This document shows positions 1-37,724 of a stretch of 37,724 bases of DNA, one piece after another. Made by a program: the position numbers and the translations under genes. The notes beneath the pieces are model-generated. The model had not been told where the DNA came from. It saw nothing but the letters and a program-made list of their open reading frames with translations, and made no database searches. This DNA comes from a virus: the IMG/VR virus record IMGVR_UViG_3300001798_000003, positions 1-37,724 of that record. One strand, 5' to 3'. How positions within the stretch are numbered: position 1 is the first letter of the stretch; every line of letters begins with the position of its first letter.

Positions 1-101
1 CCCCCCCCCTTTTTTTGCACTCCCTCTTCTTGTTCAGCTCCTGAACCATCTATATGTATAACATATTTATTTGCAGCCTCATCCCCATCTTCGGTTTTAG
101 A
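1..101. repeat. Terminal direct repeat (copy 1)
   Basis: These 101 bases are identical to 37624-37724, including the C9-T7 homopolymer pair at the start. The replication gene reads in frame from one copy into sequence next to the other, so the two ends belong together. This is the usual mark of a circular or terminally redundant genome assembled as a linear contig. A true short terminal repeat is possible but would not normally cut a gene. Confidence 0.93.
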
Positions 102-386
102 TTTTATCTTTGATATGAGACCAGTGTTCGTTAATTCTTTCACAGCATCAAACACACTTCGACGTGAGAGGCCAGTTATTAGCTCCAACTGCTTAACAGA
201 GATAGCGTCAATTTCTTTTCGCCAACCATATGTTTTCCGCGCTATGGCCATTAAAACTTTAAATTCACTTGGAGTGAGGCGGGGCATCCAATAATCAAAA
301 AGAATATTTGGTATTGAGGCTGAGTTAGGTATATAGGGATTAGTTGATCTTTGAGAAAAAGATGGGTCTATGCTATTGTTATGCAT
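1..386 (-). CDS. Phage replication initiator, N-terminal part (continues at 37623)
   Basis: The gene starts at the ATG at 386, five bases after a GGAG ribosome site, runs off the left edge and continues in frame at 37623-37110, giving 299 residues in all. Residues about 30-95 look like the winged-helix domain of phage O-type replication proteins: MPRLTPSEFKVLMAIARKT, then a recognition-helix region around TGLSRRSVFDAVKEL. In that family the domain binds origin iterons and the C-terminus recruits the helicase loader. Here the loader gene is next in the operon. Iteron-like repeats lie inside the gene itself, as in lambda O. The 5' leader (387-447) carries a hairpin and is predicted to be covered by an antisense RNA. 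The repressor gene lies upstream on the same strand. Confidence 0.85.
   Translation of the reverse strand, partial: MHNNSIDPSFSQRSTNPYIPNSASIPNILFDYWMPRLTPSEFKVLMAIARKTYGWRKEIDAISVKQLELITGLSRRSVFDAVKELTNTGLISKIKSKTEDGDEAANKYVIHIDGSGAEQEEGVQKKGG
351..379 (+). promoter_or_regulatory. Promoter for a short antisense RNA
   Basis: TTGAGA at 351-356 and TATTGT at 374-379 are separated by 17 bases, with TG at 371-372 making an extended -10. The expected start is about 386. Transcription would run rightwards, opposite to the replication gene, and meet an intrinsic terminator about 60 bases later. Confidence 0.5.
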
Positions 387-447
387 ATAAACTCCGTGGT
401 AAGGGTTTAGAAAGCTGAGAGCCGTCCCGATGACGGCTCTTTTTTTT
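386..447 (+). ncRNA. Predicted antisense RNA covering the initiator leader
   Basis: An RNA of about 62 bases is predicted from the extended -10 promoter at 351-379 to the terminator ending at 447. It would be fully complementary to the 5' leader of the replication-initiator mRNA, including its GGAG ribosome site (minus strand, opposite 392-395). Short antisense RNAs at this place control replication in plasmids such as R1, and lambda has the OOP RNA next to O. No coding capacity is seen. Transcript ends are inferred, not measured. Confidence 0.45.
418..447 (+). terminator. Intrinsic terminator, opposite to both flanking genes
   Basis: A perfect 9-bp stem (AGAGCCGTC with GACGGCTCT, loop CCGAT) is followed by seven T on the plus strand. 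Both neighbouring genes run on the minus strand, where no T-tract follows the stem. It therefore terminates plus-strand RNA only. On the minus strand the same stem forms a hairpin in the initiator leader about 30 bases before the ATG. Confidence 0.8.
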
Positions 448-471
448 GTTCACTTGTAACGAAAATTCCCG

Positions 472-795
472 TTATTCACCAATAGAATTCGCTTCAGGCT
501 GTTGTGAAGCCTCATCAACGGTTATGATCCATCGCTTATTGGCTGTATCCTCCTCAAGCTTGATATAGGGGATGTCTACGAGATGATCCTTCAAGAAGTC
601 CGATAAGATGTCTTCTGGTTTCAAATATCCTCTTGACATCTCAACGGCGTTTTTCCATAGCCTCTTCGGAAGTTGAATCCTTCCCCCTAAAATACCATAG
701 ATAACTGCTTTTGATGTGCCGACTCGCCTAGCGTACCAGGATTTCTGAAACCCATTCTCCTCGAAGAATGCTTGTAGTCTTTCTTTTACTTTCAT
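472..795 (-). CDS. Cro/CI-like helix-turn-helix repressor
   Basis: This 107-residue protein has an N-terminal helix-turn-helix of the Xre/Cro type: residues 4-20 form helix 1, and WYARRVGTSKAVIYGILGGR contains the scaffold and recognition helices. The C-terminal 40 residues are acidic and have no peptidase motif, so this is not a LexA-type self-cleaving repressor. The ATG at 795 has an AAGGAG site. It is divergent from the early operon, and a perfect inverted repeat (842-864) lies between them as the likely operator. It also lies upstream of the replication genes on the same strand, so its promoter may feed them. Whether it maintains lysogeny or acts as a Cro-like switch cannot be decided; no integrase is present. 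Confidence 0.75.
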   Translation of the reverse strand: MKVKERLQAFFEENGFQKSWYARRVGTSKAVIYGILGGRIQLPKRLWKNAVEMSRGYLKPEDILSDFLKDHLVDIPYIKLEEDTANKRWIITVDEASQQPEANSIGE

Positions 796-841
796 TTTTT
801 TCTCCTTTTTACTTCCATTAAATCAGTTGGTCGTTTATGTT

Positions 842-864
842 TTAGCATATAGAGACAATGCTAA
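842..864. promoter_or_regulatory. Operator between repressor and early operon
   Basis: TTAGCAT at 842-848 and ATGCTAA at 858-864 form a perfect 7-bp inverted repeat with a 9-base centre, a typical footprint for a dimeric helix-turn-helix repressor. It overlaps the likely rightward promoter region (a TTGGTC-like -35 at 827-832 and TATAGA at 848-853, weak) and lies upstream of the divergent repressor start at 795. Binding would block the plus-strand operon. Confidence 0.6.
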
Positions 865-896
865 GTTTACAAGGAAAAAAGGTTAAAGGAGTTAGA

Positions 897-1070
897 ATGA
901 TGGAGCAAAAGGAAGTCTTGAAATGCGACTATTGCTGCCAGGAAAAAGCTCAATATGACGCCAAGACTAAGCACGGCCCATGGGCTTATCTCTGCGAAGA
1001 ATGTTTCCAAAAAATCGGCGTTGGTTTAGGACTAGGAAAAGGACAAAAACTGGAGAGAAATAATGAATAA
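897..1070 (+). CDS. Small zinc-ribbon protein, first gene of early operon
   Basis: The protein has 57 residues with two CxxC pairs (CDYC near the start and CEEC about 25 residues later) that could hold one zinc ion. An upstream ATG at 858 is in frame but lies inside the operator and has no ribosome site. The ATG at 897 follows AAAGGAG at the right distance and is preferred; a second ATG follows at 900. The role is unknown; small zinc-ribbon proteins are common in phage early regions. It overlaps the next gene by 8 bases, so the two are probably translationally coupled. Confidence 0.65.
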   Translation: MMEQKEVLKCDYCCQEKAQYDAKTKHGPWAYLCEECFQKIGVGLGLGKGQKLERNNE

Positions 1071-1281
1071 TGAAGAACATGACCATATGATTGATGCGTT
1101 GCCTTATTTGACAAAGAACACTCAACTTTTTTTCGATGCATTAGATCCCGAGATAGAATCAAAAAACATTTTGATTCTTCACATTCGTATTCAACAAATG
1201 GAAAAAAGAATTGAAGAGTTGGAAGAAAGAATGAATCGGACTCAAGAATATCTCAGAATAGGAGATTATAGAGATGAATGA
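1063..1281 (+). CDS. Small acidic coiled-coil protein of unknown function
   Basis: The protein has 72 residues. The N-terminal half is acidic, and residues about 35-65 are a strongly charged heptad-like helix (QQMEKRIEELEERMNR) that suggests a coiled-coil dimer. GGAG lies upstream of the ATG at 1063. The gene overlaps its neighbours on both sides (8 bases each), placing it in the recombination operon, directly before the exonuclease. No family was recognised. Confidence 0.6.
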   Translation: MNNEEHDHMIDALPYLTKNTQLFFDALDPEIESKNILILHIRIQQMEKRIEELEERMNRTQEYLRIGDYRDE

Positions 1282-1909
1282 ACAAGACCAAGCGCGGACG
1301 AAGTATCCGCGCGTAAGCGACATCATAGGAATTCAGACGGAACGAGAGATGAGATCCATCCCTTTAGAGAATTTGATTGCAGCCTCTGAGAAGGGCACTA
1401 AGATTCATCGCTACTGCACGGCCTATGCAAAGGGACTTATGCTTCCTGAGATTGAGATCGAATGCGCTCCATATCTTGAAGCGTTCAAGGAGTGGAGTAA
1501 TTTATGTCTTAAGAAAGTGCTTTTGACAAGGACACGACTCTATGACGATCAGCTCCGCTATTCTGGAGAGCCTGATATGATCGTCGAGCTTAAGAATGGT
1601 AAAAAAGCGCTAATAGACATCAAGTCCTCTGCTCAAGAGAGTAAGGCGTGGGCTGTGCAGCTTGCTGCTTATGATAATATATGTAGGAAAAGTGGGTGGA
1701 CTTATGACGAGATCTTCATCTTGCATCTTAAGAAGAAAGCCCCCAAAAAGAAAAAAGGAGAAGATCAAGAAGATCTTCCCCAGGAGGTCAAATCGGAATG
1801 TCTCATGCAACTTCATATTAGTACGCATTGGGATATTTTCGCTAGCGCTTTAAAGTGCTATGACTATTTTAACAGAAAAGAGCCAAAGGAGAAAAAAAGC
1901 GATGAATAA
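1274..1909 (+). CDS. PD-(D/E)XK exonuclease, partner of RecT-like protein
   Basis: This 211-residue protein has the motif order of the RecB/Cas4/lambda-exonuclease nuclease fold. It has a G-x-K-x-H region (G41-H45), then GEPD with catalytic D101, then D115-I-K117 as the (D/E)xK strand, and Q129 with the following AAYD helix. These enzymes degrade one strand of double-stranded DNA ends to expose single strands. It lies two genes before a RecT-like annealing protein, the classic arrangement of a phage Red-type recombination pair. The C-terminus is lysine-rich (residues about 150-165). At 211 residues it is compact for the family. Substrate polarity cannot be read from the sequence. Confidence 0.8.
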   Translation: MNEQDQARTKYPRVSDIIGIQTEREMRSIPLENLIAASEKGTKIHRYCTAYAKGLMLPEIEIECAPYLEAFKEWSNLCLKKVLLTRTRLYDDQLRYSGEPDMIVELKNGKKALIDIKSSAQESKAWAVQLAAYDNICRKSGWTYDEIFILHLKKKAPKKKKGEDQEDLPQEVKSECLMQLHISTHWDIFASALKCYDYFNRKEPKEKKSDE

Positions 1910-2138
1910 TTTAAACGCAATACTTGCCGCAATGATAAGTTCAGAGAGACTAGAGCCACCCGCAGAGATCGACGAAGTGGCTCAACATAAATTTATTATG
2001 AATTTAATCTTTGATATTTGTTATGATATTACCCGAAAAGGAAACAAAACAAATTATCAACGCGCTCTTGATGCGCTTTATGAGCATATATTAGAAAACG
2101 TTGACAGATATAAAATAGAGGATGAGGGAGATGTCTAG
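1902..2138 (+). CDS. Small helical protein of unknown function
   Basis: The 78-residue protein is predicted mostly helical, with no recognisable motif. An upstream in-frame ATG at 1860 lies inside the exonuclease gene. The ATG at 1902 has AGGAG before it and overlaps the exonuclease stop by 8 bases, so it is preferred. It lies between the exonuclease and the RecT-like gene and may act with them; this rests on position alone. Confidence 0.6.
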   Translation: MNNLNAILAAMISSERLEPPAEIDEVAQHKFIMNLIFDICYDITRKGNKTNYQRALDALYEHILENVDRYKIEDEGDV

Positions 2139-2316
2139 TCTAATGGCTCTTTGGGAAGAATACAAATCCTATAAAGAGAGTCGCTTAAATAACCCCGATG
2201 TGGCATACTATCGTTGGCGTAGGGATTATCCCAATGCCGTACAATTTGAGGATTTTTTCGAATTAACTGAAAACAAGGAATGCAGGAATGTCTCTAACAA
2301 TACCGACCAAAGATGA
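2122..2316 (+). CDS. Small protein of unknown function before RecT
   Basis: The protein has 64 residues and is rich in aromatic and charged residues (MALWEEYKSYKESRLNN, then a YYRWRRDYP segment). Two starts are possible, 2122 and 2131; the first leaves a more normal distance from the AGAGGATGAG-like purine run. It overlaps the preceding gene by 17 bases and the RecT-like gene by 29 bases in another frame, so the four genes form one coupled unit. No family was recognised. Confidence 0.5.
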   Translation: MREMSSLMALWEEYKSYKESRLNNPDVAYYRWRRDYPNAVQFEDFFELTENKECRNVSNNTDQR

Positions 2317-3103
2317 GCTTGAGTCATACAAAATTATTGCAACGATTGCAGCATCTAATGCCCATTGGAAAAAATTAGGCGGCGGTGGTAAGCCGGAAGA
2401 GGTTATTGCCACAATCTTATCGATCATGCTCATGGCAAGAGAACTTGGCGTTCAACCTATGCAAGCAATTTCAGGTGGAATTAACAATATCCTGGGAAAG
2501 TTTGAAATCTCTGCCAGGATTATGAATATGCTTATGCGCAAGCATGGACATGCTGTCCAAGTGAAAATGCTAACGGATCAAGTCTGCAAGGTATGGGGTA
2601 AGCGCAAGGATACAGGTGAGGAGATGGAAGCTACCTATCATATCGAGGAAGCGGCAAGAGCTGGGCTAATCAAAGAAGGTGGCGGATGGAAGAAGAATCC
2701 CCAAGATATGCTCTTTGCGCGTGCTATTTCGCGCTTAGCAAGACGATTGACTCCTGATTGTATCGGCGGTTGTTATGTAGAAGGAGAGCTTCAGGAGACG
2801 GCTCTAAAGCAGCCTGCGCAAGCTCCTGAAATGCCGGCTATTGATATATCTCCTAGCGTCTTTGAGCCTGCCAAGCCTGTAAAGCAGCTGTTGTCCTTCG
2901 AGATACCCGCTGATATTGAGGAATCCTCTCTAGAGCAGTTCATGCAAGAATCTGCAGAGACTAATGAAACGACAACGTTGGCCTTGGCTCATAGGGCTAA
3001 TAAGAATCCTGAGAAATTCATCAGCGTATTGAGGGAATGGGAAGACAAGAGACATGCTCCTGTAGCTCCTTCTGGTGAAGAAATTGAAGTGATTGATGTT
3101 TAA
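2288..3103 (+). CDS. RecT-family single-strand annealing protein
   Basis: The protein has 271 residues. The core (about 20-175) matches the RecT pattern: MARELGVQPMQAISGG, then GKFEISARIMNMLMRKHGH, a KRKDTGEEMEATYHIEEAARAG-type strand region, WKKNPQDMLFARAISRLAR, and PDCIGGCYVEGEL at the end. RecT proteins coat single-stranded DNA and anneal it to complementary strands during end repair and genome concatemer formation. The remaining 95 residues are acidic, with proline-rich stretches, and may be a flexible tail that binds partners such as SSB. The matching exonuclease is encoded two genes upstream. Confidence 0.85.
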   Translation: MSLTIPTKDELESYKIIATIAASNAHWKKLGGGGKPEEVIATILSIMLMARELGVQPMQAISGGINNILGKFEISARIMNMLMRKHGHAVQVKMLTDQVCKVWGKRKDTGEEMEATYHIEEAARAGLIKEGGGWKKNPQDMLFARAISRLARRLTPDCIGGCYVEGELQETALKQPAQAPEMPAIDISPSVFEPAKPVKQLLSFEIPADIEESSLEQFMQESAETNETTTLALAHRANKNPEKFISVLREWEDKRHAPVAPSGEEIEVIDV

Positions 3104-3108
3104 ACCAG

Positions 3109-3137
3109 TTGACATAAATAACTTGAAAAAGTACAAA
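3109..3137 (+). promoter_or_regulatory. Sigma70-like promoter after recT
   Basis: A perfect TTGACA at 3109-3114 is followed after 17 bases by TACAAA at 3132-3137. A second weaker pair, CTGACA at 3181 and TTTAAA at 3205 with an 18-base spacer, lies closer to the next gene at 3231. Either could drive the two small genes that follow. Confidence 0.45.
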
Positions 3138-3230
3138 TTTTGCCTTTGAGTAATCAAATATAGAACGAATCAAGAAAAAACTGACATTTTCTCTTGATAG
3201 AATCTTTAAAAAACTGACCGAGGTATTAAC

Positions 3231-3443
3231 ATGGCTAAATTTGAAGTTACATGGCGTGAATCTTATGAGCACAAAGTGATCGTAGATGCGAATAGCTACT
3301 TGGAAGCCGAGGAAAAAGCCGACCAACTTCTTTCTCAAACTCCAAGCGCCTATAGCAAGCCTATCGCTGACTGGGATCTCTTAACCAACCGAATGATTAC
3401 AGGTGAAAAGAAATCCCGCAAAGAGCAATGTATCGCCGCGTAA
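3231..3443 (+). CDS. Small protein of unknown function
   Basis: The 70-residue protein begins with alternating strand-like residues (FEVTWRESYEHKVIVDANS), followed by a helix (YLEAEEKADQLL). This recalls small phage proteins that convert a signal-like strand pair into a helix, but no named family is recognised. GAGG lies before the ATG at 3231. It stands behind its own possible promoter, 127 bases after recT, and is followed by an intrinsic terminator at 3471-3493, so it can be expressed as a single gene. Confidence 0.6.
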   Translation: MAKFEVTWRESYEHKVIVDANSYLEAEEKADQLLSQTPSAYSKPIADWDLLTNRMITGEKKSRKEQCIAA

Positions 3444-3470
3444 GAACGCTTAACATTAAGATCGAAAGCA

Positions 3471-3493
3471 CCCCTCAACGATGAGGGGTTTTT
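3471..3493 (+). terminator. Intrinsic terminator after the 70-residue gene
   Basis: CCCCTCA and TGAGGGG form a 7-bp stem with loop ACGA, followed by TTTTTCTT. It ends plus-strand transcription before the next small membrane-protein gene. Confidence 0.85.
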
Positions 3494-3508
3494 CTTAACT
3501 AGGAAGAG

Positions 3509-3715
3509 ATGGACACAGGAACAGTTTTAGCATTGATTTTAGGTAATGCTGCTCTCATCATACCGCTATTTTTATGGAATAGATCGGAGTCACGATCTGA
3601 TATTCGTCATATGGATTCTAAATTGGAATCGACTCGTGAATTGGTTAGGGCGATACATGACGAGGTTAAAGATTTTCATAGCAGACTGTGTAAAATCGAA
3701 GAGAAAAGAAGGTAG
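3509..3715 (+). CDS. FHGRLC-family small membrane protein (member 1)
   Basis: The protein has 68 residues. Residues about 4-22 form one transmembrane helix (TVLALILGNAALIIPLFLW). Then come NRSESRSD, a charged helix, and the end motif DFHSRLCKIEE. The same WNRSESR segment and D-F-H-x-R-L-C-x-I-E-E ending recur in the genes at 11522 and 23366; two further relatives lie at 11704 and 36373. The expected topology is a short N-terminus, one membrane pass and a cytoplasmic charged helix, though this is only a prediction. Function is unknown: a holin-like, exclusion or host-takeover role is possible. Terminators lie directly before and after it. Confidence 0.7.
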   Translation: MDTGTVLALILGNAALIIPLFLWNRSESRSDIRHMDSKLESTRELVRAIHDEVKDFHSRLCKIEEKRR

Positions 3716-3752
3716 ACTAACTTAAAGAAAATATTAGCATTGTATGAAAATC

Positions 3753-3785
3753 CTGATAAGTCTAGATTTTACTTGTCAGTTTTTT
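3753..3785 (+). terminator. Intrinsic terminator ending the early operon
   Basis: CTGATAAGT at 3753-3761 pairs with ACTTGTCAG at 3771-3779, with one G-T pair and a 9-base loop. Six T follow. It lies just after the last plus-strand gene of this arm. Confidence 0.8.
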
Positions 3786-3802
3786 CATTATGATTCTCCT
3801 CG

Positions 3803-3834
3803 CCCCTGGGAATTCTCTCAGGGGTTCTTTTTTT
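3803..3834 (+). terminator. Second terminator facing the late operon
   Basis: CCCCTGGGA at 3803-3811 pairs with TCTCAGGGG at 3816-3824 (one G-T pair, 4-base loop) and is followed by TTCTTTTTTT. The right arm contains the stop codon of the convergent minus-strand gene (3818-3820). With the terminator at 3753 it isolates the early operon from the opposing late operon. Confidence 0.8.
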
Positions 3835-4009
3835 CATCTGATGAAGGAGAAAGATCAATATTCACGCCTGTCTCAGCCTTGATGACCTCTTCAGCCGCTT
3901 CCTCAACTGCATTGTCATGGCCAAGATATTTTACAGATATCACGCCCGCGCTCGCAGCGATCACTAGAATGCAGATAAGAACGATGATTCCTGCGTCATA
4001 CATTTTCAT
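3818..4009 (-). CDS. Small single-pass membrane protein at the end of the late operon
   Basis: The protein has 63 residues. Residues 5-25 form a transmembrane helix (AGIIVLICILVIAASAGVISV). An acidic amphipathic part follows, with VEEAAEEVIKAETGVNIDLSP. I recall similar short proteins (one membrane helix, then an E-x-V-I-x-x-x-T-G-V-x-I-D-L-S-P ending) in several tailed phages, with no proven role. Its place as the last late gene, after the spike, would suit a holin or other lysis factor, but no endolysin is recognised nearby to support that. A ribosome site (AGGAGTAACT) precedes the ATG. Confidence 0.65.
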   Translation of the reverse strand: MKMYDAGIIVLICILVIAASAGVISVKYLGHDNAVEEAAEEVIKAETGVNIDLSPSSDEKKNP

Positions 4010-4019
4010 ATAGTTACTC

Positions 4020-5717
4020 CTAGACTTGAATCTCAGAGATTACAAGACTAGTAAACGCACTGCCGCCCGATAGCTGAGTTCCGGAAGTATTAGCGTTTAC
4101 GTATACGTTCCCACCAGATTGAACAGTGGTATACAGATCAAAAGTAATAGCCGATGTTCCCCCCGCTGTCATGTAATATCTGATAGGGATAGTCATCGGA
4201 AGGTTGGCGGCTGAACCACTTTGCCACGCTGTACCAAACCCATTGCCTGCTGAGTTTTGTATGATATAGGCAGAAACAAAGTTACCCCCGCTTGTACATA
4301 CTAGATTTCCTTCAATCAATAATATATTGCTTGCATTAGTTGGCGTGATGCTAACACTCACAACGGATGTGCCAGTTGAAGTAGTGGGTTGGGTGGTAAT
4401 TGCTGTTATTGATGATGTTACGGTTTGGGCTGCCGTTTTATTTACTCTGACTTGTTGTACTAATTTTCCTCCCGAAGGCGTTTGCCAAGTCTGAGGTGCA
4501 TATGCGCCATTAGATGTTAAAACCTGGCCTGCTGTACCTGCGCCTTGTCCAGAAATATATGTATTTGATGCTCCATTGGAAATAGTCAATCCTGAATTGA
4601 TTGTAGCATTTGAATTCATAGTCAGATTGGTATATGTAAGCGTTCCTGTGCCATCAATGACTGCACTTACAGAACCACTAACAAAACATGTATAAAGAGC
4701 TACTGCAGATCCTGCGCCAATACTAATTGCTTTTGATGCGCCGGCAACAAATAGACCCATCTCTTCAGAGTAGCTAGCAGTATTTGCTGTTGTAATGCAA
4801 ACTTGTGCTGCAGCCATATGATAGTTATTTTGTCCACCATTTCCTGAAGCTGAGTTAGATAAAGAAATACCATTGGCAAAAGAGCTGTAATTGGGGCCAA
4901 AAAATCCTGTGCCTGAGACAGTATTTGCAGTAGTAGATAGGCCTGAATTTAAAAAAAATGTATAAAGAGTTCTTAATTGTCCTGCCCCACTATGAGCAAA
5001 AAGTGCAATTCCAGTTGTAGCGATATCTCCCGAGCAATATAAAAACTCAATGAGACTAGATGATGAAGATGAAGAAAAAGTGACTCCAGTATTGTCAGTG
5101 CAATTCAAATAACATTTATCTAAAATTACTTGAGAAGCCGACGATCCTGTAACTGCTAGAGCCGCAGCACTATTTGTTTCAAGACAAATTCCTTGTATGC
5201 CGACTATTCCTGCTGATGTAAAAGTACATGTTCCTTTAATAACTACATTGGGAATTGTTCCTGTGTTTTGATTAAACATAGAACTCGGCCCATATGCACA
5301 TAGATTCACGCCTGCTGCCAGCGTTAGATTCTCTGTATATGTCCCTGGCTGGATAAAGACTGTCTGATTGCCTCCGGCTCCTGCCGCTGCATTGATAGCC
5401 GTTTGAATTGAGGTATAATTCGCACCGTCTGTAAGACCCCCAGCACTTACGATGAATCTCGCTGTGTGAAGATCGGTGATTACGGCTGTATTTACTACCG
5501 CTGTGATGTTTGGAGAAGAATACCCAAAAGTGATTGAGCTGTTGGGTGAAGTAAGAGTGCCTTTATTAATATGAGTTCCGCCAGCGTTCAATGCAGTAGA
5601 GCCTATCCAAAGATCGGCATCAACGACTAGACCATTGGATTCGGAAGCAGTATGTGCTCCTGCTCTTGAAAAATCAGCATTCAAGCCGTACAAGACATCG
5701 TTTTTTATACCAGCCAT
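4020..5717 (-). CDS. Beta-helix tail spike protein
   Basis: This 565-residue protein is rich in small polar residues. From about residue 93 it shows GGLTDGANYTSIQTAINAA and then VFIQPGTYTENLTLAAGV, the usual entry of right-handed beta-helix (pectate-lyase-like) spikes, followed by some 200 residues of irregular parallel-strand repeats. The C-terminal 125 residues look like a separate jelly-roll-like trimer or receptor domain (NASNILLIEGNLV to the end). Spikes of this type bind or cleave surface glycans. The ATG at 5717 shares one base with the upstream stop (TAATG), so it is chosen over a non-ATG start at 5762. No catalytic residues can be assigned. Confidence 0.75.
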   Translation of the reverse strand: MAGIKNDVLYGLNADFSRAGAHTASESNGLVVDADLWIGSTALNAGGTHINKGTLTSPNSSITFGYSSPNITAVVNTAVITDLHTARFIVSAGGLTDGANYTSIQTAINAAAGAGGNQTVFIQPGTYTENLTLAAGVNLCAYGPSSMFNQNTGTIPNVVIKGTCTFTSAGIVGIQGICLETNSAAALAVTGSSASQVILDKCYLNCTDNTGVTFSSSSSSSLIEFLYCSGDIATTGIALFAHSGAGQLRTLYTFFLNSGLSTTANTVSGTGFFGPNYSSFANGISLSNSASGNGGQNNYHMAAAQVCITTANTASYSEEMGLFVAGASKAISIGAGSAVALYTCFVSGSVSAVIDGTGTLTYTNLTMNSNATINSGLTISNGASNTYISGQGAGTAGQVLTSNGAYAPQTWQTPSGGKLVQQVRVNKTAAQTVTSSITAITTQPTTSTGTSVVSVSITPTNASNILLIEGNLVCTSGGNFVSAYIIQNSAGNGFGTAWQSGSAANLPMTIPIRYYMTAGGTSAITFDLYTTVQSGGNVYVNANTSGTQLSGGSAFTSLVISEIQV

Positions 5718-6268
5718 TATATACCTGCTACAACGGATACATATGTAACGCAGCCGTTCCAATTGATTACTGTTCCAAGAGAGCCCGTAGCCCTCAAAAT
5801 AACATCATTGCCCGAGGCAACGAAAGTAAATGACGCACCTGCTAACACTAAATCACTGTTGATGACATCGTCGCTAATATCGATTAATGTTGCTGTCGCT
5901 CCATCTGTACGTACAACTGCAAAAGATGTGCCCCCAACACCTGATTGGGTTGCTGCTTTTCCTGCCACATTTGCATTCAAAGTATAGGTAGCAGCAGAAG
6001 CACCGAGCGACAATGTTACAAGATCCGCTGTGCCGGTATTGATCGTTTGTCCTGTACCACAGGTTGTGGGTTGAGCTAAGCCAAAGAACACTGTGTTTGT
6101 GGCTATATTACCTCGGGTTATTATGCCTGGCGCTGTAGGATCTTCAAATAAATTTACATTGCCTGAGCCATCTGGAGGTACGGGATTTGTACCGGTATCA
6201 CCAGTAAATTCTACAACTGATCCAGGAGGAGGAGGACTTGCAGAAGGATCTCTAAAAAATTGACTCAT
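5717..6268 (-). CDS. Tail fibre or spike-associated protein
   Basis: The 183-residue protein has a proline-rich N-terminus (PSASPPPPG) and a GDTGTNPVPPDGSGNVNL segment. The glycine/threonine-rich beta body is typical of fibre head domains and ends in a hydrophobic strand pair. It is directly coupled to the spike gene by TAATG. It may be an adaptor between tail and spike or a short fibre. The family is not recognised; the call rests on composition and position. Confidence 0.55.
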   Translation of the reverse strand: MSQFFRDPSASPPPPGSVVEFTGDTGTNPVPPDGSGNVNLFEDPTAPGIITRGNIATNTVFFGLAQPTTCGTGQTINTGTADLVTLSLGASAATYTLNANVAGKAATQSGVGGTSFAVVRTDGATATLIDISDDVINSDLVLAGASFTFVASGNDVILRATGSLGTVINWNGCVTYVSVVAGI

Positions 6269-6282
6269 TTGTCCTCACAATA

Positions 6283-6624
6283 TTAGCGATAACCAGCGAT
6301 CTGCAACTCTGTGCTCGTTGTAGATGTCCTTCCGTAAATAATCTGTCCTTTTCGACCATAAAGTGTTCCCGCGCCATTCGAAGCGTTGTCAGCATGATTG
6401 GTTTGGAAATCGATGATAAGTGTTGCCCCTGGAGGCCAATAATCATGTTTATTGACTCCATCATAGCTAATATCAACCCCTGTCGTCGTACTGGGATTGA
6501 AAATCTTCATGATCTTGATATCGTCTGAAAACCCAGATCCATTAAGAGACTGAAAGCTTCCCGTAAGCGTTGTTAAGTCAAAAGATACGGCAGGGATTGC
6601 CTGGAAAGATGAAATATCAGCCAT
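6283..6624 (-). CDS. Probable virion-associated protein, unknown
   Basis: The 113-residue protein is predicted all-beta, with N-terminal FDLTTLTGSFQSLNGSGFSD and a later WPPGATLIIDF strand. The pattern suggests a small beta-sandwich component of the tail or fibre. It overlaps the stop of the preceding gene by TAATG, so it belongs to the late operon. No enzyme motif is present. Confidence 0.55.
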   Translation of the reverse strand: MADISSFQAIPAVSFDLTTLTGSFQSLNGSGFSDDIKIMKIFNPSTTTGVDISYDGVNKHDYWPPGATLIIDFQTNHADNASNGAGTLYGRKGQIIYGRTSTTSTELQIAGYR

Positions 6625-6812
6625 TATTTTTTCCTTAAATGTTTCAGGGTTTGAGCCAAAGTTGCTTCTTTACGCAACTTTGGACTCTTGGAATGCTCGG
6701 CTTTCTTGATTTTGGATTCTGGAATCTTTTTCCCTTCAGGCACGCCAAGCTTTTTATGTAGCTTGCCTTTACTCTTAGGCCCAAGGGCATCTTGAATCCA
6801 ATTTTTCTTCAT
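6624..6812 (-). CDS. Small lysine-rich protein, LHKKLGVPEG type
   Basis: The 62-residue protein is very basic. After MKKNWIQDAL it has KGKLHKKLGVPEGKKIP and a helical KAEHSKSPKLRKEATLAQTLKHL. I recognise this layout from small basic proteins found in many tailed phages and viral metagenomes, with no proven function. DNA association or packaging into the virion is plausible from the charge. It is translationally linked on both sides (4-base overlap upstream, TAATG downstream). Confidence 0.65.
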   Translation of the reverse strand: MKKNWIQDALGPKSKGKLHKKLGVPEGKKIPESKIKKAEHSKSPKLRKEATLAQTLKHLRKK

Positions 6813-7042
6813 ACAGCTTCCATTATAGGCTCTACTTTAGATTCATCTTTAGCTTGAGCCGTGGCTTGAGCTTCTTGCTGAGCTTTTACGTTATCCTCGA
6901 TTTGCCCAAGTTGCTTTTGGCATTGGAATAACATCTCTTTGGCCACAGGCAGTGGTGTGCCATTTTCAAAAAATATAAAGCCTTTTTTCCCATCTACAGT
7001 GTAGGAAAATAACTGCATGCCCATCATATTTTCAAACATCAA
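6809..7042 (-). CDS. Unknown late protein
   Basis: The protein has 77 residues. A methionine-rich start (MMFENMMGMQ) is followed by a strand pair FSYTVDGKKGFIFFENG and a long helix ending in alanine- and glutamine-rich residues. Starts at 7042 and 7039 are equally possible. It overlaps the downstream basic-protein gene by 4 bases. No family is recognised; its location is between structural genes. Confidence 0.55.
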   Translation of the reverse strand: MMFENMMGMQLFSYTVDGKKGFIFFENGTPLPVAKEMLFQCQKQLGQIEDNVKAQQEAQATAQAKDESKVEPIMEAV

Positions 7043-7053
7043 CTCGTTCCTAT

Positions 7054-7305
7054 TTAAAAGTTTCTAAATTCATCTGTAGCTGCATCACTTGTGTAAATAC
7101 CCTCATCGTTTTTGAGACGGTTTTTACTCTTGAGCGATTGATTCAACGCTCCCATGAGTGCTTCTTTAGAATTTAAAATACAATGTCCAGCGGAATCTTT
7201 CAAAGATCTTTTGTCATATAAATTCATGACTTCTTTGACTTTTCCAGTGTGGGGGATTTCTCCCCCACTACCCATTCCATCATAGAGGGATGATTTCTTA
7301 GCCAT
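7054..7305 (-). CDS. Unknown late protein
   Basis: The 83-residue protein is hydrophilic, with an N-terminal MAKKSSLYDGMGSGGEIPHTG and a central helix. It overlaps the upstream HNH gene by 8 bases. The close spacing fits the late operon. Nothing in the sequence indicates a function. Confidence 0.5.
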   Translation of the reverse strand: MAKKSSLYDGMGSGGEIPHTGKVKEVMNLYDKRSLKDSAGHCILNSKEALMGALNQSLKSKNRLKNDEGIYTSDAATDEFRNF

Positions 7306-7915
7306 TAATTACCTCAACATGCTTCCATGTTTCATTATGCTTTATGCGAGATATCACTTTCGGTGAAACTCCAAACATCCTAGCGATTTCACTGCCTTGT
7401 ATTTTATCATTCAGCATAAACTTTATTTTTTCAACTTGTTCTTCAGTTAATTTAGCTACTTTTAGTTGGCTTCCATTAGGAGTATTTGATCTGCCTTTCT
7501 TTATTTTGTCTTGTGTATTTTCTTTATATGTTCCAAGCCACAAGTGCTCTGGATTTGTACATTTTGTGTTGTCACAAGTATGACAAACAAGAACCCCTTT
7601 TGGAATCGGCCCATTATGTACTATCCATGAGGCTCTATGAGCTTTAAGATAAGGACGAATTCCTAATATTGCATACCCTCGAACTACACATCCCTTCCAA
7701 TCCCAGCAGCCTTCCTGTTTAACAACATTCTTTTCATAATTTTTTTTTATTCTAGCAAGATTGGCTTCTTCTGATAGTTCAGAATTTTTTGTCCTACCCT
7801 TTAAACCCTTCCAACTCCTGCATTTAAAAGAGCAAAATCTAGGCGGTTTACCCTTATTGCATCTTCTCCACTTATATTTTTGCCCACATGTCTCGCACTC
7901 TGATATTCCGTGCAT
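7298..7915 (-). CDS. HNH homing endonuclease (first of three)
   Basis: The protein has 205 residues. An N-terminal zinc-binding pair (C7, C10, C28, C32) precedes an HNH region: CWDWKG at 70-75, AHRASWIVH at 92-100 and CHTCDNTKCTNPEHLWLG at 111-128. The C-terminal 50 residues (KLTEEQVEKIKFML to the end) form a helix-turn-helix of the type fused to HNH homing enzymes. Such genes spread by cutting alleles that lack them. It lies between the repeat-rich fibre gene and small late genes and uses the same strand. Nothing shows that it interrupts a coding sequence. Confidence 0.85.
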   Translation of the reverse strand: MHGISECETCGQKYKWRRCNKGKPPRFCSFKCRSWKGLKGRTKNSELSEEANLARIKKNYEKNVVKQEGCWDWKGCVVRGYAILGIRPYLKAHRASWIVHNGPIPKGVLVCHTCDNTKCTNPEHLWLGTYKENTQDKIKKGRSNTPNGSQLKVAKLTEEQVEKIKFMLNDKIQGSEIARMFGVSPKVISRIKHNETWKHVEVING

Positions 7916-7970
7916 ATAATCCTCCTATGGTTTAGGGACATTAAACCATAGGGAGTAATTAGAATCAAAC

Positions 7971-10346
7971 CTAGGTCTGCCGGACAATCAGATAGTCAAA
8001 TGTGGAGACGTCTGTAGCTACGGCAGCACCAGCTGCGCTATAAGCTGCGATGGTGAAGCTTGCGCCTGCGCTGATAGTAGTGATCGGGAATCCCAATGCT
8101 GGCGAGCCATTCAAGGCTGATCTTGTTACGAAGATCCTATCACCTGCTGCGATGTTGGTATTAGCCACGGTTACAGTTCCAGCAACAAGAGTAGCTCTGC
8201 CGATGAAGTCGGTTACTGCACCGCCATTCATCGAGATCTTAGTTGCAACTGATGTCAAGTTAAAGTCTGTAGCACAGTTTACAGCACCTGATCCTGCTGT
8301 AATATTGACCGCAGTAGCACCAGTTGTATTACCGATTGTAATAGTCTTAGCAGCGGCATCAGCTCCGATATTGATCGCGCCTGTTCCTGTGACAATCCCA
8401 AAACTTCCATTGGTTGTAGTCCAAGCACATGCTCCGCTACCAGAGTTGACATTAACGGCGGTTGCTCCTGTCACGTTACCGATAGTAATCGTTTTGGCAG
8501 CGGCATCAGCTCCGATGTTGATTGCGCCTGTTCCAGTAACAAGTCCAAATGTGCCATTAGTAGTGGTATATGTAGAGCCACCAGTTCCGGTATTGATATT
8601 CACGGCTGTTGCGCCTGTGATGTTACCGATAGTGATGGTCTTAGCAATTGCTGTACCAATGTTCAATGCACCTGTACCTGCATCGATTACAACACTTGTA
8701 GCGCCCGTTTGGTTACCAATTGTTATAGTCTTGGCGGCGGCATCAGCCCCGATGTTGATTGCACCTGTACCTGTAACTAAGCCAAAGCTACCGTTTGTGG
8801 TTGTCCAAGCACATGCCCCAGTTCCTGAGTTCACGTTGACGGCAGTCGCGCCAGTGATATTACCAATGGTAATCGTTTTCGCGGCGGCATCAGCCCCAAG
8901 GTTAATAGCTCCGGTACCAGTCACCAGGCCGAATGAACCATTAGTTGTCGTCCAAGCGCAAGCACCTGTGCCCGAATTGACGTTTACGGCTGTGGCACCA
9001 GTAACGTTACCGATAGTCACTGTGTGAGCAATGGCGTTCGTACCAATGTTAAGAGCGCCTGTACCACAGTTTACAACAACTGATGTAGCACCTGTAGAGT
9101 TACCAATGGTAATTGTATGTGCGGCGGCATCAGCTCCAATATTAATAGCTCCCGTACCAGTCACCAACGAGAACGTTCCGTTTGTAGTCGTATAGGTTGA
9201 ACCGCCTGTACCTGCTGTGATGTTAACCGCAGTCGCTCCAGTAGCATTACCAATGGTGATTGTTTTGGCAATCGCAGTACCGATATTGATTGCTCCTGTA
9301 CCCGAATCAACGGTAACGCTGGTTGCACCAGTCTGATTACCGATGACGATCGGTTGTGCAATTGCGTTGGCTCCGACTGAGATCCCTGCTGTTCCACCAT
9401 TAAGAACGACTTGTGTGGCGCCTGTAGAGTTACCCAAAGTAATTACTCGTGCGGCGGCACCTGTACCAATATTAATATTTTGAGCTACGGCATCATTGCC
9501 AATTGAGATCACGCCAGCCGAGGAATTAATCTCAACAACGCCTGCGCCATCGATAAGGACGGTATCGGCAGATGTTAAGGTGATGTCCCCTGCGCCTGTT
9601 GTTGCAACCGCAAATGATCCTGTACCTGTATTGATAGCTACCGCCGTTGCGCCTGTAACGTTACCAATGGTAATTACACGTGCACCGGCTCCAGTACCGA
9701 TATTTACTGCACCAGTTGAAGCATCAGAGGCCAGGTTAAGAGCTGTTGCGCCAGTAGTGATGGTTGCGCTTGCAGTGCCTGTGATGAGACCTGAGAAATT
9801 AGCTGTTGTACCAATAACCGCAGTAAATGACCCAGCAGCTGGAGTTGTACCACCGATTGCTGGAGGAGCTGCAAATACCGCAGCGAGGTTAGATGGTTGT
9901 ACTGCAAGAGCCGTGACCCCAGGGACTGTTGCTGTTCCTGCTACGGCCTGCGCATCTGTAGCTAGGTTGGTAATCCCTGTAACGCCTGTTTGAGCAATAG
10001 GGGCTCCGGCTACGGCTACGGAATTGATATAGGTGAAAACGTCATTAGCTGTGCCAACATAGTATGCGGCAGGAGCTGTTCCTGTAGAGAGTTCTGCATA
10101 AGTAGCAAGTTCAACTATACCTGTTGAGGTTGTTGTTGCTACTGGGTTTGCTCCAACATCCCAGATGCCGTTACCAGTAGTTTCATAGATAACAGGTGGA
10201 TTTACAGAGCCATCAGACCATCGAGTTCCGATAGGATAAATGTCATTAGTTGTAGGAGCACGATTAGCAGTGATGAGGACAGGGTTTTGAAAGAAGTTGA
10301 TGCCTGTATATCCGAGTGGGTTTTGACCCATTGAATTTGATGTCAT
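7971..10346 (-). CDS. Repeat-rich tail fibre protein
   Basis: This 791-residue protein has three parts. Residues 1-190 form an N-terminal attachment part, with a late GGTTPAAGSFT motif common in fibres. Residues about 190-700 hold eleven variants of a unit containing T-I-T-I-G-N-x-T-G-A-T-A-V, usually followed by G-T-G-A-x-N-I-G. The last 90 residues are a beta domain ending DVSTFDYLIVRQT, like many fibre tips. The repeats predict a long triple-stranded beta fibre. Some units carry an extra ACAWTTTNGSFGLV-like insert. The gene has its own leader (10347-10450) shared with the capsid gene, which suggests strong late expression. The ligand is unknown. Confidence 0.75.
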   Translation of the reverse strand: MTSNSMGQNPLGYTGINFFQNPVLITANRAPTTNDIYPIGTRWSDGSVNPPVIYETTGNGIWDVGANPVATTTSTGIVELATYAELSTGTAPAAYYVGTANDVFTYINSVAVAGAPIAQTGVTGITNLATDAQAVAGTATVPGVTALAVQPSNLAAVFAAPPAIGGTTPAAGSFTAVIGTTANFSGLITGTASATITTGATALNLASDASTGAVNIGTGAGARVITIGNVTGATAVAINTGTGSFAVATTGAGDITLTSADTVLIDGAGVVEINSSAGVISIGNDAVAQNINIGTGAAARVITLGNSTGATQVVLNGGTAGISVGANAIAQPIVIGNQTGATSVTVDSGTGAINIGTAIAKTITIGNATGATAVNITAGTGGSTYTTTNGTFSLVTGTGAINIGADAAAHTITIGNSTGATSVVVNCGTGALNIGTNAIAHTVTIGNVTGATAVNVNSGTGACAWTTTNGSFGLVTGTGAINLGADAAAKTITIGNITGATAVNVNSGTGACAWTTTNGSFGLVTGTGAINIGADAAAKTITIGNQTGATSVVIDAGTGALNIGTAIAKTITIGNITGATAVNINTGTGGSTYTTTNGTFGLVTGTGAINIGADAAAKTITIGNVTGATAVNVNSGSGACAWTTTNGSFGIVTGTGAINIGADAAAKTITIGNTTGATAVNITAGSGAVNCATDFNLTSVATKISMNGGAVTDFIGRATLVAGTVTVANTNIAAGDRIFVTRSALNGSPALGFPITTISAGASFTIAAYSAAGAAVATDVSTFDYLIVRQT
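8280..9780 (-). repeat. Coding tandem repeats of the fibre gene
   Basis: About 1.5 kb of imperfect tandem repeats encode eleven TIGN-x-TGA units. Some neighbouring units are nearly identical at DNA level, which allows unequal recombination and change in fibre length. Boundaries are approximate, taken from the first and last recognisable units. Confidence 0.8.
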
Positions 10347-10417
10347 AGTTCGAACCTAAGTAAAAATTTCAGACTAAAATTGTTACGAAGGCGAACGTAG
10401 CTACAGCCTACAGGATC

Positions 10418-10450
10418 AAGATAGCGACTTCTTGTTACGCTGAGCCCAAT
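10418..10450 (-). promoter_or_regulatory. Shared leader element upstream of the fibre gene
   Basis: This 33-base block matches 23288-23320 upstream of the capsid gene almost base for base (TCAGCGTAACA, then TCGCTATCTT on the minus strand). It contains a dyad CAAGA/TCTTG that appears as TAAGA/TCTTA in the other copy, a paired change that keeps the base pairing. Both genes also share an ACTTAGGTTC-like sequence just before the ATG. The block is likely a late promoter or RNA leader element. The rest of 10347-10548 contains no gene. Confidence 0.55.
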
Positions 10451-10502
10451 GTACAAAATAAAGTTTTAGATTGCTACGAAAAATTAATCCATATTGCCAG
10501 GA

Positions 10503-10514
10503 ATTGTGCACAAT
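10503..10514. promoter_or_regulatory. Palindrome upstream of the RHH/zinc-ribbon gene
   Basis: ATTGTGCACAAT is a perfect 12-base palindrome ending 34 bases before the start of a ribbon-helix-helix protein. Such proteins commonly repress their own gene through short palindromes, so this is a candidate operator. Confidence 0.4.
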
Positions 10515-10548
10515 GATAAGTTGTTAGCCTCAAATAAGAGAGTAAAAT

Positions 10549-10824
10549 ATGCAGAAGATAACAGAAAAATATTTAGCTATTCGGATAGATGGAGACCTTC
10601 ATCGCAGAGCAAAATTGCAAGCCTATAAAGAAGGTAAGAGCATCCAAGAATGGCTAGCCCATGTCATAGAGAATAAGTTGAAGGATAAACGCTCTACATG
10701 TATTCGTCTTTGTGAAGCTTGTGGCAAATGGAATTTGAAAGGGACTCAAATGGCTATGATCGGTAAATGTGAAGAATGTGGTCATGATGATATCGCTGTG
10801 TTTCCTTGTTGGGAGAAAAAATGA
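10549..10824 (+). CDS. Ribbon-helix-helix protein with C-terminal zinc ribbon
   Basis: The protein has 91 residues. Residues 7-45 have the Arc/MetJ pattern: a strand (YLAIRIDG), then two helices (LHRRAKLQAYKEGKSIQEWL and the following segment). The C-terminal half has C55xxC58 and C74xxC77, a zinc ribbon. RHH dimers bind short palindromes through the strand, and a palindrome lies just upstream. The fusion suggests a regulator with a second DNA- or protein-binding surface. It opens a plus-strand island inside the minus-strand late operon. The gene at 30819 has the reverse order (Cys-rich part, then RHH). Confidence 0.65.
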   Translation: MQKITEKYLAIRIDGDLHRRAKLQAYKEGKSIQEWLAHVIENKLKDKRSTCIRLCEACGKWNLKGTQMAMIGKCEECGHDDIAVFPCWEKK

Positions 10825-11060
10825 AGAAATATCCTTCTCAAGAAGAAATTGATGAATTACATAGACTAATTCTTGTCTTTGCCATCGCAAATGGTTGGAG
10901 CAGATCTGCCGTTTTAGCTTTTTTAAAGATTTCTTTTGTTGGGACTATGGCAATGGCAAATTATTCTGATGAATTTTTCGACAAAACATGTGAAAGGATG
11001 AAGGAGAAATTTAAAAATCATCCTATGAGAAATTCACAAAAAAGGGAGAAAAATGACTGA
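10821..11060 (+). CDS. Unknown small helical protein
   Basis: The 79-residue protein starts at an ATG at 10821 that overlaps the previous stop (ATGA), with GGGAG ahead; an earlier in-frame start at 10806 is less likely. The sequence is helical, with a hydrophobic middle (ILVFAIANGWSRSAVLAFLKISF) that is too polar for a sure membrane helix. The basic C-terminus ends in KREKND. It overlaps the alpha-CTD-like gene by 8 bases. No family is recognised. Confidence 0.55.
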   Translation: MKKYPSQEEIDELHRLILVFAIANGWSRSAVLAFLKISFVGTMAMANYSDEFFDKTCERMKEKFKNHPMRNSQKREKND

Positions 11061-11472
11061 AAAAATCATAACGATTCTTGATTTAAAAATAAGAGATGCA
11101 AATTTTTCTGCTAGAACAGAGAACTGTTTAAGGAGAATTAATATCCTTACGATTAATGATTTAATAAAATGGACTTCTTCTGAATTAATGAAGGAAAGGA
11201 ATTTTGGCAAAAGATCATTATTTGAAATTAGATTATTTTTAAATGAAAGAGGACTTTGTTTGGCTGATGAGACCAAGATGAAGGAAAGAATTAGCAAAAT
11301 TCCGTACAGTTTGGCCAATGTGAAAATGCAAATAGAAGAAATTGAAAACCTTGCATGGAATCTTAAAAAACATTTTATAGAATTAGAAAAAGAACTAGTA
11401 GATATTCAAAAGATTCAGGAATTTCTTTCACAAGAAAAAACGCAAGAAGATGAAGCGAAGGAAAGAGATTGA
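11053..11472 (+). CDS. RNA polymerase alpha-CTD-like DNA-binding protein with coiled coil
   Basis: The protein has 139 residues. Residues about 7-70 follow the C-terminal domain of the bacterial RNA polymerase alpha subunit: ILDLKIRDANFSARTENCL, a helix TINDLIKWTSSEL, then NFGKRSLFEIRLFL. Aligned by eye with E. coli, the UP-element-contact residues R265, N268, C269, G296, S299 and E302 correspond to R21, N24, C25, G52, S55 and E58; K298 is R54. The rest (90-139) is a charged coiled coil, and there is no alpha N-terminal domain. It could compete with host alpha-CTD on promoters, recruit other factors through the coiled coil, or bind UP-like DNA on its own. It lies in a plus-strand island with other small regulators. 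Confidence 0.7.
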   Translation: MTEKIITILDLKIRDANFSARTENCLRRINILTINDLIKWTSSELMKERNFGKRSLFEIRLFLNERGLCLADETKMKERISKIPYSLANVKMQIEEIENLAWNLKKHFIELEKELVDIQKIQEFLSQEKTQEDEAKERD

Positions 11473-11521
11473 TCTTAAATGTCTGAATATTATAGACTAG
11501 TGATATACAAGGAGAGAGGTT

Positions 11522-11707
11522 ATGGAATGGACACAATTTCTAATTTTGATCGTGACTTTTGCGGGCTTATTTTTTTGGAACAGATCAGAATCACGTTCAG
11601 ATAATCGAGAATTAAGAGCAGAAACAATGGTGATCCTGCGAGCAATAGAAACCGAAATGAAGGACTTCCACGGTAGACTTTGCGCCATTGAAGAGAGTAG
11701 AAAATGA
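11522..11707 (+). CDS. FHGRLC-family small membrane protein (member 2)
   Basis: The protein has 61 residues. Residues about 5-19 form a short transmembrane helix (QFLILIVTFAGLFFW). NRSESRSDNREL follows, then a helix and MKDFHGRLCAIEE. It is most like the genes at 3509 and 23366. A GGAGAGAGG ribosome site precedes the ATG. It is the first of five overlapping small membrane-protein genes (to 12284), joined to the next by ATGA. Function unknown. Confidence 0.7.
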   Translation: MEWTQFLILIVTFAGLFFWNRSESRSDNRELRAETMVILRAIETEMKDFHGRLCAIEESRK

Positions 11708-11877
11708 ACTGGACAATGGCTCTCGAAATCGTAGGATTTATCGGCGGCATAGCAACATTTATTGGGTTAATGTTGGCCCCTATGTTTTATCTTGGATCAA
11801 AAATAGATGGAATCCATAAAGACTTGAGCGAAATCAATGGCAGACTTTGCACATTAGAGGAAAGGAGTAAGAAATGA
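11704..11877 (+). CDS. FHGRLC-family small membrane protein (member 3, diverged)
   Basis: The 57-residue protein begins MNWTMALEIV and has a transmembrane stretch at about residues 6-30 (glycine-rich, GFIGGIATFIGLMLAPMF). It ends DLSEINGRLCTLEERSKK. The motif keeps G-R-L-C-x-L-E-E, but F-H is replaced by I-N. The start overlaps the previous stop by ATGA. It is probably a diverged duplicate of its neighbour at 11522. Confidence 0.65.
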   Translation: MNWTMALEIVGFIGGIATFIGLMLAPMFYLGSKIDGIHKDLSEINGRLCTLEERSKK

Positions 11878-11948
11878 TCTGGCCTATTATTTTATGTATC
11901 TTGATCTTATCTTGGGGAATTTATTGGAGTGTCCCTCATGGAAAATAA
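11874..11948 (+). CDS. Very short membrane peptide
   Basis: A 24-residue reading frame is almost entirely one hydrophobic helix (IWPIILCILILSWGIYW). It begins inside the previous gene's stop (ATGA) after AAGGAGT and overlaps the next start by 11 bases. A frame this short would be weak alone, but exact coupling on both sides in a run of membrane proteins makes it plausible. Confidence 0.45.
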   Translation: MIWPIILCILILSWGIYWSVPHGK

Positions 11949-12084
11949 GGTTAATTGGGAAAAAATCGGCATATATTTTGTTGCTGTAGCTACATTTTTC
12001 ACAATCATGATCTATTTAGCTGACATGAAGGAAAGAATTGCTAAGCTCGAAGTTAAAGTTGAACATCTTGAGGTAAAGAAATGA
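11938..12084 (+). CDS. Small membrane protein with coiled-coil tail
   Basis: The protein has 48 residues. Residues about 10-28 form one membrane helix (IGIYFVAVATFFTIMIYLA). A heptad tail follows (MKERIAKLEVKVEHLEVKK). The layout resembles the FHGRLC proteins but the motif is missing. Its stop overlaps the next ATG (ATGA). A role in a membrane complex with its neighbours is inferred from coupling alone. Confidence 0.55.
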   Translation: MENKVNWEKIGIYFVAVATFFTIMIYLADMKERIAKLEVKVEHLEVKK

Positions 12085-12284
12085 AAAAGTTTTATATGGT
12101 TATTTTAATGATTTTGACTGTCATGAATACTTATATGGCTATAGCTCAATATCGTGGGCAATCAGAATTCATGCATGAACATTTTTACGAGATCGCAACA
12201 ACTCTTAAGATCATGAAAAAGAATCAGGATACGATGTTTTTCGATGTGAAAATGATGAAAGCGCATGAAGGACTCGGCTTATGA
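12081..12284 (+). CDS. Small membrane protein, last of the cassette
   Basis: The 67-residue protein has a hydrophobic N-terminal helix (FYMVILMILTVMNTYMAIA) that could be a signal anchor, followed by a polar helical part rich in methionine and histidine. It is coupled to the preceding gene by ATGA. Its end overlaps the convergent late gene by 6 bases. A plain type II membrane protein or inner-membrane spanin-like role is possible, but no pairing partner is shown. Confidence 0.55.
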   Translation: MKKFYMVILMILTVMNTYMAIAQYRGQSEFMHEHFYEIATTLKIMKKNQDTMFFDVKMMKAHEGLGL

Positions 12285-12920
12285 AATGCGTTGATACGGA
12301 TAGCCACCTTGACGAATCAATTCATAAAAGGCCGCCCCCAGTGATGGAATCTTACCTTGCCACCACTTTCCAAAACGATTCTCGCCTTTTGTCTTCGCGG
12401 GAATTGCGCCTTGTTGAAACACGCGGAAAACTCCAGGTGGAACGCCTTGATATCCATAAACAGCTCCTGATTGGAATCGGACTAGGAGTGAGCCGCTCTT
12501 TGGATTGTAGTTGAATCCGTAGATGTTACTCGAATCGATAGGCGCTTGTTGAATGCCTCCTTCTTGACCTCTGAGACCTTGAGGCATTGTCCTATTGAGA
12601 CGATCCAATGTTGATTGGAGCATCTCTGGATTCTGCAAGATAGAGTTGAGAGCAGGGTCTGGATAAGTACGAAGATAATTGACAAAGGCATCTTCTTGGC
12701 CGCCAGCTAGAATCCAAAGTAGTTCGGCTCCTACAGGTATTGGAGCTTCAACTTGCGGCTCTCCTTGAGCAGGTTCTTGACCTGCTTGACCTTCCATGAG
12801 AAAGTTCATGGTTTCGGTTAAGAAGTTAGCTACTTCTTGAGCTTCCGCATCATCCAATTCATCGAATGATCCTTCGATTTGATCTATGAATTGAATAAGC
12901 AATCGCAGAAGTTCATCCAC
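12279..12920 (-). CDS. KTSC-domain late protein
   Basis: The protein has 213 residues. The N-terminal 100 residues are acidic and helical. Residues about 128-190 match the KTSC domain: SSNIYGFNYNPKSGSLLVRF, then GAVYGYQGVPPGVFRVFQQG. This small beta domain is found in phage and bacterial proteins and is thought to bind nucleic acid or partners; its role in virions is not settled. The gene lies at the start-to-stop junction (ATGA) with the ejection-type gene upstream, so a place in the injected complex is possible. Confidence 0.65.
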   Translation of the reverse strand: MDELLRLLIQFIDQIEGSFDELDDAEAQEVANFLTETMNFLMEGQAGQEPAQGEPQVEAPIPVGAELLWILAGGQEDAFVNYLRTYPDPALNSILQNPEMLQSTLDRLNRTMPQGLRGQEGGIQQAPIDSSNIYGFNYNPKSGSLLVRFQSGAVYGYQGVPPGVFRVFQQGAIPAKTKGENRFGKWWQGKIPSLGAAFYELIRQGGYPYQRIS

Positions 12921-13485
12921 CTTGGCCTCTCATTTGCCTTAGCGCTTCGGTAAGCTGCTGCATGGTCGACAGTAAAGCTGCTTTACCTTGACCGCCTTGT
13001 TGAGATTCTTCGAATTGACGGGTCAATTCTTCTCTAGAAAGTTCAGATTTAGGTTTTTTAGAACGTAATCTTTCATTAAATGCTTGGAGAGTAGCTTGTC
13101 TTTTTTCTTCATCGGTTAATGTAGGTTCTTGTTCTTGGGATGGCCTTCTTTCAGAGCCTATTCCTAATGCTCCTCCTAAAAGTGCAGATGCTCCTCCTTT
13201 CAATATTTTTCCTGGAATAGCCGCATTTGCCACCTGACTTCTAGTTGCCATTTCGTCAGGTCTTAATGTTCCTTCGGCAGCTCTAGATTCTTGCTGTTGT
13301 TTAAAATCTTTTTGAGCACTGTTTTCAAATTTATCAATGAGATAATCCAATGCGCGATTAGCATCTACTCCATAACTCAAAGCTTTAGAGAAATAATTCT
13401 CAAAACCAGGGTTTGCTTTCGCAAGAGCTTTCCTAGCCAAAGAAGCTGGCAAATATTTTAAAACTCCAAAAATAGCAGAAGCCAT
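12913..13485 (-). CDS. Probable ejection or internal virion protein
   Basis: The 190-residue protein is helical and alanine-, glutamine- and arginine-rich. A central glycine-rich patch (GGASALLGGALGIG) resembles membrane-inserting segments of podovirus ejection proteins. A charged region with TRQFEESQQGGQGK follows. It sits in a run of three such genes after the tail genes. A TCTCC-complement ribosome site lies before the ATG. The family was not recognised. Confidence 0.5.
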   Translation of the reverse strand: MASAIFGVLKYLPASLARKALAKANPGFENYFSKALSYGVDANRALDYLIDKFENSAQKDFKQQQESRAAEGTLRPDEMATRSQVANAAIPGKILKGGASALLGGALGIGSERRPSQEQEPTLTDEEKRQATLQAFNERLRSKKPKSELSREELTRQFEESQQGGQGKAALLSTMQQLTEALRQMRGQGG

Positions 13486-13494
13486 ATTTTCTCC

Positions 13495-14769
13495 TTAAAG
13501 TGCTTCAAATAATAAATCACCAAGAAATGATTCACTTACGGTTCTTTTCATTTGTCTTTTTTGTTCTGGCGTAAGAGCGATTTCCTTGGCATTTACAAGT
13601 TCCTGCACTCTTTTCTTAAATTGTTGAATATCTAGTTGCTTATTTCTCAACATATATTCGATCGAAAAAAGATTGTCTTTAGGTGTGATCGATCGAATGA
13701 TTTTGTCTAAAGTCGTTGTATCAATATTATTTTGCGTTGATTTCTGAGAGATTTTCTTGGTTTTTGCAATCATGTCAGATATAGACTTATTTTCTAGAGG
13801 AGACAATATATTTGCAGCTTCTAGAGGCGTAATCCCTAAAGCTGCTGATGCGATATCATTAAATTGCTCCCCAAACCCATATTTTTCAAATTCCTTCTTT
13901 TGTTCTCTCAGATCTGTGATTTTTGATTGCTTACTTGCAAATTGATTCCAAAAAGATCCGGTTGCATTCGTTTGAGTTACAGTTTTCCCTAGTTCTGTAG
14001 CGATATTGCTCATTTCAAGAGCAACCGCAGCAGGATTCATGCCTAATGCTCCAACTCTATATTCTCCCTGATCTAAGAGAGCTTGTTGGATCTCTCCGGC
14101 CACAGCTTTAAAGCTTTTTTGACCAAGCGGGCCCGACTGCAATTGTAAAGCAAATCGCCCATTTTCACCTCCAAAATCATCCTTAAAGGCTTGAATTTTT
14201 GTTGCTTGCGCTGCTCGATTTTGAGCCAATTCCTTCGCAGCTAACGAAGTTGCTTCTTGGGGATCTTGAGTAATACCCTGATCTAAATAATCTTTGGCTA
14301 ATGAATTAATCTGATTGAAGCCAGGTTCTTGCAAAACGGTTTCTTTATAATTAGCAATATCTGAGGGACTTACAAAACCGCTTTCAGGAGCTGCTAGATT
14401 AGGAACACCTGATGCTGAATGTCTATTTTGACCTTCTGTTCCTAGATTTGGTTTCTCAATATTAGGAGATCCTGCTCCTCCTTGCTCGCCTCGTGCTAAG
14501 AAATTTTGTTTTTGTATTTGCTGATTAAGTATTGGAGCCATCGTATAAAGATGTTGAGGAGTAATACCAGGAAGTCCAGCCGCTTCCGTAAATATATCTA
14601 AAGGAGATAATTTTTCAGTTTTAGATTTTTCACTGAGTTTCTTTAATCCAGAAGCAAGTCTCGTGCGTTCTACCTCTTTAGGAAGCTGCTCGCTTAAACC
14701 TTGACCGAGACCTTTGCCTATACGACCGAATACATTCCCGGCGTATGGGTCATTTATGATTTGTACCAC
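13495..14769 (-). CDS. Probable ejection protein
   Basis: The protein has 424 residues from the GTG at 14769, which follows GGAGG at five bases. An ATG at 14799 in the same frame has no ribosome site and would overlap the previous gene. The protein is helical, with N-terminal GNVFGRIGKGLGQGLSEQLP and long glutamine/asparagine-rich stretches. Size, composition and position between the 206- and 190-residue genes suggest an injected protein like those of P22-type or T7-type podoviruses. No lytic transglycosylase motif is seen, so it does not obviously supply cell-wall cutting. Confidence 0.5.
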   Translation of the reverse strand: MVQIINDPYAGNVFGRIGKGLGQGLSEQLPKEVERTRLASGLKKLSEKSKTEKLSPLDIFTEAAGLPGITPQHLYTMAPILNQQIQKQNFLARGEQGGAGSPNIEKPNLGTEGQNRHSASGVPNLAAPESGFVSPSDIANYKETVLQEPGFNQINSLAKDYLDQGITQDPQEATSLAAKELAQNRAAQATKIQAFKDDFGGENGRFALQLQSGPLGQKSFKAVAGEIQQALLDQGEYRVGALGMNPAAVALEMSNIATELGKTVTQTNATGSFWNQFASKQSKITDLREQKKEFEKYGFGEQFNDIASAALGITPLEAANILSPLENKSISDMIAKTKKISQKSTQNNIDTTTLDKIIRSITPKDNLFSIEYMLRNKQLDIQQFKKRVQELVNAKEIALTPEQKRQMKRTVSESFLGDLLFEAL

Positions 14770-14770
14770 C

Positions 14771-15391
14771 TTAACCTCCCTGACCTTGTTGATTGCCATA
14801 AATCTGTGAAGTATTGGCTCGTCTATTTTTCAACCAATTGCTTGCTGCTCCTCCTACGAAACCGCCTAATCCTCCAAAGCCTCCTGTGCCAGCCTGACCC
14901 AGTCCTTGCATAGCAGTATCGATAAAACCTGGCTGTCCTGCTGTATAAAGATTTTCATTGAATGATGGGTTTAAGCCACCTTGAGCGAAGCCTTGCAATC
15001 CTTGAGCACTTTGCTGTCTTAGTTGCGCTCTAATCGCTCCAAGACGCTCGCTAAGATCCGTACCTGCTCCAACTGCTGCGTTGCGAAAGCCACTGCTTGA
15101 AAGACCTCCTGAGCCCATCCCAGCAAATTGTTCGGAAAGACCAGGGATGATTTGCTCATTGAACCTTCGCATTTCTGGAGCAGCAAAAGCTTGGAAATCG
15201 GCTGGGTTATCACTCAAATTACCGCGATAATAATCCGCAACATCTCCAAACGCTCCGCCTGCTCCTTGGCCACGAATAGAGTTGTAATATTGTTGGGCTA
15301 ATCCTTGTTGCTCTGGATTTAGCGTAGATCTTTGTTGATACTTCCCAGGAGTTCCTCGGAAAAATTTACCTATCTCTTTGAAAAGTCCCAT
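14771..15391 (-). CDS. Probable ejection or tail-associated protein, glycine/glutamine-rich
   Basis: The protein has 206 residues. The N-terminus GLFKEIGKFFRGTPGKYQQ is followed by LNPEQQGLAQQYYNSIRGQG, a form I associate with small injected or tail-tip proteins of tailed phages. The middle is rich in glycine and serine (GMGSGGLSSSGFRNAAVG). The C-terminal third has glycine repeats (GTGGFGGLGGFVGG). These compositions suit a flexible or membrane-active protein released during DNA entry. The stop is two bases before the GTG start of the next gene. Confidence 0.55.
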   Translation of the reverse strand: MGLFKEIGKFFRGTPGKYQQRSTLNPEQQGLAQQYYNSIRGQGAGGAFGDVADYYRGNLSDNPADFQAFAAPEMRRFNEQIIPGLSEQFAGMGSGGLSSSGFRNAAVGAGTDLSERLGAIRAQLRQQSAQGLQGFAQGGLNPSFNENLYTAGQPGFIDTAMQGLGQAGTGGFGGLGGFVGGAASNWLKNRRANTSQIYGNQQGQGG

Positions 15392-15398
15392 AATTTAC

Positions 15399-15878
15399 CT
15401 ATAATTCCTGTGTATATTCAATGAAGGCATATGCCCTATCAAATGCTTGAGGTGATGTAATGACCAACTGTGTTGCGTTCATGATTACATCATTGCCACT
15501 TATTACTCTTGCTGTAAAGCCTACAGAATCCGTTCCTGCTACCCATAGATCTATAAGCGTGAAATTTGCATCGAATGTGACTCCATGGTTTACTCCTGCA
15601 TTAACGCCAGCTACTAATGGGCCTACATTCACAACTTTTCTTAGAACCTGACGAAAATTGGAACCTGTATTACCTGCTGGTGTATTTGCTCCAGGAATGA
15701 ACGCTTGCCCACTGAGAAGCTCTTCATCAAGCAGCCATCCGATTGTACGAATATTGACGGCATTGGAGATCTTCTTCAAATGCTCAACAAGGAATGCTCT
15801 TCCGTCTTCCCATTTCTCAGGAACGGTATCGTAGACCGGAACGAAGGATTCGAATTCTTGTGAGGTTTGTGAGGTCAT
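15399..15878 (-). CDS. Structural protein, late operon
   Basis: The protein has 159 residues. The N-terminal half begins FVPVYDTVPEKWEDGRAFLVEHLKKI and contains VNIRTIGWLLDEELLSG. The second half is an all-beta domain (VNHGVTFDANFTLIDLWVAG). I recognise this two-part layout from structural proteins of tailed phages near fibre genes, but its exact place is unknown. It overlaps the upstream gene by 4 bases. Confidence 0.6.
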   Translation of the reverse strand: MTSQTSQEFESFVPVYDTVPEKWEDGRAFLVEHLKKISNAVNIRTIGWLLDEELLSGQAFIPGANTPAGNTGSNFRQVLRKVVNVGPLVAGVNAGVNHGVTFDANFTLIDLWVAGTDSVGFTARVISGNDVIMNATQLVITSPQAFDRAYAFIEYTQEL

Positions 15879-16468
15879 AATTGAAGAACCATAACGCTGA
15901 ATTCAGAATCTGTTAAAACATTCGCATGATCTCGGCTAAAAACCTGAAAAGTTGTTGCTGTTAGAGGAATGCCCATTAAAATAGTCGCTGGATTGCTGCC
16001 TGCTTTATTAGATGCAGCAAATATGGAATAATTCGCGGCTCCGGCAGGATCAAGAACATTCGCTGAAAGCACAAAATCGTATCTTCCTGTGCTTACATTT
16101 GTACATGAAAATATATTTGAGGGAGTTCCGATAGCTACTCCAGTACTAGAATATGATCCAAAAGCTTTAATAGGTAGCATAGGGAATTCAGGTGTGCCAG
16201 CAAGACCATCTCTTCTCCATATGGGCTTTGTGATAGATGCTGTAGTAACGGCATACATATCCCCAAATCCAGCCGCTGGAGTAGGAGCAGCTAGACTCCC
16301 TGGTAAGGTGACTTTCTTATGGAATCCATTGTTTGTAGTCAGATCAGAGAACTGGAAGTGATCGATCCCAAAGCTATCATCGGCTTTGTTGGTATTACCT
16401 GATAAGATCGGAGCACTAACGCTTAAGTCGTCTGTGGCCACGGGTTGGTTACGAATATATGATGCCAT
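15875..16468 (-). CDS. Structural protein of fibre-like composition
   Basis: The 197-residue protein is all-beta and rich in alanine, threonine and serine. It has a central PTPAAGFGDMYAVTT that resembles fibre head modules and a C-terminal TATTFQVFSRDHAN. It lies between the large nozzle-like gene and the 159-residue structural gene. It is probably a fibre or fibre adaptor. No enzymatic motif was found. Confidence 0.55.
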   Translation of the reverse strand: MASYIRNQPVATDDLSVSAPILSGNTNKADDSFGIDHFQFSDLTTNNGFHKKVTLPGSLAAPTPAAGFGDMYAVTTASITKPIWRRDGLAGTPEFPMLPIKAFGSYSSTGVAIGTPSNIFSCTNVSTGRYDFVLSANVLDPAGAANYSIFAASNKAGSNPATILMGIPLTATTFQVFSRDHANVLTDSEFSVMVLQL

Positions 16469-16475
16469 AATTTAC

Positions 16476-19031
16476 CTAAATATTATTGAGTTGTGTTCCT
16501 GCTGGTCTTATCCACAAAATTTGATAATCGATTTGTACGTCTGATTCTTGCTCAACGCTGATAAGTTGTGCCTTGGATAGAGTCCATTGCAGGGTGACAA
16601 AATGCCCCCACATTGAACAAAAGACTCTTTGGTTATTCTTTATGCTAGGCATTCCTGCTCCTTGAAACGTATTGACTGTAGTATTGAAAAAGGGATCTGG
16701 CAAAAACGTTACAGGGTTAACATTCTCTGGCAAAATATTGACTGGGCTGCTGTTATTGTAGTTGAGATAGACATTGAGAGTGATCGCCCCACTTTCTGTG
16801 GTATCAGTCAAAAGATCTATATATCCTAATTGAATGTTTTGCCCTTGCTCTAGGAAGTTGAATTTCTTGCTAACGATACTAAAACCGTCTCTAACGGCGA
16901 TTTGTCCTCCGCCTTGATATGTTCCTGGAGCATCGGTTTGAGGAATGGTAAAATCGAGTGTAACAGGTGAATACTTCCAAAGCTGGAAGGTATCTAAAGG
17001 GCTGCTGGTAGGATCAATGAATACGGCAAAAGCATTAGTGTAACTCCAAGTCCCAGCGCCTGCGTAGGCAGTGAAATTTGTAGAGTCAATGCCATCTAGA
17101 GTAAATGTATTTACGCCCGTTACCGTAATGATATAGCTCAATCCATTGAGTTCTACCATTCCGGTCACACCTGAGATATCGATTCTAGAACCTGTCAAAA
17201 GACCATGGTTAGTACTTGTGATCTGACATGGGTTGGCTTGTGTTGCTCCTGTAATAGCACCAGTTCTAGGACTGTTTAGACTAGCTGCATAAGGATCAGT
17301 AGATGGTAAATCATGAATGGTGATCACCTGACCCGTCACAAGATTATGGTTAGGGCTTGTGACGATCGTAGGCGTAGTGGTAGCTCCTACGATGTTGGTG
17401 ATGAAAAGAGTAACATCATTAGTAGTTTTTGGAGACAGATTAGACGAAAGTTTATGAACGTATCCTTGCTGATTTCCTCCTACAATGAAAGGAAATTGAG
17501 CTGGAACATCTAGCCATGGAAAGTTAGCTTTATTCCATGTGGAATCGGCTGTTATCCATGTACGCGCTACGGCTTCTTGGTAAGTTCCTAATGCTGTCAA
17601 AGAGTCTGTAAAGATAGCCCAGGAGTCATTCTCATAGTTATAGACTAATCGACGGTTGGGAAACTTCTGACCTGGAGTCGATGCAGGATTGTAAACGTAA
17701 GTCCAATAAGCAAGTCTTTCTTGAAAATCTCTAATGCCATGGACTCGTTTTGTTCCTTCGCTTTCATTTTTGAATTCAAAGACAAGATCGGGAATCTTGA
17801 TATCGATCCTTTCAGACTTGAAGCTGTCGCATTCAACAACTCCTTTGTCTCCTATTCCGATAAGTGATGTGTCGAACTGGACAGCACTGAAAGTACTTTC
17901 TGAGCCGAGCTCACTATTAACTTTTTCAATCTGGAAAGGAGCAATAGAGCGCCCAGTATAACGCAGCTGCCAAGTACTGCGCTCACAGTAAATAACCAAA
18001 TTATCACGGACGAAGCCAACTGCAACGATACTTTCAGAAGTCGGGATGTCAAGAAATCCTCCTTGTCCTCGTATGTCATCACGCCATGCATTAGCATTTA
18101 CAGGCGTTACAATCGCACTTGGTGTGCTAAATGGCGTTCCGATTGCTGCCCATCGTATTCGATTGGTATAAGCAACGGAAGTGGCTAAATTCGCGCCTTC
18201 CAATGTATTGAATGTTACAAGCCTTCCTCTAAATGGCAACATGGCGAGACATTGAGCTAGAACCTCACCTGCTGCATTGATCGTAGGGGCAAAATTTATC
18301 CAGGTAGTGCCGTTGGTATAGCGAATAGGATCGCCTGTGATTCCTGAAAAGTTCGTGACCCAAAATATCTTTTGGTTACCATCGCCCACCCAATAGTTTG
18401 TAGACCAGAAGAAATTCGAATCAGCATCAGGTAATGTCCCGCTCCAGGTAGTTCCTGGAATAAATTCTTGCCAACCTGTTCCTACGAATCTGTAGGCATA
18501 GAACGTATCGAAGGCGATAAGTTGCTCGATATTGATTGAATTCAGCTCTCTAGAACGAAGCCCCATCACAGGAAGGCCAGGGAAATAATTGAAGCTGATG
18601 GTTGTTGCCACTCCAGCTCCAGCTCCCATAATTGTCACGCTACCTGTTTGATAGTTTATAGTCCCTGTAACCCCACTAGGAGGAGCAGTAGCTAAAGTTC
18701 CATCACCTTGATCGATTAGTATAACTCCTCCTATATCGATCACTACGCTTCCAGGCTCAATCTGAGCAGTAGCTTCAGGAACGATAGGAGGTGCTAGAGT
18801 TGACCAGATGGTAAATGTCCAAGGATCGGCCCCAGAAAGGCCAAGAGATAGCCCTGTTAAGACTCTACGCAATCTTCCTACAAGATCTAGTCCCTGACGT
18901 CTTTTGATTCTTTCACGCCATACATAAGCATTCTCTAAAACAGGATAGGCATCATCAGGCAAGATGAAATCCTGCCTGCTTTGCACAAGCCCCGTCTCCA
19001 TTTTGCGAATGTAAAGCGGTTTATATGACAC
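16476..19031 (-). CDS. Large tail protein, likely nozzle (gp12-like role)
   Basis: The protein has 851 residues from the GTG at 19031, which shares a base with the upstream stop TAG; a TTG at 19058 is the next choice. It begins KPLYIRKMETGLVQSRQDF and later has AYVWRERIKRRQG, as in long tail-nozzle proteins that list one strand per beta-propeller blade. Residues about 530-670 hold two copies of a small beta domain with ANPCQITSTNHGLLTG and VNTFTLDGIDSTNFTAY, resembling the FCCH-type module often annotated in phage tail proteins. In podoviruses this place in the operon is held by the gp12/gp10-type tail tube. Weak similarity only; the role is inferred from size and order. Confidence 0.6.
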   Translation of the reverse strand: MSYKPLYIRKMETGLVQSRQDFILPDDAYPVLENAYVWRERIKRRQGLDLVGRLRRVLTGLSLGLSGADPWTFTIWSTLAPPIVPEATAQIEPGSVVIDIGGVILIDQGDGTLATAPPSGVTGTINYQTGSVTIMGAGAGVATTISFNYFPGLPVMGLRSRELNSINIEQLIAFDTFYAYRFVGTGWQEFIPGTTWSGTLPDADSNFFWSTNYWVGDGNQKIFWVTNFSGITGDPIRYTNGTTWINFAPTINAAGEVLAQCLAMLPFRGRLVTFNTLEGANLATSVAYTNRIRWAAIGTPFSTPSAIVTPVNANAWRDDIRGQGGFLDIPTSESIVAVGFVRDNLVIYCERSTWQLRYTGRSIAPFQIEKVNSELGSESTFSAVQFDTSLIGIGDKGVVECDSFKSERIDIKIPDLVFEFKNESEGTKRVHGIRDFQERLAYWTYVYNPASTPGQKFPNRRLVYNYENDSWAIFTDSLTALGTYQEAVARTWITADSTWNKANFPWLDVPAQFPFIVGGNQQGYVHKLSSNLSPKTTNDVTLFITNIVGATTTPTIVTSPNHNLVTGQVITIHDLPSTDPYAASLNSPRTGAITGATQANPCQITSTNHGLLTGSRIDISGVTGMVELNGLSYIITVTGVNTFTLDGIDSTNFTAYAGAGTWSYTNAFAVFIDPTSSPLDTFQLWKYSPVTLDFTIPQTDAPGTYQGGGQIAVRDGFSIVSKKFNFLEQGQNIQLGYIDLLTDTTESGAITLNVYLNYNNSSPVNILPENVNPVTFLPDPFFNTTVNTFQGAGMPSIKNNQRVFCSMWGHFVTLQWTLSKAQLISVEQESDVQIDYQILWIRPAGTQLNNI

Positions 19032-20308
19032 TAATACCAGTTCCCCCAGCTTCCCCAATAATTTCCTTGTCCCTGTACAGATGACGAAAAGATGGTGGTA
19101 TTCCTCTGTCCTATCTCTTCTGCGCCTTGTCTTTCTAAAACAAGTCCTTCTTCATACTTGAAGGCATCCATCAAATTATTGACCCCATCCATGTCTTGTC
19201 TATCAGTCAAGATATCGATAGCGGCTCCATAGGCTATGTATTTAGCCCATTGGTTCATGATAGGATTATTAGAATAGCTCATGAACTGAACAGGAGTAAG
19301 GTAGGTTTCAACTTCAATCTTATGAGTCCATTTAGGCACTGGTCGGATAGTGATCTCATTATTCCAGAAAAGCAGTGAATAAGGTCTTCCAGTCGTATAC
19401 TGAGAGACGAAAATGCGTAGAATTTGTCCAGTCCCTACTGATACTCCTGAAGGAAGAGTAAAGGTAAATTGCCCCGTTACGTAGTTTACAGTGCCAATGA
19501 GTGTTTGAACCAGATCGCCAGGATTTCCAGTATTTAAATTTTTCATTCCTGGAACATTTGTAAGGGCTGGAGGAACCGAAATAATGGGGTTAGGAACGTC
19601 GTAGAGAAGATTGCCATTACCATCGTCACTGATTCTGATTGCCCCTCCGTTTGTATCAACGGAGCCTATGGTTACTTGCTGGCTTAAGAATGGCACTGAG
19701 CCGATTGTAAAAGAGAAAAACTGATTATTGGCTGTCCAAGTTCCATCTGATATGTACACACCAAAAGCCGTCGAATCAATCCCATTTAGTGTAAAATTAT
19801 TTGCATCAACTACAGTGATCGTATATGTATTGCCATTAAGCTGAATCATACCTACAACACCTGTGATCGATATTACGCTACCCGTAATCAAACCATGGTT
19901 TGCGCTCGTAATCTGACATGGATTAGCATTTGTAGCTGCCGTGATAGAGCCTGTAAGGGTTGTAGGAGATTGCTGAAATAGAGTAGGCCATCTTGGCCAC
20001 ATAAGGAAAAATTGATCTCTATCCTTAAAGAATGAACCTTGAATGCCATCTACATATACAGGAGAGCGGAATCCCTGATTGTAGTTCACATTTACAGGAT
20101 ATCGATCGATGTTTGGTGCAGTATAGAACGTATAGACCGACCGCATTTGGTCGGTCTTTATCGAATTGGGAAAATTCTGATTATAGAAATTATTGACATA
20201 CTCCTGGATCGATGCAGAGCGCAAAGATTGCTCACTGGATGACGCAGTGAGCCTTCTTACCTTGGTTTCAATGTAGGCATATGTGGAATTTGCAGGAGCT
20301 AATGTCAT
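19031..20308 (-). CDS. Head-tail adaptor protein (gp11/gp4-like role)
   Basis: The protein has 425 residues. The N-terminal helices (IETKVRRLTASSSEQSLRS and SIQEYVNNFYNQNF) and the C-terminal helices (PIMNQWAKYIAYGAAIDIL) bracket a beta middle, the pattern of podovirus adaptors that bind under the portal. Residues about 120-190 contain one FCCH-like module (NPCQITSANHGLITG to NNFTLNGIDSTAF). Its closest copy, also alike at DNA level (about 17195-17235 against 19890-19930), is in the large tail protein next door. The stop overlaps the start of that gene. Confidence 0.6.
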   Translation of the reverse strand: MTLAPANSTYAYIETKVRRLTASSSEQSLRSASIQEYVNNFYNQNFPNSIKTDQMRSVYTFYTAPNIDRYPVNVNYNQGFRSPVYVDGIQGSFFKDRDQFFLMWPRWPTLFQQSPTTLTGSITAATNANPCQITSANHGLITGSVISITGVVGMIQLNGNTYTITVVDANNFTLNGIDSTAFGVYISDGTWTANNQFFSFTIGSVPFLSQQVTIGSVDTNGGAIRISDDGNGNLLYDVPNPIISVPPALTNVPGMKNLNTGNPGDLVQTLIGTVNYVTGQFTFTLPSGVSVGTGQILRIFVSQYTTGRPYSLLFWNNEITIRPVPKWTHKIEVETYLTPVQFMSYSNNPIMNQWAKYIAYGAAIDILTDRQDMDGVNNLMDAFKYEEGLVLERQGAEEIGQRNTTIFSSSVQGQGNYWGSWGNWY

Positions 20309-20321
20309 CTTCCCTCAATAT

Positions 20322-20729
20322 TTAAAAATTTGCCGCTACAAACTGGTGTAAGGGCTCATCGATCTCGTCTTTAGCCAATGGATTGTCTCCATTCTCATCG
20401 CATTTACCCTCGCGGATAACTGTTTTTACGGCATTCACTTCGTTGATAAGGCCCATGGGCACTTCGTAGACATGTCCTGGGATGAAATGCCAGATCTGGA
20501 TATTGTCGCCAGACCATCTACAATAGGGTTTTGTAAGCCTTTCGTGCCTACCGCGTGAGTTGAGATATTTAGCTTTGACCATCTTGCTTTCTTCTTTCTT
20601 CAGTTTCTCAGCCTTTGCTTTTGTAGTAGGTGACATATGTTTGAAGTCATCGAAAGGAACGCTATTGGCAAGTCTTTTAATCAAGCCGTGTTCTTCTCCT
20701 GATGCAGTTACTTGAATGAGTGTGGACAT
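20322..20729 (-). CDS. Unknown neck-region protein
   Basis: The 135-residue protein has an N-terminal half that is basic and helical (SPTTKAKAEKLKKEESKMVKA). The C-terminal half has WHFIPGHVYEVPMGLINEVN, a beta segment I have seen in small proteins between capsid and adaptor genes. It may be a head-completion protein. Tight spacing (1 base) to the next gene fits a late structural operon. Confidence 0.5.
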   Translation of the reverse strand: MSTLIQVTASGEEHGLIKRLANSVPFDDFKHMSPTTKAKAEKLKKEESKMVKAKYLNSRGRHERLTKPYCRWSGDNIQIWHFIPGHVYEVPMGLINEVNAVKTVIREGKCDENGDNPLAKDEIDEPLHQFVAANF

Positions 20730-20730
20730 A

Positions 20731-21114
20731 TCAGTTTCCTTGGTTATTTAGTGATTGAAAGGGCTCAAGTGTTACGTTGTAGTTATTTCTGCTGCCTCCT
20801 GGCGCAAGGGACGCGGGCTGACTAGGAGTAGGAATGGATGCGGGATTAGGGATTACAAACGTATCGAAGTTTCTAGAATCGATATCTAATGAAAATGTAG
20901 ACCCATTGATAGCTATGATCTTTCCTGTAAGCTCATTTGCCTGGATCATTCGGTAGGGAGGAGGAACGGTAAGCGTAACAAGTTGCCCTAAAACATACGT
21001 ATTGTAGATAGAATTTGTGAAGGTCACGACCATAGGATAGGCATTGGTAATAGCAGTGATGAGAAGCATCCCTGGGATAACAGGAGTCGGGGGTAAGTAA
21101 ATATTGTTTGCCAT
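20731..21114 (-). CDS. Small beta protein with one FCCH-like module
   Basis: The protein has 127 residues from the ATG at 21114. A start at 21138 is in frame but lies inside a strong hairpin. The body (PMVVTFTNSIYNTYVLGQL to STFSLDIDSRNFDTF) is a single copy of the module also seen in the adaptor, large tail and 347-residue proteins. The last 25 residues are proline-rich, then asparagine-rich. It may decorate the capsid or plug the neck. Confidence 0.5.
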   Translation of the reverse strand: MANNIYLPPTPVIPGMLLITAITNAYPMVVTFTNSIYNTYVLGQLVTLTVPPPYRMIQANELTGKIIAINGSTFSLDIDSRNFDTFVIPNPASIPTPSQPASLAPGGSRNNYNVTLEPFQSLNNQGN

Positions 21115-21135
21115 GTACTTGCTTAATTTATATCC

Positions 21136-21168
21136 CATGAGAGTCGGCTACATTGTAGCCGACTCATG
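21136..21168 (-). terminator. Strong hairpin after the 347-residue gene
   Basis: TCGGCTAC and GTAGCCGA pair around loop ATT. The stem extends outward to CATGAG/CTCATG with a two-base bulge, giving about 14 pairs. No T-tract follows on either strand. It lies 14 bases after a stop codon, so it may be an RNA-processing or partial termination point that lowers expression of genes after the capsid pair. Confidence 0.5.
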
Positions 21169-21181
21169 GGGACATAAATTC

Positions 21182-22225
21182 TTAGGTTTCGAATTTATAA
21201 GAAGCCCAGTTGATGATGTCATTTGCAGCACCCGAAGCATTACCTGCCCCGCCGCCGCCAATGAGCATATAAGGAACAAACTCACCTGTACGGAAAGGTG
21301 TGAGGTTAAATTCATAACCTGTTTGAACCAGTGTTACTGGATCATATGCTGTTTTTGATCCGGCAGGTGCTAAAGTTGCAAACAAGCGAGTTGTTGGCGA
21401 CAATGCAGAAGCTGGGAATGCAAAAGCAGTAAATGCGGTTGAATCGATATCCAGTGTCATATTGTAAGCACCAATGCTTCCGGATGCAGCCACGGCATTG
21501 AGTGCCAGGATTGTTCCGGTAAGTTGGTTTGCTTCAGTCATTCCAAACGATGCAGGAACGCTTAAGTGAACCTTGTTACCCACAACATAATAGTTAGCAG
21601 GATCAATGCTAACGCTAACAACCATCTGGGTCGCACGGCTAATGTTGGTGATATAAAGATATTCTGGTTCCACTGCTGAAAACGTCGAAATACGTCGTGT
21701 ATTACCTGCTGTTGCAGCGGCAAGACCGTTACCAGCAACGTTTGCAAGACCAAGCAACGTGTAGCCTGCTCCAGATGCAGATGAAATCTGGAATACCATG
21801 CCGCCAATTGTAAGATCACCAGTAGTATTGTAAATTCGTACTAGATCACCATTGGCATAGGTATTTGTCTGGGTAACAACCGCTGGGTTTGCTGCTGTGA
21901 TACCTGTAATAGCATTTGCAGCTTGCGCCTCTACCACAGGAGCAGTAGTGACATATGTAAAGCCGTTGGTAGCTGTAGCTGTTGCAAATGTATCAATTAA
22001 GATTGCATTTGATGCAGCCTTTCTCCAGCGGATACCATCGTTAGCAGCGGTAGCCCCAGCTCCAAATTTAGAGCCGAACCATTCGCCAGCAACGCAGGTA
22101 GTTCCGGCTGCTGCCATTTGCGTTACGTTAACGATTTTAAAATAATCAGCAGAACTGGGAAGAGGAATTTTAACTCCTGCCGCAGTCGATGTGAATGAAC
22201 CACCATCAAGAATAGTAAAAGGCAT
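21182..22225 (-). CDS. Capsid-associated beta protein (decoration or head fibre)
   Basis: The protein has 347 residues. It starts MPFTILDGGSFTSTAAGVKIPLPS and is nearly all-beta. Two FCCH-like modules can be seen, about residues 105-165 (ANPAVVTQTNTYANGDLV) and 200-285 (MVVSVSIDPANYYVVGNKV, then MTLDIDSTAFTAF). It directly follows the capsid gene, which is the usual place for a decoration protein. AAGGAGTTAT stands before the ATG. Its abundance should be high if it shares the capsid leader. Confidence 0.55.
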   Translation of the reverse strand: MPFTILDGGSFTSTAAGVKIPLPSSADYFKIVNVTQMAAAGTTCVAGEWFGSKFGAGATAANDGIRWRKAASNAILIDTFATATATNGFTYVTTAPVVEAQAANAITGITAANPAVVTQTNTYANGDLVRIYNTTGDLTIGGMVFQISSASGAGYTLLGLANVAGNGLAAATAGNTRRISTFSAVEPEYLYITNISRATQMVVSVSIDPANYYVVGNKVHLSVPASFGMTEANQLTGTILALNAVAASGSIGAYNMTLDIDSTAFTAFAFPASALSPTTRLFATLAPAGSKTAYDPVTLVQTGYEFNLTPFRTGEFVPYMLIGGGGAGNASGAANDIINWASYKFET

Positions 22226-22235
22226 ATATAACTCC

Positions 22236-23192
22236 TTACAGTCTTTGTGTTACGTTAAGCCCAGAGATCCAGTTCTGATTGGTGATTGCTCGACCGATCG
22301 CGAACTTGGCATACAATTGGCTGTTTTGGGCAACGCTAGACACAACATAAGGAGGTCTGTACCCTAAGAGTGCGCTATAGTTGTTCTGTTCAACTTTTGT
22401 TGCAGCTTCAAGCCCATACATAGGAATTGTATAGACTGTGGCTCCTGTCAAAGATGCGCCTGGTGTCTTAGCAGCTTTTGAGCTGACAAAGAATCGGAAG
22501 CGGCTTACTGAACAGTATTCTTCTGGTCTCAGTCCTTCTTGCATTGGGTATGCGTTTTTGAGCAGTACGCCTTGAACGTTTTGAAGGTCTGGAGTGATAT
22601 CAGTCGAAGCAAGAGCAATGAAGGCATCGCGAGTTGGCGCTGTACCGAATTTGTTCTGAGCTTCGATGGTTTCTAGCATTGTGCGTGCATCATTGCCAAG
22701 CAAGATACGCTCAATGTTGTTGATGTCATTACGAGAAATTTCACTTGGCTGATCCCCGTTTACCCCGCCTGTGGCATTGATGTAGCTCACAGATGAAGCG
22801 TAAAGATCGCGCATCAGAAGATCTTCTTTCTCACGTAGCCACTGCCCGAGAAGAGCTGTGAATTTAGTGAGAACTTTGTCGTTTTCCCATAATACAACTT
22901 GCTCGTTGATGACTACGGTTTTGGCGTAGATTTCAACTTTAGCGTCGATATCAGAACGGACGACAACTTCAGGAGCTGGATCAATACCAGAACCATCGAG
23001 TTGGCCGCCATTTGTGGAGAGTCTTTCATATCGGGACATACGGATATTTCGCCCAATATGTGATTCGGCATAATGTAAATCCGCGCCGAAACTGTGAATG
23101 AGGTTGAACATGGGCGTAGAGAGCAGATCTTCGCTAAGCTGCAAAGGTAGCTCTGGAGCCATGTTGTTAATGTTGGTGATCCCAGATGACAT
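22236..23192 (-). CDS. Major capsid protein, N4-gp56-like
   Basis: The protein has 318 residues. The layout fits the N4 gp56 capsid family of the HK97 fold: an N-terminal arm (NMAPELPLQLSEDLLSTPMFN), an extended region with GRNIRMSRYERL, a spine helix (KFTALLGQWLREKEDLLMRDL), and a P-domain with DLQNVQGVLLKNAYPMQEG. No cleavage site can be fixed. Scaffold is encoded just upstream and a decoration-like protein just downstream. The leader upstream (23193-23320) is shared with the repeat fibre gene, the only two such places in the window. Confidence 0.8.
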   Translation of the reverse strand: MSSGITNINNMAPELPLQLSEDLLSTPMFNLIHSFGADLHYAESHIGRNIRMSRYERLSTNGGQLDGSGIDPAPEVVVRSDIDAKVEIYAKTVVINEQVVLWENDKVLTKFTALLGQWLREKEDLLMRDLYASSVSYINATGGVNGDQPSEISRNDINNIERILLGNDARTMLETIEAQNKFGTAPTRDAFIALASTDITPDLQNVQGVLLKNAYPMQEGLRPEEYCSVSRFRFFVSSKAAKTPGASLTGATVYTIPMYGLEAATKVEQNNYSALLGYRPPYVVSSVAQNSQLYAKFAIGRAITNQNWISGLNVTQRL

Positions 23193-23287
23193 ATTTGAAC
23201 CTAAGTTAAGTTTTAGTTTTGGCGTTTTTGGCGAAAAAAACTAATTACTGCCTAGGTTGGCGATTCCCTATATGTCTGCCATGGGTT

Positions 23288-23320
23288 AAGATAGCGAATC
23301 TTATGTTACGCTGACCTCAA
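23288..23320 (-). promoter_or_regulatory. Shared leader element upstream of the capsid gene
   Basis: This is the twin of the block at 10418-10450. TAAGA(T) and (A)TCTTA form a dyad around TAGCGA. A second dyad, ATGTT/AACAT, overlaps it at 23303-23323. It lies 96 bases before the capsid ATG; the other copy lies 72 bases before the fibre ATG. It could be a late promoter or a stabilising RNA leader. A plus-strand gene begins 46 bases to its right. Confidence 0.55.
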
Positions 23321-23365
23321 CATAACGAATCAAATATTTAATGACAAGAGGACAAAGGGGCTCAA

Positions 23366-23572
23366 ATGGACTGGATACAATTTACAATTTTCGTTTTAGG
23401 AAACATGGTATTTACTTTGACGTTGTGGTTATGGAATAGATCCGAATCACGTAATGATCATCGTCAACTTGAAACTCGTGTTTCTGCACTAATCGAAGCC
23501 ATACGACAAGACATGATAGACTTCCACGGGCGTCTATGTGCTATCGAAGAGAAAACCAGAAATCGAAAGTAA
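23366..23572 (+). CDS. FHGRLC-family small membrane protein (member 4)
   Basis: The protein has 68 residues. A membrane helix (FTIFVLGNMVFTLTLWLW) is followed by NRSESRNDHRQL, a charged helix and IDFHGRLCAIEEKTRNRK. It is closest in layout to member 1 at 3509. It lies alone on the plus strand between the capsid gene and the scaffold gene, both minus strand. GAGGACAAAGGGG before the ATG offers a ribosome site. A strong hairpin follows it at 23603-23645. Confidence 0.7.
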   Translation: MDWIQFTIFVLGNMVFTLTLWLWNRSESRNDHRQLETRVSALIEAIRQDMIDFHGRLCAIEEKTRNRK

Positions 23573-23602
23573 ATCAGGTAAACATAGAATCCGTTTGATA
23601 GA

Positions 23603-23645
23603 TGAGTGATCATTTTCGTAACATCACGGAAATGATCCTGACTCA
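23603..23645. terminator. Bidirectional hairpin between convergent genes
   Basis: TGAGT-GATCATTTTCGT pairs with ACGGAAATGATC-ACTCA (one G-T pair and a three-base bulge) for 17 pairs around a 6-base loop. The right arm contains the stop codon of the scaffold gene. No T-run follows on either strand, so termination would need extra factors, or the stem may protect RNA ends. Confidence 0.55.
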
Positions 23646-24374
23646 TCCTCCCTTCATCACCTTCTGCATTCTCTGCCAATTCGCTTGCCTTCTTGCTTCA
23701 TCGAGTTGAATAGGAGCTGTATCGCCGACTTGAGTCTTTCCGGCAATGCTCATAGCTTGTGGCTTGGAGAAGTTCTTATCGGCTTTGTTCTGCTCTTTTT
23801 TTCCATCCACGTTTGGAACGAATCTCTTGACGGCCTTGTAAACGTTAGACCATTTATCATAGCCATCGGGTAAGTTTTTAAATGCAGCAGCAACTTCAGG
23901 ATAGTGATATTCAAGATAGTCTAGATTCTCATGCGTGCATACTTGATCGAAGTCACGGAAGGTCTCTGTCAATCTCTGAGGGAAGTTAGCCTGCTCTTGT
24001 TGGATGCGCTCTTGCTGATATCGCTTCTCTCTTTCTGCCAAGGCAGCATCGATCTTGCGTTGGATCTTCTCATCTTCTGAGATATCTTGATCGGGATTAT
24101 AGACATCCATCGTAGCTTGTCGATGATCTTGTTTATTCAGTAGAGCTTCCATAGCTGCTTTGAGAGCTTGAGCTTCGGCTTCTTTCTCGGCAGCGCGTTT
24201 TTCTGCCTCTATCTTTTGCTTACGCTCAACTTCTCTTGCTTCTCGAAACTTCTTCCAGTTGATCTGTTCGGTGGTTTCTTGAGGAGCTGTTTGTTCAGGA
24301 GTTGCTTTTTGCTCTTGTGTTGTATCACTTTTTTGAGTAATTTCAGGCTCGGATGATTTAACTTCTTGTTCCAT
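23643..24374 (-). CDS. Capsid scaffolding protein
   Basis: The protein has 243 residues. It is highly charged and mainly coiled-coil: a glutamate/lysine/alanine-rich helix at about 45-95 (REAREVERKQKIEAEKRAA), another at about 125-150 (KIDAALAEREKRYQQ), and a short folded part (FDQVCTHENLDYLEYHYPEV). The basic C-terminus may bind the capsid. It lies between portal and capsid genes, the standard place for a scaffold. AGGAG precedes the ATG. No protease gene was seen, so scaffold removal is probably by exit, as in P22. Confidence 0.7.
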   Translation of the reverse strand: MEQEVKSSEPEITQKSDTTQEQKATPEQTAPQETTEQINWKKFREAREVERKQKIEAEKRAAEKEAEAQALKAAMEALLNKQDHRQATMDVYNPDQDISEDEKIQRKIDAALAEREKRYQQERIQQEQANFPQRLTETFRDFDQVCTHENLDYLEYHYPEVAAAFKNLPDGYDKWSNVYKAVKRFVPNVDGKKEQNKADKNFSKPQAMSIAGKTQVGDTAPIQLDEARRQANWQRMQKVMKGG

Positions 24375-24384
24375 TTAGGCTCCT

Positions 24385-24672
24385 ATGATCGATGATGATA
24401 TGATTATTAATCCGGATGTTGTTCCATTTTCCAAGGAAGATGTAAAGAAAAATCTAGAACATTATCGCAAGACGCTTTCTTACATGGGAGCAAATGTCCC
24501 AATTCAAGTTTTATGTTTACCAAAAGCTTTAGAAAAGTCATTGATTAAGGCTCGTCTCGTTCGTGTCTATGACCTTATAAGTTGCAATCTTGCTGAAATC
24601 GAAGGGGTCGGGCCTAAGAGTCTCGATCTCCTTGCAGCCCGCCTTGATGAGTTCTTCTCGGTGAGCATTTAG
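24385..24672 (+). CDS. Second alpha-CTD-like (helix-hairpin-helix) protein
   Basis: The protein has 95 residues. Residues about 39-92 follow the alpha-CTD fold: PIQVLCLPKALEKSLIKARL, VYDLISCNLAEI, then EGVGPKSLDLLAARL. The second hairpin keeps G-x-G-P-K-S (G76, K78, S79, matching E. coli G296, K298, S299). In place of R265 and N268 it has A48 and K51, so it may bind DNA differently or not at all. The N-terminal 38 residues are acidic. It begins 10 bases from the divergent scaffold gene, and its 3' end overlaps the opposite-strand gene at 24538 by 135 bases. The start has only a weak TTAGG ribosome site. Confidence 0.6.
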   Translation: MIDDDMIINPDVVPFSKEDVKKNLEHYRKTLSYMGANVPIQVLCLPKALEKSLIKARLVRVYDLISCNLAEIEGVGPKSLDLLAARLDEFFSVSI

Positions 24673-25146
24673 GTATTCGATTTCTGAGAGCATCTTGATG
24701 CCATGTTCTTTACGAATGGACTCCCAGAAATGTCCATCATAAAAAGCCACGCTCCAGCGTTTCATACTTTTAAATTGGTCGGCGACATTAGGACAAAGAT
24801 AAAGGGCTTCCATCACTGGAGCGGGCGGAAGAATCCATAGTCGTTTCAAAAGCGTTTGCTTGCGCTTGCTCCATAAGAATACGCCTTGATCGGGTCTAGG
24901 AGATGGTAGGTGAGGATAGGCATAGAATTTACGCCGCTTTACTCCATGGATAAGAGGATCGTTTGCTAGCACGAAGCATACGCAATATTCATCTTCATCA
25001 AAGATCTTGTCATGCAGCTCCACACAAGCTTCTAATTGCTTGCCGAAGTCCTCATTGACAGCATGACCTATCTCAAGAGGATCATATCTTGTAGTATCTT
25101 GTGAAGCCTTGACAGCTAACGCGCCAACTGTAGGTCTATCTTGCAT
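24538..25146 (-). CDS. Conserved-looking late protein of unknown role, next to portal
   Basis: The 202-residue protein has a mixed composition with an aromatic middle (RKFYAYPHLPSPRPDQG, FLWSKRKQTLLKRLW, WSVAFYDGHFWESIRKEHG). It looks like a folded cytoplasmic or head-assembly protein and sits between portal and scaffold. Its last 45 codons are opposite the alpha-CTD-like gene, so both strands are coding there. The ATG at 25146 has no clear ribosome site, so translation may depend on coupling or another signal. No family name can be given. Confidence 0.55.
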   Translation of the reverse strand: MQDRPTVGALAVKASQDTTRYDPLEIGHAVNEDFGKQLEACVELHDKIFDEDEYCVCFVLANDPLIHGVKRRKFYAYPHLPSPRPDQGVFLWSKRKQTLLKRLWILPPAPVMEALYLCPNVADQFKSMKRWSVAFYDGHFWESIRKEHGIKMLSEIEYLNAHREELIKAGCKEIETLRPDPFDFSKIATYKVIDTNETSLNQ

Positions 25147-25210
25147 AAATTAAATGGGGCATGAGAAAAAAGGTATTAACGTCTCTCTCTTAAGCCTTGC
25201 CCCGAGGCAA

Positions 25211-25414
25211 TTAATATTTCATCTGATTCTTTTTTACATAGCCAGATAGCTTTTGTGTAGACTCTTGTAAAGCTTCTGGATTTGGCTTATCTGTGTAGCG
25301 AAGATCGCTTTCAGAGCCTAGTTCAGATTGAGTCTTTTCCCAGTGTTCTTGTCCCATTTTAGACTGATGATTGGACATTCCTTTCATCAGAGGGATGTTT
25401 TTGCCTTTTGCCAT
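25211..25414 (-). CDS. Small hydrophilic late protein
   Basis: The 67-residue protein is basic at both ends, with MAKGKNIPLMKGMSNHQSKMG and a C-terminal YVKKNQMKY. A strong GGGAGGG ribosome site precedes the ATG, which suggests plentiful product. It lies immediately after the portal gene. It may be a minor head protein; nothing more can be read. Confidence 0.5.
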   Translation of the reverse strand: MAKGKNIPLMKGMSNHQSKMGQEHWEKTQSELGSESDLRYTDKPNPEALQESTQKLSGYVKKNQMKY

Positions 25415-25429
25415 ATGCCCTCCCAGGTT

Positions 25430-27475
25430 TTAGGCTAATTGAGTTTGTGCTTGAGCTGTTTTTTCTTGCTCATTTGCTAATTTTATCGATTGCGCCATTT
25501 CAAAGCTATTTTTGAAATTAGCAAAATCCATATCCTCAAGTTCAATCATCATCTTAACGAGATTTAGATCCGCTTCTGTGTTCTTATGTTCGGTGTTGGA
25601 TTGAATTTCATTGATCTTAGCAAGTCTCTCTTGAGCTGAGGCCACTAGGTCTTTCTCGCGGGCCATATCAGCTCTAGATTTTGCATAGGCTGCCATAACT
25701 TTGGCGTTCTCAGCCTTCTCTTGTTGCTCAGCTTGCGCTTGCTGTTGCTGGGATTGCTGCTCTGCCATCTCCGCAGAGTCTTGCTCAGCTTGTTTCTTAT
25801 TGGTAAGAAATGCAGCTCGCCAGATAGTCTTATCAGCTACATTCATCCCCAGTTCTCTGAAGTGCAAGAGTTGTTGTAGCTCCATCTGTCTTTGAGTAGC
25901 TGAATAATTTCCTTCTTCAACTGTGACGGAATATTTGAGAGAATGACTTGTGAAGAATCTCGGATCGGGTTCATGGCCAAGTATGCTACTGATCTTACCC
26001 TTGCTAAAGTTCTTTCGGATTGCTTGGAGACGAATCTTACCATAGAGGCGTTGGGTATAATCGAGCTTATCGAAGATAGTTTGCAGAGTCGTGAGCCCAG
26101 CACCTTGACGCAACATGGATAGTATACCAGATTTGTCATCCGTGGCTGCTCCGAGTAGCTCTTCGTTGACTCCCGATATTTTGGTAATATCTTCTGCGAG
26201 GCTACGGGATAACTCCATAATTGATTGAGGCAAAGCTGCTGCCTCGACGCGTTGAATCTCATTTGGTAAGTGCCCTGCTTTAAGAGGAACAAGGAAGCCC
26301 TGTCCTGATTGTCTAAAAGATTTAGGGTCAACAACGGCATCGACCGGATAAATCCATCCAGAGTTAATCTGAGATTGGAGTATATCCATTTCGATAACTT
26401 TTCTCATGTTATAAAGATACTGACTATCACGTAAGTTTCGAATGATGCCTTGAACACGCCAAGCATAAGACTGAATATCTGGCTCGTGATAACACAGAGA
26501 AGGAATAAAAGGATAAGAATCAATCCCCAGAAGATTTTGCCCATGGTAAAGCGGTTTCCCTCCCAAACAAATGCAAAGTTTAACAGTAGGAATCTGAGTT
26601 TTCTTAATGACTAGCCATGGCTGCTGAGCAAGCGTGCGCTCCATCATATCCGCGCTGTCTTCTTCATCTTCTTCCCATAGCATAGATTCCCCTGTTTTGG
26701 GATCTAAGACAATGGTAGCCTCTCGTGATGTTCGGTAATGGAATTCGTCATAGGCAAAGAGCTGATTGGTTGCCATATTGAGCAGCTCTGCTTGGAGAGG
26801 GAATCTGCCATCTTTAAGACCGCTTGGACGCATCTTGGCAATTTCCTTAGCATGACCAGGAAGAAGAGCCTTAGCGGCTTCCTGATTGACCCAACGCCTC
26901 CTCCAGACAAATGAGCAGTCTGTAAGATCCATCTTGCGGAAATACGGATCGATCAGAAAATTATTGTAAGCAACTTGATCAGTAAATAGATCCCCGCTGA
27001 CAGGATCAAGAGTATAATCAGGGTAAAGATGAAGAAGGGACATGCCAGTGTCACAACTTCCTTCAAAAGCTTGCGAAAGATACTCTTGGAAGCCATCTCT
27101 TTCTTCACTCCACTTGAGAACTGCATTGAATTCATCGGATAACTGATCGCCTTCAAAATTAGGAAGGGTAATGGTAGATTTACGATTCTTACGCTGATAC
27201 CCACAGATCATATTGATATGGCGCCGTATCAAGTTGAAGAAGAACCTACGGGCTTGATAGTAGTTGTTGTCGCCATAGATCATCGACCATAATGACTGAT
27301 CTCCGGCTTTGAATCGCTTGTCAATGCTGCCTTGTTGCCAATAGGATGCGTTTTGGGGATAACTAGACTCATAGAAATGAGACATCATCTGTTTTATATT
27401 TTTAGCATCTACGTCATTTCCATCTATATATCCCCCAAGCGAATATCCTCCATTAGAATTTTCGTAGCTGCCCAT
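25430..27475 (-). CDS. Portal protein, P22-like
   Basis: The protein has 681 residues from the ATG at 27475, which follows GAGG at six bases; a TTG four codons earlier overlaps the HNH stop. It has portal features: RRFFFNLIRRHINMICGYQRKNR near the start, SYPFIPSLCYHEPDIQSYAWRVQG, a DSQYLYNMRKVIEMDI helix, and DKSGILSMLRQGAGLTTLQTIFDKL near the crown. A long helical barrel-like C-terminus follows, rich in glutamine and glutamate (about 560-680). P22-type portals carry such a barrel. The protein forms the ring through which terminase pumps DNA. Confidence 0.85.
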   Translation of the reverse strand: MGSYENSNGGYSLGGYIDGNDVDAKNIKQMMSHFYESSYPQNASYWQQGSIDKRFKAGDQSLWSMIYGDNNYYQARRFFFNLIRRHINMICGYQRKNRKSTITLPNFEGDQLSDEFNAVLKWSEERDGFQEYLSQAFEGSCDTGMSLLHLYPDYTLDPVSGDLFTDQVAYNNFLIDPYFRKMDLTDCSFVWRRRWVNQEAAKALLPGHAKEIAKMRPSGLKDGRFPLQAELLNMATNQLFAYDEFHYRTSREATIVLDPKTGESMLWEEDEEDSADMMERTLAQQPWLVIKKTQIPTVKLCICLGGKPLYHGQNLLGIDSYPFIPSLCYHEPDIQSYAWRVQGIIRNLRDSQYLYNMRKVIEMDILQSQINSGWIYPVDAVVDPKSFRQSGQGFLVPLKAGHLPNEIQRVEAAALPQSIMELSRSLAEDITKISGVNEELLGAATDDKSGILSMLRQGAGLTTLQTIFDKLDYTQRLYGKIRLQAIRKNFSKGKISSILGHEPDPRFFTSHSLKYSVTVEEGNYSATQRQMELQQLLHFRELGMNVADKTIWRAAFLTNKKQAEQDSAEMAEQQSQQQQAQAEQQEKAENAKVMAAYAKSRADMAREKDLVASAQERLAKINEIQSNTEHKNTEADLNLVKMMIELEDMDFANFKNSFEMAQSIKLANEQEKTAQAQTQLA

Positions 27476-27483
27476 CCAATGCC

Positions 27484-28167
27484 TCAAGGATCAATAATTA
27501 TATATCCATAATCTACGAGAAATTCTTTAAAATATCTAATCTTATCTTCAACTCTCTGCCCCGAAGGTTGTCCTTTGTGCCATAACTCAAGATTTTCTAT
27601 TCGATTATCGTGTCTTATACCATTTTTATGATGTACACTCTCCCCTTTCTTAAGAGGTCTTTTTAAATGTTCGCTCATGATAAAAATATGTTCTGGGATT
27701 GCTCCTTTATCTGAATTGGCATTCGGATGACCTACTTTTGTAATGATCTTATATCCATCTTTATTTACATGACCATCTCCAGGAGGTTTACGCTTAAGAG
27801 GCCCATGAGGTTCTTGACCGCGATATTTTCTATGGGAAATACGATTGTAAAGAATTCTATTCTCTCTATATCCTGGGATTTCTTCTTCTTTTCTTATCCT
27901 TTCGCATTTACTACAGAGTATCTTGGTTTTATTTTTGATCTTTACGCTCGTCCGCTGACATACAGAACATGGTGTTAATGGTTGCTTAGCTTCTCTAATT
28001 TTTTTAGCACATGTAAAGCAGTGCTTGCCGAAATTCTTATATTCCTTTGAGCAATTAGCACAATATCTCAATGGTAACTTGGCAAACCATCTCTTGTTGT
28101 AGCAAGATTGGCATAAATTGACGTAGTTTGACTTATTTTCTTGATGGCATGATTGACAGATTTTCAT
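27484..28167 (-). CDS. HNH homing endonuclease (second of three)
   Basis: The protein has 227 residues. The N-terminal half has four zinc-binding CxxC-type pairs (from CQSCHQEN to CSKCERIR). The HNH_3-like core is in the second half: EHIFIMSEHLKRPLKKGE, VHHKNG and DNRIENLEL. The gene sits between the large terminase and the portal. Insertion next to terminase genes is common for such elements in phages. The core resembles that of the HNH gene at 33357, with the same E-H-x-x-x-M-x-x-H-L-x-R-P-L pattern. Confidence 0.85.
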   Translation of the reverse strand: MKICQSCHQENKSNYVNLCQSCYNKRWFAKLPLRYCANCSKEYKNFGKHCFTCAKKIREAKQPLTPCSVCQRTSVKIKNKTKILCSKCERIRKEEEIPGYRENRILYNRISHRKYRGQEPHGPLKRKPPGDGHVNKDGYKIITKVGHPNANSDKGAIPEHIFIMSEHLKRPLKKGESVHHKNGIRHDNRIENLELWHKGQPSGQRVEDKIRYFKEFLVDYGYIIIDP

Positions 28168-28225
28168 GATAACTCCTTGTAGGGAAATATGTTAACATGA
28201 ATTATCTATTCGACTACACAGAATT

Positions 28226-29506
28226 CTACAGATATTCTCCATTACCACCAGCAAATTCACCCAACGCAGAAAACTGATCGCCATAAATGTTTCGACGTAT
28301 TTGCTCTATAGATAAATGCTCATCAGGCGAGCCGAAATCTCCTCTCGGAAAAGCTGAGCAAATACTATAGCGTAACGCGTCGCAAATATGATCATTTATT
28401 TTAATTGGCTTATCCTCGCCCCTATCAGCAGCTTTAGGGTCCCAGGCATACGATTGAATCTGCTCGATAAGATTGGTACAACTTTTGTGAATGACGATGT
28501 TTTTACCAGCTATGAATTTCGAGACAGTTTTGATGCCTAGTAGTACATCATTGTTAGCGTCTACAACTGGAATGTTTTCTTGACGTAGAGCTATCTTAAG
28601 GCTCGCTGCTGCTGGGTCTACATAGACGGCAGATACATTCCTAAAGCCAAGGAAGTCCTTTATATCCCTGACAAGCTCTGCATCTGTCTTCGATCTTCCT
28701 CGCTTTACAGAATCGTAGTAATACTCTGATTCTATTCGTATTTGAGGAAATTGCTTAGGCGTGATAGCACATAAAACGGCGGCTGTTGCATTCGTTGTTC
28801 CATAGTCTATCCCACAGATATAGTAGTTGGGATTAGACATGGGGTGTTCATAGAGATTGTAGTCATCGAAGCTATCCCATATAGCACCGAAAGCTAAAGC
28901 CCATTCGCCTAGAATGTAGCGCTTGTAATACATGCCAGAGAAAGAAGTCTTGAGAGCCGTCTTATATGCCTCATCCAAGCTAGGATTGTCGTCCAATTGG
29001 AAATTCCAATAGATCAGATCATGCTCTTTCCTGTCGATATACTGCTTTTTCAGCCAGTGTGCTGGCCCCTCTGGGTTGCAGGTAGCAAAAAGCTGGGCTC
29101 CTGGCACACTAAGCCGAGTTTCTAGCATCTTCCAGAAGGGCTCAGGTATACAGGTAGCTTCATCAACATAGGCGATTGCTAAAGTTGAACCTTGGATAGT
29201 CGTAACCGCGCTGATATCAGGAGCGCCTATGAAGTAGACATTCCTTCCGTATAGCTTTACATGGTTACATTTTTCAGATGGGACAGGGAAGTCCTGCAAT
29301 TTGTAAAGCGGATTTACAATGTTACGCTGGATAGTCGATCGGTTTACACCGATGATCATCGCATCACCAGGAGGCCCATTTTTAAGACGTTCAGAAAGCT
29401 TGAGGATGCTGGAGTGGGTCTTGCCCGACCTCACTGCTCCCACCCATATGTTGAACCTGTGAGTCGCTTCCTGATAGCTCTGAATTTGCTTTTGACTCAA
29501 TGGCAT
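28226..29506 (-). CDS. Terminase large subunit
   Basis: The protein has 426 residues. Walker A is GAVRSGKT at 23-30. Walker B is IAYVDEA with D115 and E116. The coupling motif is FATCNPEG near 140-147. The RNase H-like nuclease has CGIDYGTTNA (D234), AVYVDPAA (D297) and a final DHICDALRY (D372, D376). It powers packaging and cuts concatemers. The start is fixed by the Walker A position, yet the first 116 bases overlap the small-subunit gene in another frame. The family type (headful or cohesive) cannot be told from sequence alone. Confidence 0.93.
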   Translation of the reverse strand: MPLSQKQIQSYQEATHRFNIWVGAVRSGKTHSSILKLSERLKNGPPGDAMIIGVNRSTIQRNIVNPLYKLQDFPVPSEKCNHVKLYGRNVYFIGAPDISAVTTIQGSTLAIAYVDEATCIPEPFWKMLETRLSVPGAQLFATCNPEGPAHWLKKQYIDRKEHDLIYWNFQLDDNPSLDEAYKTALKTSFSGMYYKRYILGEWALAFGAIWDSFDDYNLYEHPMSNPNYYICGIDYGTTNATAAVLCAITPKQFPQIRIESEYYYDSVKRGRSKTDAELVRDIKDFLGFRNVSAVYVDPAAASLKIALRQENIPVVDANNDVLLGIKTVSKFIAGKNIVIHKSCTNLIEQIQSYAWDPKAADRGEDKPIKINDHICDALRYSICSAFPRGDFGSPDEHLSIEQIRRNIYGDQFSALGEFAGGNGEYL

Positions 29507-29909
29507 TTATCTTTTCCTTTAGAATAGCATTTTCAGCAAGCACTTGATGCACGATGTCAAGATGAGGATTCATTTGAGCTGTCTTGTCGGTTTCTGATTC
29601 GTGATCTTTTTGGTCTAGATACTGTTTGCCAAGCCAAATGCCCATTGAAGCATTCTTTTGTGCTAGTTTAAATTGTGATCTTCTTAAACTACATTTACCA
29701 CCTTCACTAAACCTTTTATAAACGACGGAATAATCTTCTTTATAATGTAGTTTCGCTCTATCTGATAAAGTATCTTTATTAACTCTAAGAAAACCTGCCA
29801 TTTCGCCTAAAGTGCACTGAATATGGCAAAGTTGTTCGAACATGTTCCAATCGATATCAGCTAGTGGTCTACCTTTTGGATTGAAGTTGTTTCCTTTAGG
29901 AGCCGGCAT
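29391..29909 (-). CDS. Terminase small subunit
   Basis: The protein has 172 residues. It begins APKGNNFNPKGRP and has a helix-turn-helix at about 20-55 (TLGEMAGFLRVNKDTLSDRA), then KCSLRRSQFKLAQKNASMGIWLGKQYLDQKD, the usual pattern of small subunits that recognise the packaging site. A coiled coil (VLAENAILKEKINAIESKA) probably drives ring assembly. The final 38 codons overlap the large-subunit gene. It follows the ParB-like gene. Confidence 0.75.
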   Translation of the reverse strand: MPAPKGNNFNPKGRPLADIDWNMFEQLCHIQCTLGEMAGFLRVNKDTLSDRAKLHYKEDYSVVYKRFSEGGKCSLRRSQFKLAQKNASMGIWLGKQYLDQKDHESETDKTAQMNPHLDIVHQVLAENAILKEKINAIESKANSELSGSDSQVQHMGGSSEVGQDPLQHPQAF

Positions 29910-29916
29910 CTAAAAC

Positions 29917-30408
29917 CTATTTCTTCTTCTGAGATTTTTTCTTAATCTTTTGATTGCACTCAGGGCAACGGGAATCGTCCGAATCTTTTTCTTCTTCTTT
30001 GTCTAAAGGATTAGACAGTTCATAGGATAAGAATGACTGTAATCCTTCCATACCCCAGCATACTAGATCATCAATTTCGAATTCGTTAGCTAGAATATCG
30101 TTATCAAATGAGCCTGTATTGGCATTCAAGCGAATATTTAACTCTTCTACTTCTTTTTCATCAAGAGCACGATCGGGAACGAAGACTTCTATTCTCTTAA
30201 TGTCTTTTCCCAGGACATTGATACGCTGATGGCCGCCTATGATTGTGTTGTCTGTATTGATACAAGGTCTATCGATAAGGCCGAATCTTTCTAATGAAGC
30301 GCGTAGATGTCTTTCTTGATCTTTTGTGAGGACTCTAGGGTTTTTGTGATATGGGGTAAGATCAGAGATATTCCGCTCTTCAATATGCCAAGAGATCTTT
30401 TTAGTCAT
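29917..30408 (-). CDS. ParB/sulfiredoxin-fold protein near terminase
   Basis: The protein has 163 residues. Residues about 14-70 match the ParB N-terminal nuclease-type domain: PYHKNPRVLTKDQERHLRASL, then IIGGHQRINVLGK with G58-G-H-Q-R62. A C-terminal CPECNQ pair could bind zinc. Domains of this type next to terminase genes occur in many phages, sometimes with a DNA methylase. No methylase is present here. As the first gene of the late operon it may act on DNA during packaging. No partition role is likely because there is no ParA. Confidence 0.7.
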   Translation of the reverse strand: MTKKISWHIEERNISDLTPYHKNPRVLTKDQERHLRASLERFGLIDRPCINTDNTIIGGHQRINVLGKDIKRIEVFVPDRALDEKEVEELNIRLNANTGSFDNDILANEFEIDDLVCWGMEGLQSFLSYELSNPLDKEEEKDSDDSRCPECNQKIKKKSQKKK

Positions 30409-30414
30409 AGCCAG

Positions 30415-30443
30415 ATACTCTAAAAAGTTTAAATTTAAGTCAA
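30415..30443 (-). promoter_or_regulatory. Possible promoter of the late operon
   Basis: On the minus strand TTGACT (30443-30438) and GAGTAT (30420-30415) are spaced by 17 bases. The -35 is good and the -10 is poor, as expected if an activator is needed. It lies just before the ParB-like gene. Confidence 0.3.
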
Positions 30444-30514
30444 AGAAAAGATTGGGGTTTCATAATTCAATCTCTTTTGTTAGATTGTTTTCATTAAGCA
30501 TCAAGGAGGATATA

Positions 30515-30838
30515 ATGGACAAAAATGAATACTTTAAATCGGTGTGTGCTAGCTTTTTAAATACGCATCAAGATGAAATTCGCAAGCATTTTTTCAATTT
30601 AAACAATGAGCTGGAAGTCTTAGTAGGGCTGCATTTTCCTAAATCTGAAAAAGGCGACTTTTTCTTTTCTCTGCTGATAACTTCTCACCTTATGGAAATA
30701 GTAGCCGTAATCATGTCAATGATACCCGAGGTTAGGGAGAAGCAAATAGATCTTATCTGTAGTCAATTAAAAACTGCTGTCAAGTTTTATGAAAAAAAAT
30801 TGGAGAAAGATAGTGGAAATGATGACAAAAAGAAATAG
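30515..30838 (+). CDS. Unknown helical protein, plus-strand island
   Basis: The 107-residue protein starts at the ATG at 30515 after a strong AGGAGG; an upstream ATG at 30452 lies too far from it. It has helical, alternating charged and hydrophobic parts (DKNEYFKSVCASFLNTHQDE, then LITSHLMEIVAVIMSMIPEV), ending in a lysine-rich tail. The gene at 31201 has the same size class and a similar central helix, so the two may be distant relatives. Confidence 0.6.
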   Translation: MDKNEYFKSVCASFLNTHQDEIRKHFFNLNNELEVLVGLHFPKSEKGDFFFSLLITSHLMEIVAVIMSMIPEVREKQIDLICSQLKTAVKFYEKKLEKDSGNDDKKK

Positions 30839-31208
30839 GGCTAAGTGCAGGATTTGTCTCGATGTCATTGAGAGCGTGAATAGGCATGATTTTGTTAGAT
30901 GTAAATGTGGAGAGATTTTCATTGATGGTGGCAATGGAGAACAAAGCGGAGGTTTCACAAGAGCTGGAGCCAAAGATTACAATAATTTCCTGATTGTCTT
31001 AGATAACGATGAAGAAGTCCCATATAGAAGTATCGTTAGGATTCCTGATCCTATTCCGTCGTTACCTATAGTCAATGAGGAATATCATCCAGTCATGGTA
31101 CGAATACCCAAAAAACTACACCAGCTCATGAAACTTAAAGCAATACAAAATAACCTCACCATTCAAAAATACTTGGAAGCCTTATTGAGGAGAGAGCTGA
31201 ATGTCTAG
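30819..31208 (+). CDS. Cys-rich N-terminal domain fused to ribbon-helix-helix
   Basis: The protein has 129 residues, with a start at 30819 or 30822. The N-terminal part (CRICLDVIESVNRHDFVRC, then CGEIFIDGGNGEQ) resembles a small conserved domain of phage proteins known only by DUF numbers (I recall DUF7695). The C-terminal 45 residues (HPVMVRIPKKLHQLMKLKAIQNN) form an RHH module. The order is opposite to that in the protein at 10549. It probably regulates transcription, possibly its own operon. The reading overlaps its neighbours on both sides. Confidence 0.6.
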   Translation: MMTKRNRAKCRICLDVIESVNRHDFVRCKCGEIFIDGGNGEQSGGFTRAGAKDYNNFLIVLDNDEEVPYRSIVRIPDPIPSLPIVNEEYHPVMVRIPKKLHQLMKLKAIQNNLTIQKYLEALLRRELNV

Positions 31209-31497
31209 AGAAGAGGAGATCGAAATAGAGATTGATATGGGAAATATCTTGGTCAAAAGAGCTGAAGATATCTCTAGGATTTTCAGTGAGCTTTTTGATC
31301 TTTTCGCAGATGAGACCATTGGCAAAGATGAGCAACTTCGAAAAGGGATGATCCATCAGCTTTTTCTGAATGTGTACTTTGTTGAGATAACCAAACATCT
31401 ATGTTCAGTGAGAAGAGAATTTCAAGAAGAGCTTTTGGATGAGCTTGTGTTTGCGACGAAAAAAACACTGGATGAATTATACAGCGAGGATAAGTGA
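31201..31497 (+). CDS. Unknown helical acidic protein
   Basis: The 98-residue protein is acidic and helical (EEEIEIEIDMGNILV, then LFDLFADETIGKDEQLRKG). It overlaps the Cys-rich/RHH gene by 8 bases and continues the same plus-strand operon. Its central helical run (MIHQLFLNVYFVEITKHL) is reminiscent of the 30515 protein, which hints at a duplication. Not recognised otherwise. Confidence 0.55.
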   Translation: MSREEEIEIEIDMGNILVKRAEDISRIFSELFDLFADETIGKDEQLRKGMIHQLFLNVYFVEITKHLCSVRREFQEELLDELVFATKKTLDELYSEDK

Positions 31498-31542
31498 AAT
31501 GATTGAAATTTTGTGTATGATATTTGCTAATGCTTTCTGTTA

Positions 31543-31911
31543 ATGGGGTACCTTTTAGGATTTGCCTTCTTGGCAGTGCTCGTTGCTCGAACAGAACGTA
31601 TAGCTTGGCGAAAAAAACGACTCGTTGCTTTGATAGAGCAATGGCTAAACGAGAGCGAATCAGATACCGAATGCGATTCAGGATTATCAGCTATTCAAGA
31701 GGAGAGTCTGCAAGTTATGGCGATGAACACTGAGCTTAAATGTGAATGCGGTAAAAAACCTCTCTATTCCACGAAGCATGACGCTTATTGCTGTTATTAC
31801 TGTAACAAATGGTTGACAGCGGCCTGTACTGATGCCCACTGTGATTTTTGTCATGGAAGACCTAACAAGCCTTTCCTTGAGTCTAAAAAAATCACGGCTA
31901 ATCAAAAGTGA
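31543..31911 (+). CDS. Membrane-anchored zinc-ribbon protein
   Basis: The protein has 122 residues. A short hydrophobic N-terminus (GYLLGFAFLAVLVA) could be a signal anchor; then come a basic helix, an acidic linker and a cysteine-rich C-terminal 60 residues (CECG, CCYYCNKW, then CHF/CDFC-type pairs) that could hold two zinc ions. The start at 31543 has no ribosome site. An internal ATG at 31717 follows a GAGGAG run and would give only the zinc domain (64 residues), so the N-terminus is uncertain. It converges on the minus-strand gene at 31898. Confidence 0.5.
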   Translation: MGYLLGFAFLAVLVARTERIAWRKKRLVALIEQWLNESESDTECDSGLSAIQEESLQVMAMNTELKCECGKKPLYSTKHDAYCCYYCNKWLTAACTDAHCDFCHGRPNKPFLESKKITANQK

Positions 31912-32098
31912 TCTCAACGCCTTCAATGATAACATGTGTAATCATTGCTTCCCGCATCTCTTCTCTCATATATTCCTCATTTCGATATAGCCCCACTATG
32001 ACATTAATGGCTTTCGCTAGAGCTTCACTCTGGGAACAACAATCATTTACAATATATTTTTGAATAGCTTCTTTAGCTTTTTTTTCAGGTATTTTCAT
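31898..32098 (-). CDS. Unknown small protein
   Basis: The 66-residue protein is helical (IPEKKAKEAIQKYIVNDC, EALAKAINVIVGLYRNEE) and has a C-terminal strand. It overlaps the upstream gene by 14 bases and is the last gene of this minus-strand run, with a 14-base convergent overlap with the plus-strand gene at 31543. No family recognised. Confidence 0.5.
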   Translation of the reverse strand: MKIPEKKAKEAIQKYIVNDCCSQSEALAKAINVIVGLYRNEEYMREEMREAMITHVIIEGVEITFD

Positions 32099-32282
32099 TT
32101 TTTACGATTGCTCCTGCTGAACTATTGAAATGATATTCCGGAAAATCCTGGACAATCTGTTGAAGTGCTTTTATAGTATGCGGAATGGACATCTTGAACT
32201 TCCATGCTACCCAAACGACTGTTAGCTTGTTGTCGCGTTGGAGTCTATCAAGTATTTTTGAATTGTACAGTTTTTCATTCAT
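32085..32282 (-). CDS. Unknown small protein
   Basis: The 65-residue protein starts at the ATG at 32282, since that ATG overlaps the previous stop (ATGA) and follows GGAAAGA. An ATG at 32294 is in frame but less likely. A helix-turn-helix-like middle (KLTVVWVAWKFKMSIPHTIKAL) suggests DNA binding, but this is weak. It lies in the small-gene accessory operon. Confidence 0.5.
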   Translation of the reverse strand: MNEKLYNSKILDRLQRDNKLTVVWVAWKFKMSIPHTIKALQQIVQDFPEYHFNSSAGAIVKNENT

Positions 32283-32470
32283 GATTCTTTCCAATAAATT
32301 GTTCCTGTAAAACCAATTTCTGGAAAATTTATCTGATAAAATAAATAGCCATCAACTTTTTCCCTCTTCCATTTTCCATTCATGTTTTTCCAAAGAGCGA
32401 TTATTTCTCTATCTAAAGGAATAGGATGTTCTAAAGGATGCCTATTCCAATCCTCAAGTTTTTCATTCAT
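32279..32470 (-). CDS. Unknown small protein
   Basis: The 63-residue protein is proline- and tryptophan-rich (EDWNRHPLEHPIPLDREII, then GKWKREKVDGYLFY). It is coupled to both neighbours by 4-base overlaps. The pattern suggests a small beta domain. Nothing else is known. Confidence 0.5.
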   Translation of the reverse strand: MNEKLEDWNRHPLEHPIPLDREIIALWKNMNGKWKREKVDGYLFYQINFPEIGFTGTIYWKES

Positions 32471-32667
32471 TCCGTTTCTGCATCTTCATTTGTTGTAAAA
32501 TAATCTTTACCTATTTCTGCATTGTGACGTTTGCATAAATCATAAAGAACATATTCGCGCCAATTAAGTCCAGGCATTTTGTCCCCATGATTCATAGATT
32601 GGCATGCCAACTTGAATTGTCTCCAATGTTCATCTAAGATATGTTGCCAAGTAGGTTCATTTTCCAT
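32467..32667 (-). CDS. Unknown small protein
   Basis: The 66-residue protein starts at the ATG at 32667; a GTG two codons earlier is the alternative. It is helical with many tryptophans (WQHILDEHWRQFKLACQS) and CKRHNAEIGKDYF near the end. It overlaps the upstream gene by 11 bases. No family recognised. Confidence 0.45.
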   Translation of the reverse strand: MENEPTWQHILDEHWRQFKLACQSMNHGDKMPGLNWREYVLYDLCKRHNAEIGKDYFTTNEDAETE

Positions 32668-33013
32668 TTGCACAACAATATTTCTCTCTTAATCTGGGTA
32701 AATCAGCTTGAATATTAGATCTTTGGAATTTTAAAGCTTCTATTATATATGGATCTCCTTCCCATTCATTGATGAGCCATTCAATGTCTAAAAATTGTCG
32801 CTTATTTAATCCAGATTCTCCACTTTCACATTCAATAAGGGGTTGTCCGTCAAGGCAAGCACATAAAAATGCAGAATGAGGAAGCACGCCGATATCAATC
32901 CAGATTGAATCAGGGTCGAAAAATACTTTAAAAAATATACTTTCTTTACCCTTGGAAAGTTCAATCTCGCATCCTTTATGATTTAAAATTTCTTTTGTAT
33001 GTTTATCCTTCAT
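32657..33013 (-). CDS. Unknown protein of the accessory operon
   Basis: The 118-residue protein is a mixed alpha/beta type: KGCEIELSKGKESIFFKVFF, then WIDIGVLPHSAFLCACL and a helical C-terminus. GGGGGAAAATG at the start offers a ribosome site. Its neighbours are equally uncharacterised small genes. It could be a host-interaction protein, which cannot be shown here. Confidence 0.5.
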   Translation of the reverse strand: MKDKHTKEILNHKGCEIELSKGKESIFFKVFFDPDSIWIDIGVLPHSAFLCACLDGQPLIECESGESGLNKRQFLDIEWLINEWEGDPYIIEALKFQRSNIQADLPRLREKYCCANGK

Positions 33014-33071
33014 TTTCCCCCTAACGTCCGATAATAGTTCTTTTGTTGCACGAAATCATATACATTCTCGT

Positions 33072-33161
33072 TTAATCGGTCATTTTTGCCAGTTTTTTTA
33101 TTTTTTCTATAAAGAATTTAATTGGCCTTAACATCCAATTAATAAATATGCTGTTTTTCAT
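33072..33161 (-). CDS. Possible short basic amphipathic peptide
   Basis: A 29-residue frame begins at 33161 after GAGGTCTTA and ends with TAA at 33072. The peptide (SIFINWMLRPIKFFIEKIKK in its middle) is amphipathic and basic, as in membrane-surface peptides. The region 33014-33194 holds no other gene. Small size keeps confidence low. Confidence 0.3.
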   Translation of the reverse strand: MKNSIFINWMLRPIKFFIEKIKKLAKMTD

Positions 33162-33194
33162 TAAGACCTCGTTAAGTTGGGTGATATGATATGT

Positions 33195-33320
33195 TCACTT
33201 TTTCTTCTTCTTCATCTTATCACATTTTTCTAGCTTTCGATCCCTTGGAAGATCTTTCTTGACTAACACGTCCATCATCTTGTTTATTTTAGCTTTGTCT
33301 TTTTTTATCAATTTGTCGAT
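33195..33320 (-). CDS. Small charged protein with probable non-ATG start
   Basis: A 41-residue frame reads IDKLIKKDKAKINKMMDVL, then KKDLPRDRKLEKCDKMKKK. A strong GGAGG (33330-33326) stands five bases before ATC at 33320, or two before ATT at 33323. The nearest ordinary start, TTG at 33311, is too far. I recall very similar basic phage proteins that begin Met-Asp-Lys-Leu at the same point, so the ATC (or ATT) may serve as a rare start, as AUU does in infC. Confidence 0.45.
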   Translation of the reverse strand: MDKLIKKDKAKINKMMDVLVKKDLPRDRKLEKCDKMKKKKK

Positions 33321-33356
33321 AATAGCCTCCTAACCTGAAATGAGGTTCATTTTTGT

Positions 33357-33860
33357 ATGCCAAAAGCCAATGGCAAATTTGTTTATTGTAAAATATGTTC
33401 TAAGGAATTTTATACAGTTCCTAGCCAAAATCGTCAATTTTGTTCGATCGTTTGTCGAGCAAATTTTCATAACCCAATTCGAGCACAAAAAGTTAAAAAT
33501 GGAAAGATGATTGAATGCCCTATTTGTAAAAAAACCACTTATGTGCAACCCAGTGTTTTGAAATTGAAAAAATATGGAATGAAATTTTGTTCTCGACAAT
33601 GTCGAGCACAGGCTATGAAAATTGGCTTGGCTTCTTGGGGATTTGAAAAAACGGGATCTCAAGGAAATAATGCTAGAAAAAGAATTCAAGTGAATAAAAA
33701 ACGAGTTTACGAACATCGTTGGCTTATGGAACAACATTTAGGAAGACCCTTGAAAAGAAACGAACATGTTCATCATATCAATGGCAATCCTACAGATAAT
33801 CGTATTGAAAATCTTCAAATTGTATCTGCATCAGAGCATGGTAAAATTCATCATTCATAA
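33357..33860 (+). CDS. HNH homing endonuclease (third of three), plus strand
   Basis: The protein has 167 residues. Two N-terminal zinc motifs (CKICSKEF, CPICKKT, each followed by a C-rich return CSIVC or CSRQC) precede EHRWLMEQHLGRPLKRNEH, VHHING and DNRIENLQIV, an HNH_3-type core. It is on the plus strand inside a minus-strand operon and ends 4 bases before the opposing gene. This suggests a later insertion. The core is clearly related to the HNH gene at 27484. Confidence 0.85.
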   Translation: MPKANGKFVYCKICSKEFYTVPSQNRQFCSIVCRANFHNPIRAQKVKNGKMIECPICKKTTYVQPSVLKLKKYGMKFCSRQCRAQAMKIGLASWGFEKTGSQGNNARKRIQVNKKRVYEHRWLMEQHLGRPLKRNEHVHHINGNPTDNRIENLQIVSASEHGKIHHS

Positions 33861-33863
33861 ATT

Positions 33864-34076
33864 CTACTTCGTTTTCTTTTTTTCCACCTTTCCGATATTT
33901 TCTTTATTTTTTTTCATCTCCAATATGATATTTAATATTTCAATCGTGGTTTTTTGCACGTGCGTGACGTCTTTATAAATTTGTATATATTTATTTGACA
34001 AAGACCAATTCCAGCTCAATGACAAGAAGCTGGCAAGACCTCCAATGATAAGAACACAATAAATTTCCCAACTCAT
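33864..34076 (-). CDS. Small membrane protein
   Basis: The 70-residue protein has one N-terminal membrane helix (IYCVLIIGGLASFLSLSWNW), followed by a polar helix and a lysine-rich end (KVEKKKTK). The shape matches the FHGRLC proteins, but the cysteine motif is missing. Its ATG overlaps the stop of the upstream gene by four bases. Function unknown. Confidence 0.55.
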   Translation of the reverse strand: MSWEIYCVLIIGGLASFLSLSWNWSLSNKYIQIYKDVTHVQKTTIEILNIILEMKKNKENIGKVEKKKTK

Positions 34077-34240
34077 TTTTTTTTCTTCTTTGCTTGTCCG
34101 CTTTCGCTCATTGCTATGGCGATAGCTTGTTTTGGATTAGTGACAACGGGCCCTTTCTTAGATCCGCTATGGAGCTTACCTTCTTTCATCTCATGCATGA
34201 CCTTTTCAACTTTTTTCTTTCGTACTTCTTTACCTTTCAT
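34073..34240 (-). CDS. DUF6496-like small basic protein
   Basis: A 55-residue frame starts at the ATG at 34240 and is too short for most gene finders. It reads MKGKEVRKKKVEKVMHEMKE, then GKLHSGSKKGPVVTNPKQAI and AIAMSESGQAKKKKK. This pattern (K-V-x-K-V-M-x-E-x-K-x-G-x-L-x-S-G-S, then N-P-K-Q-A-I-A-I-A-x-S-E) is a small conserved family in phages and bacteria that I recall as DUF6496. It overlaps the downstream membrane-protein gene by ATGA. Its role is unknown; high charge suggests nucleic-acid binding. Confidence 0.75.
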   Translation of the reverse strand: MKGKEVRKKKVEKVMHEMKEGKLHSGSKKGPVVTNPKQAIAIAMSESGQAKKKKK

Positions 34241-34255
34241 GATACCTCGGATTGT

Positions 34256-34438
34256 TTAGGATTTGAGTTTGAGAATCATCCATACGCAGGAAAAAATCAA
34301 TCCTACAAATGAGAAAAAAATGCCGTAGTAGGCTCGCTTAGCAGAGGGGGACTGGCGGAATGTGAGACTTGGAAAGAAGGAATCGTATTCTTTCGAACTC
34401 TGCTTCTGCTTCTGCTTCGGTTTTATATAGGAGGCCAT
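34256..34438 (-). CDS. Possible small membrane protein
   Basis: A 60-residue frame has a polar N-terminus (KPKQKQKQSSKEYDS) and a C-terminal membrane helix (YYGIFFSFVGLIFSCVWMIL). Its first 101 bases overlap the end of the gene at 34338 in another frame, which makes the start doubtful. The hydrophobic helix argues for a real product. The start may lie nearer the helix at a non-ATG codon. Confidence 0.35.
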   Translation of the reverse strand: MASYIKPKQKQKQSSKEYDSFFPSLTFRQSPSAKRAYYGIFFSFVGLIFSCVWMILKLKS

Positions 34439-34565
34439 ATGATTCTTTCTCCGGTGAAGAGTGAAATTCTAGAAGCCATTCGTCTGTATGAAAGACTTTG
34501 ATAACTTCTATCCAAGTTACTTTAGAGAGATCGACTAATACTCTGTCTTGCAGGCAAATCCACAT
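34338..34565 (-). CDS. Small protein of unknown function
   Basis: The 75-residue protein has a strand-rich first half (VLVDLSKVTWIEVIKVFH) and a helical tail with EAEAEAEFERIRFLL. The YGLLYKTEAEA run resembles small phage proteins whose single helix follows a beta hairpin. It overlaps the DUF1064-like gene upstream by 44 bases in another frame. Function unknown. Confidence 0.5.
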   Translation of the reverse strand: MWICLQDRVLVDLSKVTWIEVIKVFHTDEWLLEFHSSPEKESYGLLYKTEAEAEAEFERIRFLLSKSHIPPVPLC

Positions 34566-34974
34566 GTGAAACTAGGGGGTTAAATATTTTTGTGTATACT
34601 CTAAGATTTTCAGCAAACCATTTCTTGCCGACTACTTCGATATGTTCATTGGGGTAATATTTTTTAAGACGTTTTATTTTTGTAGCGCTTTTGGCATCCA
34701 TCCATCCTTTGACCTCTACCCAATAATGAGAGCCATCAGGATCGTAGACCTTGAAGTCTGGCATGTAGGAGCGCACACCACGTTTGATTGCTTCAAACCA
34801 AAAGGTGTGGGGTTCGTGCTCCCATTCTTTGATGAGACCTTTTTGCTTGAGAAACTCTAGATACCTGGCGTAGTTCATCTCCCATTGAGAGCGAAAGTAG
34901 ATGCGCTTTCCTCCTATGTTTCGCCAGGCTGCCGTTGACTTCTTGCTTAGCATTTCTCCATTAAAGTAAAACAT
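34522..34974 (-). CDS. DUF1064-like PD-(D/E)XK nuclease
   Basis: The protein has 150 residues. It has the arrangement FRSQWEMNYARYLEFL with E32, P72-D73 (YMPDFKVY), and E87-V-K89-G (WVEVKGWMD), the catalytic triad of small phage resolvase-like nucleases. These cut branched or damaged DNA intermediates. The first ATG (34974) lies inside a good promoter pair. An ATG at 34953 would give a protein lacking the first 7 residues, all before the active site. Its C-terminus overlaps the next gene. Confidence 0.75.
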   Translation of the reverse strand: MFYFNGEMLSKKSTAAWRNIGGKRIYFRSQWEMNYARYLEFLKQKGLIKEWEHEPHTFWFEAIKRGVRSYMPDFKVYDPDGSHYWVEVKGWMDAKSATKIKRLKKYYPNEHIEVVGKKWFAENLRVYTKIFNPLVSHVDLPARQSISRSL

Positions 34975-34988
34975 TCACTTGATGTCAA
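34960..34988 (-). promoter_or_regulatory. Near-consensus promoter overlapping the nuclease start
   Basis: TTGACA (34988-34983) and TTTAAT (34965-34960) are separated by exactly 17 bases on the minus strand. A start seven bases downstream falls at 34953, the A of the second in-frame ATG. Transcripts from it would be leaderless for the nuclease, or serve the genes after it. Confidence 0.55.
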
Positions 34989-34995
34989 CTTTTGG

Positions 34996-35211
34996 CTAAT
35001 CTCTGATCCATACAGCCGTTCCTACTCTTTCCATGTTTGCATATTTGCATCGATAGAATGCTAGACCTCCATCTTTGCCAGGGACATTCACATATCCTTG
35101 AGCGCCCCATTCTTTGGGTTCTGTAACGATCATCAAGCAGGCTCCGAACATATCATCATGCTCCGGATCGATCTGCACGATATCGCCTATCTTAAGCTCT
35201 TCTTTTTCCAT
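34996..35211 (-). CDS. Small SH3-like phage protein
   Basis: The 71-residue protein is beta-rich: LKIGDIVQIDPEHDDMFG, then CLMIVTEPKEWGAQGYVNV and PGKDGGLAFYRC. I recognise the I-G-D-I-V-Q-I-x-P-E and W-G-A-Q-G-Y-V-x-V-P-G-K-D-G-G-L-A motifs from small proteins in many tailed phages, with no known function. It lies in the accessory operon. Confidence 0.65.
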   Translation of the reverse strand: MEKEELKIGDIVQIDPEHDDMFGACLMIVTEPKEWGAQGYVNVPGKDGGLAFYRCKYANMERVGTAVWIRD

Positions 35212-35242
35212 TACTCATTTCCTTCAGGTGTCAAGTTTTCCT

Positions 35243-35461
35243 TTACGACTCGCTTTCACATGCCTCCCTAATTTGTCCTGTGAATAGATCAACGAATCCG
35301 CTTCCTCCCTGGCTAATATGAAACCAGGCAAGATCATCCGAGTCGATCTTCTTGTGAGCGTACATTTCATGGCCATTGATGCAGGCTATATCTGCTATGC
35401 CAAAGTCCATGCAGTTCATCATCTCTATCAATTCTTTCTTTGATATTTTTGGATTATTCAT
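35243..35461 (-). CDS. Unknown small protein
   Basis: The 72-residue protein starts at the ATG at 35461, which overlaps the previous gene's end by 8 bases. An earlier start at 35536 would reach deep into that gene. It has KISKKELIEMMNCMDFGIAD and a C-terminal GSGFVDLFTGQI. No family recognised. Confidence 0.5.
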   Translation of the reverse strand: MNNPKISKKELIEMMNCMDFGIADIACINGHEMYAHKKIDSDDLAWFHISQGGSGFVDLFTGQIREACESES

Positions 35462-35687
35462 CCGGTATCCAGTAATCAAGTTGAGGGTTTGGATTATCAG
35501 GGAGCGGCATCCAGTGAGTAACCTCATCCCAGTCAAAGTTTTGGTCTATCCACCAACCCAGTCTTTCAATGTCATTTTCTAGATATCCGACGCCGTACTC
35601 TGCGATTCGAATCGTATATGGATCGCATGCCAATACTTTTACGTCTTTCTCAGGAAGGCTATCCTTAACGCTAATCCATTCACTCAT
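35454..35687 (-). CDS. DUF551-like protein (copy 1)
   Basis: The protein has 77 residues. It begins SEWISVKDSLPEKDVKVL and ends with THWMPLPDNP, the signature of DUF551 (W-I-S-V-x-x-x-L-P near the start, T-H-W-M-P-L-P near the end), common in enterobacterial prophages. The start at 35687 overlaps the stop of the neighbouring DUF551 copy. Function is unknown. Confidence 0.8.
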   Translation of the reverse strand: MSEWISVKDSLPEKDVKVLACDPYTIRIAEYGVGYLENDIERLGWWIDQNFDWDEVTHWMPLPDNPNPQLDYWIPDE

Positions 35688-35994
35688 GCGGAACCTTCGG
35701 CAATGGCATCCAGTGGGTAACAGCATAGCTAGCACACTCTAAACCATAATCATCAGGATCCGCCCCAATTTCAAAGAATAATGCTTCATTTAGATATCCC
35801 ACATGAAATTTTTTATAGTTGAATTCACAAGGAGTATAAACGAGAACCCATTCCCCGATCTCTGGGAGCTTCTCTTTAAAACTAACCCATTGCCGATCAG
35901 GCTTTTCTTCCTCTTTCATCACATGGCCGCAACCATTGCAGTGGATATCACTATAATTTAGACCTCCACATCCAGAACATCGCGTGTATCCCAT
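35680..35994 (-). CDS. DUF551-like protein with zinc ribbon (copy 2)
   Basis: The protein has 104 residues. An N-terminal zinc-ribbon pair (CSGCGG, CNGCGH) is followed by a DUF551 body (WVSFKEKLPEIGEWVLVY, ending THWMPLPKVP). It lies next to copy 1 and probably arose by duplication, then gained the zinc ribbon. Its ATG shares a base with the lipoprotein stop (TGATG). Confidence 0.75.
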   Translation of the reverse strand: MGYTRCSGCGGLNYSDIHCNGCGHVMKEEEKPDRQWVSFKEKLPEIGEWVLVYTPCEFNYKKFHVGYLNEALFFEIGADPDDYGLECASYAVTHWMPLPKVPHE

Positions 35995-36170
35995 CAGAAA
36001 TTCCAGTCTAAGGATGTTTGAATCTTAGGCTTCACTTTCGTGTTGTTGCCTCTTTGAATCTCCCATTCACAGGAAGGAGTCACGCCCAAATGATTAGGCT
36101 TCATTGCTGCGATATCACGAGCGCAGCCAGTTAGACATAAAGTTAAAGCTATTAGTGCTAGATATTTCAT
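35994..36170 (-). CDS. Small lipoprotein (candidate outer-membrane spanin)
   Basis: A 58-residue frame starts at the ATG at 36170 and is too short for most gene finders. Residues 1-15 form a lipoprotein signal peptide (KYLALIALTLCLTG) with lipobox L13-T-G-C16, so the mature protein starts at C16 and should be lipid-anchored. The 43-residue mature part has one more cysteine and no clear fold. It may be an o-spanin or a cell-surface exclusion lipoprotein. Both neighbours overlap it by a few bases. Confidence 0.7.
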   Translation of the reverse strand: MKYLALIALTLCLTGCARDIAAMKPNHLGVTPSCEWEIQRGNNTKVKPKIQTSLDWNF

Positions 36171-36376
36171 TGGGTATTTCTCCTTCTTTGTGGTGTATAT
36201 CTTAAGACAGAAATGGCAAGAGGAGTAAGCTCGTCTACCTCTTCAACTACGACGGTAAGAACAGTCCTCTTCTCTCCATTAGGAAGATTAAGGTTATTCT
36301 CTCGTCTGGCATCACATTTATAGCATGTACAATCAGGGAAGTGATAGACTCTCATTAGGGGTACAGGTTGAGTCAT
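36167..36376 (-). CDS. Small zinc-motif protein
   Basis: The 69-residue protein has CTCYKC near residue 17, then a lysine/arginine-rich middle and a valine-rich strand (KRTVLTVVVEEVDELTPLA). It overlaps the lipoprotein gene by ATGA and the FHGRLC gene by 4 bases. Function unknown. Confidence 0.5.
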   Translation of the reverse strand: MTQPVPLMRVYHFPDCTCYKCDARRENNLNLPNGEKRTVLTVVVEEVDELTPLAISVLRYTPQRRRNTQ

Positions 36377-36546
36377 TCATCTTGCCTTTTTTTTTCTAAA
36401 ATTCTTTGCATCATCTGAAGATATCGTTCTTCCAACGTACATAGCCTACCATGGAAATCTTTCATTTCCTTGAATGTTTCTCTATGCATATACCAGCAAG
36501 CTCCGATTGTAGATCCTGCGATTGTCAAGACTTGTAACCAATTCAT
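36373..36546 (-). CDS. FHGRLC-family small membrane protein (member 5)
   Basis: The protein has 57 residues from the ATG at 36546, which follows GAGGAAGAAG; a longer frame upstream has no ribosome site. The short membrane segment is WLQVLTIAGSTIGACWYM, with MKDFHGRLCTLEE following and a charged end. Unlike members 1, 2 and 4 it lacks WNRSESR. It is the only member on the minus strand, in the replication/accessory arm. Confidence 0.7.
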   Translation of the reverse strand: MNWLQVLTIAGSTIGACWYMHRETFKEMKDFHGRLCTLEERYLQMMQRILEKKRQDE

Positions 36547-36578
36547 CTTCTTCCTCCTCGTTTGTTTTAAAGCCCCAG

Positions 36579-36636
36579 GATTGAACGATCGTTTCTGGAT
36601 GAGTAAATATGGCACCCTGGTTGCGATCGTTCAATC
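36579..36636. repeat. 13-bp inverted repeat with CGATCG cores
   Basis: GATTGAACGATCG at 36579-36591 and CGATCGTTCAATC at 36624-36636 are perfect complements separated by 32 bases; three more pairs (CCA/TGG) extend outside after one bulge. Each half contains CGATCG within a near-palindrome. It lies in the gap after the helicase loader gene. It may be a double operator, a stem that ends the replication transcript, or a recombination site. No T-tract follows. Confidence 0.55.
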
Positions 36637-36654
36637 TGGAGCGAATCTAGTGAT

Positions 36655-37278
36655 CTACAAACCTTCTTGTCTTAAGCTTGACATACCAAATGTGCTTACA
36701 ATTACATTATTGGAATTGAAGAGCCTGTCGCATGTTCTCTGAGAAAATCGTTCTCTCAATTGCTTTTCATCAAGATTACTAGTGAAAATTGTAGGCATAA
36801 AAAATTCGTTTTCTCCCCATTTATAGCGGTAATCTACCACTTGTTCAACGAGTTTGGTTGTCCATTCAGTGTCTCTTCCTGATCCAATATCATCCAAAAT
36901 CAAAAAATCATCATCAGTAAGTTGCTTAATATAATCTTGGACGATCCAGCCCCTTGGAATTGCGCTATCAGCCTCTGCTATTAGATCTACTTCACTATAA
37001 GCCCGAATGCTGAAGCTTCTAGAAAGAGCCCACTCCATAATCGCTGAACAATTGTATGTTTTGCCTGTTCCTGGCGCGCCTAAAAGAAGCAGGAAATCTT
37101 TCTTTTTCTCTAAGTAAGACGCAATTTGTCCAATAATTCCTGCGTCACAGGCACCCTTTTGCGAGGCGGAGAAAGATGCGTCTGCGAAACGTCCACCGAA
37201 TGAATGTATTTTGCGTCTTCGTATTTCTTTTTCGAGTCGTTCGTTTCTTTCTTTTCGCTCTTGGTCTGTGAGTTGCAT
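36655..37278 (-). CDS. DnaC-like helicase loader ATPase
   Basis: The protein has 207 residues. It is an AAA+ module with Walker A GAPGTGKT at 67-74, Walker B FLILDD at 125-130, sensor TIFTSN at 163-168 and a candidate arginine finger R181 with R185. It loads the host replicative helicase at the origin, working with the initiator upstream. AGGAGG lies six bases before the ATG at 37278, so the start is secure even though it overlaps the initiator gene by 169 bases in another frame. No phage helicase or polymerase is present, so the host machinery is used. Confidence 0.88.
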   Translation of the reverse strand: MQLTDQERKERNERLEKEIRRRKIHSFGGRFADASFSASQKGACDAGIIGQIASYLEKKKDFLLLLGAPGTGKTYNCSAIMEWALSRSFSIRAYSEVDLIAEADSAIPRGWIVQDYIKQLTDDDFLILDDIGSGRDTEWTTKLVEQVVDYRYKWGENEFFMPTIFTSNLDEKQLRERFSQRTCDRLFNSNNVIVSTFGMSSLRQEGL

Positions 37279-37724
37279 GAGTTCCTCCTGTTGTTAATAA
37301 TTATTTGATCTAGGTATTTCTTCCAGTCTCCGATCCTTCCATCGCATTGAACAAACCGCGCCCAAGCCTCTAAGATCTCGTCTGTTGTAAATCCAGTTTG
37401 GAATTTAGAGCAATACCTAAAATATTCGCTTTGAGTGCATTGTATCTTTTCCCCGTTAGCTTTTATCTTCTCTACGGCCTGTGGCGATGATGAATCGGAT
37501 GCCGAGTTATGAACATTTCCACGATCCTCGCGTGTATGCGCGTCATCATCATCATTGGGTTTTGTAATAGTGGGTTTTGTGTGTGACGTTTTTTGCACCA
37601 CCGGTGGTGCAAATTTTGCACCACCCCCCCCCTTTTTTTGCACTCCCTCTTCTTGTTCAGCTCCTGAACCATCTATATGTATAACATATTTATTTGCAGC
37701 CTCATCCCCATCTTCGGTTTTAGA
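37110..37724 (-). CDS. Phage replication initiator, C-terminal part (continues from 1-386)
   Basis: This is the in-frame continuation of the initiator that starts at 386. After circularisation 37624-37724 repeats 1-101, and the remainder, 37623-37110, completes the 299-residue protein. Residues 125-175 form a low-complexity linker with four glycines, a proline-rich stretch and four aspartates. Residues about 190-245 (SEYFRYCSKFQTGF to GRIGDWKKYL) form a compact helical segment that may bind the loader. A GTG at 37643 would give a 177-residue protein without the DNA-binding domain, but it has no clear ribosome site. The last 169 bases overlap the start of the helicase loader gene. An A7G9 run lies at the linker and could allow frame slippage. 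Confidence 0.82.
   Translation of the reverse strand, partial: SKTEDGDEAANKYVIHIDGSGAEQEEGVQKKGGGGAKFAPPVVQKTSHTKPTITKPNDDDDAHTREDRGNVHNSASDSSSPQAVEKIKANGEKIQCTQSEYFRYCSKFQTGFTTDEILEAWARFVQCDGRIGDWKKYLDQIIINNRRNSCNSQTKSEKKETNDSKKKYEDAKYIHSVDVSQTHLSPPRKRVPVTQELLDKLRLT
37590..37643. repeat. Iteron-like repeats inside the initiator gene (candidate origin)
   Basis: The unit TTTGCACCACC occurs at 37592-37602, inverted at 37603-37613, and again at 37615-37625. A shorter relative (TTTTTTGCAC) lies at 37634-37643. The inverted pairs build a perfect 16-base palindrome at 37595-37610. Repeats of this kind in the middle of an O-like initiator gene are how lambda and its relatives organise the origin. 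No clear AT-rich melting region was identified, so origin function is inferred. Confidence 0.5.
37624..37724. repeat. Terminal direct repeat (copy 2)
   Basis: This is the second copy of the 101-base end repeat found at 1-101. Position 37624 corresponds to position 1, so circularising removes one copy and joins the two halves of the replication gene without a frame change. The break falls on a homopolymer next to palindromes, which are hard for assemblers, so the exact C and T run lengths deserve caution. Confidence 0.93.

Follow-up and report, generated by a model that had tools for sequence, protein, structure and literature searches.

A phage genome analysed here encodes a small protein in which the C-terminal domain of the RNA polymerase α subunit (α-CTD) stands free of the remainder of the subunit. 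The window, by which we mean the whole stretch of 37,724 nucleotides (IMG/VR record IMGVR_UViG_3300001798_000003), is a 37.7-kb phage genome with a 101-bp direct terminal repeat and a GC-content of 41%; it encodes a terminase, portal, major capsid protein (MCP), exonuclease, RecT, a ParB-like protein and a DnaC-like loader. On the basis of profile, structural and residue comparisons, residues 7–71 of the protein, hereafter P0001, are a genuine RNA polymerase α-CTD. A helix at residues 87–138 probably forms a coiled coil, predicted to be a dimer. The gene and its surroundings are as follows.

7971–10346, − strand: fibre-like repeat protein gene at one border of the accessory spot, conserved in 8 of 10 relatives examined
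10521–10548, + strand: weak σ70-like promoter candidate (TTGTTA-16-TAAAAT) immediately 5' of the cassette, not above chance
10549–10824, + strand: first cassette gene, 91 aa, RHH (HicB/Arc-like) plus CxxC...CxxC zinc ribbon, a candidate co-regulator (PF05534 HicB, E = 2.9e-5, above cut-off; Arc-like repressor phrog_582, E = 1.6e-3)
10821–11060, + strand: 79-aa protein, its ORF overlapping both neighbors, no Pfam match
11043–11048, + strand: Shine-Dalgarno-like AGGGAG of the α-CTD gene
11053–11472, + strand: α-CTD gene (P0001, 139 aa, ATG start), from PF03118, the AlphaFold model and the AGGGAG 5' of the ATG
11074–11265, + strand: α-CTD, residues 8–71, with the 265 determinant R21, N24, C25, G52, R54, S55 and E58 (phmmer, residue mapping, Foldseek)
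11311–11466, + strand: C-terminal helix, residues 87–138, predicted heptad-repeat coiled coil (model, period 3.5 hydrophobicity)
11522–11707, + strand: small transmembrane (TM) plus helix protein (ESRxD...FHGRLC.IEE motif), with a homologue also 3' of the α-CTD gene in the more distant relative L082 (blastp)
11704–12284, + strand: more small membrane/helical cassette ORFs (11704–11877 and 12081–12284; ORF list, and blastp of 11704–11877)
12279–12920, − strand: KTSC-domain gene at the other border of the spot (PF13619, E = 3.9e-9), conserved in 7 of 10 relatives examined

Domain identity and contact surfaces

Comparison of P0001 to Pfam returned RNA_pol_A_CTD (PF03118; 59 bits, E = 3.7e-16, cut-off 23.8) and no second family above cut-off; the domain begins at about residue 7 and extends to 71. 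With phmmer, the strong matches in the PDB were all α-CTDs (best E = 2e-11), aligned over 64 residues (8–71) free of gaps. A profile of P0001 and its phage relatives matched 55 RNA polymerase α chains in the PDB, and all matches with E < 0.3 were RNA polymerase α subunits. The α-CTD has a helix-hairpin-helix (HhH)-type fold, and other HhH proteins (ski2-type helicase, DNA ligase) appeared in the same search at E of 0.37 or worse; the α-CTD is the best profile match, and no other HhH family matches P0001 better. The AlphaFold model (mean pLDDT 93.6) was superposed by Foldseek on α-CTDs with a backbone rmsd of 0.6–1.0 Å over ~63–65 residues, including α-CTDs solved with DNA (1lb2, 3n4m, 3n97, 9zum). 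The first-pass annotation, which had described the protein as α-CTD-like, is thus upheld by both profile search and superposition. It had also described the N-terminal assembly domain as missing, and so it is: the ORF begins about at the α-CTD, leaving no α-NTD dimerisation/assembly domain, and the NCBIfam rpoA models meet P0001 in their C-terminal part only (at most 57.6 bits, compared to cut-offs of at least 227). P0001 therefore resembles the bacterial RpoA α-CTD (PF03118) in fold (0.6–1.0 Å to E. coli, B. subtilis and Caulobacter) and in its DNA-contact residues, but differs from RpoA in having neither α-NTD nor linker, in its predicted C-terminal coiled coil and in altered residues of the 261 surface.

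The residues that contact UP-element DNA had been picked out by eye in the first-pass annotation, and the gap-free alignment returns the same set: R265, N268, C269, G296, K298, S299 and E302 of E. coli α correspond to R21, N24, C25, G52, R54, S55 and E58 of P0001. Six of the seven positions are identical, compared to 27 of 66 (about 41%) across the domain, and the seventh, K298R, is conservative. The excess has a hypergeometric P of 0.016, by a test that is weak, since these seven are generally the most conserved α-CTD positions. Their placement on the DNA face follows from the gap-free alignment and the backbone superposition, side chains aside. Experiments show that the E. coli α-CTD depends critically on R265 and N268 to bind DNA (PMC11434276).

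The remaining surfaces are kept to differing degrees. The σ-contact 261 surface is altered (D258R and E261N, with D259 kept as D15), such that R14/D15/N17 retain one of three acidic residues, and one of four positions is identical to E. coli. The 287 activator surface (285–288) is half kept. The domain carries a charge of +14/−11, compared to +10/−11 for the comparable E. coli stretch.

Retention of the DNA face does not appear to be forced by the fold, because a weak relative (L049, 102 aa), modelled as an α-CTD fold, lacks most of those residues (N268R, C269V, K298H, S299C, E302A); the L049 model was built on an alignment with true α-CTDs, which partly steered its fold. Among 54 non-redundant α-CTDs from phage loci, K or R occurs at position 298 in 51, S299 in 45 and E302 in 52, and position 287 is variable. 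Positions 298, 299 and 302 played no part in the search patterns by which these α-CTDs were gathered.

Residues 87–138 are a single long predicted helix, with pLDDT 94–98 across its main part. Hydrophobicity along this helix is maximal at a period of 3.5 (shuffle p = 0.0034), and the a/d positions read LIAFLQ/VILLIL. A heptad period with hydrophobic a/d positions points to a coiled coil, probably a dimer, in agreement with the earlier suggestion that a coiled coil has been added to the domain.

The cassette, its relatives and other phage α-CTDs

The α-CTD gene is an accessory gene and sits in an accessory cassette. On the + strand the cassette runs from the RHH/zinc ribbon gene through the 79-aa protein and the α-CTD to the small membrane proteins, flanked by the fibre-like and KTSC genes on the − strand; the start of P0001 shares 8 nt with the end of the preceding ORF. 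No convincing promoter was found near the α-CTD gene (two σ70-like candidates in the region, compared to a shuffle mean of 7.6), and a search of the cassette for repeats or operator-like sites gave nothing convincing. UP-like motifs are marginally enriched in the phage genome: 21 compared to 13 ± 4.4, with 5 of 100 shuffles reaching 21.

Relatives were gathered by terminase (n = 40, many of them fragments). In 39 of these 40, PF03118 had no match at E ≤ 0.001; the other, G025, gave a weak match below cut-off. In several relatives the same spot is occupied by other small opposite-strand genes; in G003, for instance, one encodes an RHH-like protein and one a membrane protein. G025 holds two divergent α-CTD-like proteins with C-terminal helices (L061:8523–8903 and L049:1504–1812), most DNA-contact residues being missing in both and the paralogue being weaker than L049. 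No close relative of P0001 was found in IMG/VR or GTDB genomes, and most tblastn matches in phage and plasmid collections were to annotated or full-length rpoA of hosts, some of them in records labelled 'phage' but consisting of host DNA. Bacterial rpoA lies inside the phage-collection records CAKLQH020000003.1, CAKLQF020000004.1, AFYI01000003.1, AGRM01000003.1 and OR851339.1, which are likely host DNA.

The closest α-CTD, 47% identical to that of P0001 over 59 aa, belongs to L082, a more distant relative of the phage (MCP 37% identical). Its gene is the fourth in a cassette that begins with an RHH-like gene, a membrane protein gene and a gene for a 66-aa protein and ends with another membrane protein gene; a fibre-like gene lies on one side of this cassette, and on the other are virion genes, among them a homologue of 14771–15391 of the window (46% identical). 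IQ-TREE pairs the P0001 and L082 α-CTDs with support of 99/82; the alignment has 72 columns and the tree long branches, and this is the only one of its groupings that we use. In place of the coil, L082 has a σ region-4-like helix-turn-helix (HTH), a weak match (NCBIfam E = 1.1e-4, below cut-off; no Pfam σ4 match). L084, another MCP relative (41%), carries a long helical N-terminus joined to an α-CTD, encoded elsewhere in its genome. L082 and L084 together suggest that a related α-CTD with changing partner domains is present in the extended phage group.

Beyond this group, a single pattern scan of IMG/VR gave 136 loci, of which the best 80 were analysed. Among the 79 ORFs read from the best 80 of 136 loci there was no full rpoA. 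These loci yielded 52 non-redundant proteins: 23 have a σ4-like HTH (according to a model built in this analysis), 22 have a short N-terminus and four begin with the domain and end in a C-terminal tail, as P0001 does. Independently of the custom model, Pfam Sigma70_r4 scored above cut-off in six of eight σ4-class proteins tested. The σ4-like HTH + α-CTD proteins (L082, L071, L077, L078, L081 and others) share the domain with P0001 but have the HTH before the α-CTD, whereas in P0001 the coil comes after it. Across L071–L148, varied phage proteins join a σ-70 region-4-like HTH to an α-CTD, and some add a MerR/excisionase-like HTH at the N-terminus. Such fusions unite, within a single small protein, both of the upstream modules by which RNA polymerase recognises promoters.

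The free α-CTD of phages is not unique to this genome, and the kind is already known by annotation (UniProt/BFVD names). Proteins named 'RNA polymerase, alpha subunit, C-terminal' in UniProt (uncultured Caudovirales, Rhodococcus phage Finch, Mycobacterium phage Mithril; 98–240 aa) are phage α-CTDs too, about 20–36% identical to P0001 over the matched part and named by annotation only; in one of 111 aa (A0A6J5NZM6) the match covers most of the protein, which may therefore share the coil. No α-CTD family in PHROGs was matched by the tested proteins of the phage α-CTD group, and no experimental study of phage free α-CTD proteins was found in the open-licence literature. The group appears to be common and diverse in environmental phages.

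Possible functions

All that goes beyond the identity of the domain and the predicted coil is what we infer. The reading that we favor, with about even confidence, is that P0001 is a phage transcription factor built from an α-CTD, dimeric as predicted, that binds DNA upstream of promoters. Having no α-NTD, it would not be incorporated into polymerase; dimerised by the coil, it would carry two α-CTDs, as does the polymerase's own α dimer. The dimer could bind paired A/T-rich (UP-like) sites upstream of promoters and there compete with, or replace, the α-CTDs of host polymerase, which would shift promoter choice during infection. We favor this reading because the domain is an α-CTD with its 265 determinant intact, because the helix has a heptad period, and because L082, in a matching cassette, and 23 of the 52 phage α-CTD proteins pair an α-CTD with a σ4-like HTH. 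Against it stand the marginal enrichment of UP-like motifs, the lack of a convincing promoter near the gene and the accessory status of the gene. A phage strategy centred on the α-CTD/UP contact has a likeness in the Alt and ModA proteins of T4, which ADP-ribosylate Arg265 of α and affect promoter use; T4, however, modifies host α enzymatically, whereas P0001 is a free copy of the domain (PMC2988021).

The first-pass annotation had proposed a decoy or a bridge at host promoters during takeover, both of which are plausible roles. P0001 might act as a bridge, its α-CTD faces (for σ region 4 and activators) bringing host RNA polymerase to phage promoters while the coil, or the RHH zinc-ribbon protein, supplies DNA specificity. 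Many phages have σ4-like HTHs fused to α-CTDs, which is consistent with such recruitment, as are the RHH gene at the head of the P0001 cassette and the RHH-like gene 5' of the α-CTD gene in L082; yet it is the 261 σ-contact surface that is altered (D258R, E261N) and the 287 surface that is half kept, while the DNA face is intact, and we regard this role as unlikely. Slightly less probable again is that P0001 is a pure decoy, titrating host UP elements (for example those of rRNA promoters) and so shutting down host transcription. An intact 265 determinant on a predicted dimer would suit a decoy, and the T4 modification of Arg265 is a precedent, but modification by Alt caused no general impairment of host transcription (PMC2988021). 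Moreover, the phage genome has, if anything, slightly more UP-like motifs than expected, such that a decoy would also affect the phage itself.

Given the HhH-type fold, the protein could also be a repurposed DNA binder that serves replication, packaging or the nucleoid rather than transcription, and both divergent α-CTD-like proteins of G025 are encoded outside such a cassette, one of them near a replication-like HTH protein. We consider this improbable: what is kept is the full α-CTD-specific DNA face rather than that of a generic HhH, and the σ4–α-CTD relatives point to promoters. That P0001 is a passenger without selected function is very improbable, since its patchy presence among the terminase relatives is set against an open frame with an SD-like sequence and ORF overlap, a DNA face kept although the domain as a whole is only about 41% identical to that of E. 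coli, and the presence in a distant phage (L082) of a related α-CTD gene within a matching cassette.

The reading of P0001 as a transcription factor has a wider form, to which we give rather less than even credence: that tailed phages have repeatedly made small transcription factors from an α-CTD alone, from α-CTD plus coil and from σ4 plus α-CTD, which would occupy UP/−35 DNA independently of polymerase, P0001 being the coil-dimer version. If phage α-CTD proteins do bind promoter-upstream DNA, they would be a further phage route to control of the α-CTD/UP contact, besides modifying α (T4) or binding RNA polymerase. In that case a free α-CTD dimer, or a σ4–α-CTD fusion, could also serve as a minimal tool for asking how promoter strength depends on UP elements and α-CTDs.

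Other genes of the window

The genome gave no host assignment: it has no tRNA, and the only MCP matches are in two MAG contigs from different phyla, which may be mis-binned. We dropped the idea of a defence system, because PADLOC matched PglW weakly and over only a short segment of that 1403-position model.

The fibre-like protein at the border of the spot (7971–10346, − strand) is 791 aa long and built of repeated GA(I/L)NIG...ITIGNxTGAT units. Small apparent TM plus helix proteins occur at 3509–3715, 11522–11707, 11704–11877, 23366–23572 and 36373–36615; they are mutually related, and several share a motif like ESRxDxR...EIKDFHGRLC.IEE. Several relatives encode such proteins too, in many cases on the opposite strand to virion genes. 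The RHH (HicB-like) and zinc-binding segments occur twice in opposite order, with RHH then zinc ribbon at 10549–10824 and a DUF7695-like zinc part then RHH at 30789–31208, and small proteins without assigned function lie 3' of both. HNH endonuclease genes are present at three separate places (7298–7915, 27484–28167 and 33357–33860).
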